From: Candidatus Abyssobacteria bacterium SURF_5
GTDB taxonomy: Bacteria; Abyssobacteria; SURF-5
Direction: 5' to 3'
Length of the DNA: 64,000 bases
NCBI GenBank assembly: GCA_003598085.1
Contig: QZKU01000068.1
Location: 1-64,000, forward strand
The notes under the pieces were generated by a model. The model was not told where the DNA came from. It saw only the letters and a list, made by a program, of their open reading frames with translations, and did no database searches. Below are positions 1-64,000 of the stretch, piece after piece. Each line of letters starts with the position of its first letter. The stretch's first letter is position 1. Both the position numbers and the translations under genes were made by a program.

Positions 1-179
1 TTTATTTTACGAATCACGGATGTCATTCTTCGGCAAGCTCCAAATATCTCAAAAATTAAATGATCAATGTAAAATCGTATGCATCAACAAAATCTCTGCC
101 TTCGCAGGAATGACGGGTTACTCTGAGTTGTCGATGCCGCTCTGTCATCGGCGCCAACCTCATAATAGGATAGTCTTTT
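1..179. other. non-coding left edge
   Basis: No convincing gene is visible. The stretch CTTCGCAGGAATGACGGG near 102-118 resembles the short dispersed intergenic element seen in many environmental genomes, but only one copy is visible here, so a repeat call cannot be made. The region lies downstream of the minus-strand glycosyltransferase and may hold its transcript end. I see no strong hairpin with a T-run. Confidence 0.3.
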
Positions 180-2267
180 TTAATAAGATTCAACGGTTAT
201 TTTTTTTATGCAGAAGACTGAGCCCACCTGCTGACTGGGGCGAACGGCCAGTCTCACCATGCGGGGGTGCGTCAAAGTGAGCCCGTTCTTGTAGAGCGGA
301 ATCTTATACGTGTGGAATTTGCCGTCCGCCTCCGCGAAGAATCCAATTGATTTGCCTCCGGAAATCTCTCGATCATCTTCCGAAATCCAGAAAAGTCTGC
401 AGATGTCCATTCCCCCTCTCTTCCCGCTGAGCATCATTTCAAGGGTCACGTATTGGACCGGGCGAACGGGATTGACCGGAGACAGCCACAGAAGCGTCCA
501 CGGACCGTCGACCATGAAGAGCGGAAGCGAACCGGATTTTGTTTGAACCGGAATCAAGCCGTTTACCGGCCCAAGGAATTGGCGGTGAATGCCGCTGAAG
601 TCCCATTCGTCGACGAACTTTTTATGAGCATGGGGGGTGATTTCGCGCGGATCAGTGGCCTGTTTTGTATCCCCTTCCCAAGCCATGTGGAAATAGCGCC
701 ACGGCTGCTGGTCGTCGTATTCTTCCCGCTCGAGAGCGAGTACCTTGTTCGCCGGAAGGAAAAATAACGCTCCCTGCAGGTATTCCCGATCGAAATATAA
801 GCCGGCCGCCCCGGGAAAGGAATAGTCGATCCGGGGGATTTCTTTCTGGGACCAGGGAAGACCTTCCACATAGACCCGCGAGAATTGCGGAAGCGTACCG
901 AGCTTGACCGCCACCCGTTCCACCACCCCTTTATTTTCCTGTTGGGCTTCTATCCACTGATGGTCATAGTACTTAGTGAGGATAATCACCGGCGCCAGTG
1001 CCGCCGCAATCATCGTGAAGCGTACGACCGGCCGTCTTGTCGTTTCGTCGATCCCGTGCAAAATCAGACTAAGTATGTAGCAGCCGCCTACGGAAGGCAA
1101 GTACAGGAATCTGATCCAGTGCGTGAGCGCGAGCACCCGAAAGGTGCCCAGAATCGGCAACGTCGTGATGGATATGAAGAGGAACGAAAAGAGCAGCGAT
1201 GAAAATTGGATTTTTCGCTTCCAAAGAAGGACGCCGAGCGAAACGAGAGCGAGCAGCCAGACCAGCGAAATGAGATAACTTGAGAACGGGATTTCAGGCG
1301 AGACAGGGGCAACAAGATATTTCCAGGCTCGGGCCTCCATACGAATGAGATCCGATATGAGGGCGAAGACGTTAGAAAGATATAGAGATACCAAGTCCTC
1401 CCCCTCGACTGTCAGGTACCCGGCGCCGAGCTTCATTCGGACCCGCGTAAGAAGGATAACAATCAGCAATAATGCGCCGTAGACGGCATATATACCCGCC
1501 TGCCGGGGGAGCGGATACTCCAGCTTTCGCACTCGCGAAAAATAAAGATCGAAAATCACCATTATCGCCGGCAGTGTGAAGGCATCCTCTTTGGATAACA
1601 TGCCGCCGAGGAAGAAAACCAGCGATAGGATCAAGAGGTAATATTTCCCGGACAATCTGAAATAGGCGAACAGATTCAGGCTCAGCAGGCAGCATAAGGC
1701 GGCCCAGGAAGTGAAAGTGATGGCGGGCCAGTTCACCACTTCTGCATGATTCGGAAACGCGACAAACAAAATTCCAAAGAGGGCGGCCACCCGCGTGTTT
1801 CGATGAAGAAGGTAAACCAGATTTGCGCCCGCTATCGCCGTTGCCGCATGCAAAAAAATAGAGAGGATGTGATACGGAGGCGGAGTATTGCCGAAAAGCT
1901 TGTACAGAACCCAGGTGAAGAACATGGGAAGCGGGCGGAAAAACTTGTGCTCGAGGACTGTATCGTGTCCCAGAAGGACGCCTGCCAGCTTGTTATATTT
2001 TGCCGAAAACAGGACTTCGAAATCGTCGAGCAGAAAGTACTGGTTGATTGTATTCGCGAAGAGGGCGAACGAAAAGACGAGCAGAACTACTATCAGTTTT
2101 ATCGAGATGATATCCGGACGCGAGCTACTCAAGAGATCGGCCTCAGCGCCAGGTTGAGGGGAGACATCTTTTTTACATTTGAGACCGGCGGGGGTTGAAG
2201 AATTTTTCATGTAGCTCAGGGGTTGACGGGAATTGAATTTCCTTTTGTTTTTGCCCGAACAAAACAT
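180..2267 (-). CDS. GT-C type membrane glycosyltransferase (PMT/TMTC-like)
   Basis: About 695 residues: a hydrophobic, multi-pass N-terminal two thirds and a soluble C-terminal third of about 220 residues. The first predicted periplasmic loop carries a paired acidic motif (YFLLDDFEVLF), which in the GT-C superfamily binds the metal and polyprenyl-phosphate sugar donor. A downstream PNHAEVVNW motif resembles the TMTC/O-mannosyltransferase group. The likely role is transfer of a sugar from a lipid-phosphate donor to an extracytoplasmic acceptor; the acceptor is unknown. The ATG at 2267 has only a weak AGG upstream, and an internal ATG at 2210 is an alternative start. The gene is divergent from the ArnT-like gene at 2456. 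Membrane GT assignment is secure; donor and acceptor are not. Confidence 0.75.
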   Translation of the reverse strand: MFCSGKNKRKFNSRQPLSYMKNSSTPAGLKCKKDVSPQPGAEADLLSSSRPDIISIKLIVVLLVFSFALFANTINQYFLLDDFEVLFSAKYNKLAGVLLGHDTVLEHKFFRPLPMFFTWVLYKLFGNTPPPYHILSIFLHAATAIAGANLVYLLHRNTRVAALFGILFVAFPNHAEVVNWPAITFTSWAALCCLLSLNLFAYFRLSGKYYLLILSLVFFLGGMLSKEDAFTLPAIMVIFDLYFSRVRKLEYPLPRQAGIYAVYGALLLIVILLTRVRMKLGAGYLTVEGEDLVSLYLSNVFALISDLIRMEARAWKYLVAPVSPEIPFSSYLISLVWLLALVSLGVLLWKRKIQFSSLLFSFLFISITTLPILGTFRVLALTHWIRFLYLPSVGGCYILSLILHGIDETTRRPVVRFTMIAAALAPVIILTKYYDHQWIEAQQENKGVVERVAVKLGTLPQFSRVYVEGLPWSQKEIPRIDYSFPGAAGLYFDREYLQGALFFLPANKVLALEREEYDDQQPWRYFHMAWEGDTKQATDPREITPHAHKKFVDEWDFSGIHRQFLGPVNGLIPVQTKSGSLPLFMVDGPWTLLWLSPVNPVRPVQYVTLEMMLSGKRGGMDICRLFWISEDDREISGGKSIGFFAEADGKFHTYKIPLYKNGLTLTHPRMVRLAVRPSQQVGSVFCIKKITVESY

Positions 2268-2293
2268 ACCTGCGTTACTGTCGTTTTGTTATG

Positions 2294-2323
2294 AGTATCA
2301 CATACGGGCCGGTTTTCTGTCAA
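2294..2323 (-). promoter_or_regulatory. sigma-70 promoter for the gene at 180-2267
   Basis: On the minus strand a perfect -35 TTGACA (2323-2318) is followed after 18 nt by GATACT (2299-2294), preceded by an extended -10 TG. Predicted transcription starts near 2287, about 20 nt before the ATG at 2267. Confidence 0.6.
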
Positions 2324-2355
2324 CCCGCGGCAACGGAATCGATCGGCGGCGGGAT

Positions 2356-2385
2356 TTGAGTTTTATCAGCAAAAACGGATACAAT
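2356..2385 (+). promoter_or_regulatory. sigma-70 promoter for the gene at 2456
   Basis: TTGAGT (2356-2361) and TACAAT (2380-2385) are 18 nt apart, placing the start near 2392 and leaving a leader of about 64 nt before the ATG at 2456. It is divergent from the promoter at 2294-2323. Confidence 0.5.
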
Positions 2386-2455
2386 TCTATGAGAGCTCAA
2401 TTCAGACCCCGCTTTTTGAGAAAAGGATTTTTTCAGGATTTAATCCAGTAAACTG

Positions 2456-4180
2456 ATGATATCTCGCCTTCAGTCTTCTGTGCTTGCAGCAAATTTAAAA
2501 GAATTTTTAGAACGGCATTACCGGGCGCTTGTGGTTCTGTTGCTCGCAGTGAATCTGCTTATCAGTATTACGAGCATCCGCGAGAAATCGCTGACGTACG
2601 ATGAAGCCACCTATATAGCGCTCGGGAAATACATAGCGGAGACGCGAGACGTTCGTGCAGTTGCAGCTCCATTTCCGCATTTTCCCTCCCTGGTGAATGG
2701 ATTATTCTGGTACTTCCTGAAATTCGATCCGGTATTCTGGGAGAGCCTTCCCCGCCTGTACGCAAATGGATACCAGAGTCTCCCGGTCATTTTTGAGTCA
2801 GGGTACGATCCGGATGTGCTGATATTTCTGGCCCGATTGCCAATCATTCTGATTTTTCCTTTCTTGGGGTTGCTGGTTTTCAGTTGGAGTCGTGAGATTT
2901 TCGGGTTGAAAGCTGCGTTCGTTGCATTAATACTCGCGCTGTTTTGTCCGAACCTGATCGCTCACGCTCGTCTCGCCACTACCGACTTCATAACCAGTGT
3001 CACCATTTTCGCCTCATTGTATTTCTTCCGGAAGTACCTGCAGGCTCGCTCGCCGGGCGGGCTAATTATCTGCGGAATCTTCACCGGCCTTGCCCTTATG
3101 TCGAAATTCACTTCGATCATTCTCTTACCGGTCTATCTTGTTCTGGTTCTGATCCACGCTGAAAAAGATGTTACACCTCTGTCTTCAGTTGCGAAGAACA
3201 AGTTTTCTGCCGCGCTTCTGCAAAGGAAAGGAAGCGTGGCCGGAATTTTTCGGGTCTTCCTGATTCTGTTTTTTGCTCTGCTCACGATTTGGGCGGGCTA
3301 CCTCTTTGAGTACAGAGCCTTGTACATTCCGCAATACGTGGCCTCGCCCGAGCGAGGCTACGGTGGCCTGATGAAGCTGCTTTACGACCACCACGTGAGA
3401 ATACCGGCGGTGAGCTATCTGATAACACTCTATAATCAAATGGGACATCAGCAGCTCGGCCATGAGAGTTTTCTTTTCGGGATCACGTCATCCGGCGGCA
3501 GATGGTTTTACTTCCCGCTCGCGTTCCTTATCAAGGTGCCGATTCCCACCATCATTCTTCTCATTATCTCGATATTGAGCTTCAGGAATTCCGCCCAAAA
3601 AAGGGAGCTGATGTTCCTGTTAATCCCTGTTGTCGTTCTCGCCGGCGCCGCCGCCATGTCGAATGTCAATATCGGCATCCGCCTCATTCTGCCGGTGTTC
3701 CCATTCATCTTTGTCTGGATCAGCCGGATTTCGACCATCCGCCCGTTCCGCTCTTATAAATATTTTCTGGCGGCCCTGCTTGTCTGGTACGTCGGCTCCA
3801 ACTTCCATATCTATCCTCACTATCTCGAATATTTCAACGAGCTGATCGGCGGCCCCAAGAACGGTTATAAATATCTGGTGGACTCGAATCTCGATTGGGG
3901 ACAGGATTTGAAGCTGCTGAACAAGTACGTGGAGCAAAACGATATTCGGCCGCTGAAGATCGCGTATTTCGGTACGCCCGGATTAGCCGAGCAGTACGGT
4001 TACTATAATTCGGGCGGAGATTGCAGTGAGCCGTCTGAGGGATACATGGCCATCAGCGCAACTTTTCTTCACAGTCTGTATGTGCAGCCCGGCTGCTATG
4101 ACTGGCTGAAGAAGTACGAGCCGATCGATCGGATCGCCTATTCCATTTTCATTTACAAGTTTCCGGCGCGGCAGCCATGA
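2456..4180 (+). CDS. ArnT/PMT-like membrane glycosyltransferase
   Basis: A 574-residue multi-pass membrane protein. Near residue 48 the first large loop has TYDEATYIALGKY, the acidic donor-site motif of the GT-C/ArnT superfamily. Near the C-terminus is SNLDWGQDLKLL, a block found in many bacterial family-39-like transferases. It is expected to transfer a sugar from a polyprenyl-phosphate carrier on the outer face of the inner membrane; substrate unknown. The ATG at 2456 lacks a strong ribosome site. The YkgJ-like gene follows after 30 nt and may be co-transcribed. Confidence 0.78.
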   Translation: MISRLQSSVLAANLKEFLERHYRALVVLLLAVNLLISITSIREKSLTYDEATYIALGKYIAETRDVRAVAAPFPHFPSLVNGLFWYFLKFDPVFWESLPRLYANGYQSLPVIFESGYDPDVLIFLARLPIILIFPFLGLLVFSWSREIFGLKAAFVALILALFCPNLIAHARLATTDFITSVTIFASLYFFRKYLQARSPGGLIICGIFTGLALMSKFTSIILLPVYLVLVLIHAEKDVTPLSSVAKNKFSAALLQRKGSVAGIFRVFLILFFALLTIWAGYLFEYRALYIPQYVASPERGYGGLMKLLYDHHVRIPAVSYLITLYNQMGHQQLGHESFLFGITSSGGRWFYFPLAFLIKVPIPTIILLIISILSFRNSAQKRELMFLLIPVVVLAGAAAMSNVNIGIRLILPVFPFIFVWISRISTIRPFRSYKYFLAALLVWYVGSNFHIYPHYLEYFNELIGGPKNGYKYLVDSNLDWGQDLKLLNKYVEQNDIRPLKIAYFGTPGLAEQYGYYNSGGDCSEPSEGYMAISATFLHSLYVQPGCYDWLKKYEPIDRIAYSIFIYKFPARQP

Positions 4181-4210
4181 ATAACCAGACTTCGTTGGAG
4201 CAAACAGGAG

Positions 4211-4894
4211 ATGAATGATTTCGAACTGAAAAAAGCTTTCCTGAAGAAAATTTACCATGGCTATGAACAAATCGTGAGCACGCTGGGCGATTGGAAATGC
4301 AAGCCGGGATGTTCCGATTGCTGCACTTCGCTCGCTGTGGTGACGACGTTGGAGGCTGCCTATCTCTGGGAGCGGATGCCGGAATCGCTCCGCGCAAACG
4401 GCTCGTTTATGGACAATGCGCCGCCCCTTGCTTTCACCACAAACGAGCAGGCGTCCCTGTGCCTTTCGAGAACGGATTTCGAAGAGGAAGAGTTGAAAGA
4501 AAGCGTTGCCCGCTGTCCGTTGCTGGTAGACGACCGATGCAGTTGTTACGATGCGCGGCCATTCATGTGCAGGCTGATGCTTTCGTCAATCGACTGCCGA
4601 GTGAGCGGTCACGCGGAGATTCCGTCGGCGCTGCTTTCTTTCAACACCGCCGTCCTGCAGATTCTGGAGGATCTCGACCGCGACGGCTGGTCTGGGTATC
4701 TGGTGCATCAGCTCGGACACTTTCAGCAAGACGATCTTTTGGAAAGGTATATATCCGGAGAAGCGTCACTGGATGACAGCCGTGTTCGTCGCAATCATGC
4801 AAACCCGGGGTTGCTGATTCCTCCAGAGCATCAAGAGCAAGTTGCCGACTGGCTCAGAAAAAGTGACATATGGCAATGCGGATACGCACGATGA
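4211..4894 (+). CDS. YkgJ-family cysteine cluster protein
   Basis: A 227-residue soluble protein. An N-terminal CKPGCSDCC signature (about residues 28-36) and a second CPLL...CSCYDARPFMCR block match the YkgJ/CxxCxxCC family, whose eight or so cysteines are thought to bind zinc or an iron-sulfur cluster. The biochemical role of the family is poorly defined. An AGGAG touches the ATG directly, which is too close, so the GGAG at 4197-4200 is the likelier ribosome site. It follows the membrane transferase gene by 30 nt and is convergent with the radical SAM gene, 6 nt away. Confidence 0.8.
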   Translation: MNDFELKKAFLKKIYHGYEQIVSTLGDWKCKPGCSDCCTSLAVVTTLEAAYLWERMPESLRANGSFMDNAPPLAFTTNEQASLCLSRTDFEEEELKESVARCPLLVDDRCSCYDARPFMCRLMLSSIDCRVSGHAEIPSALLSFNTAVLQILEDLDRDGWSGYLVHQLGHFQQDDLLERYISGEASLDDSRVRRNHANPGLLIPPEHQEQVADWLRKSDIWQCGYAR

Positions 4895-4900
4895 GATGAT

Positions 4901-6298
4901 TTATCGGATGCCGTAACGCTTCCACACCTGCGGTATTTGCCGCGGGTGAAGAACCGAGCGCTTCAACTGGCTGAAAACATAGGCGGGCCTCTTATAAAAC
5001 TCCTTCTGAGCGCGGAGGCAAAAAGAGAGTATGTCGTCCGGAGTCAGCTCGTGGGTTGGAGCAATATAATTCTGGCCTTCGGAGAAGCACTCGCCATCCA
5101 AGCCCGGCTTCAGCAGGTTTAAATCAAGAAACCATTTGTATGCCGCGGTTCCGGGGTGCGGAATCAGCGGAACGAAACGAACCGTTGCCGGATTCAAACG
5201 TTTTGAGAAAGCCAGCGTTTCCTCCAGAGTTGCGCGTGTTTCGCCGGGAAGACCGGCGATAAAGCTTCCGTGCAACCGGATGCCGGTCTTGTTCGTGTTC
5301 GAGACGAATTTTTCCATTTTCTCGCGGGTCGTGTGTCTCTGAATCCGGTTGAGAATTTCCTGGCTCCCGCTCTCGAAGCCGACAGAGAGGGCCTGACATC
5401 CAGCGCCTTTCATGATCTTCAGAGTTTCCAGGTCCACGTCGGGCCGGCACCTTGTCGTCCACACTATCTTCATCTTGCGATCGATCAATGCCTCGCATAA
5501 TTCGCGGCATCGCTGGCGATTCATTGTGAGGGTGTCGTCTTCAAAAAAAATGCCCGCCACCTCGGGAAAATATTCTTTGATGTAATCCAGTTCTTCGAGC
5601 ACATTCTCAATCGAGCGATACCGGATTTTTCGGCCGGAAAAAGTCTGGGGGTAGACGCAGAACGTGCATCCATACGTGCAGCCGCGGCTCGTGGTGAGCG
5701 CCATCATCGGGTATGGCGTGTCCCTGCGCGAGTATGCCCGGATATCCAGAAAGCGCCGGTAAATGGAGCTTAAAAAAGGAATTTTATCGAGGCGATGCAG
5801 AGGCGGGACGTCAGGGTTCGACAAGACGGTCCCGGCAGCGCGATACGTGATACCCGCAACAGTTTCAATGCTCTCGCCGCGCTCCAGCCGTTCAGCCAGT
5901 GCAGGCAGAGTCGCATCATACTCGCGCCGAACGACTGCGCCGGCCGTAGGAATCAGCTTCAATGCTTCTTCAGGACATGCCGAGACGTAGGTGCCTGCGA
6001 GAACGACGAAAAGATCGCCGACGATAGTTTTCAGGGCCTCCGCCACTACCGCATCACTCTGTAATGAACACATGGTGGTATTCAGAACCAGCAGGTGCGG
6101 TCTGAAGTTCCGGGCTTTCTCTTCAACATCGCCGCAGGAAAGATGCGATGCTGGAGCATCGAGCAGGAGGATATCATGACCGTTGCTCTCGACGGAAGCC
6201 GCCCCAGAGGCGAGCCACGTGGGATAAGAGAAAAAGCCGTTGGTATGATTATGTTTGCCCTCACCAACGGAGGGCGGATTAAGCAATAAAACTTTCAT
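4901..6298 (-). CDS. B12-binding domain radical SAM protein
   Basis: A 465-residue protein. Residues 1 to about 140 form a Rossmann-like cobalamin-binding domain beginning MKVLLLNPPSVGEG. The radical SAM cluster motif CTYGCTFC lies near residue 207, followed by the FFEDDTLTMN and VGFESGSQEILN strands typical of the BchE/HpnJ/P-methylase-like class. Such enzymes catalyse methylations or ring rearrangements using methylcobalamin and SAM; the substrate cannot be read here. The usual DxHxxG-type B12 motif is not obvious, which is common in this class. It appears monocistronic, with a 378-nt upstream gap. Confidence 0.82.
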   Translation of the reverse strand: MKVLLLNPPSVGEGKHNHTNGFFSYPTWLASGAASVESNGHDILLLDAPASHLSCGDVEEKARNFRPHLLVLNTTMCSLQSDAVVAEALKTIVGDLFVVLAGTYVSACPEEALKLIPTAGAVVRREYDATLPALAERLERGESIETVAGITYRAAGTVLSNPDVPPLHRLDKIPFLSSIYRRFLDIRAYSRRDTPYPMMALTTSRGCTYGCTFCVYPQTFSGRKIRYRSIENVLEELDYIKEYFPEVAGIFFEDDTLTMNRQRCRELCEALIDRKMKIVWTTRCRPDVDLETLKIMKGAGCQALSVGFESGSQEILNRIQRHTTREKMEKFVSNTNKTGIRLHGSFIAGLPGETRATLEETLAFSKRLNPATVRFVPLIPHPGTAAYKWFLDLNLLKPGLDGECFSEGQNYIAPTHELTPDDILSFCLRAQKEFYKRPAYVFSQLKRSVLHPRQIPQVWKRYGIR

Positions 6299-6676
6299 GC
6301 TGCATTTTCGGTTTCTTGCCGGCGGTGAGGCAGATACAGCCCCAACCAGCCTTTATGATATCACAGTTTTGGTTTGTCGGTCAAAGCGGGCGGCGACTGG
6401 CCAAACGTTCATTCAAGGACCCGGATCGCGAGGGCTCCTGCCCATAAAGATTGCCATAAAAAGGATCTCTCGAAGGCGGGCAACACGTTCACTGAGAAGT
6501 CATGACACCACACGCACCTGTCGGACGATTAGTACTATTTGCTGGAGGCTGGGGCCGCAACGGGACGGGAGACGAGTTTGCGGAGCGGAGCGAGTTTCAA
6601 TGCAGGATCCAGCACTCAAACTGTGACATTGGGATTGCCACGAAATAACCCGGTCGGTTTCATGAAGAAGACCGAT
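6299..6676. other. 378-nt intergenic region
   Basis: No coding frame with a ribosome site or recognisable product is visible. It holds the upstream region of the radical SAM gene and the downstream region of the small membrane protein gene. A short string near 6530-6552 resembles the reverse complement of a 23S rRNA 3' end, but flanking sequence does not support rRNA. I see no confident promoter or terminator. Confidence 0.4.
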
Positions 6677-7276
6677 TCAGAAGAAGAGTAACCGGTACAA
6701 TCGGCCATACCAGTAGAAGAAATGCACGCCCGTCCCCCAGAGCATGATGATATAAAAGGCGACCAGCCCCAGGCCGATGGAGATAAGCGGAATAGGCGAG
6801 AACAGAGCGATCTTTTGCTCTTGGTTGTGGTTTTGCCGCCAGCGCATGATGATTTCCAACAACCCCATTTGCGCGAGCGACGCGAACACGGCCAAAAGAA
6901 AAACCTGATTCAAGCCGTAGTACAAGGTCTCGCCAAAGGTGAAAAACTCGCTGACGCGGATCATCTCCTTCACATTCCAGACGGCAGGGACTGCCAGTGA
7001 GGCAAGGATTCTTTCGGCCGGCCCCGCACCCGATTTTCGCAAGAATGGGTAAACGAAAGAGGCGCCGAACCCGATGCTGATAAAGAGAATGACAGCCGAG
7101 ATTGATGCGACCAATTGCTGTGCTGCATCGCTCCCGATCTTCCACGAGTTGTGATAGGCAAGTGAGCTGAGAAGCATCACGATGAGCGCGGCTCCAGCGG
7201 AAAGAAAAAGCCGCTGAAGAAAAGGTTTCTTGTTCGTTTGCAGGACGTCTTGCTCAATGGCGGCGGCGCCGATCAT
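6677..7276 (-). CDS. unknown polytopic membrane protein downstream of sulfatase
   Basis: A 199-residue protein I do not recognise. It shows about five or six hydrophobic segments (roughly residues 22-42, 54-77, 88-100, 118-138 and 157-180), aromatic-rich at the C-terminus (HFFYWYGRLYRLLFF). Its ATG overlaps the TGA of the sulfatase gene in an ATGA arrangement, so the two are almost certainly translationally coupled. It may be a membrane partner or transporter-like component for the sulfatase substrate, but that rests only on context. Confidence 0.6.
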   Translation of the reverse strand: MIGAAAIEQDVLQTNKKPFLQRLFLSAGAALIVMLLSSLAYHNSWKIGSDAAQQLVASISAVILFISIGFGASFVYPFLRKSGAGPAERILASLAVPAVWNVKEMIRVSEFFTFGETLYYGLNQVFLLAVFASLAQMGLLEIIMRWRQNHNQEQKIALFSPIPLISIGLGLVAFYIIMLWGTGVHFFYWYGRLYRLLFF

Positions 7277-8742
7277 AACATCTTTCCCCGTTTCAGGTCT
7301 TCAAGCATTCTTTTCAATTCTGGGAGTAATAGTTGCCCATCAGCGGTTCCGATCAGATTTCGTTTCTGATGAGGGTCTTTCACGATATCATATAGCTCGG
7401 GCTCATGCCTGCCGGCGTATTCGACATAGATATGGGTTTGCGTTCTGACGGCGAAGTGCTCGGGGACATTGTAGGGGAATTCCTTGAAATATTCGTACAG
7501 CCACGCCTTGCGGCCGGGAGCGGAGCGCTCGAGGAGAACGGGCTTCAGGCTGGCGCCTTCCATTTGTGCGGGGACGGGCACTCCTGCAAGGTCGAGCAGA
7601 GTCGGGGCAAGATCGATATTCAGCGCCATCTGGGAGGCGCGCCGGCCGGGATCGTGAATCAGTGCCGGATATCTGACGATAAACGGGATCCGGATCGATT
7701 CCTCATATGGCCATCGTTTGTCGACGAACCTGTGTTCTCCCCAGAAGTAGCCGTTATCGCCGGCGTATACGATCAGGGTGTTGTCGGAGATGCCAAGTTC
7801 ATCGATTTTCTCGAGTACCCGCCCGACTTGCCGGTCAAGCGCGACAAGTGTTTCGCAATAATTGCGCACGTGCCTCTCGATGTTGCCGAAGACGCCGGTA
7901 AACATGTTCCCCCGGGTCATTCCGATCCAGGAGTCGGCCTCCTTGGGCAAGCCCAGCTCGACTTCGTCATACAGGTGATCCAGCTCCGGAGGAGGCAGGA
8001 ACTGGTGGTGCACCGCCTTGTGCGACAGGTACAGGCAGAAGGGATTTTCCCGTTTTCGGCTGATGAACTCCAGCGCGTAATCGGTGAGTTCTTCCGTAAT
8101 GTATTCCTTGCGGGAAGGCCGCCGGACCCCGTCGACAATCAAGGGACAATTGAAATATCTGCCCTGTCCGCCCTGAACGGTGAAGGTAATAAATCGGTCC
8201 ACTCCCCGCAGGTTGGGCAGCCTTCCGGGCATATGCCATTTCCCGACGAAAAAGGTGTCATAGCCGGCTTGCTTGAGGAGTTCGAGGAACGTGATGTTTT
8301 CGTCGCGCCAGGCGGTAAGATTATTTTTCACTCCGTGCGTGTGCGCGTACTGGCCGGTCAGAAAGCTTGCCCGGCTCGGACTGCATAACGAAGTCGTCAC
8401 AAAGGCGTTTTCAAACAGGATTCCCTCATTTGCCAAACGGTCTATATTCGGCGTCTGGAGGAAGGAATGCCCGCTGCAACTCATGTAGTCCCAGCGATGA
8501 TCGTCGGTCAGGATGAAGATGATGTTAGGCTTTCTCTGCGAATGGGGCAGCGCCCATGCGAGATCATGCAAAAAGTACTCTGTCAGACCTGACGCGGTCA
8601 GCAGTCCGAGCGTTTTGACTGCGGCTCTGCGCGTAAGAGTGCGGCCGAAAAGATTGTCGCCTCCCGTGTTCCTGAAAGACAACTCGTCAGGAGAAGGAAA
8701 AGGGGGGCCTTTTTTGCGGTCTGGCGCAGGAACGCGCTTCAT
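7273..8742 (-). CDS. Tat-exported type I sulfatase
   Basis: A 489-residue alkaline-phosphatase-superfamily sulfatase. The metal-binding start NIIFILTDDHRWD (about residues 73-85) and the CSPSR motif with Cys120 mark a Cys-type formylglycine sulfatase that needs a maturase, not seen in this window. GDNGYFWGEH and DLAPTLLDLAGV are further family blocks. A twin-arginine leader (LTRRAAVKTLG, about 36-46) suggests folded export to the periplasm. It is likely to hydrolyse sulfate esters on sugars or related molecules. RBS AAGGGAAAGG precedes the ATG. It is coupled downstream to the membrane protein at 6677-7276. Confidence 0.88.
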   Translation of the reverse strand: MKRVPAPDRKKGPPFPSPDELSFRNTGGDNLFGRTLTRRAAVKTLGLLTASGLTEYFLHDLAWALPHSQRKPNIIFILTDDHRWDYMSCSGHSFLQTPNIDRLANEGILFENAFVTTSLCSPSRASFLTGQYAHTHGVKNNLTAWRDENITFLELLKQAGYDTFFVGKWHMPGRLPNLRGVDRFITFTVQGGQGRYFNCPLIVDGVRRPSRKEYITEELTDYALEFISRKRENPFCLYLSHKAVHHQFLPPPELDHLYDEVELGLPKEADSWIGMTRGNMFTGVFGNIERHVRNYCETLVALDRQVGRVLEKIDELGISDNTLIVYAGDNGYFWGEHRFVDKRWPYEESIRIPFIVRYPALIHDPGRRASQMALNIDLAPTLLDLAGVPVPAQMEGASLKPVLLERSAPGRKAWLYEYFKEFPYNVPEHFAVRTQTHIYVEYAGRHEPELYDIVKDPHQKRNLIGTADGQLLLPELKRMLEDLKRGKML

Positions 8743-8798
8743 GCATTGCCTTTCCCTTTGTAAAATTGGAAGAGTGAGCGCGATGCGGTGCGCGCACT

Positions 8799-8828
8799 AT
8801 CATAATTGATGACGGGGGGAAATTTCAA
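8799..8828 (-). promoter_or_regulatory. sigma-70 promoter for the sulfatase operon
   Basis: Minus strand TTGAAA (8828-8823), 18-nt spacer, TATGAT (8804-8799). The predicted start lies about 50 nt upstream of the sulfatase ATG at 8742. Confidence 0.55.
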
Positions 8829-8885
8829 GAAATGCATGAACGTCCTTTGACCACTGTTTTGTTCCGGGAACCTTGCTTTTTCAAA

Positions 8886-10331
8886 CTACGGTTTGTAGAT
8901 CGTGCGAGTTTCTATGCTGGTGACCGCAGTTTTCGGGTCCCGACCGAGGTCCATTCCGCGCACTCGCCAGGAGATGGTGCGCCCGCTCGGAATCATGGCC
9001 CAGATCGATTCGGGCATCGTCCAGCTTGTCTGGTCGAGAACGAGTTTCAGGTCCTTATACGTGGAGTGCCAAGGCGAATTCCCGATCTTTATTTCGACTG
9101 CAAATACGTTGTTGGTCTCCCCGTCGGCTGTCCAGCAAAAGAACGGCGCTTCTGAGAGCGTTTCGCCTGCAGCGGGTAAAAGAAGCAATATCTCAGTCAA
9201 TGGCGAATAATGGTATCCCATATCGACCATGCCGCCGTCCTGCTGATGATCGGTCCGTGTCGTATAGGCATCAAGTCCCAGCGCCTCAGCCGTATCGCTC
9301 CCGGCATCCACGCAGGGGCTGTCGGCGCTTTGGCCGGCGGCAAGCTGACTCAAGTAATAATCTCCGAGCGGCCCGTCCGCAAAGAGAGGGTCGGCATCCA
9401 AGTTACCGTCGGCCCATTCCAAAGTTGAGCCGATTTCGATTTTCGCAGCCGCCGCGCCCCCCATGACATCGCTGTATTCAACACTGACCGACGATTGCTC
9501 CCACAGGTAAATTTCGTCGCCCTCCCATGCTGAATCCTGCCAGAGAATGCAGTTGGAAAGAACTGCATTCGAATCGTAAAAAGCGACTCCCCCGCCGGCT
9601 TCCCAGGCGCTGTTGCCGCGAATTGTGCTGCTGGTCAAGGTGAGCGTCGAATGGCTCGCGTCGATGCCGCCGCCATAGGAATCGGTAAGATTCTCACCAA
9701 TGATGCAATTGATAATATCGGATGAAGAAAAAAAGAACGTCATACCGCCGCCGCCGACAAGCGATTCATTCGCAATAATAGCGGAATTCTCTACAGTCAC
9801 AGCAGCGTCGGCCGCATAAATGGCCCCGCCGTGGAAGAAGGCGACGTTGTCGCTGAACGTGCATCCGCTTATGATTGGAGACGCCCCGTCAACGTATAAT
9901 GCACCTCCGAGGTAAGCTGCGTTCCCGATAAACCTGCAATTCCGGATAATGGCGCTGGAACCGGTATCGATATATGTTGCGCCGCCTCCATCCGCAGATC
10001 CATTCAGAACCGTAAACCCGTCCACAAGCTGATTCCCGCCGCCGGTAAAAGAGAAGCCTCTCCCCTCGCCTTCGCAGTCGATAACACAGGAGACAGGACC
10101 ATTCTGAGAGCGCAGCGTGATTGATTTACCGCGAAAATCAAGGTCTTTGTTATTCGGGCCGTTATACGTGCCGTCGGCTACCAGCACGATGTCGTTGTTC
10201 GCGGCCGCATCCAGAGCGCTCTGGAGCGTGATGAAATCGGCGGGGACATGGATTATTCCGGCCGGCGCAGATGCAGCAAAAAACAAGAACCATGAAATTA
10301 TCGCAAGTGGAGTCGCAACAAGATGTTTCAT
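8886..10331 (-). CDS. secreted parallel beta-helix protein
   Basis: A 481-residue exported protein. Starting at the ATG at 10331 gives a clean signal peptide (MKHLVATPLAIISWFLFF, cleavage near ASAPAG) with GGAGG 8 nt upstream; an ATG at 10346 would add five residues. Residues about 30-330 repeat short strands such as GGGATYIDTGSSAIIRNC and GGAIYAADAAVTVENS, the right-handed beta-helix pattern of pectate-lyase-like and Pmp-like proteins. Residues about 390-480 look like a beta-sandwich domain (FCWTADGETNNVFAVEI). Likely cell-surface or extracellular; a polysaccharide-related role is possible but no catalytic residues can be identified. Confidence 0.75.
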   Translation of the reverse strand: MKHLVATPLAIISWFLFFAASAPAGIIHVPADFITLQSALDAAANNDIVLVADGTYNGPNNKDLDFRGKSITLRSQNGPVSCVIDCEGEGRGFSFTGGGNQLVDGFTVLNGSADGGGATYIDTGSSAIIRNCRFIGNAAYLGGALYVDGASPIISGCTFSDNVAFFHGGAIYAADAAVTVENSAIIANESLVGGGGMTFFFSSSDIINCIIGENLTDSYGGGIDASHSTLTLTSSTIRGNSAWEAGGGVAFYDSNAVLSNCILWQDSAWEGDEIYLWEQSSVSVEYSDVMGGAAAAKIEIGSTLEWADGNLDADPLFADGPLGDYYLSQLAAGQSADSPCVDAGSDTAEALGLDAYTTRTDHQQDGGMVDMGYHYSPLTEILLLLPAAGETLSEAPFFCWTADGETNNVFAVEIKIGNSPWHSTYKDLKLVLDQTSWTMPESIWAMIPSGRTISWRVRGMDLGRDPKTAVTSIETRTIYKP

Positions 10332-10571
10332 TAGCTTTGCCTCCATTGTTTCGCCTCCCGCCGGCGGTGCCCGATAAAATCAGCAAGTGGCGGTACCTGA
10401 TGGCCAGGAGCCAGACAAGCCGTACCGCGAACGTCCCGTTTTTTGTACTGAGATACTGTAAACATTCCATCCTTCTTTAGCTAGATGCTGCGGGCGGTTT
10501 TTTGAGGATAAGGTTACTTTTCTACGAAAGCACAACTGCTTCATGAACGACAGAGAAATCAGCAAGCCCTC
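10332..10571. promoter_or_regulatory. leader of the beta-helix gene with a structured element
   Basis: This interval is the upstream region of the minus-strand beta-helix gene and the far upstream region of lexA. It contains a 7-bp inverted repeat GCGGTAC (10390-10396) / GTACCGC (10422-10428), with a smaller inner hairpin TGGC/GCCA at 10401-10413. On the minus strand this would fold in the 5' leader about 60 nt before the start codon. I cannot match it to a known riboswitch. No confident promoter for the beta-helix gene was identified. Confidence 0.35.
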
Positions 10572-10600
10572 TTGACAAGTATACAAATGTATACTATACT
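10572..10600 (+). promoter_or_regulatory. strong sigma-70 promoter of the lexA-polB cassette
   Basis: TTGACA (10572-10577, perfect) and TATACT (10595-10600) are separated by exactly 17 nt. The predicted start is near 10607, about 50 nt before the lexA ATG. The spacer is filled by a perfect inverted repeat (separate entry), which fits repression of the whole cassette by its own first product. Confidence 0.8.
10578..10595. promoter_or_regulatory. putative LexA operator (AGTATAC-N4-GTATACT)
   Basis: AGTATACAAATGTATACT is a perfect 7-bp inverted repeat around AAAT and occupies the spacer between -35 and -10 of the lexA promoter. Its position and symmetry are those of an autoregulatory LexA box. 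The half site differs from CTGT-N8-ACAG (gamma-proteobacteria), GAAC-N4-GTTC (Firmicutes) and GTTC-N7-GTTC (alpha-proteobacteria), so it would be a lineage-specific box. I found no second copy in this window. Confidence 0.65.
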
Positions 10601-10656
10601 ATGGGCGGGAAGAGAAAGATGCCGCTGTTCAATAGCGTCGGGTGAAGGGAAAGCCA

Positions 10657-11265
10657 ATGAAAACACAATTGACCGATCGCCAGGAGATGGTGCTGAATTT
10701 CATCAAGGCTTTTACGGATCGAAACGGGTATCCTCCCACGATCCGCGAGATATGCGCGCATTTTCATTTTTTGCCGCGGGCGGCGGCGAACCATGTGAAT
10801 GCGCTCGTGAGAAAAGGGTATCTCTCGAAGGCGCCTCGCAAATCGCGTTCTCTTGAAGTGATTGGACGGAGCCGGCGCGATTTGAGGGAGATACCCATCG
10901 TGGGCCGGGTCGCCGCCGGCGAGCCGATCCTGGCGGTTGAGAACATTGAAGGAGCGATCATGCTGCCGGCTGAATGGGTTCACGGAGGAGAAAGCTTTCT
11001 GTTGCGGGTTGAGGGCGACAGCATGGTGAACGCGCACATCTGTTCCGGCGACTACGTAGTGGTGAAGCGGCAAGCGACGGCCGAGAGCGGCGATATCGTG
11101 GTCGCACTGCTTGAAGAGGAGGCGACGGTAAAACGATTTGTCAAGGAAAAGGATCGGATCGTTCTGAAGCCCGAGAACGAGCGGATGCAGCCAATAGTCG
11201 TCGAGAACGGCGCTCGATCGCTCCGGATAATAGGAAAGGTTGTGGGAGTATGGAGAACCATTTAG
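10657..11265 (+). CDS. lexA: LexA repressor heading a PolB cassette
   Basis: A 202-residue LexA. The winged-helix DNA-binding domain is residues 1-70 (LTDRQEMVLNFI ... GYPPTIREI). The Ala87-Gly88 self-cleavage site sits in VGRVAAGEP, the catalytic Ser122 in EGDSMV and Lys159 in ATVKRF, so RecA-stimulated autocleavage should be intact. A GTG at 10642 is in frame, but the ATG at 10657 is preferred because GAAGGGA precedes it and the product then begins as normal LexA does. The recA-like gene starts inside its last codons (16-nt overlap). It should repress its own cassette through the operator at 10578-10595. Whether it is the only cellular LexA or a dedicated second copy cannot be told. Confidence 0.93.
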   Translation: MKTQLTDRQEMVLNFIKAFTDRNGYPPTIREICAHFHFLPRAAANHVNALVRKGYLSKAPRKSRSLEVIGRSRRDLREIPIVGRVAAGEPILAVENIEGAIMLPAEWVHGGESFLLRVEGDSMVNAHICSGDYVVVKRQATAESGDIVVALLEEEATVKRFVKEKDRIVLKPENERMQPIVVENGARSLRIIGKVVGVWRTI

Positions 11266-11930
11266 TTTCATCCGACGAGATGCTGGAGGCAATCCGCGCC
11301 GATTTGAAGACGGCTTCGCCGGCCAACCTCATCACCGTCTATGGGCGGAGCGCATCGTCGATCACATATCTTGCCCTGTATATGGCGTTTGCCGGAGTCG
11401 CCCATCGCGTGCCGGTCGTTTTTCTGGATGGCGGCAATTCCTTTAATCCATATCTCATTTCGAAGCTGGCGCGCCGGATTGGGGCGCGTCCCGAGGAACT
11501 GCTAAGCCGCGTTTATATTTCCCGCGCGTTTACCTGCCATCAGATGCAGGCGCTGGTGGTTGATCGACTTGAAGACGCTCTTCGAAAATATTCGACCCGG
11601 GTCGCAATCGTCTCGGGGTTGCTGGACACGTTTTATGATCAGGACGTCCCTTTTGGCGAGGCATATGCGCTGCTGAATTCGGCGGCAACCGAATTTGTGC
11701 GCCTGGCGGAAGGCAGCGCTCGCATCTTGCTCGCCTGTCCCGATACGCATCTCCCCCTTGCAGACCGGCAGAAGGTTTTTTTAAGCCTTTTGAAGAAGGT
11801 CTCTCAGAAGGTGCTTCATTGTGAGGACACCGAAACCGAGAACAAGTTCATCATGGAAAAGCCGTACCGAAAACTGTATAACCGTCCGAGGAGTGCAACT
11901 CCTTCCCAGAAATTATTGGAATGGAGGTGA
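11250..11930 (+). CDS. RecA/RadA-like ATPase fold with degenerate P-loop
   Basis: A 226-residue protein. VVFLDGGNSFNPYLI and the following SRVYISRAFTCHQM align in style with Rad51/RadA/RadB proteins (the strand after Walker A, and the IxxxRAxTxxQ block). RVAIVSGLLDTFYD sits where Walker B should be. The P-loop itself reads GRSASSIT (residues 32-39), lacking the GK(T/S) core, so nucleotide hydrolysis is doubtful. By position between LexA and a polymerase it resembles ImuA, the RecA-fold accessory factor of mutasome cassettes; RecA-like proteins also accompany archaeal PolB2. It overlaps lexA by 16 nt and is followed after 6 nt by the small gene, so the genes are co-translated. It is not the main recombinase. 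Confidence 0.7.
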   Translation: MENHLVSSDEMLEAIRADLKTASPANLITVYGRSASSITYLALYMAFAGVAHRVPVVFLDGGNSFNPYLISKLARRIGARPEELLSRVYISRAFTCHQMQALVVDRLEDALRKYSTRVAIVSGLLDTFYDQDVPFGEAYALLNSAATEFVRLAEGSARILLACPDTHLPLADRQKVFLSLLKKVSQKVLHCEDTETENKFIMEKPYRKLYNRPRSATPSQKLLEWR

Positions 11931-11936
11931 TGGGCA

Positions 11937-12203
11937 GTGGGAAGAACAGTTTTACCCATTGCACAGGTTATCCAACAGGAACGAGATGAATGGGCGAAAT
12001 TCCGCCGCGTTCTCAGGCATGAGGATCAGCAGGCATTTGACGAATTGTTCGGCATCGCGAAGTACCACTCCCCCGCCTTCGCATATGCATCGCGACCCGT
12101 CCCTACGGAAGCAGTTTTCATGTCCATCCTGCTCGAACATCAGAAAACGATCGTGCGGCTGCAAAAGCGGCTCGAGGAACTGGAGCGCCCGCAGAAAGAG
12201 TAG
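11937..12203 (+). CDS. small conserved protein of the PolB cassette
   Basis: An 88-residue protein starting at GTG 11937, with a near-consensus GGAGGTGA 7 nt upstream. An ATG overlapping the previous stop gives only 19 codons and was rejected. It begins VGRTVLPIAQVI, has an acidic/aromatic middle (EWAKFRRVLRHEDQQAFDEL) and ends in a likely coiled coil (ILLEHQKTIVRLQKRLEEL). From memory, small archaeal proteins with a GRT start, FRR..R..DQ..FD.LF core and a SI.LEQ..RI end look similar, which would fit the archaeal flavour of the neighbouring polymerase. No enzymatic motif is visible. A bridging role between the RecA-like protein and polymerase is inference. Confidence 0.65.
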   Translation: MGRTVLPIAQVIQQERDEWAKFRRVLRHEDQQAFDELFGIAKYHSPAFAYASRPVPTEAVFMSILLEHQKTIVRLQKRLEELERPQKE

Positions 12204-12276
12204 CCCGTTATTTTTACGGCCCGGCGCGCGCAAACATTCTGCCGATTCCTGGTCACGAAGGAATGACCTTTATGAA

Positions 12277-14565
12277 ATGCCCGTCCCTGCTTCTCGTTCG
12301 GCGAGGAAAGAAAAGGACAATTTCTTCATTAAGAGAACAGGCCATCAACCCGGAGCGTTTCGCTTGCATACCGGCTGGTTATTCGACATTTATTTCGATG
12401 AGCGCGGAATGACGTTGTGGATGATCGATGGCGAAGGCGAACGCATCCGTCTGACCATTCCGTACAAACCTTCATTTTTTGTCGATGGGTCGCCGCCTGT
12501 CGTGCGTCGGGTAAACGAGACCCTGAAAAAGAAGAGGAAACCGATATCGGTTTCCCCGGCAAAGCAAACCGACTTCTGGACCGGCAAGAGCAGATCGGTT
12601 CTTCGCATATCGACGGAACCATCTCATTTTCACGCGCTGGTAAATCAGGTCTCGCGGATCGGCGGCGTGGAATTGTTCAATTGCGATATTCCGCCGGAAC
12701 AATTATTTTTCTATGAGACCGATCTGTTTCCTCTCGCTTTCTGCGAATTTGAATATTCGCATGACGGCGCAATCCGACACATCCGCAGCCTCACCATGCC
12801 ATGGGATATGACGTACACGCTGCCGCCGCTGGTTATCATGAAGCTTACCGCCTCTCCGAACGGCGCAAATCCCAATTACGGCGGGAGAAATTGCCCGCTG
12901 CGAGTGGAAATCGAGGGAAACGAATATGTTCTGGAAAATGAAGAACTGCTTGAAACTCTTGAGAAAATGCTGCTTCGTCACGACCCGGACGTGATCTCGA
13001 CCGAGTGGGGAGACTCATTCATTATCCCGCGGCTGCTCCAGATGACGCGAAGTTGGAGAAAACCGCTTTCATTCAACCGGGACAGGCATCGCGATGTCAC
13101 GACGCGGCGGGGCGCGTCCTATTTCTCATACGGTCGAATTGTGTATCGCGCGCCCGCGCAAAACTTTTTCGGGCGCTGGCATATCGACATTGAGAATTCG
13201 TTTATCGCATCGGAGACGGGCCTTGACGGCCTGTTTGAACTGGCACGCCTTGCGAAAATTCCGATACAGCGCCTGGCGCGGACATCGCCCGGAACGGGCA
13301 TCTCCTCCATGCAGTTGAATATGGCCGTGCGCGAAAACATTCTCATTCCCTGGCGGAAGCGCATGCCCGAAGACTTCAAATCGGGACTCGAGCTTCTTGT
13401 TACCGATAAGGGGGGGCTGGTATATCTGCCGAAGCCGGGCGTATATGATGCGGTGATGGAAATCGATTTTGCATCGATGTATCCTGCGATCATGGTGAAT
13501 CACAATATCTCTCCCGAGACAATCAACTGTTCGTGCTGCGAGGGAGCGGCGGTGCCGGAAATCGGCTACCACGCCTGCACCCGGCGCCGGGGGCTGATTC
13601 CCAAGGTGCTCGAACCGATCCTGGAGAAGCGGCGGGTGTATAAGCAAATGGCCAAAGAGACGCGCGACGCCAAGATGAGGGCGGTGTACAAGCGGCGGCA
13701 AACGGCGTTAAAGTGGATGCTGGTCACCTGCTTCGGATATCTCGGGTATAAGAACGCGCGTTTCGGCAGAATCGAGGCGCACGAGGCGGTGACGGCGCTG
13801 GGACGCGAGAAACTTCTCCAGGCAAAGGAGATCGCCGAACGGAGGGGCTTTCAACTGGTGCATGCGATTGTCGATTCGCTGTGGGTTCGGAAGGACGGCA
13901 TGACAGAAGTCGAGCAAAGCGAACTCCTGAAGGAGATCTCGGAAACCGTCGGCATAACGATCTCACTCGAGGGAAATTACCGGTGGATTGCATTCGCTCC
14001 CTCGAGAACGGCGTCCGAAGTTGCCGTCGCCAATCGCTATTTCGGCCTCTTCGAGAACGGCGAGATGAAACTGAGAGGCTTGGAGGTGAGGCGGTCCGAT
14101 ATGCCTCCCATCGTAAAGAGCATGCAGGCCGAGATGCTTTTGGTTCTTTCTCATGCGGCAAATGCGGAAGAATACCGACTGAAAGAACCGGAACTCATGG
14201 GCATCCTCAACAAGTATCTTGCAGAAGTAAGGAGCGGGAAAGTTTCCGCCGAGAACCTGGTGATCTCGCGGAAAATGTCGAAAAATCCGGCTGACTATAA
14301 AACCAATACCGCCATGGCCGCCGCCAGTAAAGCGCTGGCCGCGGCAGGAGTGAATCCGCAGCCGGGCGAGCGAGTGGACCTGGTCATCGTGGATTCGCAA
14401 GCACGGGATCAGATAATAAAGGCGATCCCTTATACTCCCGGTGTCGAGAAGGTGGACTCCTATGATGTTGAGCAGTATTCGGAGCTATTGATTCGAGCTG
14501 CAGAGGCTATTCTTTTGCGGAAGATTACAAAAGAAGACATAAGAAAGGGGCGGGCCGCCAAATAA
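12277..14565 (+). CDS. PolB2-like family B DNA polymerase, exonuclease-dead
   Basis: A 762-residue polymerase if started at ATG 12277; the frame is open further upstream, but that part overlaps the two preceding genes and is not polymerase-like. Motif A is intact (EIDFASMYP, Asp397). Motif B is changed (LKWMLVTCFGYLGY, about 478-491, lacking the usual KxxxNSxYG asparagine). Motif C keeps one carboxylate (IVDSLW, Asp533) in place of DTD. The exonuclease region has lost its acidic residues: Exo I reads LVIMKL (185-190) and Exo II EWGDSFIIP without the FD aspartate. Cysteines 418, 420, 421 and 434 form a possible metal site. This pattern matches PolB2 (Sulfolobales Dpo2), the divergent family B group linked to damage-induced mutagenesis. 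As the last gene of a LexA cassette it is probably a translesion or mutagenic polymerase. Confidence 0.85.
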   Translation: MPVPASRSARKEKDNFFIKRTGHQPGAFRLHTGWLFDIYFDERGMTLWMIDGEGERIRLTIPYKPSFFVDGSPPVVRRVNETLKKKRKPISVSPAKQTDFWTGKSRSVLRISTEPSHFHALVNQVSRIGGVELFNCDIPPEQLFFYETDLFPLAFCEFEYSHDGAIRHIRSLTMPWDMTYTLPPLVIMKLTASPNGANPNYGGRNCPLRVEIEGNEYVLENEELLETLEKMLLRHDPDVISTEWGDSFIIPRLLQMTRSWRKPLSFNRDRHRDVTTRRGASYFSYGRIVYRAPAQNFFGRWHIDIENSFIASETGLDGLFELARLAKIPIQRLARTSPGTGISSMQLNMAVRENILIPWRKRMPEDFKSGLELLVTDKGGLVYLPKPGVYDAVMEIDFASMYPAIMVNHNISPETINCSCCEGAAVPEIGYHACTRRRGLIPKVLEPILEKRRVYKQMAKETRDAKMRAVYKRRQTALKWMLVTCFGYLGYKNARFGRIEAHEAVTALGREKLLQAKEIAERRGFQLVHAIVDSLWVRKDGMTEVEQSELLKEISETVGITISLEGNYRWIAFAPSRTASEVAVANRYFGLFENGEMKLRGLEVRRSDMPPIVKSMQAEMLLVLSHAANAEEYRLKEPELMGILNKYLAEVRSGKVSAENLVISRKMSKNPADYKTNTAMAAASKALAAAGVNPQPGERVDLVIVDSQARDQIIKAIPYTPGVEKVDSYDVEQYSELLIRAAEAILLRKITKEDIRKGRAAK

Positions 14566-14587
14566 AAAACATGATACTGCAAGCCTC

Positions 14588-16153
14588 CTAGAATTTCACG
14601 TTGATATTGGCTCCCACCAGATAGTAATCGAATCCGGCGGCCGAATCCACCGAGAAATTGCCGCCTTCCCCGAAGAGTTCGACGGCGCAATTATTGGTGA
14701 TTCTATATCCGATGGAGCCATACCCTCCTCCGACCAGTTCATCCGCATTGTCGCCGGATCTGCGGAACGACTCGTGGCCGAAGAAAGGCTCCACGTACAG
14801 ATAGAGTTTCTGGCGCTCATAATAAGCCGACGCAAATATCTGGTTCGAGATGAAATCGTTCGGATCGAAATAGCCGCCGCCGCTCTGTCGATTGAAGTTG
14901 AGATACCTCACCCGGTAGCCGATGTTGATCGCGGGATTCTTGGGATAGATGAGATATCGAGTGACCAACAGCACCTCGTCCGAGTCGTTATCGTCGGAAA
15001 AGTCGCTGTACGTGTAGCCCACGTGCGCAAACAGACGGTCCGTCAGATTCTGAAAGAGATACACATTCGTCCGGGTAACTCGGATGTCGTTCTCGATCAA
15101 ATCCGCGACTTCTGCGAAAAAATCTCTTGTAACGACAACGCCGGCCTTTCCCTTCAGCACATCGACATCGGCGCGAGCGCTCCAGGTAAAGAACGTGTCG
15201 CTGTCGCCAGCATCAGATTGCGCTACGCCGACCCCCGCTCCCACTCCGACGTGCGCGGTCGGATTGGCGTAAACTGTCAGCGCCGCCTCATCTGCACTGT
15301 TTTCGAGCGAATGATTGCGGGCTTCTGTGTGCCTGTATTGCAGGTCGGCATTGAGGCCGTACACCCAGAATGTGGCGCCGGCGGAGTAGGTATCGACGAG
15401 ATTGCCGTCTGAATCGTCATAATGGCTGTACTGAGCCTTGGCGCTCGGCCGGAATTGCGCGGATAGCGCCTGATCCAAACGATGTAATTCTCTTTCCTGA
15501 TATGGAAACGTCGGCTCCAGCATATCCTTATTTTGAATGGCCGTCTCGCGCTCCCCCAGCGCCAGATAGGCGTGGGCCATGCCGAGACGCGCATCGAAGT
15601 TCTCCTCTTCGGCCAGCAGGACCTCGTAAAGAGGAATCGCCTCAGCGGGCTTTCCCTTCCAGTTCAGGGCGTTCGCCTTCACGAGGAGAGCATCCCGGTT
15701 TCCCGGAGCCAGTTGCAAAACTCTATCGGCCTCATGTATCGCCTCATCATAGCTGCCGGCCCATGACAACGTTCGCGCGAGGTGAACGCGCGCTTCAATA
15801 AAACCAGGATTCCTTCGCAGCATCGGCTGGAGTACGGCGATGGCATCATCATATCGATCGGCCCACGAGATGTAAACAGCCATTTGCAATCGCTCTTCGT
15901 CAGAGAAATTCTTGTTGAGCTCGAGAGCTTTCAGGTATTCGGCGGCCGCCTGCTGCAACTCGTCGCGTTGGACGTACAGGTCACCAAGTTCCTTGCGAAG
16001 AACCCCTTTCTCTTTATCGGTCTCTACGCGCGCGATCGCCTCTTGAAGAGCCTTCACTGCATCGCCCTCGTCGGCGGCAAAGACGCGACATCCCAGCAAT
16101 AGAATGATTACGATTCCGCACGCGAGCGCGAAAACTTTTCTCCTTATGCCCAT
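14588..16153 (-). CDS. TPR/outer-membrane beta-barrel exporter (YaiO/PgaA-like)
   Basis: A 521-residue protein: signal peptide (about 1-26, VFALACGIVIILLLGCRVFA), tetratricopeptide repeats (about 30-210, e.g. AAAEYLKALELNKNFSDEE), then an amphipathic C-terminal domain of about 300 residues with alternating aromatic strands ending in a terminal Phe (GANINVKF), the outer-membrane barrel signature. The design is that of PgaA/BcsC/YaiO, in which periplasmic TPRs guide an exopolysaccharide to the pore. It is the last gene of the operon, overlapping the deacetylase gene by 10 nt, and is convergent with the polymerase gene. Confidence 0.82.
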   Translation of the reverse strand: MGIRRKVFALACGIVIILLLGCRVFAADEGDAVKALQEAIARVETDKEKGVLRKELGDLYVQRDELQQAAAEYLKALELNKNFSDEERLQMAVYISWADRYDDAIAVLQPMLRRNPGFIEARVHLARTLSWAGSYDEAIHEADRVLQLAPGNRDALLVKANALNWKGKPAEAIPLYEVLLAEEENFDARLGMAHAYLALGERETAIQNKDMLEPTFPYQERELHRLDQALSAQFRPSAKAQYSHYDDSDGNLVDTYSAGATFWVYGLNADLQYRHTEARNHSLENSADEAALTVYANPTAHVGVGAGVGVAQSDAGDSDTFFTWSARADVDVLKGKAGVVVTRDFFAEVADLIENDIRVTRTNVYLFQNLTDRLFAHVGYTYSDFSDDNDSDEVLLVTRYLIYPKNPAINIGYRVRYLNFNRQSGGGYFDPNDFISNQIFASAYYERQKLYLYVEPFFGHESFRRSGDNADELVGGGYGSIGYRITNNCAVELFGEGGNFSVDSAAGFDYYLVGANINVKF

Positions 16154-16920
16154 ACTCCTCCTACGTACTGTCGGAACGACGCGAGGTCCAACTTGTTATT
16201 GATGTTGAGCCGGGGAATGCGGTCAAGCCCATGGCTGGGCGACAACATTCCCTCATCTGATGTAAAGAAGTATTTAACCCCCTGTTTTTTCGCAACTTCG
16301 ATGGTTTTCTGATTATATGAGCCGAACGGCCACGCCAGGATTTCGGGATATACACCCAATTCGCTCGAAAAGATATCCGAAAAGGTTGCAAGATCCTGCC
16401 GCAACTGTTCAGGGGAAATCCCGGCGGCTCCCTTTCCCTTATGCAGAGCATGTGTATGGCAGCCGAACTCGACGAGGCCACTATTCGCGAGGAATCTGTA
16501 CTCGTCCCAGCTCAAGAGCGGCCGATTGCCGCCGAAATGAAGATAGCGCCCAACGTACTCTCCGATGATGTTAATGACAGCCGTGAACTTGTACTGCTGC
16601 AGAATTGGAAAAACATATTCGGTAAAGCTGGCGTACCCGTCATCAAATGTCACTACGATATCCTTCTCCCGCCCGAATCCGGCAATGGGCAATGCTTTTG
16701 GGGAAACGGCTCTATATCCTTCCGAATACAGCCACTCCATGTGTGCGGCAAACAGTGATGGAGAAGTCGTGTAATCGTCCAGATACTGGTCCGAGATATC
16801 GTGGTACAGCAGCACCGGAATGCGGTTGCTTTCGGCAAAGACGCGGCGCGAGAGCGAGGAGGAAAGCAACATCGCCACCCCCGTGTGCTTCAGGAATTTT
16901 CTTCTGGTGATCTTGTTCAT
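16144..16920 (-). CDS. Tat-exported polysaccharide deacetylase (NodB domain)
   Basis: A 258-residue protein from the ATG at 16920, chosen because it overlaps the upstream TGA as ATGA and gives a perfect twin-arginine leader (ITRRKFLKHTGVAMLL). The frame is open to 17013, but that part is not conserved-looking. NodB motifs are TFDDGY (motif 1, catalytic Asp and metal Asp), CHTHALH (metal histidines) and WPFGSY. It is expected to remove N-acetyl groups from a polymer in the periplasm, as PgaB or IcaB does. Immediate neighbours are a glycosidase and the TPR-barrel exporter. Confidence 0.88.
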   Translation of the reverse strand: MNKITRRKFLKHTGVAMLLSSSLSRRVFAESNRIPVLLYHDISDQYLDDYTTSPSLFAAHMEWLYSEGYRAVSPKALPIAGFGREKDIVVTFDDGYASFTEYVFPILQQYKFTAVINIIGEYVGRYLHFGGNRPLLSWDEYRFLANSGLVEFGCHTHALHKGKGAAGISPEQLRQDLATFSDIFSSELGVYPEILAWPFGSYNQKTIEVAKKQGVKYFFTSDEGMLSPSHGLDRIPRLNINNKLDLASFRQYVGGVWA

Positions 16921-19358
16921 TCTGTTTCCGGAATCCCGGCCAATATTTTTTGATATGTGTAGTAGCTTGACTTGAGGTAAGAATGATATATGGGTGTGTT
17001 CCACTTCGTCCACGAGAAAACCGGCATCCCCTTCCTCGTCAACTGCCGCGGCAGATGGTCGGTCACGTTTGTATCCCGGCCGGTATTCACCGCCCCAAGG
17101 GCGCCCTCATCAGGTTTGTAAGAGACCGCGACGAAGCGAATCCCATCTGAGGGAACAGTCATTCCTTCTGCGGTTTTCCAGAGAATGCTCCCGGAGCTTG
17201 GGTCGGTGAAGTTGATGAGGCCCCAGGGAATCCGCATCTCGATCATATTCCCGTTCACGAAAAAATCGGCCAGAGAATCAAATTCGGGATGCTTCCGATC
17301 AAGCGAGCCAAACCTGAGATTGCTCATTGGAAAAACTCGTGCGGGGTAAAAGCGCGACCCGTCTTTGGCGGCGCGCCTGCTGTTGGTCTTGTTGAACATC
17401 ATTACCCACTCGCCCTGATCCGACACGGCCGGCCAGACCTCCTGCTTCTCGCTGTTGAAATACTTGTCGTAGCGGCGGCATACCAGAATTCTGCTCTTAT
17501 CCCTGCCGGCAAGATGGATGAGAAATTTCAGGCCGACCGGTGATTTGTAATTCGTGCGGAACGACAGCAGGAATTCCCCGTAGTCGGGTTTCCCCGTGTC
17601 GATTCCGATCAGGTAATGCGCTCCTGCAAAATCTATGGCATTGCGCGTTTCCAGAAGCAGGTAAAGGAATGCTTCGTCATGCTGTACGGCCAGCCTGCAG
17701 AGCGAGCGAGCGCCGTCGAAGCCGTCGCCGAATTCAACCAGAGGCGAAGCTGCATCCGCGGAGGCATATATCACCGCGTCTTGCCATTCTTCAGCACGCC
17801 CGGCCAGACTCACCTTTTTGTCGGGGTAACCGGGATACATCGCCAGCAGGCCGTAGTTTTGCTCGGCGTCCTGCAGGTTGAACCACAGCGGATTGCGTTC
17901 GGCAGGAAGTTCATACGGCAAAAAGAGCCAGTTCCTCTTGAACCACTCGTCGAACCAGCCAAACAGCGCTCCTCCCGCCAGACCCGCTTCATGAATGGTT
18001 TTCATGAGCACCCCATTGATGTGTCCCTGGTCGTTTTCTGAGTGGCCTCCATGATGCCAGCCGTCCCTGTGCCAGTGGCAAACTTCCCGACTGCTCGGGA
18101 CCCCGAATTCGGCTATAAGGATGGCCTGAGCGGCATGATGATTTTTGAGCGCGCGCAGATATGCAAGATACGTATTCTCCTCTGTGAGATAATCGTTGTT
18201 CATGAAATCTGGATAGTAGGGGTATGCATGGTATGTCACGAAGAAGCCTGCACCGTCCTTCACGCTTACTTTTGCGAAATCCAGAGATTCGGCATCCTCG
18301 TTTTCGTTACAGGCCGTCGATCTCACCTTCAAACCCTGCAGCGCCAGCTCGTCCTCGTATTTCGACTCCGAACCATGAACGAGCGGATCAAGTGTCGGCC
18401 AGCTCGTGGCGGAAACGGGATGGATGTGGCCGTATTTTTCGGCCTCGTATGCTTGAAGGTAGTCGCACATCTCGATTGTCCATACCTCGAATGGGGTGCC
18501 TTCGCGCAGAAAAAGATGGCGGCCTACATAATCGCGCATCCGCCTATCATTCAGTTCATTGAATCCCTTCACCGCACAACTTTCCCATTCCCTGCCAAAG
18601 ATGAAACCAATCGTGTACGCCGACACGTCGGAAGAGTATCTTCCGTGCGCCAGCCCGGGCCTTTCGGGCAGGCGCGCATTTCCGAAAACCGCATCGACCG
18701 CATCTCGCACGCTTCCCTGGATGTGCGACGCGTATGCGGCATCGAGAAAATTGTAGCCTTCTGGCAGCTCCGCCCACGTTCCCTGGAGCAGATAGAGCTT
18801 CTTCGGCGACCCGGTGTTAAATGCGCCCAACGCCTCATAGAACGACGGGGGGTGCACCGTGTAGAGGCGAATTGCGTTGACGCCGAGATCAGCCATCTGC
18901 CGCAGCCATTTCATATATGTGCCTTTGCGGATGGCGTATTCGCCGGGAAAATATCCCGGCAGTCCAAGACCCAGATTCATCCCCTTCACAAAAAAGGGGA
19001 CCCACTGCTCCCGGTGAACCTCGATGCGCCCATTCACACATCTGAACGACGATTGACGGCGGGGGGGTGTTTCAGGATTTTGCTGATTAGCCGTCTTGTC
19101 AATATAGGAAACGATGTCCTGATTATCCGGCTGGAGTTCCAACGCCTTATAGAACGCCCAGCGTGCCGTTGGCAGTTCATGCAGATGGTAGAAAGCTTTT
19201 CCTAATCCGAAGTAGCCTTCAGCAGTTGCCCCCGATTCCAGCTCCCTATTAAAGATGTTGACTGCTTCCTGATAATCCTGGTTTCGAAGTGCGAGGAAAC
19301 CCATCTCGAGATAGGATAAGGATGGTGCTCTCTTAACTCCTGCTCCCTCCCCTGACAT
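16917..19358 (-). CDS. TPR protein fused to a GH2/GH5-like TIM-barrel glycosidase
   Basis: An 813-residue protein: N-terminal TPRs (about 15-90), a TIM barrel (about 115-480), and a C-terminal region of about 300 residues with beta-rich carbohydrate-binding character. NAIRLYTVHPPSFYEAL, FGREWES and ILIAEFGVPSS resemble clan GH-A glycosidases, with Glu in the last two blocks as candidate acid/base and nucleophile. No signal peptide is evident at the chosen start, odd for an enzyme grouped with exported partners; either it is cytoplasmic or the start is misjudged. It overlaps the GT2 gene by 26 nt and the deacetylase by 4 nt. It may trim the nascent polysaccharide, the job done by the C-terminal hydrolase domain of PgaB. 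Confidence 0.75.
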   Translation of the reverse strand: MSGEGAGVKRAPSLSYLEMGFLALRNQDYQEAVNIFNRELESGATAEGYFGLGKAFYHLHELPTARWAFYKALELQPDNQDIVSYIDKTANQQNPETPPRRQSSFRCVNGRIEVHREQWVPFFVKGMNLGLGLPGYFPGEYAIRKGTYMKWLRQMADLGVNAIRLYTVHPPSFYEALGAFNTGSPKKLYLLQGTWAELPEGYNFLDAAYASHIQGSVRDAVDAVFGNARLPERPGLAHGRYSSDVSAYTIGFIFGREWESCAVKGFNELNDRRMRDYVGRHLFLREGTPFEVWTIEMCDYLQAYEAEKYGHIHPVSATSWPTLDPLVHGSESKYEDELALQGLKVRSTACNENEDAESLDFAKVSVKDGAGFFVTYHAYPYYPDFMNNDYLTEENTYLAYLRALKNHHAAQAILIAEFGVPSSREVCHWHRDGWHHGGHSENDQGHINGVLMKTIHEAGLAGGALFGWFDEWFKRNWLFLPYELPAERNPLWFNLQDAEQNYGLLAMYPGYPDKKVSLAGRAEEWQDAVIYASADAASPLVEFGDGFDGARSLCRLAVQHDEAFLYLLLETRNAIDFAGAHYLIGIDTGKPDYGEFLLSFRTNYKSPVGLKFLIHLAGRDKSRILVCRRYDKYFNSEKQEVWPAVSDQGEWVMMFNKTNSRRAAKDGSRFYPARVFPMSNLRFGSLDRKHPEFDSLADFFVNGNMIEMRIPWGLINFTDPSSGSILWKTAEGMTVPSDGIRFVAVSYKPDEGALGAVNTGRDTNVTDHLPRQLTRKGMPVFSWTKWNTPIYHSYLKSSYYTYQKILAGIPETE

Positions 19359-20736
19359 ATTCCCATTCCCTTCTCCCGATGATATAGTTGAAAAATGCTT
19401 GCATCCTCCAGACAGAATTTACTTGTCGATATCCGAAGTTCTCGAGAATCCCGAACAGCAGGAGCGTGAACAGGTGCCTCCACAGCGGGTATCTGCGATA
19501 TGTCAGCTCCTCGAGAAAGATTGAAGCGGTGGATAAGAACGTTCCATAGAAAATCGCCAGGGTCAGGAACAGCAGGAAGAATTCAAGACTGATGACGTGA
19601 AGGAAATAGCAGCCTATGACGATAATATAGCCGAACACCTCTACGATCGGGCTCAGCATCTCGACGAAAAAGTAATACGGCATAACAAACAGGCCGAGAG
19701 CGCCGTACTTCGGGTTGAGGAGCATTATCTTGTGCTTCAAGACGCTCTGGATAAGCCCCAGGTGCCAGCGCCTTCTCTGCCGCCCCAGCAGGCTCAATTT
19801 CTCGGGGACTTCAGTCCAGCAAACAGGATCGGATATAAATTTGATTTGATATGGCCTCTCCTTTTCCACCTGCTTCCGGTGGAGCCGCACGATCAATTCC
19901 ATGTCCTCCGTCACCGTGTCGGTACTGAAACCGTTCACTTCGATGACCGCCTGTTTATCAAACAGAGAAAACGTGCCCGAAAGGATCAGTGTGGCATTGA
20001 GAGCGTCCAATCCGACTCTGCCGAAAAGGAATGCCCGCAGGTACTCGACGATCTGCAGCAGCGCCAGTATGGTCCTTGGTAAATTGACCTTCTCGACCGC
20101 TCCATTGATTACCTCGCTCCCGTTCAAGGCTCTGACCACGCCCCCGCAGGCAATGATACGTTTTCCGCTTTCAAGGATCGGCATGATCAAGCGCAACAGG
20201 GCATCCCGCTCGAGGACCGAATCGGCGTCGACCGAGCAGAAATAGGGGCTGTGACAAATGTTGATGCCGCAGTTCAGGGCGTCGGCTTTCCCGCCCTTCT
20301 CCTTGCTTATGATCAGCAGGTTTGGAAGCTGCGGGTTGTAATAGAAAGTCTTTACCGGAGCCGTCTTTATCACATCACGGTAGATAAGATCGATTTTCTT
20401 CAGGTCAAATGCATTGATGAGGTTCTGCAAAGTGGAGTCGGTGGAACCGTCGTCGATGACGATGACTTCAAAGAATGGATAGTTGATCCCGAGGGCGGAA
20501 CTGACGGAAGCGGTAATATTCTTCTCCTCGTTATTTGCCGGAATCAAGATGGAGATCGGCGGTGTCTGCGGCGAGAGGCTGAACTCCCTGAAGGAGGAAT
20601 ACTTGATTCGCTTGATGTGGCGGAGAATGATGATCAGCGCTATCGTAAGAAGACTCGTATATATGAGATTGGTCAGCCCGTAATAGATTCCAACGAGATA
20701 ATTAATGACTACCGTCGCGGCAACTATCAGCGCCAT
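19333..20736 (-). CDS. processive GT2 polysaccharide synthase (PgaC/IcaA-like)
   Basis: A 467-residue family 2 glycosyltransferase with two N-terminal membrane segments (about 1-40) and three or four C-terminal ones (about 330-430). Catalytic motifs are in order: IDDGSTD, VDADS (DxD), TEDMEL (acceptor TED) and QRRRWHLG (Q/RxxRW), the hallmark set of processive synthases such as PgaC, hyaluronan synthase and BcsA. It polymerises and probably translocates a beta-linked polysaccharide across the inner membrane. It starts 3 nt after the HEAT-repeat gene. No PilZ domain is seen, so direct c-di-GMP control is not indicated. Confidence 0.9.
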   Translation of the reverse strand: MALIVAATVVINYLVGIYYGLTNLIYTSLLTIALIIILRHIKRIKYSSFREFSLSPQTPPISILIPANNEEKNITASVSSALGINYPFFEVIVIDDGSTDSTLQNLINAFDLKKIDLIYRDVIKTAPVKTFYYNPQLPNLLIISKEKGGKADALNCGINICHSPYFCSVDADSVLERDALLRLIMPILESGKRIIACGGVVRALNGSEVINGAVEKVNLPRTILALLQIVEYLRAFLFGRVGLDALNATLILSGTFSLFDKQAVIEVNGFSTDTVTEDMELIVRLHRKQVEKERPYQIKFISDPVCWTEVPEKLSLLGRQRRRWHLGLIQSVLKHKIMLLNPKYGALGLFVMPYYFFVEMLSPIVEVFGYIIVIGCYFLHVISLEFFLLFLTLAIFYGTFLSTASIFLEELTYRRYPLWRHLFTLLLFGILENFGYRQVNSVWRMQAFFNYIIGRREWEYVRGGSRS

Positions 20737-20739
20737 GGT

Positions 20740-21981
20740 TCAATTATCCTCTTCAAAGATTCCCGTGATTGCCTGCTTGATTTTCAAGTTCTCTCCCTTT
20801 TCCAAGTATTCTTCAAAAGGGGTCCGGAAACCGGTTTGATACATCGCCCTCGCCAATTCCCTCGACTGACGAAAGATGTAGCCGTCTCCGTCATCGAGAT
20901 TCGTGAACAACTTTTCGATGTACGTCCCCTTCAGGATCTCCTCGCAAATGCTATTCCTGACGTAAGCGTCGCCTGAACGGAGGGCTTCCAGGAATATGGG
21001 AAGAGCCTTGTCGCCCCTTTCGACCAGGGCGGCCGACGCTGAGCTGCGGACGTGCCAGCTCTCATCGAGCATCAGTTTTGCCAGGAGCGGAATCATATCA
21101 TCGCCGGGGGCGAGCTTCAACGCCCGCGCCGCATGCATCCGTACAAACCAGGCCGGATCATCAATCAACCCGGCCACTTTCTCCCAAGCGGCAAATCCGG
21201 TGTCTTTCGCACTCGACTCGATAACCCTCAATGATTTTGCTCTTACTTCGGCGCTTGCAGAGGTAAGGTTTTCGGCTGCAACGACGGCCGCTGTACTGTC
21301 ACGCATCTGAGAAAGCACCTCGAGCAGCAGGGCTTTGGTCAGATCGTCAGCTGTGCGAACACGCTCGATAAGGAAAGGCGCCGCAGAAGGGCCAAAATTC
21401 AGCAGGAACGCCTCGAGAGTTTTTCGCGCTGCAAGCGATTTCTGGATGAGCGCCGGAAGACGCTCAAGAATGGCAGTCAACCCTTCCGCCGCGCCTATTT
21501 TGCTGAGGGACCGCACAGCGACTGAAACTATTTCGGCATTTTCCTCATCGAGACACTGTATCAGGTTCTGAACGGACCCCAGACTATGCATCGCGCCCAG
21601 TTTGTTGATTGCGGATGCGCACGCGATCACATTTCTCGCGTGCAGTTTCACCTCGTAATAGGATGGATACGATAATTCCACGAGTATTTTCCGGGCCTTC
21701 TCCGCATATGATTCACCATTGGCAAAATTCAGCAACACCTCTTCCACGGCGTGCCATTTTGCGCTTCCCGGCTTTGCGACCAACTCTGAAAGATCGTAGG
21801 AGCCCTCGGATCGAAAAATGTTCTTCAATAACCCGTGATACTTGAGCCGCAATTCATCCAGCACAGCATATCTTCTTCCTTGGACGATACGGCGAATGAT
21901 TCCGGCCAGCAGGAGGAGAAGAGTGAGACAGGACGTTATCCCGATAATAACAAGTATTATGAGCTTCAGAGTGTCTTGCAT
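20740..21981 (-). CDS. membrane-anchored HEAT-repeat protein
   Basis: A 413-residue protein with one N-terminal transmembrane helix (about 7-28) followed by a long array of HEAT/PBS-lyase-type helical repeats, e.g. AEIVSVAVRSLSKIGAAEG and PAWFVRMHAARALKLA. Such repeats form protein-binding solenoids. As first gene of the exopolysaccharide operon, 3 nt before the synthase, it is probably a cytoplasmic scaffold for the GT2 enzyme. No catalytic motif was found. Confidence 0.75.
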   Translation of the reverse strand: MQDTLKLIILVIIGITSCLTLLLLLAGIIRRIVQGRRYAVLDELRLKYHGLLKNIFRSEGSYDLSELVAKPGSAKWHAVEEVLLNFANGESYAEKARKILVELSYPSYYEVKLHARNVIACASAINKLGAMHSLGSVQNLIQCLDEENAEIVSVAVRSLSKIGAAEGLTAILERLPALIQKSLAARKTLEAFLLNFGPSAAPFLIERVRTADDLTKALLLEVLSQMRDSTAAVVAAENLTSASAEVRAKSLRVIESSAKDTGFAAWEKVAGLIDDPAWFVRMHAARALKLAPGDDMIPLLAKLMLDESWHVRSSASAALVERGDKALPIFLEALRSGDAYVRNSICEEILKGTYIEKLFTNLDDGDGYIFRQSRELARAMYQTGFRTPFEEYLEKGENLKIKQAITGIFEEDN

Positions 21982-22137
21982 AATGATCGCTCATTTCCAC
22001 GAGAGAATATACTTTTTGGAGATGGTATGGGGGTCCGAACGCGATGGGAGACGGCAGTCCCGCTCATACCGTGGATAACTCGATCTGCTATCACACAGAA
22101 AGAAACAGCGTCTTCAAGTGCCAGTCTTTGGGGCGGA

Positions 22138-22166
22138 ATTATACCGGCGTCAGCGAGGGAAGTCAA
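22138..22166 (-). promoter_or_regulatory. sigma-70 promoter of the exopolysaccharide operon
   Basis: Minus strand TTGACT (22166-22161), exactly 17 nt, then consensus TATAAT (22143-22138). The start near 22131 leaves a leader of about 150 nt before the HEAT-repeat ATG at 21981. The leader contains a possible long-range pairing GGTATG/CATACC, but I could not match it to a known riboswitch. Confidence 0.75.
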
Positions 22167-22254
22167 CAGGTTATAAACTATTACACTATGGTGAAACGCG
22201 TTCATATGGTCCGGGCTTCCTCCGCCGATTGCCGATATTGGCGCCAGAAAGGGT

Positions 22255-22284
22255 GGTCGGCGCCCCCACGAAGAGGCGCCGACC
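22255..22284 (-). terminator. 10-bp perfect hairpin downstream of the pilin gene
   Basis: GGTCGGCGCC (22255-22264) and GGCGCCGACC (22275-22284) form a perfect GC-rich 10-bp stem with a 10-nt loop, 58 nt past the pilin stop. The T-run after it is poor on the minus strand, so it may act as an mRNA-stabilising 3' stem as well as a terminator. Confidence 0.55.
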
Positions 22285-22306
22285 TTTACAGTTTCCCCAT
22301 GGTTTA

Positions 22307-22324
22307 GGCCAGCTCAAACTGGCC
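22307..22324 (-). terminator. first 3' hairpin of the pilin transcript
   Basis: GGCCAG/CTGGCC 6-bp stem with a 6-nt loop, 18 nt past the pilin stop codon. With the larger hairpin at 22255-22284 it gives a double-hairpin 3' end, consistent with an abundant, stable monocistronic pilin mRNA. Confidence 0.45.
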
Positions 22325-22342
22325 TTTCAGCACCCGTGGATA

Positions 22343-22840
22343 TCAACCACCGACCGGAGGATACAGACTACCAACCGCACGGAGAATCGGAGCGCCTGCG
22401 CCGGCGTCGGATCCGCGAACAACGCCCGATTCATCGACGTAGAAGGTACGGACGCCGCTCTGCGCATATGAGATGGGGTACGCGCATGCTTCCCACAGGA
22501 CCTCGTCGGTGTTGGCAGGACCAACTTTTGTTACGACAAAGCCGTAACCCGACTTCACGCCGCTGCCCAGCACCTCATCGATGAACGGCGGAGCATAGTC
22601 GCTGTACAGGTTCTGCAGGGTGCCGTATTCGCCGGTTCCGTCGAGATCCGCATCGACCAGACCGGACGACTGCATTGAGCTTTGCGCACTGGAGAGGGTT
22701 CTCAACGAACCGATAGCGGACGATTCGTTCGAGGCCAACCGCGCGCGCAGCAGGTTCGGGATAGCGATTGCGGCGATGATGGCAATAATCGCCACCACGA
22801 TCATCAGTTCGATAAGTGTGAAACCTTTATTGTTCTTCAT
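22343..22840 (-). CDS. pilA: type IV major pilin
   Basis: A 165-residue prepilin. A short leader MKNNKG is followed by FTLIELMIVVAIIAII, the class III signal cleaved and N-methylated at Phe by PilD, with Glu5 present. The globular part contains the GSLRTLSSAQSSMQ alpha helix and an unusually Gly/Asp-rich C-terminal half with only one cysteine, so the usual disulfide D-loop is absent. A strong SD (AAGGAGAAG) sits 3-10 nt before the ATG, and a sigma-54 promoter lies about 110 nt upstream. pilD is not in the window. The pilus assembly genes lie 10 kb upstream on the same strand. Confidence 0.9.
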   Translation of the reverse strand: MKNNKGFTLIELMIVVAIIAIIAAIAIPNLLRARLASNESSAIGSLRTLSSAQSSMQSSGLVDADLDGTGEYGTLQNLYSDYAPPFIDEVLGSGVKSGYGFVVTKVGPANTDEVLWEACAYPISYAQSGVRTFYVDESGVVRGSDAGAGAPILRAVGSLYPPVGG

Positions 22841-23179
22841 GTTCTTCTCCTTGAGAAAAAGTGGTTATTATTGCTTCAGTCTCTTCTCGCCTCGGTCGCT
22901 GTTGCCTCACCTCCCGGGGTATTAGCTTTTTTTGGTTCTGCGAAGAAAGGAGCAAAGACCATACCAATTCCTTCCCGGTTCGACAGGATACCTGAAAACG
23001 CGCGAATTTTGCCCATAAATCGGGGGAATTACAGTCTTTTTCCGGAAACCCTTGGGCATCTTTTTTTCTCATTCTCTGCAGAAGCGGCAGGCGCCTGGTG
23101 ACAATAATTGGTGGGGGGCGTCAATTTACGGCACTCAACTCAAAGGAAAATGAATTTACAAAAAGAGTGCGGCGCGAAA
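22841..23179. other. 339-nt pilin promoter region
   Basis: The gap between the last DUF2723-type gene and the pilin gene. It carries the sigma-54 promoter at 22951-22967 and a pilin leader of about 100 nt. The leader-proximal part (22905-22918) has a GC-rich CACCTCCCGGGG stretch. The distal half (about 23000-23179) shows no gene and could hold PilR enhancer sites, which I could not define. Confidence 0.5.
22951..22967 (-). promoter_or_regulatory. sigma-54 promoter of the pilin gene
   Basis: Minus strand TTGGTATGGTCTTTGCT has GG and GC exactly 10 nt apart, matching TTGGCAC-N5-TTGCW at all but two informative positions. Known pilA genes are activated by PilR with sigma-54, and intact pilS/pilR genes lie at 33868-36879. 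Confidence 0.75.
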
Positions 23180-25537
23180 TCAGGGATTGTTCTTGTGCTG
23201 GAGGGAATTGAAGAGGGGAAGCATCTTCTTGTCTTTTTCGACGAGGCTCGCGGTTTTCGCCGGGCCTAATGCAAGCGCCTTTTCAAGAGCCGATGCCGCC
23301 GCGGAGGATTTCCCGTTCATCATATGAAGGCATGCCAGATTGTACCAGTTTTCACAGTTGTTCGGATCGCTTTCGACCGCCTGCGACAGGTACTTTTCCG
23401 ACTGCTGGAGATCGTGAAGGCGGAGATATAAGACACCCAGTGAAGAGAGCGCTTCCGCAGAGTCAGGTTTTAGCAGAAGCGCTTTTTGAAAACTTTTGCT
23501 TGCGCGCTTATTGTTCGCAAGAGAAGCATAGCAGAGACCAAGGCTGTAGTGATCCTCAAAATTGGACGGCGCAAATTTTATGGCCCGGCGAAAGAAAGGA
23601 ATCGCCCGGCTTACCTCGTTTCGCAGGAGCAGCGCCTGCCCCACATTATGATTGGACACCGGGTCGTTCGGATCAATTCGAAAAGCCGAATGAAAACTTG
23701 TGAATCCTTCTTGTGCATTATTCTGTTCATATAATAGGGCGCCAACATTGTTCAGAGCGCGTGTATCGCGTGGATTTAATAAAAGGGCTTCCTGGTAATA
23801 TCGAAGAGAATTCAGGATGTCATTGTGCCACTGATAGAAGACAGCATAATTAAAGAAATGGTTTCCGTATACTTCCCCCGCGGCGGCGTCTCCTTTAGTA
23901 ATCTGCTTGACATTGTTGTAGTCCAAGAAGATGAATTGATTTCCCTCGACCGTCGGCCCCGGCGGAAGAATCTGAAAGACGAACTTGTATGGTACGAATC
24001 GCTCGATCAGAAAATGATTAGACTCGCTGCCCTCCCAGAAGAAGGGGAAACGCGAAACGTTGGCTTGATGAAATTCTTTCAAAAATGCGGCAGCAAACCA
24101 TGGCATTTCGCCCGCTCCTGAAGTTTTCGCAGAAATCTCTGCCGGCCCCTCCTCATATTGAAATTCCAATGGAACTTCAAGTTCGGGATATTGGCTGCGA
24201 ACCTGGTCAAGATATCCCGGCCTTGTCATACCATTACGCGTTATTATCTTGACGTCGGTCCTGAACCCTTCGCATATCTGCAGGTACCATGAGATGAACA
24301 GCGGATTCGCGGAGCCGGTGATCAATACGGCATCCTTTGGGAGCGAGGAAAGCAGCTTGCGCCCGTAATCCGCCGCATAGGAATAGTTCCGCTTGTTGGC
24401 CTCGCGATAATGAGTTACAGCCGAAAGCAGGATAAGAAACGCCGACGCCGAATAGAGTATCGCACTCCTTTTCGCGGACAGATACTGCGAAAGCATCCCG
24501 ATACCGAACCCTACCCAGACCATCGCCAACAATATTGCGGGCACGAGATAGGCTGAAATGAAAGCGCTGTTCAAAGTTGTGAAAAACAGGACGGCGATAA
24601 TAAGGAGCGTATAGAGAAAGGCCGCCCTTCGTTTCTTCCATAGGAAGAGAGTCCCTGCAAGGGCGAGAAAAACTCCGATGATTGTCAGATTGGAAGTAAC
24701 AACACTTGTAAGATTTCGAAGTCCGTAAATGAGCCCTACCAGCGTTGGTATCTGCACCAGTTTTGCGCTGTATTGTTTTGCCGTGACCACCCACAGGAAG
24801 TTACGCAGATTCTCAGGATTCCCCCAATCGATTGCGGGATCGGCTGCCGAACGAATAGGAAGATATGCATACAGGCAAAGTGCCAAAAGGAACAGGGCGC
24901 ACATAGCCAGCAGGCGAGCAGGACGGACAAGAACCCAACGGAGACGAGCGAAAAGCACGAGTGCCAGTGAAGGCGCGAAGAACAGGCCCGCAACATGATT
25001 GGTGAAACTCAGTCCATAGACAAAAGAGAGAACAAGAAGCCGCCGGGTCAGTTGCGGGTCGTTCGATTCGCCGGCATCTATGCGGAATGCCATGAGCGTT
25101 ACAAGCATCATGAAAAATGTGTGGAGAGTCGTTGTCTCGGCGACAACAGACTGCTCCCACATGAGCAGCGAGAACGCGGCGCCCAGAGCCGAGATTGCAG
25201 CGGAAAAATCGGTCTGTCCGGCCGAGAGCTTCTCTTTTCGACCCAGTTCCCGAACTATTTGAAAGAGAACCACACAGGTCAGGGCGCCGAAGAAAGCCGA
25301 CATCAGGTTGACCCGGTAAGCGGGAGAGCCGATCGGCAGCAACGTGAATAGCCTCCCCAAGAGCGCATACAGAGGATGCCCCGGCGGATGCGGGATTCCG
25401 AGCGTGTAGCAGGCCGCTATTAGTTCGCCGGCGTCGTCCCAAAAGACGGTCGGGCAGAGAGTATAGATGTACACCCCGAAAACAATCAGAAAAACGATCA
25501 CCGGCGCAAGGTGTTCTCTTTTCAGATATCGCTGCAT
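23180..25537 (-). CDS. DUF2723 O-mannosyltransferase-like membrane protein with TPRs (copy 3)
   Basis: 785 residues: about 11-12 membrane segments (about 15-400) and C-terminal tetratricopeptide repeats (about 560-770). Near residue 26 the family motif CPTVFWDDAGELI is followed by LGIPHPPGHPLYA, the acidic first-loop signature of DUF2723 protein O-mannosyltransferase-like enzymes. ESVVAET-type block is present as QSVVAETTTLH near 145. It is the last of three tandem paralogues and overlaps copy 2 by 16 nt. It presumably transfers a lipid-linked sugar to extracytoplasmic protein; TPRs may dock the acceptor. Donor identity is inferred from the DPM-type synthase upstream. Confidence 0.8.
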   Translation of the reverse strand: MQRYLKREHLAPVIVFLIVFGVYIYTLCPTVFWDDAGELIAACYTLGIPHPPGHPLYALLGRLFTLLPIGSPAYRVNLMSAFFGALTCVVLFQIVRELGRKEKLSAGQTDFSAAISALGAAFSLLMWEQSVVAETTTLHTFFMMLVTLMAFRIDAGESNDPQLTRRLLVLSFVYGLSFTNHVAGLFFAPSLALVLFARLRWVLVRPARLLAMCALFLLALCLYAYLPIRSAADPAIDWGNPENLRNFLWVVTAKQYSAKLVQIPTLVGLIYGLRNLTSVVTSNLTIIGVFLALAGTLFLWKKRRAAFLYTLLIIAVLFFTTLNSAFISAYLVPAILLAMVWVGFGIGMLSQYLSAKRSAILYSASAFLILLSAVTHYREANKRNYSYAADYGRKLLSSLPKDAVLITGSANPLFISWYLQICEGFRTDVKIITRNGMTRPGYLDQVRSQYPELEVPLEFQYEEGPAEISAKTSGAGEMPWFAAAFLKEFHQANVSRFPFFWEGSESNHFLIERFVPYKFVFQILPPGPTVEGNQFIFLDYNNVKQITKGDAAAGEVYGNHFFNYAVFYQWHNDILNSLRYYQEALLLNPRDTRALNNVGALLYEQNNAQEGFTSFHSAFRIDPNDPVSNHNVGQALLLRNEVSRAIPFFRRAIKFAPSNFEDHYSLGLCYASLANNKRASKSFQKALLLKPDSAEALSSLGVLYLRLHDLQQSEKYLSQAVESDPNNCENWYNLACLHMMNGKSSAAASALEKALALGPAKTASLVEKDKKMLPLFNSLQHKNNP

Positions 25538-27912
25538 TGCAGTTCAGCTTCGGTCAATTCCAAATCTTTTACCGCCTTGTCTTGGAGAACCATGGCCCTT
25601 ACACGCATTCCACCGAGTTCTATCGCTCTGCTAAATGATTCCATCGCCTTCGCCCGTTCAGTTCGCATTGCGTAAATCTTTCCCAGAAAATAATAGTTCT
25701 GCCACAGCTGCGGCTGGACCGCCATCCCTTCCTCCAGCAACCGCTCCGCTTCTTCAAGCTGTCCTTTCCGGAGTAGAATTTGGGCCATATTGGGATACGC
25801 GCCCGGCGTCGAGGGATTAAGTTTGAGTTCTGTTCGAAATTCCTCCTCGGCCTCTTCAAAGCTGTCATCCGCAAGATAGATCGAGCCAAGGTAATTATGA
25901 ACGCCCGGAAAATCGAAATCATCATGCAACACTGCCCTGAACTCCTCGGCCGCTAGAGTATTTTGTGATGCCTCGTAATAAATTACGCCTCGCTGGAAAT
26001 GCGCGCGCGGTCGGATTCGGCTGTCAAAACGACCTGCCTGATTCAAATATGCAAGAGCTTCTTCCTCCCTTCCCTGCGTCGCGAGCAATTCGCCGAACCC
26101 GAGGAGTACGGGCGCATACGCCGGATTTATTTGAAGGGCAAGATCAAAGGCCCATCTCGCGAGTTCGAGACGACCCCTCCGGCTGTAGTAGAGCGCCTGA
26201 TGCCTCAGATGCTCCGGATAAACTTGTGAAGCGACGCGATCGCGCATGAGCGAGGGCTCCCCGCGGAAATTGGCGGTCGTTTCTTCCCAAAACACTCTAT
26301 TCCGATAGACACTCCGCTCATCGAGAAGCGGTTCTGCACCTGGCGCATACTCATACACCAGCCCAACCGGCCTGAGTGCATCAAAGGCCGGCACAGATCC
26401 CCAATACACCGGCCGCACTTTCGAATTCTTCTCCAGAATTGCGCCCATTAGAGCGTTATCAAAGAGCCCGCCTTTCCCCGTCGAATCGCCGGCAGATATC
26501 CGCTCGGCTTCTTCCGGCAGCAGCAATTGAGGATAGCGCCGAAGGATTTCAGATCTCATCGGGGACGAATTGGAAAGCCACGTCGGCTCTATGACAAGGA
26601 CGTCCCGCCGGAGATCTTCACAATATTGGAGATACCAGATGGTGAATATCGCGTTCACATCTATGGTAAAGAAAGCCGCATTCTCCGGAAGCGCCGCCAG
26701 AATCTTCTCGCCGTATTCCCTGGCAAGGTAGTAGCGGCTCCGGTCGTTCATCGGGTAATTCCGAAACAGAAGCAATAGCGGCAACATCAGAATGGCCACG
26801 CACGAGGACGTCGAGAAGATATGCTTCCATTTTGCATGGGGGAGGCGATCCACAATCACCTGAATTGAAGCGGCTGCCCCGGCTGCGAATACGATGGCTA
26901 AAAGCAATAAGGCAGGAATAAAATATGCCGGGATGAAAGCCGGATTCATTGTCACCGCTGCCAGCGTCCCAATCGCGACACCGCCAAAGAGCAGAAAAGG
27001 TTTCTGCCGGCGCGCGCACGCCCAACTCCCGATGATAATGAAGACGATCCCAATACCGAGGTAATTCCCGCGAATCTCATTCAGCTTGTGGAGACATCCC
27101 TCGATAACCTGCGCACGGGTCGGCCACTCGAAGACGTCGCTGCGAAATTGACCTGCAGTCACGACCCACCAGAAATTTGACAAAGTTTCCGGATTGCCCC
27201 AGTCAATGATCGGATCCTGTATTGATCGGAGGGGAAGATAAAGGTAAACGCCCAAGCCAATCAGAAAGAACACCAAGGAAAGGAGCAGCCGTTTCGGTTC
27301 GAGTACTTCTTTCCGCAGACTCACGGCCGCCCACAACGCGAAAGCCGGCATCAGGAAGACCCCGGCCACGTGATTAGTCAGGCTCAGACCATACACGAAG
27401 CTGAATAGATAGAAAGCCGGCAAAAAAGAGTCTGTGCTGCGCCCGCTCACCATCCGGAAAAACAGCAAAAGGAGGGTCATAAAGAAAAATGTGTGAAGAC
27501 CGGAAGTTTCGGCGACTACCGACTGATCCCATAGCGTCGCCCCGAATGCCGCAAAGAGCGCGGCGGCTGCCGATGCGGCCACGGAAACGGTCTTTGATAT
27601 GCCTGAGCCGTTCAAAGTCCGAAGCGAAGCGGGATAGACGAGGGCGGCGGCAAGTGCAGCGAAAACAGCGGACATAAGATTCACCCGCCATGCGATTGAT
27701 CCGAGGGGTATCAGGCTGAACAGGTGCGCGATGATCGTGTACAACGGATGACCGGGCGGATGAGCGATACCGAGGACATGCGCAACAGTGATCAGTTCTC
27801 CGGCGTCTTCCCAGTAGACGGTGGGGCAAAGCGTTTTTACATAGACAGCGAGAACGATCCCAAAGAGAACCGCTGGGATCGTGATTTTACGCCACCACGC
27901 GGCGGAAATCAT
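25522..27912 (-). CDS. DUF2723 O-mannosyltransferase-like membrane protein with TPRs (copy 2)
   Basis: 796 residues with the same architecture as its neighbours: donor-loop motif CPTVYWEDAGELI then HPPGHPLYT (about 28-60), QSVVAETSGLHTF, DWGNPETLSNFWWV and C-terminal TPRs (about 590-780) such as EEAEEEFRTELKLNPSTPG. The start overlaps the upstream stop by 4 nt (ATGA), so copies 1 and 2 are translationally coupled. The TPR part has diverged more than the membrane part between copies, which suggests different acceptors. Confidence 0.8.
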   Translation of the reverse strand: MISAAWWRKITIPAVLFGIVLAVYVKTLCPTVYWEDAGELITVAHVLGIAHPPGHPLYTIIAHLFSLIPLGSIAWRVNLMSAVFAALAAALVYPASLRTLNGSGISKTVSVAASAAAALFAAFGATLWDQSVVAETSGLHTFFFMTLLLLFFRMVSGRSTDSFLPAFYLFSFVYGLSLTNHVAGVFLMPAFALWAAVSLRKEVLEPKRLLLSLVFFLIGLGVYLYLPLRSIQDPIIDWGNPETLSNFWWVVTAGQFRSDVFEWPTRAQVIEGCLHKLNEIRGNYLGIGIVFIIIGSWACARRQKPFLLFGGVAIGTLAAVTMNPAFIPAYFIPALLLLAIVFAAGAAASIQVIVDRLPHAKWKHIFSTSSCVAILMLPLLLLFRNYPMNDRSRYYLAREYGEKILAALPENAAFFTIDVNAIFTIWYLQYCEDLRRDVLVIEPTWLSNSSPMRSEILRRYPQLLLPEEAERISAGDSTGKGGLFDNALMGAILEKNSKVRPVYWGSVPAFDALRPVGLVYEYAPGAEPLLDERSVYRNRVFWEETTANFRGEPSLMRDRVASQVYPEHLRHQALYYSRRGRLELARWAFDLALQINPAYAPVLLGFGELLATQGREEEALAYLNQAGRFDSRIRPRAHFQRGVIYYEASQNTLAAEEFRAVLHDDFDFPGVHNYLGSIYLADDSFEEAEEEFRTELKLNPSTPGAYPNMAQILLRKGQLEEAERLLEEGMAVQPQLWQNYYFLGKIYAMRTERAKAMESFSRAIELGGMRVRAMVLQDKAVKDLELTEAELQCSDI

Positions 27913-30287
27913 TTGGATACTTGCGCCTCTGGCATGCGAAGAACAACCATTTTCAGGTCTTCATCTGACGCGGCGTTTTCCAGGAAAGGATCGCCCCCGA
28001 TTTCTATGGAACGCCTCAGGGCCTTCTCCGCGCCGTCGGTATCTCCGATACGCGCATCATATTTCGCGAGTGAGAACAGCGCTGGCGCGGAATTCGGCTC
28101 GAGCCGCAGTGACTTCTCCAGAACGTTCCGGGCCTCGACCATTTGGTCTGTGTCGAGGTAGGAAGATGCAAGTCCTCTCAAAGCGAAAGCGTATTCCGGC
28201 TCAATTTCAAGCGCTTCTTGAAAATACTCTACCGCCTTTTCATGCTGCTCGATCAGCGCATATAACTGGGCGAGCGCCGTCATCGCTTGATAATGAGAGT
28301 CATCAGCCCGAACGGCCTTCTGATAAGCAAGAAATGCTTCTTCGAGTCTCTGCAAGTGTTTTAAGGCATTGCCCAGGTTGTAGTACGCTACAGCCAATTT
28401 CGGGTCCTCTTTTAGCGCCAGATGATACTGGTCTACTGCCTCCTCATAGTTGCCGGCACGCGCTTCCAACCTGCCCAGGTTGTACCGACTCAAGGGGTAC
28501 TTCGGATTGAAAACAAGCGACCGTTCTATGAACCATCGCGCCAGGTCATCCCGCCCATGTTCCTCAAAAATCAGCCCCTGATTATTCAGTTCCACCGGAT
28601 AGATATCATTCAAGAGAGCGGTCCTCTCCATTTCGGGATGATGGCGGTACATCTCAAGTTCCCCGTCCCAATATGCTTTCGCCTCTTCAATCGATTCCTC
28701 GCTCACAGGGATTGGTGTCTCTGAATACGCGTAGACCAGCCCGCGACACTCCAGATGATCGAAGAAAGGCAATTGATTCAGAATCAGTCCCCAATAGACA
28801 GGGCGGACTTTTACGTTTTCATCAAGAATCCTCTGAACAGCCAATAGCTGGCGTTGGCCCACCGTCTCTCCTTGCGATGCGTTTGCCCGGATAACTTCAA
28901 GATCCGGCATTCGCACCGAAGGGTACTGCTCCAACACCTGGGAAGCAAGACAGGGGCCTCCCACCAACCAGGTCGGATTGACGATCATGATGTCCGGTCT
29001 CTCATTCTCACAGAACGTCAGATACCACAGAGTGAAGAGGGCATACCCATCGGCTGTGAAGAGGAGCGTATTCTGCGGCAGTTGGTTCAGAATCTGTGTG
29101 CCGTACCGATACGCATAGTAATCATCGCTCCGGTCCATTTCGCCATAATGCAGTTTCAGCGGCAGGACGAAACCCGCCGCTAGTAACGAGCAGACTGACT
29201 TCTGAAGGAGAGCGACGGAGGAGACCTTTTTCAGGCGCTCCGAGACCGCGCCGAGGATTTCGATCACCCATTGAATTCCCGCCGCGATGATAACGCCTAT
29301 CAACGCGAGAGCAGGAACAAAATAGGCTGAAATGAACGCGCTGTTCAAGCCGATATAACAGAGGATCACGAGAACGATGCATGTGAATATCAGGAATCGC
29401 CTCTCACGCCGCAGAAGAGCGGGAATACCAGCCAACCCGAAAACGCAGCCCACTAAAGTATATTGCTGAAGAAGGTCTTGTACTCTCTTCCAGACATTTA
29501 CAGGCAAGAACAGAATATCTACTTTCTTAACCAGATTATCGGAAAATTGACGCGCCGTAATAACCCACCAGAAATTGCTCCACGTTTCCGGATTTCCCCA
29601 ATCAAGCGGAGGGTCCGAAAGCGACCGAATGGGTAAGTAGAGATAGACGAGTCCGCCGATGAAACAGGCGGCAATCATTTTCCCCAATAGCCGCGGCGCC
29701 AGAATCTTTTTTCCGTAACTTGACAGAAAGAGGTAAATGAACGCGGGAAGAAAAAAGACGCCCGCGACATGATTGGTCATGCTCAGTCCGTACAAGAAGC
29801 TGAACAAGCACAACGAGTATGTCTCGTTTCGCCAGATGATTTTTCCTGAAGTCAGCCGGAACGCGAGCAACGTAAGCAGCATCATGAAAGAAACATGCAA
29901 CGTTGTGGTCTCGGCAACGGTAGACTGGTCCCACGCCGTCGTGGAAAATGCGAAGAAGAACGTGCCGCTCAGCGCAGCCGCAATTCTCCAGGGCGACGGC
30001 TCGAGGCGGTCGCATGCTATCCTGTAGAGCAGGTAGCAGCTTATCCCTCCGAAAAAGGCCGACATCAGATTTACGCGATACGCGATCGAGCCTAACGGGA
30101 TAAGCGTGAAAAGCTTGCCCAGGATTGCATAGAGCGGGTGGCCGGGCGGATGAGGGATTCCCAGCGTATAGGCGGCGGTAATCAGTTCACCTGAATCACC
30201 CCAATGCACCGTCGGGCAGAGGGTGAGCACGTAAATGAGGAAAGGAAAAAGGAACGCAAGAGAACCCGCATCAGCGAATTTTTTCAT
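27909..30287 (-). CDS. DUF2723 O-mannosyltransferase-like membrane protein with TPRs (copy 1)
   Basis: 792 residues, first of the three paralogues. It carries CPTVHWGDSGELI, HPPGHPLYA, QSTVAETTTLH and DWGNPETWSNFWWV in the membrane domain and about six TPRs at the C-terminus (about 565-780, e.g. AVEYFQEALEIEPEYAFAL). Its ATG overlaps the DPM-synthase stop as ATGA, directly coupling a donor-making enzyme to its presumed user. Acidic donor-loop residues are conserved in all three copies, so all three appear active. Confidence 0.8.
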   Translation of the reverse strand: MKKFADAGSLAFLFPFLIYVLTLCPTVHWGDSGELITAAYTLGIPHPPGHPLYAILGKLFTLIPLGSIAYRVNLMSAFFGGISCYLLYRIACDRLEPSPWRIAAALSGTFFFAFSTTAWDQSTVAETTTLHVSFMMLLTLLAFRLTSGKIIWRNETYSLCLFSFLYGLSMTNHVAGVFFLPAFIYLFLSSYGKKILAPRLLGKMIAACFIGGLVYLYLPIRSLSDPPLDWGNPETWSNFWWVITARQFSDNLVKKVDILFLPVNVWKRVQDLLQQYTLVGCVFGLAGIPALLRRERRFLIFTCIVLVILCYIGLNSAFISAYFVPALALIGVIIAAGIQWVIEILGAVSERLKKVSSVALLQKSVCSLLAAGFVLPLKLHYGEMDRSDDYYAYRYGTQILNQLPQNTLLFTADGYALFTLWYLTFCENERPDIMIVNPTWLVGGPCLASQVLEQYPSVRMPDLEVIRANASQGETVGQRQLLAVQRILDENVKVRPVYWGLILNQLPFFDHLECRGLVYAYSETPIPVSEESIEEAKAYWDGELEMYRHHPEMERTALLNDIYPVELNNQGLIFEEHGRDDLARWFIERSLVFNPKYPLSRYNLGRLEARAGNYEEAVDQYHLALKEDPKLAVAYYNLGNALKHLQRLEEAFLAYQKAVRADDSHYQAMTALAQLYALIEQHEKAVEYFQEALEIEPEYAFALRGLASSYLDTDQMVEARNVLEKSLRLEPNSAPALFSLAKYDARIGDTDGAEKALRRSIEIGGDPFLENAASDEDLKMVVLRMPEAQVSK

Positions 30288-31021
30288 CGCGCTTCCTTAT
30301 TCGTTTCCGGTCTCAGATACACGGCCCTGCGCAGCGTTCGTTTCCACCAGAAGGAGAGCAGGTCCCAAACCGTGTTGCGAATGACCCGGTAATTGCCGCA
30401 TGTGGCTTTGCCCGCTGTACGCGGGACATATGTAATATCAACCTGCTGCAGCCGATATCCCAGGTCTCTCGCCTTGATCATGATTTCCGCGGTGATGAAA
30501 ACGCCGCGCGACTCGATATTGATGCGCTGCAGCATCGAACGGCGATACAGGTGAATGTAATTGAACTGCCGCTCCTTCATGCCGAACAGCAGCTTGATAA
30601 GCGTGATGTTCACGAGCGAAACGAATTTGCGAAACAGCGAATAGTCGCGCCGGTCGGATCGAATGCCCACAACCAGATCGCAGGTGCGGGACGCGTCGAT
30701 ATATTTATGGAGCTCATTGATGTCGAGCGCGAGATCCGCCGGAACAAAAATAACGAACTCTCCCCTGGCCGCCTCGATGCCGGTAAACACGCCGCTGCCG
30801 GGTCCCATGTTGCGAGGGTGATTGACAAGTCGAATCCTCTGATCGCCTGCGCAGAGGTCGCCGGCGATGGCAGCGGTTTGATCGGTGCTCCCATCGTTGA
30901 TGATAATGATCTCGAACGTCGTCTTCAGTTCGTTCAGCCTCCGGGCAACGAGGGTGACCGTTGTGCGGAGATTGCTCTCTTCGTTATATGCGGGAATGAC
31001 AACGGACAGATATGGCTCCAT
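30284..31021 (-). CDS. GT2 polyprenyl-phosphate sugar synthase (DPM1-like)
   Basis: A 245-residue soluble GT-A enzyme: VVIPAYNEESNL at the N-terminus, INDGSTDQT (nucleotide-sugar binding), VPADLALD (DxD-like) and RSDRRDYSLFRKFVS, as in dolichol/polyprenyl-phosphate mannosyl- or glucosyltransferases. It lacks the C-terminal membrane domain of GtrB/ArnC-type enzymes. It likely makes polyprenyl-P-mannose (or a related hexose) at the inner face of the membrane for the DUF2723 transferases; a flippase is not identified. It is 3 nt from the acyltransferase and overlaps copy 1 by 4 nt. Confidence 0.85.
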   Translation of the reverse strand: MEPYLSVVIPAYNEESNLRTTVTLVARRLNELKTTFEIIIINDGSTDQTAAIAGDLCAGDQRIRLVNHPRNMGPGSGVFTGIEAARGEFVIFVPADLALDINELHKYIDASRTCDLVVGIRSDRRDYSLFRKFVSLVNITLIKLLFGMKERQFNYIHLYRRSMLQRINIESRGVFITAEIMIKARDLGYRLQQVDITYVPRTAGKATCGNYRVIRNTVWDLLSFWWKRTLRRAVYLRPETNKEAR

Positions 31022-31024
31022 CTG

Positions 31025-31534
31025 CTAGCGCCTCCGGATAAGGCGTGCGGGCACGCCGCCGACCACGGTGTACGGCTCGACAGCTTGCGAAACCACTGCG
31101 CCCGCTCCCACCTGAGCCCCTCTGCCTATCGTGACGCCGGGAAGAATAACCGAACCGGTTCCGATGTCGGCGTCATCCTCGATAACTACGGGCGCGAACC
31201 TGATGGGTGTGTGAATGATCGGCTTTTCTTTGTCGTTGCCGTCGTGATAGGAGGTGATGATTTTCACCGCCGGCCCGATACCGACGTTCTTCCCGATCCG
31301 CAGTCCGCCGGCGCCGTGGAAAAAGCACTGCTGGCCGATCCACGTGCCGTCGCCGATCTCCATTTTGTTCTTGTAGTAGCCTTTCAACATCGTGCCGTGC
31401 CCGATGTAAACGTTGTCGCCGATTTCAATATTTTCGGCGTGAAAAATGAGGACGCCCGCCTCAAACACGACGTCTTTTCCGAGGCGGGCTAATTTCGAAA
31501 AGTCGGGCGCACCGCTGCCGTGTGACTTCGCCAT
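31025..31534 (-). CDS. left-handed beta-helix (hexapeptide) acyltransferase
   Basis: 169 residues composed of hexapeptide-repeat turns (IEIGDNVYIGHG, MEIGDGTWIGQQ, VVIEDDADIGTG, VTIGRGAQVGAGAVV) ending GGVPARLIRRR, typical of the maltose/serine/sugar O- or N-acetyltransferase group. A catalytic His is probable in SYHDGN. It likely acetylates a sugar nucleotide or lipid-linked sugar. It is 1 nt from the epimerase stop and 3 nt from the DPM-like gene, so it belongs to the glycosylation operon. Confidence 0.82.
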   Translation of the reverse strand: MAKSHGSGAPDFSKLARLGKDVVFEAGVLIFHAENIEIGDNVYIGHGTMLKGYYKNKMEIGDGTWIGQQCFFHGAGGLRIGKNVGIGPAVKIITSYHDGNDKEKPIIHTPIRFAPVVIEDDADIGTGSVILPGVTIGRGAQVGAGAVVSQAVEPYTVVGGVPARLIRRR

Positions 31535-31535
31535 G

Positions 31536-32576
31536 TTATGCCTGTTGTTGCGCTACCGGCCTGATCTCCTGTCTCTGCTCGTGGAGCACTCCCGATTCTT
31601 TTCCCATCTCCATCTGAGAGCGGTACCAGGCAATCGTCCGGCTGAGACCCTCGTTCAAATCGATTTTCGGCTCATAGTCGAGCAGCCTAATTGCCTTTTG
31701 GATACTTGGAATTCTCAACTCCACGTCGACATAGTCCTTCTTCACATATACGATTTTGGAACTCGAGCCTGAGATGTCCCTGATCTTTTCCGCGAGGGTG
31801 TTAATGGTCACAGTGCCCTTCGGGTTTCCGATATTGAAGACGTGCCCGGCGGCCTCCGGTCGCGTCAAAGTCCGCATGATGCCGTCGATCATATCATCAA
31901 TATAGCACCATGCGCGTATCTGGTTGCCGTCGCCGTGAATCTCGAGCGGCAGGTTTTGCAGAGCGCGAATGACGAACGTGTGAATCGCTCCGACGCCAAG
32001 CTGGCGCGGGCCAAAGACGTTGAACGGCCGAATAGAGACAGTGGGAAGGCCGGTCTCCTTGCCGTAGTTGTGGACCAAGTGCTCGGCGGCCAGCTTGCTT
32101 ACCGCATACGTCCAGCGCGCCTCACCCACGGTGCCCAGCGTTGTCGCGTTCATTTCCTCGGCGTGATAGACATGCGTTCCGAAGACCTCGCTGGTGGAAA
32201 AATCGACAAAGCGGGTGACATTCGGCGCATGCGCAACCGTGGCCTCAAGCACATTATACGTTCCGATGAAGTTGATCTTCATCGTTCTGGCCGGAATACG
32301 CAATACGGTGTCAACCCCCGCGATCGCGGCAAGGTGAAGAACGTAATCAGGCTTCGCTTCGCGTATTGCGGCCGACAGTTTGTCGTAATTCAGGACGTCT
32401 CCATGGATGAAGAACAGGTTTGGATGAGTCCAGGCCGATGTATCCTTCAACGCGTTGCGGTGCCCGTTGTCATACACCACGATTTTGTTCTGGCCGACCA
32501 GTTTATGGACCAGTGTGGACCCGATGAAACCCGCCCCGCCGGTGAGGAAGACGGTTTTCCCTTGAACTTCATCCAT
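31536..32576 (-). CDS. NAD-dependent nucleotide-sugar epimerase/dehydratase
   Basis: 346 residues from the ATG at 32576, preferred over a TTG at 32585 because GGAAGA sits just upstream and MDEVQGKTVFLTGG is a normal family start. Rossmann motif TGGAGFIGS, NAD loop and catalytic YAVSK (Tyr/Lys of the extended SDR family) are intact; GPRQLGVGAIHTF and NIGNPKGTVTI match UDP-glucose epimerase/dTDP-glucose dehydratase relatives. It probably makes the sugar nucleotide used by the downstream glycosylation genes. It starts 18 nt after pilC. Confidence 0.88.
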   Translation of the reverse strand: MDEVQGKTVFLTGGAGFIGSTLVHKLVGQNKIVVYDNGHRNALKDTSAWTHPNLFFIHGDVLNYDKLSAAIREAKPDYVLHLAAIAGVDTVLRIPARTMKINFIGTYNVLEATVAHAPNVTRFVDFSTSEVFGTHVYHAEEMNATTLGTVGEARWTYAVSKLAAEHLVHNYGKETGLPTVSIRPFNVFGPRQLGVGAIHTFVIRALQNLPLEIHGDGNQIRAWCYIDDMIDGIMRTLTRPEAAGHVFNIGNPKGTVTINTLAEKIRDISGSSSKIVYVKKDYVDVELRIPSIQKAIRLLDYEPKIDLNEGLSRTIAWYRSQMEMGKESGVLHEQRQEIRPVAQQQA

Positions 32577-32594
32577 TTCTTCCAACTCCCTTTC

Positions 32595-33833
32595 TTAACC
32601 CACCAGTGTAGAAAGCTTGAAAATCGGCAGGAACAGGGCAAGCACCATGCCGCCCACAACGACACCAAGAAACAGAATGAGCATCGGTTCAATCATGGAC
32701 GTCAAGCTGGCGATTGCAGCCTCCACCTGCTGGTCATAGAATTCAGATATCTTCGAGAGTAATTCGTCAAGAGCACCCGTCTTTTCGCCGACATCTATCA
32801 TCCTCGTGACCATGAGCGGGAAAACGCCGCTCTTTGCAAGCGGATCGGCTATCGTGGCGCCGGCGCTGATGCTGCTCTGAGATTCCCGGACCGCCCGCGA
32901 GATCACGTCGTTCCCGATCGTTCGCTCCACGATCTCGAGGGCCGCCAGCACCGGGACACCGCTCCTCGTCAGCGTGGACATCGTTCGAGCGAATCGGGAG
33001 ACTGCAACCTTCCTGAACAGCGATCCGAAAACCGGCAATCGGAGCTTGAACGAGTCGAATTGGTAGCGGCCGGTTGTCGTGGAAATATAATATCGCAAAC
33101 CGACGATTAATGCAAAGCCCAATCCCAGAAATACGAGAGCGTAGCTGCGCATCGCGTTGCTTATCGCAATAAGCACTAAGGTCGGCATTGGCAACTGTCC
33201 GCCGAGACTGTCGAAAATCTCCTTGAACTTCGGAACAATGAAGATCAAGAGGCCGGCGGCGATAGCGACGACGATAACCAGAGCGATGACGGGATATGTC
33301 ATTGCCGATTTTATCTCCCGCTTCAACTTTTCCGTCGCCTCCAGATACTCGGCGAGCTGTACCAGGATGCCGTCCAGATTTCCGCTTGCTTCACCGGCGC
33401 GCACCATGCTTGAATACAGTTCGGGGAAAGCCCGCGGATGCTTCTTCAGGGCGTCGGAAAAAGTCAACCCTGCCTCGATGTCCTGCCCGACCTGCGTCAG
33501 GACTTTCTTGAAATTCTGGCTTTCGGTCTGCTCGATCATGATGTCGATACCCTGAAGGAGCGGCAGCCCCGCATTCACCATGGTTGCGAGTGACCGCGTG
33601 AAGAGAACCATTTCGTCCGGTTTTACCTTCTTTCCCTTCACCGCGGCGCCTGCCGCCGCAACCGCCTTGCGCGATGCCGTGCGTGCTGCGGCAGGACCGC
33701 CCTCGTTTACAGAAGTGGGGACCAAACCCTTGCCCCGCAACTTCTGCAGGAGATCCTGTTTGTTATCGGCATCCAAAACGCCGTTCAGCACGTTGCCCGC
33801 TTTGTCACGGGCGGTGTATTGAAAAGTTGACAT
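32595..33833 (-). CDS. pilC: type IV pilus inner-membrane platform protein PilC
   Basis: 412 residues: N-terminal Ala/Lys-rich segment (MSTFQYTARDKAGN), two GspF domains (about 70-190 and 275-400; DEMVLFTRSLATMVNAGLPL and SRFARTMSTLTRSGVPVL are the paired starts) and three membrane helices. It anchors the PilB/PilT motors. GGGAGGG is the ribosome site. It lies downstream of pilR and is followed by the glycosylation genes with only an 18-nt gap. Confidence 0.94.
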   Translation of the reverse strand: MSTFQYTARDKAGNVLNGVLDADNKQDLLQKLRGKGLVPTSVNEGGPAAARTASRKAVAAAGAAVKGKKVKPDEMVLFTRSLATMVNAGLPLLQGIDIMIEQTESQNFKKVLTQVGQDIEAGLTFSDALKKHPRAFPELYSSMVRAGEASGNLDGILVQLAEYLEATEKLKREIKSAMTYPVIALVIVVAIAAGLLIFIVPKFKEIFDSLGGQLPMPTLVLIAISNAMRSYALVFLGLGFALIVGLRYYISTTTGRYQFDSFKLRLPVFGSLFRKVAVSRFARTMSTLTRSGVPVLAALEIVERTIGNDVISRAVRESQSSISAGATIADPLAKSGVFPLMVTRMIDVGEKTGALDELLSKISEFYDQQVEAAIASLTSMIEPMLILFLGVVVGGMVLALFLPIFKLSTLVG

Positions 33834-33867
33834 ATTCTTTTCCCTCCCATCCTGAAGGAGCTTCGAC

Positions 33868-35253
33868 TCAGTTCTCCCTGGCCTTCATGTTGAATTTTTC
33901 CAGTTTATATCTCAGCGACCGCGGCGAAAGCCTGAGCAAACCGGCAGCGCGCGTCTGTGAGTTTGATGCCTTGCGGAGCGCCTGCTTGATCAATGAGCGC
34001 TCAAACGCCTCCACCCTGGTCGTTAGGTCGATTCCCTCCGGCGGAAATTCGGCCACCTGAGGCTCCTCTTCTCCGGAACAGCAAACCTTTACCGGAAGAT
34101 CGTCCGGCTCGATCCTGTTACCATCGCATAAGGCGGCGGCCCTTTCTATCACATTCTCAAGTTCTCTGACATTTCCGGGCCAATGATACTTCTCAAGTAT
34201 CCGTTCGGCTTCATTGGAAAGTTGCAACATCTTTCCCGATCGCCTGAAGAAGCTGTCGAGAAAATACCGGGCCAGCAGCAGAATGTCTTCACGCCGTTCG
34301 CGCAGCAGCGGCACATAGATCGGGATCACATTGAGGCGATAGTAGAAATCCTCGCGGAAATTGCCCTCGGCCACCAGTTTTTCGAGATCCTTGTTGGTGG
34401 CGGATATGAGACGGACATCAACGGAAAAGTCAACCGAACTGCCTACCGGCCGGATCTTCATCTCGTCAAGCACCCGCAGCAGCTTCACCTGCAGAGCCAT
34501 GCTCGTTTCGCCGATTTCATCGAGGAATAGAGTTCCGCCGTTGGCGACCTTGAAAAGGCCGTCTTTGTGGGATATGGCGCCGGTAAACGCACCCTTGACG
34601 TGGCCGAACAGCTCGCTCTCCAGCAGGCTCTCCGGGATGCCCCCGCAATTGATCGCCACAAATGGCCTTTCGTCTCTTGGACTGCAGTGGTGAATGGCTT
34701 TTGCCACCAATTCTTTTCCCGTCCCGCTTTCTCCAAGGATTAAGACAGTGCTCGATAATCCTGCAACTTTGCGGATCAGGTTCTTCATGTTGATCATGCC
34801 GGGGCTGTTTCCAACCAGGTCATCGAGCCGAGAATGTTTTTTCAACTCTGACTTGAGGATCGAGTTTTCTGCCCGCAGATGTTTGCTCTCCAGCGCCTTT
34901 TCGACGACCATGCGAAGCTCATCATTTTTGAACGGCTTAATCAGGTAATCATAGGCCCCCAGTTTCATCGCTTCGACCGCAGAATCGACCGAACTATGGG
35001 CGGTAATCACGATTGATGAAATAAACCCGTTCGCCTGCTGGGCTTCCTGGAGAACCTTGATGCCTCCCTGCCGGTCTTCATGAAGCCACAGGTCGGTAAT
35101 CACCAGATCCCACGGCCCCTTCCGAAGTTTGGCGGCGGCCTCGTCATAACTCTCCACGCCTTCTACCTTGTATCCGTGACGCTCCAACATGATCGCGAGC
35201 AACTCCCGCATGCTCGCCTCGTCTTCAACGATAAGAATTCGGGCCTTTTCCAT
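33868..35253 (-). CDS. pilR: sigma-54 response regulator PilR
   Basis: 461 residues: receiver (1-120, ILIVEDEASM, phospho-Asp in LVITDLWLHEDRQ), AAA+ domain with Walker A GESGTGKE and an intact GAFTGA loop (ELFGHVKGAFTGA), and a FIS-type HTH (about 420-460, SQTRAAGLLRLSPRSLRY). It activates sigma-54 promoters, very likely those at 22951 (pilA) and 38090 (pilT). It starts 6 nt after pilS. Confidence 0.93.
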   Translation of the reverse strand: MEKARILIVEDEASMRELLAIMLERHGYKVEGVESYDEAAAKLRKGPWDLVITDLWLHEDRQGGIKVLQEAQQANGFISSIVITAHSSVDSAVEAMKLGAYDYLIKPFKNDELRMVVEKALESKHLRAENSILKSELKKHSRLDDLVGNSPGMINMKNLIRKVAGLSSTVLILGESGTGKELVAKAIHHCSPRDERPFVAINCGGIPESLLESELFGHVKGAFTGAISHKDGLFKVANGGTLFLDEIGETSMALQVKLLRVLDEMKIRPVGSSVDFSVDVRLISATNKDLEKLVAEGNFREDFYYRLNVIPIYVPLLRERREDILLLARYFLDSFFRRSGKMLQLSNEAERILEKYHWPGNVRELENVIERAAALCDGNRIEPDDLPVKVCCSGEEEPQVAEFPPEGIDLTTRVEAFERSLIKQALRKASNSQTRAAGLLRLSPRSLRYKLEKFNMKAREN

Positions 35254-35259
35254 TTTTTT

Positions 35260-36879
35260 TCATCCTATCCGGGGCAAAATGATCTTGATGCGCGTCCCCT
35301 CGCCCACCCTGCTGTCTACATCAATGGAACCTTTATGGGAAGTTATAATTTTGTGAACGATTGCAAGTCCCAAACCGGTTCCCCTTGGCTTCGTGGTGAA
35401 GAAGGGATCGAAAACTCTGCGTAATTCTTCGGGTGAGATACCGGTGCCCTCGTCCTCTATCGTAATGCGCACCTCCGCTCCTGAACCGGCAGCATCGATT
35501 CGGAGACATCCTCCGGCAGGCATCGCTTCTCTCCCGTTTCGAACCACATTCAGCAACGCTTCCTGCATTTGAGCCCGGTTACCCTTGATTTCGCCAAGAG
35601 CCGGCGGAATAGTGGCATAGATTTGACCATCGCCGTTGAAGAAATTCCTTTGTGCGATTTCCACTACTTCATCTAACAAGGTGTTGATATTGAAATAGCC
35701 GTCCTCATGAATCCGGCCGCTGACGAATTCAAGGAAATCGGATACGATTTTTCCCAGTTGGTCGCATTCCCGGACGACGATCGAAAATAATTGCCTATTC
35801 GAATCTTCAAGTTTCAGATTCTCTGAAAGCTCTTGTACCGCGCCGCGGATGGAAGCGACAGGATTCCTTATTTCATGAGCAAGACCGGCCGATGTCTCCC
35901 CGATCGCCGCCAATCGGTCCGCCCGCCGCAGCCTGTCCTCCATCTGCTTGAGCTCTGTCAGATCGATAAAACTGCCGACCGCTCCCAGAAGCTTTTGGGT
36001 GCTGCTCTTTATTGGAGAGACGGTTACGCCGACAGGGATCGTTTTCCCATCGCCCCGCATAACCGCAATTTCCCGGCTGTTGGATTCCTTTTGTTTCGCT
36101 ATGGCTTCAACAAGCGGATTCGGGACGTCGATTACGGGAAAGATGGTGGATACGTTCTTGCCGACCGCATCCATCCGCTCCCATTTCAGTAAACGCGAGC
36201 CCGCCGGATTCAGATACGTCACCATTTGGTCCCGGTTGATGCTGAGATATCCGCTGGACAGGCTATTGAGAATGCTCTCATGAAACGACTGCAGCAAGCC
36301 GACCCGGTGAGACAGCAACCCGCCCAAAAACGCGGTCAGGTAAAACGCGAAAATTTTCATCCCGGTATCGGCCCAGCGGTGTAAGCCGGACATATTCATC
36401 GCTTTCACCTGGAAGGGGGAGGCCGGTAATACATATCCATGCAATTCCAGCACCATTACAGCCAGGAAAAGAAGGGAACAAATGGTAGCGACGAAAGCGC
36501 TCCAATTGAGCGAAAGCAACAGGCTTGCCGAAAGGATCACGGCCACATTCAGAAAGACGAAGACGCTTGCACTCCCGCCGGTCATCAGCGTGATGGCGCT
36601 GATCAAGACCAGGTCGGCGCACAGAAGGAACAGGGACATCCGCATCGTCGGCGCATAGCCGGCGGCGATAATGCCCGCGACCAGAAAAGATTCGATAAGT
36701 GCAACCGCGAGTATGGCGAACAGGTACGCGGTGCTCAGATCGGTACGGGCACCCGTGCTCACCTGCAAAAACCCGCAGTAGACGGCGACAATCGTTACGA
36801 TAAAAGCCCGCGCCAGCGCAAATCTTTTCAGGATGAGACTGCTCTGCTCCAAATCGGTTTTGAAAGGGTCGATCATCAA
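35260..36879 (-). CDS. pilS: sensor histidine kinase PilS
   Basis: 539 residues: six predicted membrane helices (about 20-190), a PAS domain (about 195-310), HisKA with AHEIRNPVAS (His335) and a HATPase domain (N box VVRNGREAM, G box GTGISPEE, PRGTGLGLAIV). PilS senses pilin in the inner membrane and controls PilR. No clear ribosome site precedes the ATG at 36879, 11 nt after pilT, so translation is probably coupled. Confidence 0.92.
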   Translation of the reverse strand: MMIDPFKTDLEQSSLILKRFALARAFIVTIVAVYCGFLQVSTGARTDLSTAYLFAILAVALIESFLVAGIIAAGYAPTMRMSLFLLCADLVLISAITLMTGGSASVFVFLNVAVILSASLLLSLNWSAFVATICSLLFLAVMVLELHGYVLPASPFQVKAMNMSGLHRWADTGMKIFAFYLTAFLGGLLSHRVGLLQSFHESILNSLSSGYLSINRDQMVTYLNPAGSRLLKWERMDAVGKNVSTIFPVIDVPNPLVEAIAKQKESNSREIAVMRGDGKTIPVGVTVSPIKSSTQKLLGAVGSFIDLTELKQMEDRLRRADRLAAIGETSAGLAHEIRNPVASIRGAVQELSENLKLEDSNRQLFSIVVRECDQLGKIVSDFLEFVSGRIHEDGYFNINTLLDEVVEIAQRNFFNGDGQIYATIPPALGEIKGNRAQMQEALLNVVRNGREAMPAGGCLRIDAAGSGAEVRITIEDEGTGISPEELRRVFDPFFTTKPRGTGLGLAIVHKIITSHKGSIDVDSRVGEGTRIKIILPRIG

Positions 36880-36890
36880 AATTTTCAGGG

Positions 36891-37955
36891 TCAGAATCCC
36901 TTCCCCATCAGCCTCAACAGGTCTTCCTGGTTCGAACTGGCTTCAAGCGCCTGTTCGTACGAGAGCTGGCCGTTCTTGTAGAGTTTATAGAGGGATTGAT
37001 TCATGGTCTGCATTCCCAGGCCGCCTCCCGTGCTGATCGAAGAATAAATCTGGTGCAGTTTTTCTTCCCTGATCAGGCTCCGGATCGCGGTGGTTGCGAC
37101 CATGATCTCCATCGCAAGGACTCTGCCGTTTCCATCCTTGCGCGGAAGAAGTTTTTGCACGATGATCCCTTCCAGAACGAAGGAAAGCTGCGTGCGTACC
37201 TGAACTTGCTGGTGCGGAGGAAACACGTCGACCATTCGGTTGATTGACTGGGTCGCATCATTCGAATGGAGCGTGGCAAAAACGAGATGACCCGTCTCGG
37301 CCACCGTCAGCGCCGCTTCAATCGTTTCCAGGTCGCGCATTTCTCCAATCATGATGACATCCGGGTCCTGTCGCAGAATGTGCTTCAAAGCGGCCGCGAA
37401 TGAGTGCGTATCCGCGTATACTTCACGCTGATTGATGATGCTCATCTTGTGCGAATGCAAATATTCAATGGGATCCTCGATGGTCAGGATATGGCAACGC
37501 TGCTCGAGGTTGATCTTGTTGAGCAGAGCGGCCAGAGTCGTGCTCTTCCCGCTGCCGGTCGGACCGCAAACCAGCACCAGCCCCAGCGGCCGGTCCGCGA
37601 GATCTCGAACGCTTTTGGGAATCCCTAATTCCTCGAAACCCGGAACCTCGTACGGGATTGTCCGGATGGCGGCAGTGACGGAGCCGCGGTCAATAAACAA
37701 ATTGACGCGGAACCGGCTCAATCCTTTGATCCCGAACGACATATCCAGTTCCTTTTCTTTCTCGAACTCCTTTATCTGGCGCTCAGTGAGAATGCTGTAT
37801 GAGAGACTCTTCGTTATTTCCGGAGTAAGTGGCGGCAAGTCCATCGGGTAGAGTTCGCCGTCGATTCGAAGCTGTGGGGGAACTCCAACAACGAGATGAA
37901 GGTCGGAGGCATTATGTTCGATTAAATGCCGGCACAAGTCTTCCAATTGCAGCAT
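36891..37955 (-). CDS. pilT: pilus retraction ATPase PilT
   Basis: 354 residues of usual PilT length. N-terminal PAS-like domain (DLCRHLIEHNASDLHLV), Walker A GPTGSGKSTT, Asp box, Walker B MIGEMRDLETIE, His box, and the C-terminal AIRxLIRE motif (AIRSLIREEKLHQI) essential for retraction. It has its own sigma-54 promoter in the 207-nt gap after pilB. Confidence 0.95.
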   Translation of the reverse strand: MLQLEDLCRHLIEHNASDLHLVVGVPPQLRIDGELYPMDLPPLTPEITKSLSYSILTERQIKEFEKEKELDMSFGIKGLSRFRVNLFIDRGSVTAAIRTIPYEVPGFEELGIPKSVRDLADRPLGLVLVCGPTGSGKSTTLAALLNKINLEQRCHILTIEDPIEYLHSHKMSIINQREVYADTHSFAAALKHILRQDPDVIMIGEMRDLETIEAALTVAETGHLVFATLHSNDATQSINRMVDVFPPHQQVQVRTQLSFVLEGIIVQKLLPRKDGNGRVLAMEIMVATTAIRSLIREEKLHQIYSSISTGGGLGMQTMNQSLYKLYKNGQLSYEQALEASSNQEDLLRLMGKGF

Positions 37956-38089
37956 GTTTTTTCCTTCCAGTTTTCAGGTGGAATCGCCCGCCGCCGAGAC
38001 TGTTTAGGTCCGGTCGTCGGCAATTTTTGTACTCGCCTGATTGCAAAATCGTGAGAATGTATTCCAGAATTTTATCATTGCCCCTTTTG

Positions 38090-38106
38090 AGCAATTCCCA
38101 TGCCAG
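38090..38106 (-). promoter_or_regulatory. sigma-54 promoter upstream of pilT
   Basis: Minus strand CTGGCATGGGAATTGCT: GG and GC are 10 nt apart, with a single mismatch to TGGCACG-N4-TTGCW. The start near 38078 leaves a leader of about 120 nt before pilT, so pilT-pilS-pilR and genes beyond may be expressed separately from pilB. Confidence 0.72.
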
Positions 38107-38162
38107 TTTTTGTAACCGTGCCGAAAAGTGTCAGTTCGAGAGGAAGATACCGATGGCTGGTA

Positions 38163-39878
38163 TTAATCGGGGGCCGTAACCCGTAACCCTTCTTCAAGCG
38201 TCGTGAGGCCGGCCTTCACCTTGTTCAGGGCGACCTGGCGGAGCGTCAGCATCTCGTTCTTGATTCCCGCCGCTTTGATCTCGCTCGAGGGCACGGACTG
38301 CATGATCAGATCTTGTATGTTCTCCCTCACCCGCAAAACTTCGAGAAGTGCAAGTCGTCCGCGATAGCCCGTTTCACCGCAGCGAGCACATCCTTTTCCG
38401 CGGGAAAGAACGACTTTTTCTCCCGGCTTGAATCGAAATTGGGCCCGCTCGAGCACGCGTTCGGGGACTTTGTAATTTTCCCTGCAATCGGGGCAGATTT
38501 TCCGGACCAGTCGCTGGGCGGCGGCCATGAGCAAAGAAGAGGCGATCAGGAACGGCTCCATTCCCATGTCGATGAGCCGCGTGATTGCGCCGGGGGCGTC
38601 ATTCGTGTGCAACGTGCTGAGGACGAGGTGTCCGGTCAGAGCGGCTTTTATTGCGATATCGGCCGTTTCCTCATCGCGGATTTCGCCGACCATTACGATG
38701 TCGGGGTCCTGCCTGAGAATCGATCTGAGGCCGGAAGCGAACGTGAGGCCGATCTCCGGCTTTGCCTGAACTTGATTGATTCCGTGCAACTCATATTCAA
38801 CCGGATCCTCAACGGTTACGATGTTGACATCCATGGTGTTCAGCATGTGAAGCGCCGAGTACAAGGTCGTGGTCTTCCCGCTGCCGGTAGGACCGGTGAT
38901 GAGGATGATGCCGTTGGGCCTGCTCAGACTTTCCCGAAAATCCTGCAGCGGCTGCTCTTCGAAGCCGAGCTTGTCGAGATCGAGCTGCAAGGACCCCTTA
39001 TCCAGAATACGCAGCACCACTTTCTCGCCGAAATACGTGGGAAGCGTTGAAACACGAAAGTCTATTTCACGCCCTTCGAATTTTATTCGGAAGCGGCCGT
39101 CCTGTGGCACGCGCCGCTCCGCGATATCCAGTTCCGAAAGGACCTTGATGCGCGAAACGACTGCCGCCTGCAGCGCCTTTGGGGGCGACTGGTTCTCGCG
39201 AAGCACGCCGTCTATGCGGTAGCGTACTCGCACCTGTCTCTCGAACGGCTCGATATGGATGTCGCTCGCTCCCTGTTTGATGGCATTTACCAGGGTGAGA
39301 TTAACCAGCCGGATGACCGGAGCCTGCTCAACCTCCTTCTTCAGATGGCTGATATCGAGTTCCTGCTGCTCGTCGAGAACCGTGACCACGTCCGCCTGTG
39401 CATCGCGCAAAATATCTTCGAAGTCGTCCAGACTCTGCTGCTTGCCCCCGTAATACTTATCGATTGCGTTTTTCACTTCCGAATCCAGCGCGACAACGGT
39501 CTCAATCTCATATCCGGTAAGCATGCGGACATCGTCGATGGCAACGATGTTGAGCGGATCCGACATGGCGACCGTAAGCGATTTCCCGGTTTTAGCCACC
39601 GGTATCAAGTGATAGCGGCGGGCTATGCCCTCGGACACTTCTCCAATGACTTCGGGCGGGATCTCGTAGCTCTCCACGCGCAGGTGCGGGATGCCAAGCT
39701 GCTCGCTCAAGGTGATAACGATATCTTCCTCGCTTACCAGCCCCGCCTGAATCAGGATAACCACGAGCGGCTGGCCCGTCCGCCTCTGTTCATACAGTGC
39801 CTGAGCCAGTTGCTCTTGAGTTAACAACCGCTCTTCGATCAGGATGTCGCCCAGACGCTTCTTCAATGTCTCCACCAT
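38163..39878 (-). CDS. pilB: pilus extension ATPase PilB
   Basis: 571 residues: MshEN/GspE N-domain (1-150; RLGDILIEERLLTQEQL is the first c-di-GMP-binding-type motif, the second is degenerate), then the GspE ATPase with Walker A GPTGSGKTTT, Walker B MVGEIRDEET and a zinc tetracysteine (CPDC ... CARC). It powers pilus extension. It begins 19 nt after the unusual MshEN-DnaA fusion gene. Confidence 0.95.
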   Translation of the reverse strand: MVETLKKRLGDILIEERLLTQEQLAQALYEQRRTGQPLVVILIQAGLVSEEDIVITLSEQLGIPHLRVESYEIPPEVIGEVSEGIARRYHLIPVAKTGKSLTVAMSDPLNIVAIDDVRMLTGYEIETVVALDSEVKNAIDKYYGGKQQSLDDFEDILRDAQADVVTVLDEQQELDISHLKKEVEQAPVIRLVNLTLVNAIKQGASDIHIEPFERQVRVRYRIDGVLRENQSPPKALQAAVVSRIKVLSELDIAERRVPQDGRFRIKFEGREIDFRVSTLPTYFGEKVVLRILDKGSLQLDLDKLGFEEQPLQDFRESLSRPNGIILITGPTGSGKTTTLYSALHMLNTMDVNIVTVEDPVEYELHGINQVQAKPEIGLTFASGLRSILRQDPDIVMVGEIRDEETADIAIKAALTGHLVLSTLHTNDAPGAITRLIDMGMEPFLIASSLLMAAAQRLVRKICPDCRENYKVPERVLERAQFRFKPGEKVVLSRGKGCARCGETGYRGRLALLEVLRVRENIQDLIMQSVPSSEIKAAGIKNEMLTLRQVALNKVKAGLTTLEEGLRVTAPD

Positions 39879-39897
39879 GCCGTAATTCTTCCTGCTC

Positions 39898-41304
39898 CTA
39901 TGCTTCCACCGGGCGGAACAGGTGCTTCAGGATTTCCTGTGCAAGTTCCACTGAGATTTCATGACCCACGAGCGAAGAGTACGCAAGTAGCTTCTTGAGC
40001 GCCCCCTCGAGTTCCCGAATATTAGAGGGAATAGACTTCGCAAGCAGTTCCAGGACTTCCTCCGGCACCGCCACTCCGGCTGACTCGCTGCGTTGCTGGA
40101 GAATGGTGAGCCGGGTCTGAAAATCGGGCTCTTCCATGCATGCGACTACGCCTCCCTCGAAGCGCGAGATGAGGCGCGATTCCAGCCCCTTGAGCTTCTT
40201 GGGGGGAACGTCGCTGATCAGAATAATCTGCCTTTTCCTGTTATAGATGGCGTTGAAAATATTGAAAAATTCCTCCTGCGCTTTCGTTCGAGCGGAGAGA
40301 AACTGCACGTCGTCCACGATGAGGATATCGAGATTGCTGAACGTCTCGCGGAATTCCTTCATTCGTTCCTGTTCGATTGCCTCTAGCAATTCGTCGATGA
40401 ATTGGCTCGTGGGAATGTAGAAAAGCGAGAGGCTGTTATCACGCCGTATTGCCTCATTTCCGATGGCATTCGAAAGATGCGTCTTGCCCAGCCCGCTGTT
40501 CCCGTAAATGAAAAGCGGGTTGTATTCCGCTCCCGGCGCTTCGGATACCGACTTCGCGAGAGCATAGGTGAAAGAGTTTGCCTCCGCCACCACAAAATTC
40601 TGGAAAATAAACCGCTCCACCAACCCGCGCCTGCACGGAGTCTTGGATTCCGCCGCCCCCTTTTTCTCCTCTGCCGGTTCCTCCTGCGGCTCGCGCCGAG
40701 TGCTTTTGTCTCGAGCGGCGGAGGCGGTGTCCTTTTTAGGCTCTTCGTCGTCCTCGTCCGCCTCTTCCTCCTCCCCCATCTCATCGTGCACCTGCTGATC
40801 CTTGTTCACCTCGGCCCCATAGATGCGCGCGTACAACTCGGAATAATCGGCCCATGAGCACAAGATGGGCTTTATTCGCAACTTCACCTGTTCTTTCACC
40901 GCATCGAGAGCCTCGGTGTCGAGCGGGTTGACCATCGCAACCGTGAGAAGGCTTCCCAATTTGTCGATCGGCAGCAACTTGTAGGTATGGCAGATCTCTG
41001 CCGGAATGAGTTCGGCCGCCTCGGTCCGAACCTGCAGATTAGAGAGCTTGAGGTGCGGAATGCGGCAATGGCGAACGAGGCAACCGATTAATTCCTCTTC
41101 CGTGACGTACCTGAGATCCAGCAAAATCTCACCCAGAAAATGATCTGCCGAGTTCTTCTGACGAATCGCCTCTTCGAGTTCCTGCCGCGTGATCATTTCC
41201 TCGCGAATCAATAATTCGGCAAGCTTTTTATTGGCGTCTTTCAGATGCTTTTTTTTCGGCGGTGCGCCCGGTTTAGCGGCCGGTTTATTTGATGATTTTT
41301 TCAA
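39898..41304 (-). CDS. MshEN domain fused to DnaA-like AAA+ ATPase
   Basis: 468 residues with an unusual architecture. Residues 20-165 form a GspE/MshEN domain like that of PilB (ELLIREEMITRQELEEAI, FLGEILLDLRYVTEEEL). An acidic/charged linker covers 170-225. Residues 227-465 are a DnaA/Hda-type AAA+ domain: Walker A GNSGLGKT (268-275), Walker B DILIVDDVQFL, sensor 1 ILISDVPP, Arg finger SRF (Arg381) and sensor 2 NIRELEGAL (Arg430), all intact. The C-terminal DnaA DNA-binding domain is missing. The start is TTG at 41304 after AAGGGAAACGG. First gene of the pil block, 19 nt before pilB. It is therefore unlikely to be the replication initiator; a pilus- or c-di-GMP-linked ATPase is inferred. 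Confidence 0.85.
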   Translation of the reverse strand: MKKSSNKPAAKPGAPPKKKHLKDANKKLAELLIREEMITRQELEEAIRQKNSADHFLGEILLDLRYVTEEELIGCLVRHCRIPHLKLSNLQVRTEAAELIPAEICHTYKLLPIDKLGSLLTVAMVNPLDTEALDAVKEQVKLRIKPILCSWADYSELYARIYGAEVNKDQQVHDEMGEEEEADEDDEEPKKDTASAARDKSTRREPQEEPAEEKKGAAESKTPCRRGLVERFIFQNFVVAEANSFTYALAKSVSEAPGAEYNPLFIYGNSGLGKTHLSNAIGNEAIRRDNSLSLFYIPTSQFIDELLEAIEQERMKEFRETFSNLDILIVDDVQFLSARTKAQEEFFNIFNAIYNRKRQIILISDVPPKKLKGLESRLISRFEGGVVACMEEPDFQTRLTILQQRSESAGVAVPEEVLELLAKSIPSNIRELEGALKKLLAYSSLVGHEISVELAQEILKHLFRPVEA

Positions 41305-41347
41305 TATTCCGTTTCCCTTTTCAGTTGAATTTCTTCTGTCGCCTGAT

Positions 41348-41376
41348 TTGACTCAACTTTTTGGTTACGATATAAT
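41348..41376 (+). promoter_or_regulatory. sigma-70 promoter of the signalling block
   Basis: TTGACT (41348-41353), 17 nt, TATAAT (41371-41376). The start near 41383 gives a leader of about 55 nt before the kinase ATG at 41439. It sits between the divergent MshEN-DnaA gene and the kinase gene. Confidence 0.75.
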
Positions 41377-41438
41377 TACACCACAATTGATGAGGCCTGT
41401 CCTGGATTAGAAAACAACTTTTTACCGTCGGCTCATTT

Positions 41439-43439
41439 ATGAGAAATTCCTTTGCCAAAGTCGTTCCATCGCGACTGATGGTCGTCGGTTTAGGCACGAC
41501 TTTGGTTGTTTTGTGCCTGGCTGCAATCCTCATGCTGCTGCCCGGACTCATCGGCCGCGAACGCCTCGCCGACAGGCTCGTGGAGGGACTGCAATCCATG
41601 AGCACCTTGGAGGGCGATTTCCCGCTGGATAATCTGGACAGAATCTTATACTCCATCTATCAGTCCAACAAGGCGAACCGTAATTTGTCGTACCTGCGCT
41701 TTGTCGATGTGGGCGACGGTTCCATTTTTACATATGACGATAAAGGTGTCCGAAAACCGGCGGGACGCGTGCAACCTGAAGTCTGGGCCGATCTCATCAA
41801 TAAAGGCAAAGCAGCCAATATTGAGAGCGGCCAGCTTGATATATTCAGATTGGTTTCTCCAGAGCATTCCATTGGTATAAATTTGGGAATCGGCCCCGAT
41901 GTCGCCCAGGAGATCGAGTCCCAGCGCCGCCTTTCCCTCGTAGTGGGAAGCATAATCCTTGCCACAGGGATAGGAATCCTCATCATGATCTGGCAGACCA
42001 GGCAAATAGAGGCGGCAAAAGGTGAACTTGAGCTCGTATTGGCAAACACCCTGGAACCCATCCTGATGGTGGACAATTCTTGCCGCCTCGTGTTCGCGAA
42101 CGAACCCGCGCGAACGCTGTTAGGGCACCCAAAGGGAAAGAAATTCCGCAATCGCCCCCTGCTCTCCCTGATACAAAACGCCGAGAACCGAGAATTTTTC
42201 TCCAGGATGCTTTCAGGGGAAGATAAAGATACAGATATGGACGAGCTAATTACAAATTTTCCCGGTTTCCCTGATAAAGTTACGTTTCGGGCGGGCATGT
42301 TAAATGTTCGAACGGAAGTGGGACGCACCCTCGGAAAACTGCTCGTACTGCGGGATGTGACCCTGGAGAAACGGCTTGAGGACAAGAAGGTCTCTCAAAC
42401 GATTCATGAATTGAAAGGGATGCTGGGGGAAATCAAGGGATATATCCGCCAGGTTCTGGAAACAATGGACGGCGATGCCGATCGAAAACAACGAGCTTTC
42501 CTCAACATCTGCCTCGAAAAGATCGAACGGTGCTACAGTACGGTGGCAACGATGGTCAAATCCATCGTGAGCGCGTTTAAACCGCAGTCGCTGGAGCTGA
42601 GGTTACGCCATTGCGATCTGGTCGACTTGATCCAAACAAATGTCAACGACATTCGCTCTTCTGTGGAAAAGGAAAAAGGGCGCGGGCCGAAAGTGACGCT
42701 GTCAACATCCGACAAGCTCCCCATGGTGTGCTGCGATTCGAATGCCATTTCGAGGGTTCTCATGAATCTTCTGCTGAACGCTGTGCAACATTGCCCCAAT
42801 GGCACCGTAAATGTGTGTGTGGAGGATAAGGGCGAGGTGTTGCAGGTGCTGGTGAAAGACGAAGGCAGCGGAATTCAAAAAGAGGATCTCGAGCGAATTT
42901 TTGAGCCTCATGTCAGCTTCAGGAAAGGCGGCTCGGGCATGGGCCTCTCGATCTGCCGGGATTTCATCAGGGCTCACGGCGGAGAAATTTGGGCCGATTC
43001 CCGAGGCAAAGACAAAGGAAGCACGTTCAGCTTCTTTATACCAAAGTCAAAGCCCGCCGTTTTATCGTCAGACCGCCAGTTCGCGCACAAACTCGAATCC
43101 GCTTGCTGGCGTAAAGGGTATTATCCCGTCATTCTGGAGGATTTTCTCGCGGCCACGCGCAGAATCATTGAGTTAAACCCGAATGCCATCCTCCTGGACC
43201 TCGACATGGAGGATACGATTTCCGGCATGTCGCTGGCCTACCGATTGAGAAAGACCGGCGACACCGCCAAAATTCCCATTATCGCGTTTTCGGCAAACAT
43301 CCCGGAGGCACGATTAGAATTGAGCAGATATGAAGAGCTATCGCTCGAATCGATCTTACCTCGTGACTTCAAGGAAGAAGAGCTCGATTCTGCAGTCGGC
43401 ACTATCGAAGCTTTCTGGTACCTTGCACAGACTTTGTAA
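41439..43439 (+). CDS. hybrid sensor histidine kinase with C-terminal receiver-like domain
   Basis: 666 residues: two membrane helices (about 14-36 and 167-186) flanking a 130-residue extracytoplasmic sensor, a PAS domain (about 195-310), dimerisation/phosphoacceptor helix with HELKGMLGEI (His323; the usual HExxNP is altered), HATPase (NLLLNAVQH, DEGSGI, GGSGMGLSIC) and a receiver-like domain (about 548-660). The receiver keeps the phospho-Asp region ILLDLDMED, but the conserved Lys is Arg (LPRDF), so it may be a poor phosphoacceptor. It is followed after 47 nt by the NtrC-type gene, its likely partner. Confidence 0.85.
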   Translation: MRNSFAKVVPSRLMVVGLGTTLVVLCLAAILMLLPGLIGRERLADRLVEGLQSMSTLEGDFPLDNLDRILYSIYQSNKANRNLSYLRFVDVGDGSIFTYDDKGVRKPAGRVQPEVWADLINKGKAANIESGQLDIFRLVSPEHSIGINLGIGPDVAQEIESQRRLSLVVGSIILATGIGILIMIWQTRQIEAAKGELELVLANTLEPILMVDNSCRLVFANEPARTLLGHPKGKKFRNRPLLSLIQNAENREFFSRMLSGEDKDTDMDELITNFPGFPDKVTFRAGMLNVRTEVGRTLGKLLVLRDVTLEKRLEDKKVSQTIHELKGMLGEIKGYIRQVLETMDGDADRKQRAFLNICLEKIERCYSTVATMVKSIVSAFKPQSLELRLRHCDLVDLIQTNVNDIRSSVEKEKGRGPKVTLSTSDKLPMVCCDSNAISRVLMNLLLNAVQHCPNGTVNVCVEDKGEVLQVLVKDEGSGIQKEDLERIFEPHVSFRKGGSGMGLSICRDFIRAHGGEIWADSRGKDKGSTFSFFIPKSKPAVLSSDRQFAHKLESACWRKGYYPVILEDFLAATRRIIELNPNAILLDLDMEDTISGMSLAYRLRKTGDTAKIPIIAFSANIPEARLELSRYEELSLESILPRDFKEEELDSAVGTIEAFWYLAQTL

Positions 43440-43486
43440 TCCACCGGCTGGCGGTTACGAGATGCCCCACCCAGGGAGAGAGTGAC

Positions 43487-44848
43487 GTGGCGGCAAAAGG
43501 AAATAGAATTCTCATAATCGATGACGAGCCCGATACCGTTCAGAAGATAGTGAATTATCTGAAGAACGAGGATTTTGATGTTACCGTGGCATACGACCGG
43601 CTCGAGGCGACTCGGTTGCTCCGGAAGATGCTGTACGACATCGTTTTCCTGGACTGGGTGTTGGAGAGAGAGATCGGACTCGAAGTCTTGAACGCGCTCC
43701 GCCAGGAGTTCCCGGGACTCGACATCGTGGTCCTGAGCGAGGCCGCCTCCCTCGAAATGGCGGTGCAAGCGGTGAGCCACGGCGCCTATGACATCGTGAA
43801 AAAGGCGCACGAAGATGGCAGCAATGAATGGAAGGTCCCCCCTCGCCTTCCCATCGTCCTGCATAATCTGCTGGCGCGTCGCCAGGAGCGTGAGCTTGTC
43901 AATCAGCAAATGGACGAACAATTCCGCATGATCGGCGAAAGCAACGCCATGCAGAGACTCCGCGAGGAAATCCGCCTCGTCGGTCCCAGCGATTACACTG
44001 TTCTCATCTGCGGAGAAAGCGGAACGGGCAAAGAACTGGTGGCCCGAAATATTTACCGGAACAGCTCCCGCCGCGACGCTCCTTTCGTCCCGGTAAACTG
44101 CAGCGCCCTGACCTCGACTTTGCTGGAATCGGAACTGTTTGGAATCGAAAAACGCGTGGCCACCCAGGTCGATCAGCGAAAGGGTAAGTTCGAGCTCGCG
44201 CATGGAGGCACTCTTTTTCTGGATGAGATCGGCGACCTCAGCTATGAGGCACAGGCAAAGCTTCTGCGCGTTTTAGAAGACAAGACGATAACCCGCGTCG
44301 GCGGCCAAAAAGAAATCAAAGTCGATGTTCGTATCCTTGCAGCAACAAACCGCGACATGGACGCCATGATCGCCGCCGGCAACTTTCGAGAGGACCTGCG
44401 ATACCGCCTCTCCTACCGGATCAACTCCCCCCCACTGCGGGAACACAAAGAGGATATCCAACCCATAGCGGAGTACCTGCTGGAGCAAGCCTGCCGGGAA
44501 CTGCACAAAAAACTTCTCACCATCGACGAAAAAGCTGTGGAACTTCTGAAAAACCATTCATGGCCGGGTAACGTGCGCCAGTTGAAAAACGTCCTGCAGT
44601 GGGCGGCAGTGCGGGTTGAGGATGTCATCACCGCCGACCTGCTCCAAAGAAACGAAGATTTGCAGTCAGCCCCCGCTGCAATGCCGAATTATGCGAGAAT
44701 GACTCTGAAGGAGGCGCAACGGGCATTTGAACGCGACCTGATACTGAAGGTGTTGAATGAAAGTTCGTCCAATCGGGAGGCGGCCCAGAAACTGGGGCTG
44801 GATGAAGGCAATTTCTCCAAAAAATTGAAGGACCTCAATCTCAGGTGA
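43487..44848 (+). CDS. NtrC-type response regulator lacking the GAFTGA loop
   Basis: 453 residues starting at GTG after GGGAGAG. Receiver 1-125 (IIDDEPD, phospho-Asp56 in VFLDWVLE), AAA+ 145-375 with Walker A GESGTGKE (176-183) and Walker B GGTLFLDEIGD, FIS-type HTH 410-453 (SNREAAQKLGLDEGNFSKKL). Where sigma-54 activators read ELFGHxKGAFTGA, this protein reads ELFGIEKRVATQV (residues 223-228 replace GAFTGA). ATP-binding residues and the Arg finger region (FREDLRYRL) remain. It probably cannot engage sigma-54 in the usual way; it may act on sigma-70 promoters like TyrR or modulate PilR. The pilR gene in this window keeps GAFTGA. Confidence 0.88.
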   Translation: MAAKGNRILIIDDEPDTVQKIVNYLKNEDFDVTVAYDRLEATRLLRKMLYDIVFLDWVLEREIGLEVLNALRQEFPGLDIVVLSEAASLEMAVQAVSHGAYDIVKKAHEDGSNEWKVPPRLPIVLHNLLARRQERELVNQQMDEQFRMIGESNAMQRLREEIRLVGPSDYTVLICGESGTGKELVARNIYRNSSRRDAPFVPVNCSALTSTLLESELFGIEKRVATQVDQRKGKFELAHGGTLFLDEIGDLSYEAQAKLLRVLEDKTITRVGGQKEIKVDVRILAATNRDMDAMIAAGNFREDLRYRLSYRINSPPLREHKEDIQPIAEYLLEQACRELHKKLLTIDEKAVELLKNHSWPGNVRQLKNVLQWAAVRVEDVITADLLQRNEDLQSAPAAMPNYARMTLKEAQRAFERDLILKVLNESSSNREAAQKLGLDEGNFSKKLKDLNLR

Positions 44849-45155
44849 TGCGCACCCCCATTGAAAAGCTCCCTCTTCACCTGAATGAGAAATTCGGAGC
44901 CCAATTGTCCCGATCACAAGCTTCTTGTTGAAAGCACAATCGCGCTGCCTATTTTCAAGTAGAAACGCTTCTTTTCTTCCTTTCCTAAAGCCATGCTGTC
45001 CCCGATCTTTTTTCCGTCGTAATTGCTTGATTTGATTAATGTTATGAGTTAGGCATTTCGCCGCCGAAAGGCGCTTCCAGCCAATTTTATCCTTGAGGTC
45101 TTTTTGGCATACTCCTTGCCCAATCTATAAGTGCCTTACAAATAAGGGGGAAGAA
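44849..45155. other. 307-nt intergenic with sigma-54 promoter
   Basis: No gene is visible. It contains the sigma-54 promoter at 45104-45120. A small palindromic stretch ACAAGCTTCTTGT near 44917-44929 might be a weak 3' stem of the upstream gene. The middle part is AT-richer than its surroundings and could hold activator sites. Confidence 0.5.
45104..45120 (+). promoter_or_regulatory. sigma-54 promoter of the receiver-kinase pair
   Basis: TTGGCATACTCCTTGCC with GG (45106-45107) and GC (45118-45119) exactly 10 nt apart. The start near 45131 lies about 25 nt before the ATG at 45156. It shares the TGGCAT half with the pilT promoter, suggesting a common activator, probably PilR. Confidence 0.7.
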
Positions 45156-45581
45156 ATGACCGGGAAAAAAGCTGTTTCACCAGGATCCGAAGTAAAAAAG
45201 GTGCTTCTGATAGATGACGAGATCGAGAGCCTGAGAGAGATAATCCGATTTTTCGAAAACAACAACTGGAAAGTTTCAACCGCAATCGACGAGAAGGAAG
45301 CGATTTTGGAGTTGGAACGCGTGGATCCGTCTCTGGTTCTTCTCGATCTGGTTTTGGAGAAGGAAAGCGGATTTGAGGTGCTCACGCAGATCAAGAAAAT
45401 GCATCCGGAAACCAGAGTGATAATACTCAGCAAATATTTCGATTATGAACTGGTAAAGCAGGCGATGAAGGCGGGCGCCATCGGTTTCGTGCAAAAGGGG
45501 GAATCAAACAGGTTGCCCTCCGCTTTCAGGAGTTTTCTAAGAGGACAACCACTTGAAAAAAGTCTTCAGCAGAGGCAATAA
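45156..45581 (+). CDS. stand-alone receiver-domain protein
   Basis: 141 residues from ATG 45156 (RBS AAGGGGGAA); an earlier in-frame start at 45093 lies upstream of the sigma-54 promoter and was rejected. A single CheY-like receiver: LLIDDEIES (acid pocket), LVLLDLVLEKESG (phospho-Asp), ILSKY (Ser in place of Thr) and VQKGES (Lys). It resembles the receiver of the NtrC-type protein at 43487 (LDWVLEREIG). There is no output domain, so it works by protein contact, perhaps with the kinase encoded 5 nt downstream. Confidence 0.85.
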   Translation: MTGKKAVSPGSEVKKVLLIDDEIESLREIIRFFENNNWKVSTAIDEKEAILELERVDPSLVLLDLVLEKESGFEVLTQIKKMHPETRVIILSKYFDYELVKQAMKAGAIGFVQKGESNRLPSAFRSFLRGQPLEKSLQQRQ

Positions 45582-45586
45582 ATGAC

Positions 45587-46591
45587 ATGCTAAGAAGTAA
45601 GAACATCGATTTCATGAATGATGATAATTTTGAAGACGCCTATCGGCGCGTCCTCAGGAAACACGGTTATCAATTCTTGCAGATCATCGGGCGGGGCGGA
45701 ATGTCCCGTGTCGACGAAGCGCGTCATCTCGCGACGGGAAAATTGAGGGCCATCAAACATCTCGGTCCGAATCCCCCCATTGAAAAGATCGACCGCTTCA
45801 AAAGGATCCTGCGCCGGGAGACTGAGTACGCCTTTGATCACCCAAACGTGATGAAAGGCCTGGATCTCTTCGAGGAAAACGGCGACATTTTTTACGTTAT
45901 GCCCCGAATGCAGCACAACCTCGAACATCTGTTGCTTGATGATGAGAAGTACAGCCTCGCGTTCCTCATGGACATAATCATTCAGGTTGTGGCCGGATTG
46001 AACTATCTCCATCAGAACCACATTATTCATCGCGACCTGAAGCCGTCCAACATCCTGTACGACGCGAACGGCAGCAACTCGATGTCGATCGTTATCTGTG
46101 ACTTTGGATTGAGCCAGGACAAGGCCGCCAAACTGAAAACCGACCTGTCGCGCTTTTTCGGGAGAGGACGCCGCGCCGGCACAATGAACTATGCGGCCCC
46201 CGAACAGTTGCGCAAGGGCGGAAGATACGACAAACGGTGCGACATATACGCGCTCGGCCGCCTCTTGGACGAGTTAATCGCAAAGAAAATGAATGGCGCA
46301 AGCAAATTCATCAATACCTTCCAGCAGGACCGCCAGGTTCATGCGTTGTCCAAGAAGGTATACCTCTACAAGATGGACCGGCCTTATATCCTCGACGCGA
46401 GCAGTCGCAACCAATTGCCCTACTCGCTCAGCAGCCTCATCCTGAGATGCTTGCAGAAGAATCCGGATCGCAGACCTGCGGATGTCGTTCAAATTTTCTA
46501 TGAGTTGACAAAAATCCAACAGGAAGTCCGTTCCGCGGCGGGAACCGAATTTTTGCAGAGGGAAGTGATGACGTACCGCCCGCGCCAGTAA
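45587..46591 (+). CDS. cytosolic Hanks-type Ser/Thr protein kinase
   Basis: 334 residues without membrane helix or sensor domain. Complete kinase motifs: IGRGGMSRV (P-loop), AIKHL (Lys), HRDLKPSNIL (catalytic loop), CDFGLS (Mg binding) and YAAPEQ (P+1). An insertion of about 40 residues lies after the APE motif (HALSKKVYLYKMDRPYIL). The pairing with a lone receiver behind a sigma-54 promoter suggests cross-talk between two-component and Ser/Thr phosphorylation, possibly governing pilus function. Start ATG 45587; MNDDNF at 45614 is an alternative. Confidence 0.88.
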   Translation: MLRSKNIDFMNDDNFEDAYRRVLRKHGYQFLQIIGRGGMSRVDEARHLATGKLRAIKHLGPNPPIEKIDRFKRILRRETEYAFDHPNVMKGLDLFEENGDIFYVMPRMQHNLEHLLLDDEKYSLAFLMDIIIQVVAGLNYLHQNHIIHRDLKPSNILYDANGSNSMSIVICDFGLSQDKAAKLKTDLSRFFGRGRRAGTMNYAAPEQLRKGGRYDKRCDIYALGRLLDELIAKKMNGASKFINTFQQDRQVHALSKKVYLYKMDRPYILDASSRNQLPYSLSSLILRCLQKNPDRRPADVVQIFYELTKIQQEVRSAAGTEFLQREVMTYRPRQ

Positions 46592-46593
46592 GG

Positions 46594-46669
46594 GGGCAAC
46601 GCAAGAGTAGTAGCCGCACCGTCCACCTAACCGGAAAAACCGTCCTCAATAAGGTTGCCCGCTACTACT
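46594..46669 (+). ncRNA. candidate pseudoknotted RNA element
   Basis: Two perfect complementary pairs cross each other: GGGCAAC (46594-46600) with GTTGCCC (46654-46660), and AGTAGTAGC (46606-46614) with GCTACTACT (46661-46669). Order 1-2-1'-2', with the 3' halves directly adjacent, is the H-type pseudoknot pattern with coaxial stems of 7 and 9 bp. It begins 3 nt after the kinase stop and ends 175 nt before the PLP-enzyme gene. It does not match SAM-II, SAH or preQ1 consensus that I know. It could be a 3' element or a 5' leader element; no covariation evidence is available. Confidence 0.4.
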
Positions 46670-46843
46670 AAGCGCTACAGACGGAGTCACCGAAAACATT
46701 CCATTCATTTTACATATCCGGAGTCCACGCCGGGGGCTTCCCGCGACGCCAGCCATGGTTTGACCTTTTACCCGCTTCCATGATAGCCTATTAACCTATT
46801 CGGTCGCAGTCGAAAGTTTTTTGACCGCCGGCGCCAGGTCCAC

Positions 46844-48055
46844 ATGGCAGGGGAAACAGGAGGAAAAAAGTTGGAGCAGGACAGCATCTCAAAGAAGGGC
46901 GAATCAACCATTGCAGTTCATGGCGGCGAGATCAGGTGGCGGGGATCGATCACAACTCCTCTCGTCCAGACCTCCACGTTCATCTTCAAAAATATGAACG
47001 AGGTCGCGCAGTACACGTCCGGCAAGAAAGCCCATTACGAGTACGGGAGATATGGGAATCCGACACAGGAGGCCGCCGAGACAAAGCTGGCGATGCTCGA
47101 GGGGGCTGAAACCTGCCTGCTGTTCGATTGCGGCATGAGCGCCATCAGCGCCACCCTGCTCGCTCTTTTGAAAACAGGCGATCACATCATTCTTACCGAT
47201 GACGCGTACAAGCAGACGCTCAATTTCGCGGAGAATTTCCTTCCTCGCTACGGCGTCGAAGTAACAGTCATTCCGATGGGCGATTATGAAATGATGGAAT
47301 CGGCCATCAAGAAGAATACCGCGCTTATCTTTTCTGAATCCCCAACCAACCCGTACCTAAACATCGCCGACATGGCCAAAGTTGTCGAACTGGGGCGAAA
47401 ATATAAAGCAGTAACCGCCATCGACAGCACCTTCGGCGCCCCCTACAATCAGAAGCCGCTCGAATGGGGCATCGATATCGTCATCCACAGCGGCACCAAG
47501 TTCCTCGGCGGCCATAATGACGTGCTCTCCGGAGCCGTGATGACCAGTCGTAAATTCTACGAGAAAATAAAGCTGTTCCAAAAAATGGCGGGTGGCATTA
47601 CCGACCCGAACTCCTGTTATCTCTTGTTGCGCGGGCTCAAGACGTTCTCGCTCAGGATGGAGCGTGCGAATACGACTGCAATGACCGTCGCAACATACCT
47701 TGAGGCGCATCCCAAAGTGAAGCGGGTATATTACCCGGGTCTACCGAGCCACCGCCATCATGAGTTGGCGAAAAAGCAAATGAAAGGCTTTGGCGGTGTG
47801 GTCACGTTTGAAGTGAACGGCAACCTGGAACAGACGCTGCATTTCCTCGACTCTCTCAAGCTGTGCCTGATCGCTCCAAGCCTCGGAGGGCCCGAATCGC
47901 TGATCACGCATCCCGCCACGATAACCTATTACTCGCTGACGCGCGAGGAACGTCTGGATATCGGGGTGCTTGACGAGTTGGTGCGACTGGCGGTCGGTTT
48001 TGAGGATCCGGAAGATATCATGGCCGATCTGGACCAGGCGCTCAACTCAATGTAG
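46844..48055 (+). CDS. Cys/Met-metabolism PLP enzyme (cystathionine gamma-synthase/methionine gamma-lyase family)
   Basis: 403 residues from ATG 46844. A TTG at 46871 has a perfect AGGAGG 7 nt upstream and may be the real start, giving 394 residues. PLP lysine Lys219 in SGTKFLGGHND, phosphate-binding GMSAISATLL and YGRYGNPT (substrate Tyr/Arg region) are all present. Family members perform gamma- or beta-elimination or replacement on cystathionine, homocysteine or methionine; which one cannot be read. The UroD-like gene follows after 68 nt. Confidence 0.88.
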   Translation: MAGETGGKKLEQDSISKKGESTIAVHGGEIRWRGSITTPLVQTSTFIFKNMNEVAQYTSGKKAHYEYGRYGNPTQEAAETKLAMLEGAETCLLFDCGMSAISATLLALLKTGDHIILTDDAYKQTLNFAENFLPRYGVEVTVIPMGDYEMMESAIKKNTALIFSESPTNPYLNIADMAKVVELGRKYKAVTAIDSTFGAPYNQKPLEWGIDIVIHSGTKFLGGHNDVLSGAVMTSRKFYEKIKLFQKMAGGITDPNSCYLLLRGLKTFSLRMERANTTAMTVATYLEAHPKVKRVYYPGLPSHRHHELAKKQMKGFGGVVTFEVNGNLEQTLHFLDSLKLCLIAPSLGGPESLITHPATITYYSLTREERLDIGVLDELVRLAVGFEDPEDIMADLDQALNSM

Positions 48056-48123
48056 AATTTTCAGTCGCTGCCGCGCCCTTTTTGTTGCCAATAACAGCTC
48101 TGCCTCTCGCAAGGAGAAAGCAG

Positions 48124-49332
48124 ATGTCCACCCCGGAACACCGCGCAGACAGGCTCGATGAAGCTGTCAAGCTAATCGGCGATTGGACCGAGAAGAACCG
48201 CACCCACCCAAAATCCGCAGAACTTCGAGAATGGCTCAAGCAGAAAGAAAATGGCATCGAGCCCCAGCCGTTCATGGAGCTGTTCACCTGGATCGGTCTC
48301 CAGCAAGAGCTTCGCCCGCTGGGTTTGGCTCTCCTGGACTGTTTGCGCGAAATGCGATTGGTCGATCTCATCCAGATCGCAGGCCGGCGCATGATTTTCC
48401 TGCTTGTGGGCATCGTGATGGCAAAACTGAACAGGACCAGTCTCAGGGGCAATATTCTGGACCCTGAGATCGCCGTTCAGTCTCTTGCCCACACCGCAAA
48501 GACACTCAAAACCGAAGTCACGTTTTCCTGCGTCCCCGATATTTCAGCTTTTGCCGAAAGCTACGGCTGCGACATCAAGATACCGGAAAACAGCATCGCA
48601 ATGGTCACGCGTCATTCCGTAAGAACACGGGATGATTTGAAGCGGCTGGAGGATGCGGGCCCGCAATGGCATGATCGGCTCTTAAATAACTTCAAGGTGC
48701 TTGGCGGAATGGCGGAACGTTTCACCACATTCAAATTAGCTTTAGGAGGCGGTCCCTTCTCGATGGCCGCCGTTCTTGCCGGCGTCGAGGATCTCGCCAG
48801 AAAAACGATCAGGGATCCGGAATTCGTGGAGCGGCTGATTGATTTCTGCACGGAGATTTCCATTCTCGCCTGCAGGGGACTGGTGGCAGCCGGCGCCGAT
48901 ATCATTTATCTTGGTGATCCTACCAGCGGGCTTTTATCCAGAAAACAATATGAACGATTCGCGGCGCCTTATATAAAAAGAGTCGTCGACGCAGTCGATT
49001 GCCGGTTCGTCCTGCACATCTGCGGCAAGAGCAGCCACATCATTACCCCCATGTGCGCGACCGGAGTGCAGGGAATCAGTCTTGATAACGTCGTGGATAT
49101 GCCCTCTATCGCGCCGCTCGTTCCTCCCGATGTCGCCATTCTCGGCAACCTGGATCCGGTCGGTCCGCTTCTGACTGGGTCGCCGGCGGAAGCCGCGCGA
49201 GTAACCAGAGATGTTCTCGAAAGCATGCGCCACGTGCCGAATTACATGTTTTCCGCCGGCTGTGAGGTAGCGCTGGAGACACCGCTGGAAAACATTCAGG
49301 CGATGATCGAGACGGTCAAGAGTTTCCGGTAA
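48124..49332 (+). CDS. uroporphyrinogen-decarboxylase/methyltransferase family protein
   Basis: 402 residues from ATG 48124, set by AAGGAG with 7-nt spacing; an earlier in-frame start overlaps this site and was rejected. C-terminal blocks AGADIIYLGDPTSGLL, FVLHICGKSS, GISLDNVVDM and ILGNLDPVGPLLTG are typical of the MtaA/CmuA/UroD clan, in which the His/Cys (here HICG) region binds zinc in corrinoid methyltransferases. An N-terminal extension of about 110 residues lacks clear homology. In this context a corrinoid- or thiol-linked methyl transfer is more likely than haem synthesis. It is convergent with the TPP enzyme gene. Confidence 0.8.
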   Translation: MSTPEHRADRLDEAVKLIGDWTEKNRTHPKSAELREWLKQKENGIEPQPFMELFTWIGLQQELRPLGLALLDCLREMRLVDLIQIAGRRMIFLLVGIVMAKLNRTSLRGNILDPEIAVQSLAHTAKTLKTEVTFSCVPDISAFAESYGCDIKIPENSIAMVTRHSVRTRDDLKRLEDAGPQWHDRLLNNFKVLGGMAERFTTFKLALGGGPFSMAAVLAGVEDLARKTIRDPEFVERLIDFCTEISILACRGLVAAGADIIYLGDPTSGLLSRKQYERFAAPYIKRVVDAVDCRFVLHICGKSSHIITPMCATGVQGISLDNVVDMPSIAPLVPPDVAILGNLDPVGPLLTGSPAEAARVTRDVLESMRHVPNYMFSAGCEVALETPLENIQAMIETVKSFR

Positions 49333-49395
49333 GAGGAAAGAGGGCGCTTGAATCTATCCGGTGTTCCGAGTCAACCCTGTTCCGATGTTCGAAAA

Positions 49396-51180
49396 TCAGC
49401 TCGATGGTATTCGACATCCCGAGCTGAGCGAAGATTGCGTCCAGTTCATCGGGATTGGCAGGATCGCCAGCCGGTATCCCTCGTCTTCGGGATTCACATC
49501 CACGTCAAGGACAAACGGGCGACCGCACTGAATCGCTGATTTCAACGCCGGCCTCAAATCTGCCGGTTTCCCCACTTTCTTGCCTTCGATGCCTATCGAT
49601 TCCGCCAGCTTCACATAATCCGGACACCACGGCTCGCCGGTTTGCTCGATGCGGGAATCACAAAATGAAGCGCGCCCGTAAATGGCCTCCATCGCTTCTC
49701 GCTCAATCCCGATCGTCCGATTGTTCAGGATCACCCAGACCGCCGCAATACCGTGTTCGCGCGCAGTGGCAAGAGCGAGTCCGGTCATCATGAATGAGCC
49801 GTCACCGACAAAGGCGACGGCGGGATGTTTCGGATTGGCAAGCTTCGCGCCCAGAATCCCTCCGCAACTCCAGCCCATGCGCGCAAAATGGCCGTTGTTG
49901 GTGGCAACATTCGGAGATGAAGCCGCAAAAAAGGCGGGCGCGAAAAGCAGCAGGTTGCCGGTGTCGAAAAGGACGGACGTCTGCGGGTCCACCTCGCGGA
50001 TCACGTCGCCGCAGTCCCGGAGGACTCTTATATTTGACAGCGGACCCTCCTCTTCCCTCCCCTTCTCCTTTACCTCAGCAGCCCAGACGCCGCGCCATGT
50101 GTCGATCTGCCGTTTCCATTCATCGAAACCGCCGGCTTTCATTGACGCCTCAGAAAGCGCATGCTGCAGCGCCTCCAGTCCGAGACGCGCATCGGCCGTG
50201 AGCGCGACCTCGGCCGGATAGTTCCGGCACAACTCGCCAGGGTCGATGTCAATGTGAACGAGTTTCGTCTTCTCGGGAATCTGATACAGACACCATGCCA
50301 GCGTATTGAAATCATGAAATCGCGCTCCGACGGCCACTAAAACATCGCACTCCCGCGCAGCCTGATACCCGTGGCCGGTGCCGGAAGGATCAATCGTTCC
50401 CACACTCAACTCGTGATCTTCGGGAAACGCTCCCTTGCCGGAGAATGTTGTGCCGACAGGGATACCGAATGCCTCAGCAAGGTTGCGCAGCGCCTCAGAC
50501 GCCCTCGCATTCAATACACCGCTCCCGGCCAGCAGCAGCGGCCGGCTGGCGCGCTTGATTAATTGTGCGGCTCGCCGGACTCCGGCGGGATCGGGCGCCG
50601 GATGATGTATCCGCGTCCATGTCTCCGGGTCCGGCATCGAATCCACCTCGATCTCGGTGTGCTGAATATCAAAGGGAACCTGCACGAGGACCGGACCGGG
50701 GCGTCCTGACAGCGCTTCCTTATAAGCGCGTGCGACTATTTCGAGTGCGGTGTCCGGCCGTGTCACCAAAGCCGCCTTTTTGCAAATCGGCTTGATGACT
50801 TGAATGAATTCTTCGGGGCCAAATCGATAACATTCTTCAAAGCAGCCCTTATCCATCCATTGCGTCGGCCCTGCTCCCGCAAGAATAAGCATCGCTGATG
50901 ACTCGTAAAACGCATTGGCCAGAGCAGCGCATATATTCATGTTTCCCGGCCCGACCGTGGTCAGCACAACCGGCAACTGTCCGCGTCGGCGCATGCGCCA
51001 GTAGCAATCCGCCATGTGGACTGCCGTGTCCTCGGCGTTCGTTTTTATCCCGCGAATGGCGGATTCATGCTCGATGGCATCAAGCATTGCCCAGTTGCCG
51101 TGTCCGTTATAGCCGAATGCAACCTCCACTCCGGCCTTCTCCAGAAAACTGACGACGGCCTTGGCGACGGTGGTTTTCAT
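49396..51180 (-). CDS. thiamine-pyrophosphate enzyme (acetolactate-synthase-like)
   Basis: 594 residues from ATG 51180 with GGGGGAA upstream; the frame stays open to 51399 but that part overlaps the oxidoreductase gene. PYR domain with the catalytic Glu in TNAEDTAVHMADCYW (the usual EQGA is changed), central domain (RPLLLAGSGVLNARASE), PP domain with GDGSFMMTG ... NNRTIG binding TPP-Mg. The family includes acetolactate synthase, oxalyl-CoA decarboxylase and benzaldehyde lyase. No small regulatory subunit gene is nearby, so a catabolic role is likelier than branched-chain synthesis. It is 17 nt from the Fe-S oxidoreductase gene. Confidence 0.85.
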   Translation of the reverse strand: MKTTVAKAVVSFLEKAGVEVAFGYNGHGNWAMLDAIEHESAIRGIKTNAEDTAVHMADCYWRMRRRGQLPVVLTTVGPGNMNICAALANAFYESSAMLILAGAGPTQWMDKGCFEECYRFGPEEFIQVIKPICKKAALVTRPDTALEIVARAYKEALSGRPGPVLVQVPFDIQHTEIEVDSMPDPETWTRIHHPAPDPAGVRRAAQLIKRASRPLLLAGSGVLNARASEALRNLAEAFGIPVGTTFSGKGAFPEDHELSVGTIDPSGTGHGYQAARECDVLVAVGARFHDFNTLAWCLYQIPEKTKLVHIDIDPGELCRNYPAEVALTADARLGLEALQHALSEASMKAGGFDEWKRQIDTWRGVWAAEVKEKGREEEGPLSNIRVLRDCGDVIREVDPQTSVLFDTGNLLLFAPAFFAASSPNVATNNGHFARMGWSCGGILGAKLANPKHPAVAFVGDGSFMMTGLALATAREHGIAAVWVILNNRTIGIEREAMEAIYGRASFCDSRIEQTGEPWCPDYVKLAESIGIEGKKVGKPADLRPALKSAIQCGRPFVLDVDVNPEDEGYRLAILPIPMNWTQSSLSSGCRIPSS

Positions 51181-51197
51181 ATCAATTCCCCCGGGGA

Positions 51198-52457
51198 TTA
51201 AACTGCATAACCTTCCTTGCGCAACATCCGTTCTTTCTCGGCGCGCACCTTGTCGTTGTAGCATTCCACGGGCAATTCGGCCGCGCGCGCATAACAGGCG
51301 TTGCAAAAATCGCAAGTGGGCCCCTGTATGCCCTCTTGCATGTGACGGTATAAAAAGGGATCGGCAATGAGAGCGCGTGCAGCGGAGACTATGTCGCAAT
51401 CGCCGTCAGATATCGCTTTCTCCATCGCGGCCTGATGCAAGAATCCGCCGACACAGATGACGGGGATTTCGAGCGCCTCATTGAAGCGCCTTGAATATCG
51501 CAGATTAAAGCCTTCGCTGTAGGCGGCGACACGTCCCAGCCACCACTCCAGAAGCGGCGCCAGTGCGCGGACAGTTTGCCGTTGCAGCCATGGCTGGTGT
51601 TGCCCAATACCGACCGATGTTACCGTCCTGAAGAAACCATTCCAATTTCCGCGCTCGAATGTGAGCCCGGATTCGTAATGGCCTGCGGTGATTTCAACGG
51701 CGTCAATCCCCTCAGTTTCCATTCGCCGCGCGACCTCGACCAGTTCTTCCGTTTTCAAGCCCTTGCGAAGAGGCAGATCGTCCGAGCCGTTGAGCTTCAA
51801 AATTACCGGATAGTCCGTGCCCACTTGTGCTCGAACAGCCCGGTAGACCTCGACCAGGTAGCGCATCCGGTTCTCGAACGAGCCGCCGTACTCGTCCGTG
51901 CGGCGGTTCGTGTGCGGCGTCAGAAATTGGTTGATCAAATATCCATGGGCGGCGTGAATTTGAATTCCATCGAATCCGGCCGCGCGGCAGCGAACGGCGG
52001 CATCGGCAAAGCCTCTGACTGAGGTTTGAATTTCTTCGCGCGTCATCGGCCGTGGGCGCACATTGAGCGTTGGCTCAAAAACGGCGGAAGGCGCCAGAGC
52101 CTCCTTACGCCCGACTCGCCGGGGAACAGCCTGCCGGCCAACATGATAAATCTGCAAAATAATTTTCGAGTCGTGCTGGTGGACCGCCTTGACCAGGCGG
52201 CTGAGTCCGGGGATTTTATCGTCGCCGTCGGCGGCGAGCTGCCAGGGCACGGCTTTTGAGAAGATATCAAAATAGGCATTGCCGGTGATCAGGAGCGGTG
52301 TTCCACCCCGCGCGATCTGCTCGTAGTATTCGATGAGTGAATCGGTGACAGAGCCGTCATCCGCGCAACGGGCTTCGAGCGTTGCGGATTTCGCGAATCG
52401 ACCGGTGATCTGCAAATTCCCGATCTTTACAGGTGCGAAAAGAACGTGCTGCGACAT
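51198..52457 (-). CDS. Fe-S old-yellow-enzyme family NADH:flavin oxidoreductase
   Basis: 419 residues: FMN TIM barrel starting LFAPVKIGNLQITGRF, with IQIHAAHGYLINQFL and PHTNRRTDEYGGS (FMN/substrate His and Arg) and VGGFLHQAAMEKAI. A C-terminal CDFCNAC ... C cluster matches the 4Fe-4S binding region of dienoyl-CoA reductase/BaiCD-type enzymes. The second FAD/NAD domain of those proteins is absent, so an external electron donor is needed. It starts 23 nt after the PEP-hydrolase-like gene. Confidence 0.87.
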   Translation of the reverse strand: MSQHVLFAPVKIGNLQITGRFAKSATLEARCADDGSVTDSLIEYYEQIARGGTPLLITGNAYFDIFSKAVPWQLAADGDDKIPGLSRLVKAVHQHDSKIILQIYHVGRQAVPRRVGRKEALAPSAVFEPTLNVRPRPMTREEIQTSVRGFADAAVRCRAAGFDGIQIHAAHGYLINQFLTPHTNRRTDEYGGSFENRMRYLVEVYRAVRAQVGTDYPVILKLNGSDDLPLRKGLKTEELVEVARRMETEGIDAVEITAGHYESGLTFERGNWNGFFRTVTSVGIGQHQPWLQRQTVRALAPLLEWWLGRVAAYSEGFNLRYSRRFNEALEIPVICVGGFLHQAAMEKAISDGDCDIVSAARALIADPFLYRHMQEGIQGPTCDFCNACYARAAELPVECYNDKVRAEKERMLRKEGYAV

Positions 52458-52480
52458 GAAAAAATCTCCCTCTTCCCCGT

Positions 52481-53353
52481 CTATTTCCGCCCGCCTATGC
52501 GGTGATCCTTAAACCCGCGGCATGTTTCGATGACGGCTCTCTCGATCGGGGTCCGCTCGACTGCAGAAGCACCGACAAATCCTTGCGCATCGGTCCTCTC
52601 GTAGATAACTGCGGTGCTTTGCGGATCGGCGAAAGGACCGCCGTGCATCAGGCAGATCACATCGGAGCGCTCGCGCCTCGCCGCCTCGATAGTCTCCTGC
52701 GCTTTCCCCAACAGCGCATCCAGGTCCTCGATCTCTTTGAATCCGGCGAGACCTCCCATCGTCGGCCCGACGTGAACGCAGATCACGTCGACCCCGGCCC
52801 GAGCCATATCCGCGGCATCGGATGGGATAAAAACATAAGCCATTGTGAATACGTCCCGCGAGCGCAGCAGCCGTATCATCTCCACCTCTCTCGGCCAGCC
52901 CCACTGCTCAACGCCGTATCCCGGAGCCATGTATTCGGTGAACTTCCTGAGCGCCATTCCGCCCTCGATCAGGTTTTCGTACAGGCCGACGGTCGGAAAA
53001 TTGATTACACCGCTGAATCCCTTGTTCAAGAATCGCTCCACAGACTTTTCGAGGTCGAGACAGTAAATGTCATTCGCCTCCACGCCGGCGATAATGGGAA
53101 CGTTCTTCACCACGTTCATGAGTTCGTCCGCCATTTCGAGGGTGATAGAATTGGATGGTCCAATGATGGTGGTGGGCAAACCCATCATACGAGTCTTGCC
53201 GGTGCTGTATACTATGATCAGATCCGCTTGCCCGACTTCGGCGCATTTGGCGATAATTCCGGCGCTGCAGCCGGCGCCGAAGATGGGCTTTTTAGCGCCG
53301 ATCTCGTGATTCAGCCTGTTAAGTATCTCCTGACGCGATATCCGTGCCGCCAC
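52481..53353 (-). CDS. PEP-hydrolase-like TIM-barrel protein (Tm-1 C-terminal-domain homologue)
   Basis: 290 residues. IFGAGCSAGIIAKCAEVGQADLIIVYSTGK near the start and VDVICVHVGPTMGGLAG match the PF09370 phosphoenolpyruvate-hydrolase-like family. Its members often sit next to, or are fused with, UPF0261 proteins, as in tomato Tm-1. Here the UPF0261 gene ends 3 nt upstream. The true reaction of the family is unsettled; a TIM-barrel lyase/hydrolase acting on a phosphorylated or carboxylated small molecule is plausible. Confidence 0.85.
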   Translation of the reverse strand: MAARISRQEILNRLNHEIGAKKPIFGAGCSAGIIAKCAEVGQADLIIVYSTGKTRMMGLPTTIIGPSNSITLEMADELMNVVKNVPIIAGVEANDIYCLDLEKSVERFLNKGFSGVINFPTVGLYENLIEGGMALRKFTEYMAPGYGVEQWGWPREVEMIRLLRSRDVFTMAYVFIPSDAADMARAGVDVICVHVGPTMGGLAGFKEIEDLDALLGKAQETIEAARRERSDVICLMHGGPFADPQSTAVIYERTDAQGFVGASAVERTPIERAVIETCRGFKDHRIGGRK

Positions 53354-53356
53354 AGC

Positions 53357-54598
53357 TCACCCCTTTCCACTGACGAGTCTGTCAAATACCTGTATCATTC
53401 GGTCGGCGAACTCGCCGTCGTTAATATGACAGTCTATCTCCTCGACTTCAATTCGCCTGTCCACATTTGCCTTCAAGGCCGAAATGAATGCTTCATCGGC
53501 CTCCGGATCAAACAAAGGAGCGCCTCTCCTGCTCGCCTCCGAAAAGCCGGCCCGCGGAATCAAAACAGCCACCGGACCTTTGGCCCTGTTCACGCGGTCC
53601 GCGATACTCTTTGCGATCAGTTCCATTTCCGCCTTGTTCGTTCTGAAAAGCACGATGTATTCGCCATGCATGGTCCAGGCCCGATCCTGATATTGCGCCG
53701 GGATCGACTCCTTTCCGGTTCCGGGCAGGATGTGCATGTCGAGGCCGCCCGGCGCTATTATCTGCGGCAGTCGCTTGTCGCTGGCGCTGTCCAGTCGCGT
53801 TCTGCGAATTTCCGGCGAACCCGCCAGCAGAGAAACCATCTCATCCGAATACAGAACCATCGGAACGGTCTCAAAGGAGGTCAGATCAATTACCGCCGTG
53901 ACGGAGCCCTGGTTAATGAGTTCGTCCAACTCGGTCGTTTTGGCGTGAAAAACAATGCTTTCTATCCCTCGCTTCTCAAGATGGGCTATGACATTCTGGA
54001 CAGCCGGCGTCGTGACCCCAAGAGCGGTTATGCCGACCACCATTTTTTTCTCTGTATCCGCCAGTTCCTGCTCGACCATTCCAACCATCGCACCGGCAGC
54101 GTTGGATAAGGTCTTCTTCACAATCCTGTTCAGGCCGACGAGATCGATTGGCGACTGCATTACGGTTATATCGGCTTCGCCAATGGGAGCCAGAGCTGCA
54201 TAGGTCGTTACTATCAACTTCGGGACACCAATCGGCAGTTTTTTCATGGCCGCGGCGCCCAACATCGCCCCGGTGCTGCCGCCAAGGCTCATGATGCCGT
54301 CCAACTCCCCCGTCGCATGCAGATGTTCTGCTATCTTCGCCACGCCCTCCGCCATCACCTTGGTCGCTTCATATCTGTCGGCTCCCCTCTTGGCGGCGGC
54401 AATCAATTCCTCCAGCTTCTTGCCGCCCTCCTCAGCAATCATTTCGCGTGGAATATCCGATCGGCATCGGGGGCTTCCAACAACACCGGCATCGGCAATC
54501 AGCGTCCTATGTCCTTTCTTTACAATGAGTTCCCTCAGAAATTCAACCTCATCTCCCCTCGTATCGAGAGTGGCAACAATGAGTATGGTTTTCCCCAC
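53357..54598 (-). CDS. UPF0261/Tm-1-like ATP-binding protein
   Basis: 413 residues from GTG 54598, chosen because GGGAGGAAG precedes it and the protein then starts VGKTILIVATLDTRGDE as the family does; an ATG at 54637 is less likely. LGGSTGAMLGAAAM and the two-lobed Rossmann-like layout match PF06792. The N-terminal half of tomato Tm-1 belongs to this family and binds ATP, but no enzymatic reaction is established. It is coupled (3 nt) to the PF09370 partner, recreating Tm-1 as two genes. Confidence 0.87.
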   Translation of the reverse strand: MGKTILIVATLDTRGDEVEFLRELIVKKGHRTLIADAGVVGSPRCRSDIPREMIAEEGGKKLEELIAAAKRGADRYEATKVMAEGVAKIAEHLHATGELDGIMSLGGSTGAMLGAAAMKKLPIGVPKLIVTTYAALAPIGEADITVMQSPIDLVGLNRIVKKTLSNAAGAMVGMVEQELADTEKKMVVGITALGVTTPAVQNVIAHLEKRGIESIVFHAKTTELDELINQGSVTAVIDLTSFETVPMVLYSDEMVSLLAGSPEIRRTRLDSASDKRLPQIIAPGGLDMHILPGTGKESIPAQYQDRAWTMHGEYIVLFRTNKAEMELIAKSIADRVNRAKGPVAVLIPRAGFSEASRRGAPLFDPEADEAFISALKANVDRRIEVEEIDCHINDGEFADRMIQVFDRLVSGKG

Positions 54599-54841
54599 TA
54601 CGCTTCCTCCCAATTCCGGCATCACTGCATGCACCACATGATCTTATATTTCCCAAAGAATTCGGCCAAAGTATATACCATTCCCTCTCCCAACTCCAAA
54701 TCAAGTGCGTGCAGGATGAAATCTGGAAACCTGAGCAATCGGCGATTCTTGGAAGTAAACAGTCGCTGATGGCTTGAGATGAAGAAAAGAAAAGGGGCAA
54801 GGATCGCTCCCTGCCCTTGATTCATATGGAAGAGGCTTCCT

Positions 54842-56020
54842 CTATACCCGCTCGAAAATTGACGCGGGTGCCTGTGCGCCACCGGTGCACAGGGTAACCA
54901 GTGCATACTTCGCCTTTCGGCGGATAAGCTCATTGATAGCTGTAACGGTAAGGCGGCAACCGGAATTTCCTACCGGGTGGCCAAGGGCCATTGCACCCCC
55001 ATTCACGTTCAGCTTTTCCATCGGGGCTTTCAGATGCTTGGCCCACGCCAGCGGAACGGGCGCGAACGCCTCATTCACTTCAAAAATGTCGATGTCACTC
55101 ATTTTCATTCCGGCTTTTTCAAGAACTTTGGGCGTGGCTGAAAGCGGGCCCGTCAGCATCAGCACCGGATCGGAGCCGACGACGGCATTCGCGACCACCC
55201 GCGCCATTGGAGTCAGACCCAAGTCGTTCACTTTTTGTTCGCTCATCAGCACGACTGCCGACGCTCCGTCAGTAACAGGACTTGAAATTCCGGCCGTGAT
55301 CCAGTCCGTCCCGAGTACCGGCTTGAGAGCCGCCAGCTTGTCCAGATTGGTGTCCGGACGGATGGTTTCGTCCGTATCGCGGATAATCTCGGCCCCCTCA
55401 CCGTCAAGCCCTTTCGTCGGCATAATTTCATTTTTGAAATGCCCGTTAAGAGTCGCGGTATGCGCCTTGGTGTGACTTGCAACGGCGAATTCGTCGCACA
55501 TTTTCTTCGTTATACCAAATGTTTCCGCTATAGCCTGAGCCGCCTGCGCCTGGTTGTAGAGCTTGCCTTTCACTCGTTCGAACAGGTATGGGCCGTAGGG
55601 GTCGCCCTGCGGCCGTCCATCGGGCAAGGTGCCGCCAACGTCGGAGCCGATGGGATACTTGCTCATCAATTCGATGCCGCTCGCGATCCCGACATCGATC
55701 ATACCGGTCGCGATCATCGAGGAGCAGATCTGCAGAGCGGAAAGACTGCTGCCGCACTGCCTGTTGACAGAAATTCCCGGCACGTGCTCGGGAAATTTCG
55801 AGGCAAAGACCCCCGTGCGGGCGATAGTGAACCCCTGCTCGCCCACCTGATAGACCGTTCCGGTCACAACTTCCTCTACAAGGGCGGGATCGAGATGTAT
55901 CCGCCCAACGACCTCATCCAGCATCGCCCCCAGCAATTCCGGAGCTTTCCATTCACGAAGGTATCCGTTTCTGCGACCGACAGGGGTACGCGCCGCACTG
56001 ACCATAAAGACGTTATGCAT
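54842..56020 (-). CDS. thiolase (acetyl-CoA acetyltransferase family)
   Basis: 392 residues from ATG 56020 with AAGGAGAA upstream. Catalytic Cys89 in VNRQCGSSLSALQ, the His in ALGHPVGNSGCR (about 352) and the second Cys in TLCTGGAQAPAS; the latter is normally CxGGGQG, so the loop is slightly altered. It condenses or cleaves acyl-CoA. It is the first gene behind the palindromic promoter; the UPF0261 gene follows after a 243-nt gap, so they may or may not share a transcript. Confidence 0.92.
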   Translation of the reverse strand: MHNVFMVSAARTPVGRRNGYLREWKAPELLGAMLDEVVGRIHLDPALVEEVVTGTVYQVGEQGFTIARTGVFASKFPEHVPGISVNRQCGSSLSALQICSSMIATGMIDVGIASGIELMSKYPIGSDVGGTLPDGRPQGDPYGPYLFERVKGKLYNQAQAAQAIAETFGITKKMCDEFAVASHTKAHTATLNGHFKNEIMPTKGLDGEGAEIIRDTDETIRPDTNLDKLAALKPVLGTDWITAGISSPVTDGASAVVLMSEQKVNDLGLTPMARVVANAVVGSDPVLMLTGPLSATPKVLEKAGMKMSDIDIFEVNEAFAPVPLAWAKHLKAPMEKLNVNGGAMALGHPVGNSGCRLTVTAINELIRRKAKYALVTLCTGGAQAPASIFERV

Positions 56021-56099
56021 TCTGAGTTCTCCTTGCTTGCCTTGCCACAAATATCCCAAAAATAGTACAATTACGGGCGTAATCCAACCTCTTCGAGGA

Positions 56100-56117
56100 C
56101 ATTGATTATAATCAATG
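56100..56117. promoter_or_regulatory. 18-bp perfect palindrome over the thiolase -10 box
   Basis: CATTGATTATAATCAATG is a perfect inverted repeat without spacer and contains the TATAAT of the thiolase promoter. A dimeric repressor (for example of TetR or MarR type) bound here would block transcription. No cognate regulator gene lies in the window. Confidence 0.6.
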
Positions 56118-56133
56118 ATTTCTGGCGAATCAA
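56105..56133 (-). promoter_or_regulatory. sigma-70 promoter of the thiolase gene
   Basis: Minus strand TTGATT (56133-56128), 17 nt, TATAAT (56110-56105). The start near 56098 is about 78 nt before the ATG at 56020. Confidence 0.72.
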
Positions 56134-56163
56134 GGAGAACCCCCCCGCGGCTTAAATTTACAA

Positions 56164-56193
56164 TTGACTCTTTTCATCTTTTTTTGATATCCT
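56164..56193 (+). promoter_or_regulatory. weak promoter, possibly giving a leaderless transcript
   Basis: TTGACT (56164-56169), 18 nt, TATCCT (56188-56193). The start would fall at about 56200, directly at the ATG at 56201, which has no ribosome site. Either the message is leaderless or this is not the promoter. Confidence 0.35.
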
Positions 56194-56200
56194 AATACAT

Positions 56201-57262
56201 ATGGTATTGACGCCTGATCAAAAAAGAAGAATCGCGGAGCTTGACTCTCAAGTACCGCCTGAAGAAGAAAAGCAAGAACCTCATCTCCAGCCCCTACTCG
56301 GCAGATTCAAGGAATTAACCCTGAAACTCCGCGCAAGGGCTGGCAGTCCCACTTTTTTTAAAGCTTTAATAATCATAGTTGCTGTTGCGGTAGCCGGTTA
56401 TTTCTTTAGAGAATATCAACTGCACAGGCTAAACTTCAAGAAAATCATAGAGAGTCAGAATCCTGTTCAAGGGTTCATTTCTGCGATCGAGGAGCAGAAG
56501 AGAAAGAACGACCTCGTTGATCAGGCGCGAGCCGAGTTTTTGGGAGGCGATTACGCGCAAGCGCTCGCTACCGCCGCTTCGGTGACTGATATAGATAATA
56601 AGGATTCACGGGCGCAGAATCTGCTTGATATCGCATCGGATGCAGCGGTTCAAAGAGCAAACCGTGAATTCGATACGGGAGAAGTCGAGGCGGCACTCGC
56701 GGACGTGCGGCTCGCCATGAAGTATCGCCCCCAACATGAGGGAGCTCAGCAACTTTCGCTGAGAATCGCCGAGCGCCTGTACCGCGAGGCCCAGGCCCAT
56801 TATAGCAAGAACGAGTACGCCCCCCTGATCAAAAAAGCCAAGGAAGTGATCAAGATCAATCCTTCCGATATCGGGGCCTCCACGCTATTGCTGCGGACGA
56901 ATAACGAATTGCTGACACAGGCGGATGAACTTTTATACAAGAAACGGTTTTTTGAGGCTTTGGAGAAAGTGCGGCTTTCCCTCCAGATCGAGCCAACGAA
57001 TAGCCGCGCGCTTCGGCTGTTGAACCAGATATCACTATATGTCGAGACTCCCGACATCAAACTCCGCGGGATAACCAGATTCGGCAAAACTCCGTACGCC
57101 ATCGTCCAACTGCCGAACTCCAATCAGCCGACCTATGTCAAGAAAGGAGAAACCGTCCGAAACTTCAAACTGCTTGATATCGACCCCGACTCGAAAACCG
57201 CCAAATTCCTTCAAATCTACACGAAAGCGGAATTCGATATCAGCCTCTCAAAACCTGAATAG
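56201..57262 (+). CDS. single-pass membrane TPR protein with PilP/GspC-like C-terminal domain
   Basis: 353 residues: cytoplasmic N-terminus (about 1-55, Glu/Lys-rich), one membrane helix (about 57-70), TPR-like helical pairs (about 90-275, e.g. EFDTGEVEAALADVRLAMKY), then a small beta domain (about 285-350; YAIVQLPNSNQPTYVKKGET). The C-terminal part recalls the PilP/GspC homology-region fold that links inner- and outer-membrane secretion complexes. Function unknown; a role in envelope assembly is inference. Confidence 0.6.
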   Translation: MVLTPDQKRRIAELDSQVPPEEEKQEPHLQPLLGRFKELTLKLRARAGSPTFFKALIIIVAVAVAGYFFREYQLHRLNFKKIIESQNPVQGFISAIEEQKRKNDLVDQARAEFLGGDYAQALATAASVTDIDNKDSRAQNLLDIASDAAVQRANREFDTGEVEAALADVRLAMKYRPQHEGAQQLSLRIAERLYREAQAHYSKNEYAPLIKKAKEVIKINPSDIGASTLLLRTNNELLTQADELLYKKRFFEALEKVRLSLQIEPTNSRALRLLNQISLYVETPDIKLRGITRFGKTPYAIVQLPNSNQPTYVKKGETVRNFKLLDIDPDSKTAKFLQIYTKAEFDISLSKPE

Positions 57263-57362
57263 CTCTCCCAATTCGCGCGGGTTTCTTCTTCTTGATCACC
57301 GCGTTAATCGTTCTTCCTCAATCCCGATATGCCAAACATGATTCGGCTCATGAAGCCTATGA

Positions 57363-57391
57363 TTGACAGGAAAGCCTGTCTGTTGTAGAAT
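57363..57391 (+). promoter_or_regulatory. consensus sigma-70 promoter of the receptor operon with operator
   Basis: TTGACA (57363-57368), 17 nt, TAGAAT (57386-57391); start near 57398, about 100 nt before the GTG. An inverted repeat GACAGG-AAAG-CCTGTC (57365-57380) overlaps the -35 box and spacer and is a likely repressor site. Confidence 0.75.
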
Positions 57392-57500
57392 CCGGTAAGA
57401 TGTTGAACGGCAATGTGATGCTGAATCAGATTTCACGATGCTGTTGCCGGTGAACAGCGTATTTTTAAAAAATCAGGTCGCATACGAGGAGGACGCGCCG

Positions 57501-59492
57501 GTGAAGCCGAGACTAAAGCTGACTCTGATCGCCTTTTCGATAGTGTTGATATTTCTTTTACCGGTCAGAAATTCGGATGCCGAGAACGAGTTGGAAAATG
57601 AACAAACCGCCGCTCCGCTTCCTGAGGAAAGCGAGCAGGTCTTCCCCAAACGCGAACTGCTTTTTTTTGAAGAAATACCCATAGTCATCAGCGCCACGAG
57701 ACAAGAGCAACCCATCACCCAGTCGCCCTCCTCCATCAGCATAATAACGGCGGAAGACATCCGTCGCTCAAGCGCTACCACTGTTGTGGATCTCCTCCGG
57801 AGCGTGCCGGGGCTCGATGTCATGAGGATCACTCCCTCAGACGCCAGTGTCTCCGCCCGCGGTTTCAATGAACCGAGCAATAACGACATGCTCCTTCTTA
57901 TTGACGGCCGCTCGGCATATGTCGATTTCTTCGGGATTGTCGTCTGGGACGATTTGCCGATCGTACTTGAGGAGATTGATCGGATCGAGATAATCCGCGG
58001 CCCGGGGTCCGCCCTGTATGGCGCAAACGCATTTTCCGGAGTCATCAACATTATTACAAAATCGCCTGAACAGCTCAAGGGAACATCAGTCTCCGCGACA
58101 GCGGGTGAATTCCATACCAGAATCCTGTCCGTAACCAATGCCAATGTGTTCGACAACTGGAGCTACAAACTTGTCGCCGGATGGGACGAGGCAAATTCCT
58201 TCGAGGATTCCGGCGACAACGACCGCCGAACCTTCCGGGGTAACGTCCTGGTGAATTACAACTTCGACCCGACGCAACGAATCTATTTTTCGGCGGGGGG
58301 AACGGAAGGCACCGGCAATACTTTGACGCGTGTTGCTCAATTCGAGCGCGACGGGTTGAACGGTTTTGCGAAACTGAATTACGATTACGAAAATTGGAAG
58401 TTACAGACGTTTTACAACCTTATCGACATCGACGTTGAAGCCGACGATGAAAACGAGCGATCCATAATGAACAACGTCCTGGACTTCGAGCTCCAGCATT
58501 CGCTCTCTCCATGGGAAAAACACATGATCACGTGGGGAAGCAATTACCGCTTCAACAGCATAATCTCACATGAGATCATCGGAGACGACGAGGAAGAAAG
58601 TCTGTTTTCTCTCTTTGTTCAGGATCAGTACGCCATACAGGATGATATGACATTGACCGCCGGTCTTCGCTTCGACTCCCACCCGCTGACGGGGGTTCAT
58701 TTTTCTCCACGCGCAAGCATAGTCTACGAACCATGGCGCGATCATATCTTTCGCGCCTCCGTCGCCCGGGCTTTCCGAAATCCCTCATTTGTGGAATCAT
58801 ACCTGAATCTTACATTTGTAGAACCGCCGGTCACAGTGTTTAGCAGAGGGGACACAGACCTGGATGCCGAGGAAATGACTTCCTTTGAGATGGGATACCA
58901 GACTCGCCTGTTCGACAGCCGCCTCGAATTCAAGGTGGACACTTTCTACAATATCCTGGACGAAATTATCGAATTCAGGAAAGCGTCCTCGCCGGATCCA
59001 ACGACAATCCACCTGGAATTTTTCAATGCTGGAAAAGCAATCGCTTACGGCGGCGAGATCGGCCTGGTTTATCGTCCTGCAGCATGGTTTTCCACCTACT
59101 GCAATTATTCGTTTCAGGAACTGGAGGCTCGCAGCGACGGCGTCCAATTTCAGTTGAATGAAGAGGGAGAGAGGATAGAGTCGTCACCGCGACATAAATT
59201 CAACGCGGGCCTCTTTGCTTCTTCGGAAAGCGGTTGGAACGGCGCCGTAGAACTGAATCTTGTGAGCGAGGCGACCTTCGGATATCTTGACAGCGCTGCA
59301 GGCTTTGAGCCGGTCGAAACAGAACTGGACGATTATAGTCGCGTGGACGTCAGGATCGGCTATAGATTTACCAAGTACGACGTGGAGACCTCACTGATCA
59401 TCCAGAATGCGCTTAACGACGTGCATCGGGAGTTCCCGATCGGTGAACGCTTACAGCGGATAGTGCTCCTCGAAGTCTTCGGCCGTTTTTAA
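57501..59492 (+). CDS. TonB-dependent outer-membrane receptor
   Basis: 663 residues from GTG 57501, set by AGGAGG with 8-nt spacing; an ATG at 57438 is in frame but lacks a ribosome site. Signal peptide (LTLIAFSIVLIFLLPV, about 5-20), a TonB-box-like stretch (EIPIVISATR), plug domain (about 85-205: SVPGLDVMRI, RIEIIRGPGSALYGANA, GVINIITK) and a 22-strand barrel ending in Phe (LLEVFGRF). It imports a scarce ligand (metal chelate, cobalamin or oligosaccharide). It is 5 nt upstream of a periplasmic binding protein gene, which may receive the ligand. Confidence 0.9.
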   Translation: MKPRLKLTLIAFSIVLIFLLPVRNSDAENELENEQTAAPLPEESEQVFPKRELLFFEEIPIVISATRQEQPITQSPSSISIITAEDIRRSSATTVVDLLRSVPGLDVMRITPSDASVSARGFNEPSNNDMLLLIDGRSAYVDFFGIVVWDDLPIVLEEIDRIEIIRGPGSALYGANAFSGVINIITKSPEQLKGTSVSATAGEFHTRILSVTNANVFDNWSYKLVAGWDEANSFEDSGDNDRRTFRGNVLVNYNFDPTQRIYFSAGGTEGTGNTLTRVAQFERDGLNGFAKLNYDYENWKLQTFYNLIDIDVEADDENERSIMNNVLDFELQHSLSPWEKHMITWGSNYRFNSIISHEIIGDDEEESLFSLFVQDQYAIQDDMTLTAGLRFDSHPLTGVHFSPRASIVYEPWRDHIFRASVARAFRNPSFVESYLNLTFVEPPVTVFSRGDTDLDAEEMTSFEMGYQTRLFDSRLEFKVDTFYNILDEIIEFRKASSPDPTTIHLEFFNAGKAIAYGGEIGLVYRPAAWFSTYCNYSFQELEARSDGVQFQLNEEGERIESSPRHKFNAGLFASSESGWNGAVELNLVSEATFGYLDSAAGFEPVETELDDYSRVDVRIGYRFTKYDVETSLIIQNALNDVHREFPIGERLQRIVLLEVFGRF

Positions 59493-59497
59493 TTGAG

Positions 59498-60469
59498 ATG
59501 AATTTAATCGAAAAAATACTTGCTCTCATCGCTCTCGCAGTCGCGGCCGTTTCAGTTCCATTTGATGCGGCGGTTGCAGAAGATAAGGAATGCAGGATAG
59601 CGATTGTCAGAAGCTGGGACCTGCCCGAATATAATACCGCGCTGGAAGGATTCCTGGAAATATTGAACCAGCGGGATCTAACCTGCAAAACGCTAACCTA
59701 TAATCTGAAAGGCGGCGGAGAAGACGCACAGGCGATGTTGCATGAAATCCGCAGTTTCCGGGCTCAGTTGATCTTCACCGTCGGTTCGAGAGCGACCGCG
59801 CTGGTCTCCAAGAATGTGCGTGATATCCCGGTCGTCTTCTCGATGGTGCTGTATCCGGCGGCTAGCAGCTTCATCAAAAACATGGATCGTCCGGGAGCAA
59901 ATGTGACGGGAGCCGCAATAGACATTCCGATCGGAAATCAATTTCTACTTCTCTCACGTATCGTGCCGAATCTCAAGCGGGTTGGCGTCATGTACAGCCC
60001 CGAAGAAACCCAACTCGTTGTGGAGGAGGCCAAGCGGGTGGCTACTTCGATGGGACTGGAATTGATTACCGAACAGGTATCTTCGGAAACTGATGTCCCT
60101 GACGCATTGAAAAACCTTGAACGCCAGAATATTCAGGCGTTATGGTCGGTGGCGGACGGAAAAGTATTCTCTCCTCAATCCACCCGTTATATCATCGAGC
60201 AGGCGCTGCGAAAGGCTCTTCCTTTCATGGGCCCGCACAGAGGCTTCGCCCGCGCCGGCGCTCTCGTTGCGCTTACCCCCGATTATAAGGCAAATGGACG
60301 ACAGGCAGGCGAAATAGCAATCCGCGTATTAAAGGGAGCGAACCCATCATCAATTCCTGTGGCGACTCCGCGAGATATCGAATTGGCGATCAATCAACGC
60401 GTCGCCAACCACATCAGGCTCAGTATCCCTCCTTCCGTCCTTGAGGAATCGGATCAGGTTTTTGAGTAA
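59498..60469 (+). CDS. PF04392-type ABC substrate-binding protein
   Basis: 323 residues: signal peptide (about 1-27), then a two-lobed periplasmic-binding fold with IAIVRSWDLPEYNTALEGF, IFTVGSRATALVSKNV, PVVFSMVLYPA and VGVMYSPEET, the PF04392 pattern. No permease or ATPase genes adjoin it, so it may deliver ligand elsewhere or act as a sensor component. Its 3' end overlaps the convergent YfhO-type gene by 50 nt. Confidence 0.85.
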   Translation: MNLIEKILALIALAVAAVSVPFDAAVAEDKECRIAIVRSWDLPEYNTALEGFLEILNQRDLTCKTLTYNLKGGGEDAQAMLHEIRSFRAQLIFTVGSRATALVSKNVRDIPVVFSMVLYPAASSFIKNMDRPGANVTGAAIDIPIGNQFLLLSRIVPNLKRVGVMYSPEETQLVVEEAKRVATSMGLELITEQVSSETDVPDALKNLERQNIQALWSVADGKVFSPQSTRYIIEQALRKALPFMGPHRGFARAGALVALTPDYKANGRQAGEIAIRVLKGANPSSIPVATPRDIELAINQRVANHIRLSIPPSVLEESDQVFE

Positions 60470-62708
60470 GCCCAGGGCCGCTTCGCAGAAGCATAAGCGC
60501 CAAACCTAACCAGCATGCGCCTCCAACACAGGAAACAACGGCGCCGGCAACCAGACTCTTCGGCTCGAAGTTGATCTCGACGGTATGCCTGCCTCCGGGG
60601 ACGGCAACTGCCTGAAAAATATAATTCGCCCGAAGTATTCTTGCTTTCCGCCCGTCGATCATCGCCTGCCAGCCGGGATAGTAACTGTTCGTTACAACCA
60701 GCAAAGCATCAGCCTGTGCTTCCGTCTCAATAAGAACCCGGCTTTCCGTACTCTCAAGAATCCTCGCCCCCTCATCCACGCCGATCTCGCCCGCAAGGGC
60801 GGCAAGACCCGGGTCTTCTTCGAGTATCACCTCGGAAGCAGGCTCAAAATCATCTTGTAATGCCGAGAGCACTGCATCCGGCGGTATGGTTCTAAAACGG
60901 CGAACGAGAAATGCACGAGCCAGGGGCTTGAGCGGCATCAGGTTGATCGATACGCCTGTGCGGTCGCTCAACGGCGGATTGAACGGACGCCCATGCTGAT
61001 CCCGCTGATAAATAACACTGTACTTAACGCCACACAGCGAAGCAATTTCCGGCTTCTCCAGCAGCGGAAGAAATTCCACATGTTGCAGCAGGGGAAATGG
61101 ATGATGCCCGCCAGCCGATTCCAGTCCAAACAAAGCAAAATAATTCGTATGTGCCGTGTTGTAAACCATGATCCTGGCATCGCGTGCCTTTTCTTCCAGG
61201 AGACGGGCCGCCTCATCTTTGACAAACAAATCGTCCACCCGAGCAGCAGAAAAGCTCCCTCCGTAATGCAGCCCGAGATCGAGCGCAAGCAGCACAATAA
61301 GAAACCAGGCGGAGTAACGGCTCAGGCGCCGGGAAAAAAACAGGAAATAGGCGAGGAAGATCGATGCCGCGGCGCTCGCGAGTGAAAACCATATTTTGTA
61401 ATCGACGTCCGCCCACCGCAAGTCAGAGGCTCTTGCTGCCGCGGCGAGTCCGACAACCAAAACAATGGTTACCACTCCGAAAAGCAGAATGGCTTTTTTG
61501 CCGGCCGATTTGATGGAAACGGCGAATGCGCCGCCCGCCAATGCGAAGACAGAGAGGTTAAAGAGAATCGCGGCCCGGAACGGCCCGCGGAATTCGCGAA
61601 CTAACGGCAGATCGGCCAGAAGGATCGAAATCCGGGTGTTCCCTCCCAGAGAATACGTGATTGAGAGCACTCCCAGCGCTACGAAAAAATACTTGCGGCT
61701 ATCTTTCCAGAAAACGGTTGAAAAAGAAGCAAGAATAATTGGAATGATCCCAAAATAGCACAAGCCCTCTCCCGAAGGTATAAGATAATTAAGCAACTGT
61801 TCAGGTTGCGCCCCCCAAACACGGAACCAGTCGAAATCGGAAGAACGCAGGCTGAGACGGCTGTATTCCCATTGGGGCGCCAGTTGGATGCCGGCAAGAG
61901 CAAGCCCGATTGCGACGGCAGATGCGAATCCGAGGGACAACAGCAGGCGCTGCTTGATCGATTGCGGATAGAGAAGCAGGAAACCGGCGTACGCCGCTGC
62001 GGCCGCCATCGTATAGAAGGCAAATTGTACGCCCCCGGAAAGCGACTGGAGCGAAAAGACGATCGGAAGAAACAGGAGGTAAGCCGGCCTCAATCCGGAC
62101 GCGAAAGCGGCCTCAACAAAATAAAAGACGACCGGCGTCAGAAGCATTGCCCGTATGTTCAGAGCATCTCCGATCAGCACCGAATTGAGGAAAAAGATGT
62201 TCCAGAACCAGAGCGAACCGAACGTCGCGCCCAACCGGCTGCCGACCAGGCGCCTGAAAAAGAGAAATGAGAACACCTGCGCGAGAATCAGGTGGATCAG
62301 CAAATCCCAGTTGAACGCCGTCGGCAACGGCAGGTTGGCCGCCGCGAATAATAGATCCGGCGGATAGAAAGGCGTAGCCAAAAAGGAACCGAGCAGGGGC
62401 ATTCCGCAGTATATGTACGGCATCCACAGCGGAAGGTGTCCCCTGTGCAGGAGATCATAGGATACCTTCCTGAAGAGGTACACACTTCGACGGATGTCCA
62501 ATTCGCCGTATATAAGGCTGTCGGTCCACAGCAGTGATCGAAAGTAAAACAGGAGCACCGCGACAAACACCAGGATTATGCACCAGTCGATTCTGCCGAG
62601 ACGGCGGGTGTTCGCGCGAGAATCCTCCTCATGCGGAATTCCTTCCCGGAGAGGAGGCGTGCCCTCAGGAAGCGCAGAAACAGAAGGAAGTTGATCCGGT
62701 TCTTTCAT
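60420..62708 (-). CDS. YfhO-type membrane protein
   Basis: 762 residues with about 12-13 membrane helices and a periplasmic C-terminal domain containing NSYYPGWQAMIDGRKARI and AVPGGRHTVEINFEP, the hallmark of YfhO proteins, followed by a last helix. YfhO is required for glycosylation of lipoteichoic acid in Gram-positives and is a GT-C relative; here a glycan-modifying role in the envelope is likely. It lies 27 nt downstream of the M28 peptidase gene. The overlap with the binding-protein gene at its 3' end gives a 50-nt antisense zone. Confidence 0.8.
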   Translation of the reverse strand: MKEPDQLPSVSALPEGTPPLREGIPHEEDSRANTRRLGRIDWCIILVFVAVLLFYFRSLLWTDSLIYGELDIRRSVYLFRKVSYDLLHRGHLPLWMPYIYCGMPLLGSFLATPFYPPDLLFAAANLPLPTAFNWDLLIHLILAQVFSFLFFRRLVGSRLGATFGSLWFWNIFFLNSVLIGDALNIRAMLLTPVVFYFVEAAFASGLRPAYLLFLPIVFSLQSLSGGVQFAFYTMAAAAAYAGFLLLYPQSIKQRLLLSLGFASAVAIGLALAGIQLAPQWEYSRLSLRSSDFDWFRVWGAQPEQLLNYLIPSGEGLCYFGIIPIILASFSTVFWKDSRKYFFVALGVLSITYSLGGNTRISILLADLPLVREFRGPFRAAILFNLSVFALAGGAFAVSIKSAGKKAILLFGVVTIVLVVGLAAAARASDLRWADVDYKIWFSLASAAASIFLAYFLFFSRRLSRYSAWFLIVLLALDLGLHYGGSFSAARVDDLFVKDEAARLLEEKARDARIMVYNTAHTNYFALFGLESAGGHHPFPLLQHVEFLPLLEKPEIASLCGVKYSVIYQRDQHGRPFNPPLSDRTGVSINLMPLKPLARAFLVRRFRTIPPDAVLSALQDDFEPASEVILEEDPGLAALAGEIGVDEGARILESTESRVLIETEAQADALLVVTNSYYPGWQAMIDGRKARILRANYIFQAVAVPGGRHTVEINFEPKSLVAGAVVSCVGGACWLGLALMLLRSGPGLTQKPDPIPQGRKEGY

Positions 62709-62735
62709 GCATCTTAGGCGACAGCCATATTCCTC

Positions 62736-63995
62736 TTATAAGGATTCAGCGGCTTTCGTGGAGAGATATTTTCTTTCTTCAGAATCAGGAGGTTCATGCC
62801 CGGCATCGAGTTCTCGCGCAAGCGCCACCAAAAAATCCATGGCTTTGGAGAGATTCTGCGGTCCTATGTTCTCAATACGATCGGTTATTTGATGCCAGTG
62901 AGGCACTTCATCGCTCCCATGAGGGAACGCCATAACAGTGATTCCTTTATACCCCCTTCCCGCCACGATAGCCGTTTCGGTATACCCTCGCGTCAATCGG
63001 ATAGCCTCGATACCGCCGCCTACGACCTCGGCGGCTGCGGCGGCAGCCCGAAGAATGCCGGGATCGCTGTAATATTTCTTCAGCATTCCCTCGCACGTTA
63101 CGTACCGCAATTCTCCGATGCCGAGGCATTCCAAATCAACGAAATAGGCGTTCCTCAACCGCTCGCCATGTCTGTTAAGGAACGCCCTGATTCCGGTGAG
63201 CGTCGCTTCCTCGCAGCCGGTGCAAACGATCCACACCTCTGTCAGCTCGAGCGGGTCGCGCGCAAAAAACTCGCCCAGGCTCAAAGCAAGCGCTGCTCCC
63301 GTAGCGTTATCATTCGCCCCTTCTGTAAACGGCGAGAAAAAATCTCCGTGAATCATGACAACCAGGAGAATGAGAACAGGCAGATCCAGCAAAAACGCAG
63401 CACTCGCTCCGGCTGCGAAAGCTCCTCCAACAGAACCGAATATGAAAACCAAAATCTTTAACACGACGCATACAAACACAAAGACAAGGATTCCCGGAAG
63501 GTGTCTGACTATTCTCGGGTGAAAAAGCTTTGGGGTCCGATTGGTATCGAGATGACCGATCACCACAAGCTGATTGCGCGCGTCCCTTTTGGGAGACACT
63601 TTCGCGTACACGTTTTGCGAAATTCGCTTGCAGAGAAGGTTGCTGAGCGAATATTTCCAGAAACTGAATTCACCGATGATGACGGCCAGGGCAATCAGGC
63701 AGATGAGGACACACCAAGGCCAAAATCTTCCATGTGCCGGCAGGTAAACAAGCGTTGCCACAAGAACGAGGATGCAAGCTATCTCCAGCGCGCGCCAGAG
63801 CGACGGCACACTGCGAAAGGTTTCAATCGCAACTTCACGTGCACCGCATTGCTCCAGTTCCGAGGCGGCGTAGGCTGCAGCGCGAGCCTCCGCCTCGGTC
63901 GTCGGCCCCCGAGGACCTATTTCCGCGCTGAAGAACTTCACACGTTCGAACGGGTGCTTTGACAACATTACGTTCTTTCGAGAAGCCTCAATCAC
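62736..63995 (-). CDS. M28-family zinc metallopeptidase, membrane-associated
   Basis: 419 residues from ATG 63995; an ATG at 63968 is an alternative and the window ends 5 nt further on, so the start is uncertain. Zinc-ligand blocks are all present: GHLDTN, EGANDNATGAA, TGCEEATLTGIRAFL, YFVDLECLG and VPHWHQITDR. Two hydrophobic regions (about 65-110 and 165-215) interrupt the fold, suggesting membrane anchoring. Expected activity is exopeptidase or glutaminyl-cyclase-like. It is upstream of the YfhO-type gene in the same direction. Confidence 0.82.
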   Translation of the reverse strand: MIEASRKNVMLSKHPFERVKFFSAEIGPRGPTTEAEARAAAYAASELEQCGAREVAIETFRSVPSLWRALEIACILVLVATLVYLPAHGRFWPWCVLICLIALAVIIGEFSFWKYSLSNLLCKRISQNVYAKVSPKRDARNQLVVIGHLDTNRTPKLFHPRIVRHLPGILVFVFVCVVLKILVFIFGSVGGAFAAGASAAFLLDLPVLILLVVMIHGDFFSPFTEGANDNATGAALALSLGEFFARDPLELTEVWIVCTGCEEATLTGIRAFLNRHGERLRNAYFVDLECLGIGELRYVTCEGMLKKYYSDPGILRAAAAAAEVVGGGIEAIRLTRGYTETAIVAGRGYKGITVMAFPHGSDEVPHWHQITDRIENIGPQNLSKAMDFLVALARELDAGHEPPDSEERKYLSTKAAESL

Positions 63996-64000
63996 GCTGG

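Follow-up and report, generated by a model that had tools for sequence, protein, structure and literature searches.

The window analyzed here is a 64,000-nucleotide stretch of contig QZKU01000068.1 from Candidatus Abyssobacteria bacterium SURF_5, within which positions 10572 to 14565 carry four closely spaced genes, all on the same strand, behind a single promoter (Table 1). Gene calls and profile matches confirm the initial annotation, in which lexA, a gene for a RecA/RadA-fold protein, a gene for an 88-residue protein, and a family B polymerase gene had been described as one tight block. The 3' end of lexA overlaps the start of the RadA-like gene, which is followed after a gap of 6 bp by the gene for the 88-residue protein, and the layout shows the four genes as a single predicted unit behind one promoter.

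Table 1. Features of the cassette in the window
Feature	Positions	Strand	Description
Core promoter	10572..10600	+	-35 TTGACA (10572-10577), 17-bp spacer, -10 TATACT (10595-10600); 11/12 consensus
Putative private LexA operator, AGTATACA-AA-TGTATACT	10578..10595		Occupies promoter spacer
lexA (202 aa)	10657..11265	+	HTH and S24 autopeptidase; TIGR00498, PF00717, PF01726
iRadA (226 aa)	11250..11930	+	RadA/Rad51 fold without Walker A
PPB2/arCOG07300 homologue (88 aa)	11937..12203	+	GTG start, N-terminal MGRT
polB2	12277..14565	+	Family B polymerase; disrupted ExoII motif; IVD in place of DxD

Products of the cassette genes

The lexA product scores 222 bits against TIGR00498 (cut-off, 111), and the cleavage site and Ser/Lys dyad previously called intact are indeed all present, as an Ala-Gly cleavage pair (VAAGEP), a serine (GDSM), and a lysine (TVKR). 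The RadA-like protein, iRadA, matches TIGR02236 (radA) with an E value of 2e-7, and its predicted model (pLDDT 88) finds its best PDB matches by Foldseek in RadA, Rad51, and Dmc1 (E value about 1e-9, TM score 0.6 to 0.7), in agreement with the RecA/RadA fold first proposed. It has the RadA fold without the N-terminal domain, and GRSASSIT stands in place of GxxxxGKT; with no GxxxxGK[ST], it has no Walker A or ATPase motif. Some mutasome members carry a sliding-clamp motif, to which the iRadA C terminus (SQKLLEWR) is a loose match and its counterpart in the related genome G001 shows none; on these sequences, a beta-clamp motif in iRadA or PolB2 is not convincing.

The 88-aa protein agrees with the description of PPB2 as a protein of about 90 aa with an MGRT N terminus and three helices (PMC11791011). 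MGRT is almost invariant among 33 aligned relatives, and the predicted model (pLDDT 85) consists of three helices, with a break in helix 1 at residue 19; a fold search with PPB2 returned no significant structural match.

The polB2 product scores 142 bits against PF00136 and 452 bits against NF004416, the latter under the cut-off of 516. An E. coli-type Pol II (PolB) was rejected on the score of only 84 bits against the Pol II model NF004421, compared with the 452 bits for NF004416, and on the loss of DxD and ExoII. The 914-aa open reading frame was likewise rejected as the extent of polB2. The start of polB2 is uncertain from the sequence: both ATG 12277 and TTG 12364 are candidates, and the latter is the more likely, with GGAG lying 8 nt before it and a position that coincides with the start of relatives.

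Motifs were counted across 87 bacterial relatives of PolB2. The first Asp of DxD is present in none of the 87 and the second in all of them (AIVDS in the window), as is the Asp of motif A. In the D(K/R) motif before the palm (TDKGGL in the window), the Asp is found in 87/87 and Lys or Arg in 77/87. In a stretch aligned to ExoII of the P. abyssi polymerase, the Asp position is Ile in the window (GDSFIIP) and Ile or Leu in 84/87; ExoI is not conserved, and by its ExoII sequence the proofreading exonuclease is inactive. The loss of the first catalytic Asp throughout could be taken to mean that PolB2 is catalytically dead and that, as suggested in 2014, the complex works at stalled forks in a scaffolding or regulatory role. 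However, a dead enzyme would not need the other catalytic positions, which are kept in 86 to 87 of the 87 sequences, and archaeal Dpo2, which has the same loss, is described in the summary given by PMC11791011 as active and required for damage-induced mutagenesis (citing PMC7390963 and PMC8764526). We therefore consider a dead PolB2 quite improbable and favor an active polymerase machine that is probably error-prone and of archaeal origin.

The promoter palindrome as a candidate operator

The promoter spacer had been described as a perfect palindrome, which stands for its arms, all 8 of whose base pairs match (8 + 8), and not for its center, where a nonpalindromic AA breaks the symmetry. In a pattern search of the 5.1-Mb genome, GTATACNNNNGTATAC gave a single exact match. 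No published account of the palindrome as a LexA box turned up in a literature search. The exact core has one site in each of the three genomes of the phylum examined (the window genome G000, G001, and G002), always before the cassette lexA, and its position between -35 and -10 is kept in all three. The expectation that homologous loci would carry the same palindrome upstream is borne out: a 31-bp promoter block in G001, from a related genus, is identical to that of the window, where the remaining upstream region and the flanks do not align, and in G002, from another genus, the block is kept with small changes, one of them in a palindrome base. At the level of sequence, the comparison thus shows a spacer palindrome that relatives keep in place and that the genome has only once.

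The cassette LexA recognition helix and the operator vary together across loci. Helices of the [PL]RA type accompany TATACA or TAAACA half-sites (window, G001, G002, L073, L095, L099, L104, and L131), and helices of the SAV type accompany GAACA half-sites (L074, L082, L084, L130, and L143). At 21 of 28 cassette lexA promoters there is a palindrome in which 7 or all 8 of the pairs match, compared with 9% of shuffles. It could be argued that a regulator other than LexA binds the palindrome, or that two AT-rich hexamers form it by coincidence, given that its final base also belongs to the -10 hexamer and that a spacer rich in A and T may well be palindromic (8/8 pairs in 1% of shuffles of the region). 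Against this, the palindrome is unique in the genome and kept where adjoining bases are lost, and its core, flanked by different outer bases, recurs at other cassette lexA promoters in step with helix type. Such a reading therefore appears most improbable, and a LexA operator is preferred.

The window genome encodes two distinct LexAs. In the LexA tree, the window LexA clusters with its cassette counterparts from G001 and G002 (support 100/99), and the other LexA of the genome falls apart from this group. This second full LexA adjoins a gene for a DinG-like helicase and has, within its own promoter, a direct-repeat box, CTTTCGCC-TTT-CTTTCGCC, that differs from the cassette palindrome. A wide regulon for it was considered; however, the enrichment of TTCGC-N6-TTCGC, allowing up to one mismatch, is no more than mild (742 sites versus 532 in a reversed control), and among the loci checked a TTCGC-type site is embedded in a promoter only at its own gene, so that we make no such claim.

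The regulon size of the window LexA was judged from pattern searches of the genome. It is conceivable that the cassette LexA represses the SOS genes of the cell in general, with the operon belonging to a wide regulon, as it is the sole LexA above the cut-off in G226, G300, G386, G398, G400, and G402, several of which are perhaps incomplete, and may therefore serve alone there. In the window genome, however, there is one exact box and one more site, AATATGCAAATGTATA on contig C99, that differs at no more than two of 16 positions, both sites with one mismatch to the GTATAC core lie within unrelated open reading frames, the recA promoter inspected by eye has neither the palindrome nor the direct-repeat box, and the second full LexA sits beside the DinG-like helicase. 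A general role in this genome is accordingly rather unlikely. With one core site per genome and a second LexA that has a different box, the window LexA instead looks like a private, single-target repressor.

Relation to known systems

In lexA2-imuA-imuB-dnaE2 cassettes, a second LexA heads a damage-tolerance polymerase operon that includes a RecA-like protein. These cassettes differ from that of the window in their family C polymerase and Y-family ImuB; imuB and dnaE2 are absent here and the polymerase belongs to family B, so the separation from imuAB-dnaE2 made at the outset was correct. E. coli Pol V (UmuD'2-UmuC-RecA) is similar in combining a polymerase, a Rad51/RecA-fold subunit, and a small subunit that oligomerizes and bears an N-terminal arm (PMC11791011), but its polymerase is of the Y family and its RecA is a true recombinase, whereas iRadA has no ATPase site. 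It had been suggested that the RecA-like protein plays the ImuA role; the published parallel is instead the RecA of the Pol V mutasome, and both are analogies.

The statement that no bacterial system of this composition had been described was mistaken. Makarova et al. (2014) reported lexA-iRadA-arCOG07300-PolB2 in Leptospirillum ferriphilum (LFML04_0990-0993; PMC4104785), with the same four gene families, lexA included, in one predicted operon; that locus is from another organism, and the passage describing it mentions no operator or promoter. Timinskas et al. (2025) modeled and named the PolB2-iRadA-PPB2(3) complex as the PolB2 mutasome and found lexA enriched beside bacterial polB2 (PMC11791011). 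The window cassette shares with it the iRadA-PPB2-PolB2 order, the MGRT arm, the lost DxD Asp, D(K/R), a dead exonuclease, an inactive RadA, and a nearby lexA. The word "promoter" is absent from the main text of that paper. As the cassette was already known, the surprise is moderate. What is new in this study is the regulation: beyond PMC11791011, the sequences provide evidence for a private LexA site, used only by the mutasome operon, and point to several independent recruitments of LexA. Our literature search found no experiment on binding, induction, or mutagenesis of any bacterial PolB2 operon.

A model for the operon

Almost all sequence features tested agree with a PolB2 mutasome, and we consider it likely that the block is a four-gene operon, lexA-iRadA-PPB2-polB2, encoding a bacterial PolB2 mutasome run by a local, dedicated LexA. 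The initial proposal, in which LexA directly controls a PolB2 mutasome that has a RecA-like partner, is thus still the best explanation, given that neighborhood and palindrome are both kept, and it is only the novelty of the system that falls. We infer that the operon would be induced by damage and would act in mutagenesis. A LexA dimer on the spacer palindrome would cover the gap between -35 and -10 and repress its own operon, until RecA activated on single-stranded DNA promotes LexA self-cleavage at Ala-Gly and the whole operon is switched on. PolB2, one iRadA, and a PPB2 trimer would then assemble in the arrangement of the published models, in which the MGRT arm of PPB2 points to the polymerase active site, with iRadA standing in for a RecA/Rad51 subunit. 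Lacking proofreading and with an altered metal site, PolB2 could extend mispaired or damaged primer ends, providing tolerance at the cost of mutations, and LexA resynthesis would turn the operon off again. The second LexA, through its different box, would govern a separate gene set.

This scheme cannot hold everywhere in its step of induction by cleavage, because the cassette LexA has lost its catalytic Ser in L088 and L094 and the usual cleavage pair in L083, L086, and L087.

Distribution and possible repressor capture

One genome scan with alignment identified at least 561 loci encoding relatives; the scan of named genomes may omit the source genome of the window and others very close to it. 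The neighborhood is conserved, as had been proposed for checking, with iRadA at 68 and PPB2 at 69 of the 72 loci that have enough upstream DNA, and the gene order of the window recurs in relatives. A LexA-type gene lies immediately upstream of the cassette at 35 of the 72, about half being without one. Within the phylum, the lexA-iRadA start of the cassette is present in 3/3 genomes and all four genes in two; an absence from G002 was rejected, as the lexA-iRadA pair is present there, next to the contig end that cuts this third cassette.

Cassette LexAs as one clade receive no support from the tree. They have several origins, with at least four forced changes, which implies that the pairing of LexA with the cassette was recruited and not strictly inherited. 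In other phyla, lexA-led cassettes often bear palindromes of their own, and some lexA-less cassettes bear a direct-repeat box. The repressors that may have been captured include canonical LexA of several origins and, in Nitrospira, an XRE-S24 repressor. It is an evenly balanced proposition that PolB2 mutasome operons repeatedly captured a LexA-type repressor and evolved a private core-promoter operator insulating the polymerase from the general SOS regulon, with lexA-less operons carrying the genome's own LexA box. The locus is an example of how a repressor may be captured and its operator diverge, and its putative operator, conserved promoter, and paired LexA open the damage control of an archaeal-derived polymerase to direct testing, in a group of mutasomes that is widespread in lineages with few tools.

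The sole Y-family gene found in the window genome lies on another contig, C85. Among viral contigs, a single-protein scan gave no match, and an alignment-based scan gave 16 loci, the best at 38%.

The PolB2 cassette and its earlier descriptions

The four-gene block noted in the window is real. It lies on contig C68 of the genome G000 (5.10 Mb, 145 contigs) and comprises lexA, iRadA, PPB2 and polB2, and as the flanking genes on both sides are on the opposite strand, it stands alone. A 914-aa open reading frame for polB2 was rejected; judging from the start positions of relatives and from a GGAG eight bases upstream of the TTG, the TTG start is favored over the ATG.

Features of the cassette locus, with positions in the window
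Feature	Position	Remark
Whole block, promoter to polB2 end	10572-14565	
Promoter	10572-10600	TTGACA-17-TATACT
Palindrome	10578-10595	AGTATACA-AA-TGTATACT; forms the promoter spacer, final base common to the -10
lexA	10657-11265	
iRadA	11250-11930	RadA-like gene
PPB2	11937-12203	88 codons
polB2	ends 14565	family B polymerase; start ATG 12277 or TTG 12364

The cassette proteins show the features by which Timinskas et al. 2025 (PMC11791011) define PolB2, iRadA, and PPB2. LexA reaches 222 bits with the TIGR00498 model, and its Ala-Gly cleavage pair, Ser, and Lys are intact. Matches of the RadA-like protein to radA models are weak (E=2e-7), and it carries GRSASSIT instead of a Walker A loop; its AlphaFold2 model (pLDDT 88, 44-row alignment) matches structures of RadA, Rad51, and Dmc1 (E about 1e-9, TM 0.6-0.7). 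The 88-aa protein begins with MGRT, nearly invariant among relatives, and is modeled as three helices, the first broken. Among 87 bacterial members of the polymerase family, none has the first Asp of DxD. All 87 have the second Asp, motif A, and the D(K/R) Asp, and in 84 of them Ile or Leu takes the place of the exonuclease II Asp.

The initial annotation knew of no described bacterial system of this make-up. The suggested novelty fails, because such systems are already on record: Makarova et al. 2014 (PMC4104785) places lexA in the same predicted operon in some bacteria (for example, Leptospirillum ferriphilum LFML04_0990-0993), Timinskas et al. report lexA enriched near bacterial polB2, give iRadA-PPB2-PolB2 as the only bacterial gene order and model a heteropentamer, and a 2026 survey of bacterial polymerases (PMC12926913) lists PolB2 as a major group. 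The functional reading, a PolB2 mutasome under putative LexA control, stands as a prediction from sequence. The kind of system is thus known, and what is new is the evidence for a private putative operator.

Conservation of the neighborhood

Scanning GTDB species genomes turned up at least 561 loci that encode relatives; 80 were kept, and their record titles include Nitrospirota, Chloroflexi, Ignavibacteria, Acidobacteria, Methylomirabilota, and others. The expected conserved neighborhood was recovered: among 72 loci with enough upstream DNA, drawn from these 80 and other searches, iRadA is present in 68, PPB2 in 69, and a LexA-type gene directly upstream in 35. The phylum is represented by three genomes in the collection searched, and the other two are from the same family as the window. 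The cassette is complete in G001, with 57-73% identity along the main alignments; in G002, lexA and iRadA lie at the end of a contig.

In G001 (L055, contig C259, 931-7055), in-frame repeat-like peptide insertions (NPPLSPFAKGDEGRF, FPLCKGGALISPF, and similar) occur in lexA, iRadA, and polB2, giving a PolB2 frame of 1086 aa versus 762; they are much like the palindromic elements inserted in Rickettsia genes. At L060 (G226, 1270-7769), iRadA and PPB2 lie ~2.7 kb apart with other sequence between, and PPB2 is preceded by another promoter-like element, which contains a shared GTATTAGTCAT stretch. IMG/VR contigs filed as viral (L226, L230) also carry nearly full-length PolB2 relatives, at 38% identity.

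A putative private operator

The sole long match between the lexA upstream regions of G000 and G001 is a 31-bp block (BLAST E 6e-13) that runs from the -35 through the palindrome into the -10. G002 keeps the block with one palindrome change, and the palindrome holds its place in both relatives. The palindrome core, AGTATACAAATGTATA, has a single exact copy per genome in all three, each time before the cassette lexA. The other G000 sites closest to the GTATAC core fall inside unrelated ORFs, and no cassette-type palindrome site was found at the single recA.

A perfect 8-2-8 palindrome is present in 9 of 28 cassette lexA promoters (0.4% of dinucleotide shuffles) and at least 7 of 8 pairs in 21 (9% of shuffles), the 28 being partly non-independent, with several from close relatives. 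At L077, L088, and L094, the best palindrome is outside the promoter and probably arose by chance. The palindromes vary by lineage, mostly about a common ACA-NN-TGT core; PRAA, PRAV, or LRAV recognition helices pair with TATACA or TAAACA and SAV helices with GAACA. It is mainly because palindrome type tracks helix type that we infer the promoter palindrome to be the LexA site.

Proposed mechanism and its range

Most likely, the window LexA would repress its own operon alone, and RecA-stimulated self-cleavage would lift repression. By analogy with Sulfolobus Dpo2, as reported in PMC7390963 and PMC8764526 and summarized in PMC11791011, the PolB2-iRadA-PPB2 complex would then most likely extend damaged or mispaired ends, which would raise survival and mutation. 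This self-cleavage scheme cannot be valid for every lineage, since the catalytic Ser is missing from some cassette LexAs and the cleavage pair from others. In L088 (3905-4496) and L094 (485-1082), which show no clear promoter palindrome at the cassette lexA, REGM replaces GDSM, so these LexAs could not self-cleave. L083, L086, and L087 encode LexA-like proteins in which RGG replaces Ala-Gly but Ser and Lys remain, and their cassette lexA has a perfect GGTATACA-TT-TGTATACC site.

Other LexAs and other probable modes of control

The second full LexA of G000 is encoded on contig C142, divergently from a DinG-like helicase gene, and its promoter contains the direct repeat CTTTCGCC-TTT-CTTTCGCC. 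In the tree, it groups with other LexAs and the window LexA with cassette LexAs, which have several origins. Where cassettes lack lexA, TTCG-N7-TTCG lies inside the promoter at L059 (G074) and at L096, L101, and L102, three loci whose records name Acidobacteria or Acidobacteriia, with a chance expectation of about 0.008 per region; the lexA genes of G074 and G410, two genomes with such cassettes, bear this repeat or one almost identical to it (L152, L162). Inside the promoters of several Ignavibacteria and related cassettes lies ACGACA-N-TGTCGT (L098, L125, L128, L129, L134), and in Nitrospira cassettes an XRE-type HTH (N-terminus assigned by eye) fused to an S24 peptidase domain replaces LexA. 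We infer that PolB2 operons were wired to damage control repeatedly, through a captured repressor with its own site or through the box of the resident LexA.

The Nitrospira XRE-S24-led cassettes include L076, L078, L091, L103, L105, and L135, and a palindrome-like ATGTAACA-TTT-TGTGACAT lies upstream of the repressor gene in most of them. Another HTH and S24 peptidase gene of G000 (L058, contig C107, 4425-5057) falls under the LexA cut-off and is possibly a prophage or accessory repressor.

Follow-up and report, generated by a model that had tools for sequence, protein, structure and literature searches.

The pil operon in the window opens with a gene that fuses an MshEN domain to a DnaA-type AAA+ module. 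The window is the whole stretch of DNA that was analysed, 64,000 nt of a contig from Candidatus Abyssobacteria bacterium SURF_5. The fusion gene is a single uninterrupted open reading frame of 468 codons with a TTG start; its features and its neighbours are listed in Table 1. A 134-nt gap separates it from a divergent histidine kinase gene and is probably the site of the operon promoter. The divergent cluster (41439-46591, + strand) comprises this histidine kinase, a sigma-54 activator, a receiver protein and a Ser/Thr kinase, and part of it also adjoins the fusion gene in the two nearest genomes, G001 and G002 (loci L117 and L118).

Table 1. Features of the fusion gene and of the surrounding pil locus, with their positions in the window
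Feature	Position	Strand	Remarks
MshEN-linker-DnaA-type AAA+ fusion gene, 468 aa, first of pil operon	39898..41304	-	Conserved in relatives
MshEN domain, residues ~19-172	40789..41250	-	Pfam MshEN, NCBIfam c-di-GMP motif, Foldseek match 5htl
MshEN motif I, residues 27-50, KLAELLIREEMITRQELEEAIRQK	41155..41226	-	R to K, G to A, Q to K against consensus
MshEN motif II, residues 56-79, FLGEILLDLRYVTEEELIGCLVRH	41068..41139	-	R to F, G kept, Q to H against consensus
Acidic low-confidence linker, residues 173-225	40630..40788	-	AlphaFold pLDDT <50 at 175-220
DnaA domain III-type AAA+ module and lid, residues 226-465	39910..40629	-	Stops at III/IV boundary
Walker A GNSGLGKTH, residues 268-276	40477..40503	-	
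Walker B ILIVDD, residues 327-332	40309..40326	-	
Arginine finger R381 (SRF motif)	40162..40164	-	Invariant in 57/57 Hydrogenedentota/Abyssobacteria fusions
Sensor-2 arginine R430	40015..40017	-	Invariant in 57/57 fusions
pilB, extension ATPase, 571 aa	38163..39878	-	Start 19 nt downstream of fusion
pilT, retraction ATPase	36891..37955	-	T2SSE, no MshEN; gene order conserved
pilS, sensor kinase with PilS-like transmembrane domain	35260..36879	-	
pilR, sigma-54 activator	33868..35253	-	
pilC, T2SSF platform protein	32595..33833	-	
Divergent histidine kinase	41439..43439	+	

Both halves of the protein are recognised by Pfam. MshEN is matched at residues 81-165 (E 1.2e-15; 57.6 bits against a cut-off of 23.1) and Bac_DnaA at residues 229-387 (E 2.9e-55). 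MshEN domains bind c-di-GMP in pilus and secretion ATPases, and the established role of DnaA-type ATPase cores is in replication. The N-domain aligns with that of the adjoining PilB (26% identity, E 1.4e-15) and has the same fold as the N-terminal MshEN (GSPII) domains of MshE/PilB proteins, such as V. cholerae MshE (5htl) and T. thermophilus PilF. The output, however, is a T2SSE motor in MshE/PilB and a DnaA-type AAA+ module in the fusion, where Pfam finds no T2SSE motor domain. DnaA domain I is absent, and there is no Pfam match to Bac_DnaA_C (domain IV), the reading frame ending at the III/IV boundary. A sequence-only reading of the locus had described an MshEN domain fused to a AAA+ ATPase at the head of the pil operon, with an N-domain like that of PilB, and with the ATPase motifs of DnaA but no DNA-binding domain. 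The intact frame, the two Pfam domains, the intact motifs and the recurrence of the arrangement in relatives agree with this description.

The AAA+ half is DnaA-like in both sequence and predicted structure. An AlphaFold model of the fusion, built from a 32-row alignment, has a mean pLDDT of 85.8, with confident halves at residues ~25-172 and 226-465 and a disordered linker at 175-220. In this predicted model, the N half matches MshE 5htl (Foldseek TM-score 0.75 by target length) and the AAA+ half matches the DnaA domain III structures 8btg, 8bv3 and 2z4r. Superposed on domain III of B. subtilis, T. maritima and A. aeolicus DnaA, the AAA+ half gives an rmsd of 1.3-1.8 Å and Z of 28-32 (42% identity, 1.5 Å and Z 32 for B. 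subtilis). Identity to the domain III structures (8btg/8bv3, 2z4r and 3r8f) is 37-43%, and the fusion shares with them the residues of the ATPase site and of the arginine finger, along with the initiator-type helices.

Hda is a DnaA-like regulator without DNA binding, and the AAA+ part had initially been classed as DnaA/Hda-type. The Hda half of that label does not hold. The fusion scores 320.9 bits with the DnaA model TIGR00362, under the cut-off of 343.9, and 93 bits with the Hda model TIGR03420, below the cut-off of 194.8. Its match to the Hda fold is also poorer (21% identity, 4.3 Å, Z 20.7). Profile and fold thus rule out an Hda-like identity; the sole likeness to Hda is a DnaA-related AAA+ module that lacks domain IV, the DNA-binding domain.

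The fusions keep the ATPase motifs of DnaA, and their DNA-contact positions have changed. Across 57 fusions, there is little or no variation in Walker A GKT/S-H, Walker B DD, the arginine finger and the sensor-2 Arg; sensor 1 is variable in the Hydrogenedentota fusions. We take T191, V156 and R190 of Aquifex DnaA to be ssDNA contacts, after the 3r8f work. The T191 position is Ala in 56 of 57 fusions and Thr or Ser in 49 of 56 DnaAs. The V156 position (V211 in E. coli) is Ile or Val in all 56 DnaAs and Ala, Thr, Glu, Ser or Gly in most Hydrogenedentota fusions; in the Abyssobacteria fusions it is Leu or Ile, a conservative change. An E. coli DnaA V211A mutant cannot bind ssDNA (PMC12122000). 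The R190 position is little informative because it is variable even among DnaAs. The changed contacts, the two missing domains and the linkage to pilB all distinguish the fusion from DnaA.

The fusion is widespread in two groups of bacteria. It is present in all three sampled genomes of the Ca. Abyssobacteria family, and ~55 of the 68 Hydrogenedentota genomes searched have a fusion-type match (a table count that includes some matches close to the end of a contig). A domain-wide search of 386 sampled genomes found colinear fusions only in G198, G335 and the three Abyssobacteria; it scored only the best candidates against a strict threshold and may have overlooked fusions that are rarer or more diverged. 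Further MshEN-AAA+ proteins are encoded by G218 and G356, and longer DnaA-like reading frames in other genomes proved on checking to have no MshEN.

Linkage to pilB is a constant of the fusion loci in these two groups. Of the 57 Hydrogenedentota and Abyssobacteria loci that include an AAA+ half, 53 have pilB as the next gene downstream in the same orientation, at a distance of -83 to +214 nt (median 48 nt), normally with pilT next. The other four comprise two loci at contig or stretch ends (L255 and L262), one whose pilB is truncated where the stretch ends (L218) and one with a broken pilB frame (L194). Six loci of the set (L057, L246, L256, L257, L259 and L263) hold only the AAA+ half or an MshEN stub because the contig starts inside the gene. 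Where the fusion is present with enough intact flank, pilB always adjoins it in Hydrogenedentota and Abyssobacteria. Both the domain order and the pilB link, which the sequence-only reading had singled out for a search, therefore recur. The fusions of G198 and G335 do not lie beside pil genes.

The same arrangement in 57 loci, the window's included, excludes a chance join and an assembly or frameshift artefact. In the relatives examined, no sequencing error accounts for the join, and the two halves, which might have turned out to be separate proteins, occur together except in G082. There, the neighbour of pilB consists of MshEN and a linker with no detectable AAA+. In G074 and G075, pilB-pilT has no adjoining fusion, and PilB has not regained the motif glycines there (its motif II begins SLP). 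These three genomes indicate that PilB can do without the fusion. The fusion is a real, conserved, T4P-linked protein with a DnaA-type ATPase core. A search of the literature outside subscription papers returned no report of an MshEN-DnaA fusion, and the protein is apparently undescribed so far.

By sequence, the AAA+ modules of the Hydrogenedentota and Abyssobacteria fusions group separately from the sampled true DnaAs. Supported branches lie between the two in a 108-row quick tree, and in a reduced quick tree of 70 rows a branch with a support of 98 sets off both groups of fusions together, 17 in all (supports are SH-aLRT only). Both trees rule out a recent copy of the host's own DnaA. The fusions of G198 and G335 are placed among the DnaAs, which makes more than one origin of MshEN-DnaA fusions probable. 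Only dN could be used to compare the three Abyssobacteria copies, since dS was saturated in nearly all pairs. It is 0.14-0.19 for the AAA+ half, near that of DnaA (0.18-0.20), and 0.18-0.29 for the MshEN half.

The glycines of the c-di-GMP site are mostly retained together in the fusions and never in the adjacent PilBs. The MshEN consensus for c-di-GMP is two RLG...Q motifs (PMC5013675), and we took two such motifs with a 5-residue spacer as the mark of a receptor. Both motif glycines are retained in 46 of 53 fusions and in none of 52 adjacent PilBs; they are also retained in 20 of 27 PilBs from fusion-less genomes and in 6 of 7 other PilB-like ATPases of Abyssobacteria. The fusions depart from the MshE/PilB consensus at the Arg position of motif II, where 52 of 53 copies have an aromatic residue (Phe or Tyr). 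In adjacent PilBs, Ser or Asn is usual at this position, as is Ala, Pro, Gln or Val in place of the Gly, a pattern like that of the natural non-binder PilF GSPII-A, where Ser (S39) replaces Arg and Ala (A41) replaces Gly (PMC12002112). The PilB of the window has PLV in place of RLG. In PilF, changing Arg to Ser abolished binding, and for GSPII-A to regain it required the Ser/Ala reversion together with other changes (PMC12002112).

In the window's own fusion copy, the site has decayed further. Its motifs read KLA...K and FLG...H, with one key glycine and both terminal glutamines lost, and it scores 40-42 bits with the NCBIfam c-di-GMP model (cut-off 38). This model is passed by the fusion and by the PilB of the same operon: fusions score 40-65 bits and adjacent PilBs 43-62 bits, both above the cut-off. 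Profile scores therefore failed to divide the two proteins cleanly by c-di-GMP binding, and the case for a shift of the site depends on single columns. The decay in PilB may also go back to one ancestral event or a few, and the 52 PilBs therefore cannot be treated as independent. GGDEF proteins occur in all eight genomes tested. From these motifs, it is plausible that the fusion family senses c-di-GMP. The c-di-GMP response that had been proposed for this protein thus agrees with a motif fairly well kept family-wide, but not with the decayed copy in the window or with the Phe/Tyr that replaces the motif II Arg.

We consider it rather probable that the fusion is a dedicated T4P cofactor whose DnaA-type ATPase core would no longer serve replication. 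The presence of the same gene directly before pilB in dozens of genomes from two groups suggests that a DnaA relative became part of the pilus machine, and the conserved linkage favours the earlier proposal of a AAA+ protein with a part in pilus assembly. Docking or sensing at the pilus base, where PilB works, is the most likely role of the MshEN half. The AAA+ half would bind ATP and, by means of its arginine finger, form a ring or an open helix that does not engage DNA; this assembly would scaffold or gate PilB/PilT. Domain order, linkage, ATPase motifs, changed DNA-contact residues and the relative state of the MshEN sites are the observations behind this reading; from them we infer oligomer formation, PilB contact, ligand binding and the direction of regulation.

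Across the family, the signal is likely to be c-di-GMP, and the PilB N-domain seems to have passed the sensing site on to the neighbouring fusion. We offer this hand-over as a tentative hypothesis within the cofactor reading, less likely than not. In the species of the window, the fusion may act only as an ATP-dependent scaffold, because even its own sensing site has decayed there. A bolder and slightly more doubtful extension is that the fusion is a third T4P ATPase, of the DnaA lineage, which would assemble with ATP at the pilus base and would have taken over second-messenger sensing from PilB, leaving motor and sensor as separate proteins across whole groups of bacteria. A conserved DnaA relative with changed DNA contacts beside pilB in two groups would be an example of the recruitment of this module into a membrane machine. 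A directly testable question follows as well: how pili are regulated in bacteria whose PilB c-di-GMP site has decayed.

It is also conceivable, if unlikely, that the fusion acts as an ATP-dependent scaffold with no second-messenger input, with MshEN as a docking module and the long variable linkers as tethers. The decayed motifs of the window copy, linker lengths of 31-781 aa and the fusion of the same AAA+ module elsewhere to coiled coils, TPR arrays and a probable transmembrane end are consistent with this, and MshEN domains are able to lose c-di-GMP binding (PMC12002112). However, the glycines and the aromatic first position of motif II, kept in most fusions, suggest selection on a ligand site.

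We judge it improbable that the fusion co-assembles with DnaA through its AAA+ half, in the manner of Hda, and so links the initiation of replication to the state of the pilus or the level of c-di-GMP. The DnaA domain III fold and the retained arginine finger and sensor 2 make hetero-oligomers conceivable, and no separate Hda-like match was found in the window's genome. The gene, however, lies beside pilB and never beside dnaA in the loci seen, and the host's own DnaA is on another contig. The fusions form a separate clade with altered DNA-contact positions, the match to Hda is much weaker than that to DnaA, and a simple pattern scan found clamp-binding-like motifs in just 5 of 86 reading frames and in none of the three Abyssobacteria fusions. 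The coupling to DnaA or replication that the sequence-only reading had entertained is thus not supported, given the diverged AAA+ module, changed ssDNA contacts, missing domain IV, pilB linkage and poor Hda match. Less probable still is a protein-remodelling ATPase whose AAA+ ring unfolds or recycles PilB/PilT complexes: complete ATPase motifs in a motor operon would suit it, but protein threading is not known from the DnaA clade and the sequence holds no pointer to it.

Other proteins with DnaA-type AAA+ modules were encountered. TPR-AAA+ proteins, coiled-coil giants and TM-AAA+ proteins share the module with the fusion and likewise lack domain IV; they have no MshEN (G218/G356 excepted) and no pilB linkage was seen for them. 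Several of them are nearer to DnaA in the trees than the fusion is. The window's genome encodes a giant of this kind (L113:5512-10752 on G000:C145; orthologues at L120 and L121; 1703-1830 aa), with DnaA-type AAA+ towards both ends, a long coiled coil between and motifs partly decayed. Further giants with C-terminal DnaA-type AAA+ lie at L266:3458-9856, L336:4728-10097 and L267, with a TPR array in L266; by eye only, the N-termini of L266 and L336 resemble a DnaG-type CHC2 zinc finger, as candidates. Proteins at L036:5974-7866 and L042:3015-5021 have an N-terminal DnaA-type AAA+ and a hydrophobic, probably membrane-spanning C-terminal end.

G218 and G356 represent a third lineage with MshEN-AAA+ genes, beside a prepilin peptidase, which also speaks for the T4P cofactor reading. 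At these loci (L321:2623-8555, L265, L322 and L264), a prepilin-like reading frame (by eye) and the peptidase gene precede four tandem genes of 983, 436, 409-423 and 1993 aa, with MshEN in all four and DnaA-type AAA+ in three. G001 and G002 encode a DnaA paralogue without domain I and with domain IV (L116:8686-9744 and L119:5476-6549), just downstream of two PilB-like ATPase genes; no equivalent was found in the window's genome. L323-L327 and L332 encode DnaA-type AAA+ proteins of ~560-720 aa with no MshEN and no detected domain IV. L323-L327 all have a similar 80-aa N-terminal segment; in L332 the contig begins inside the gene.
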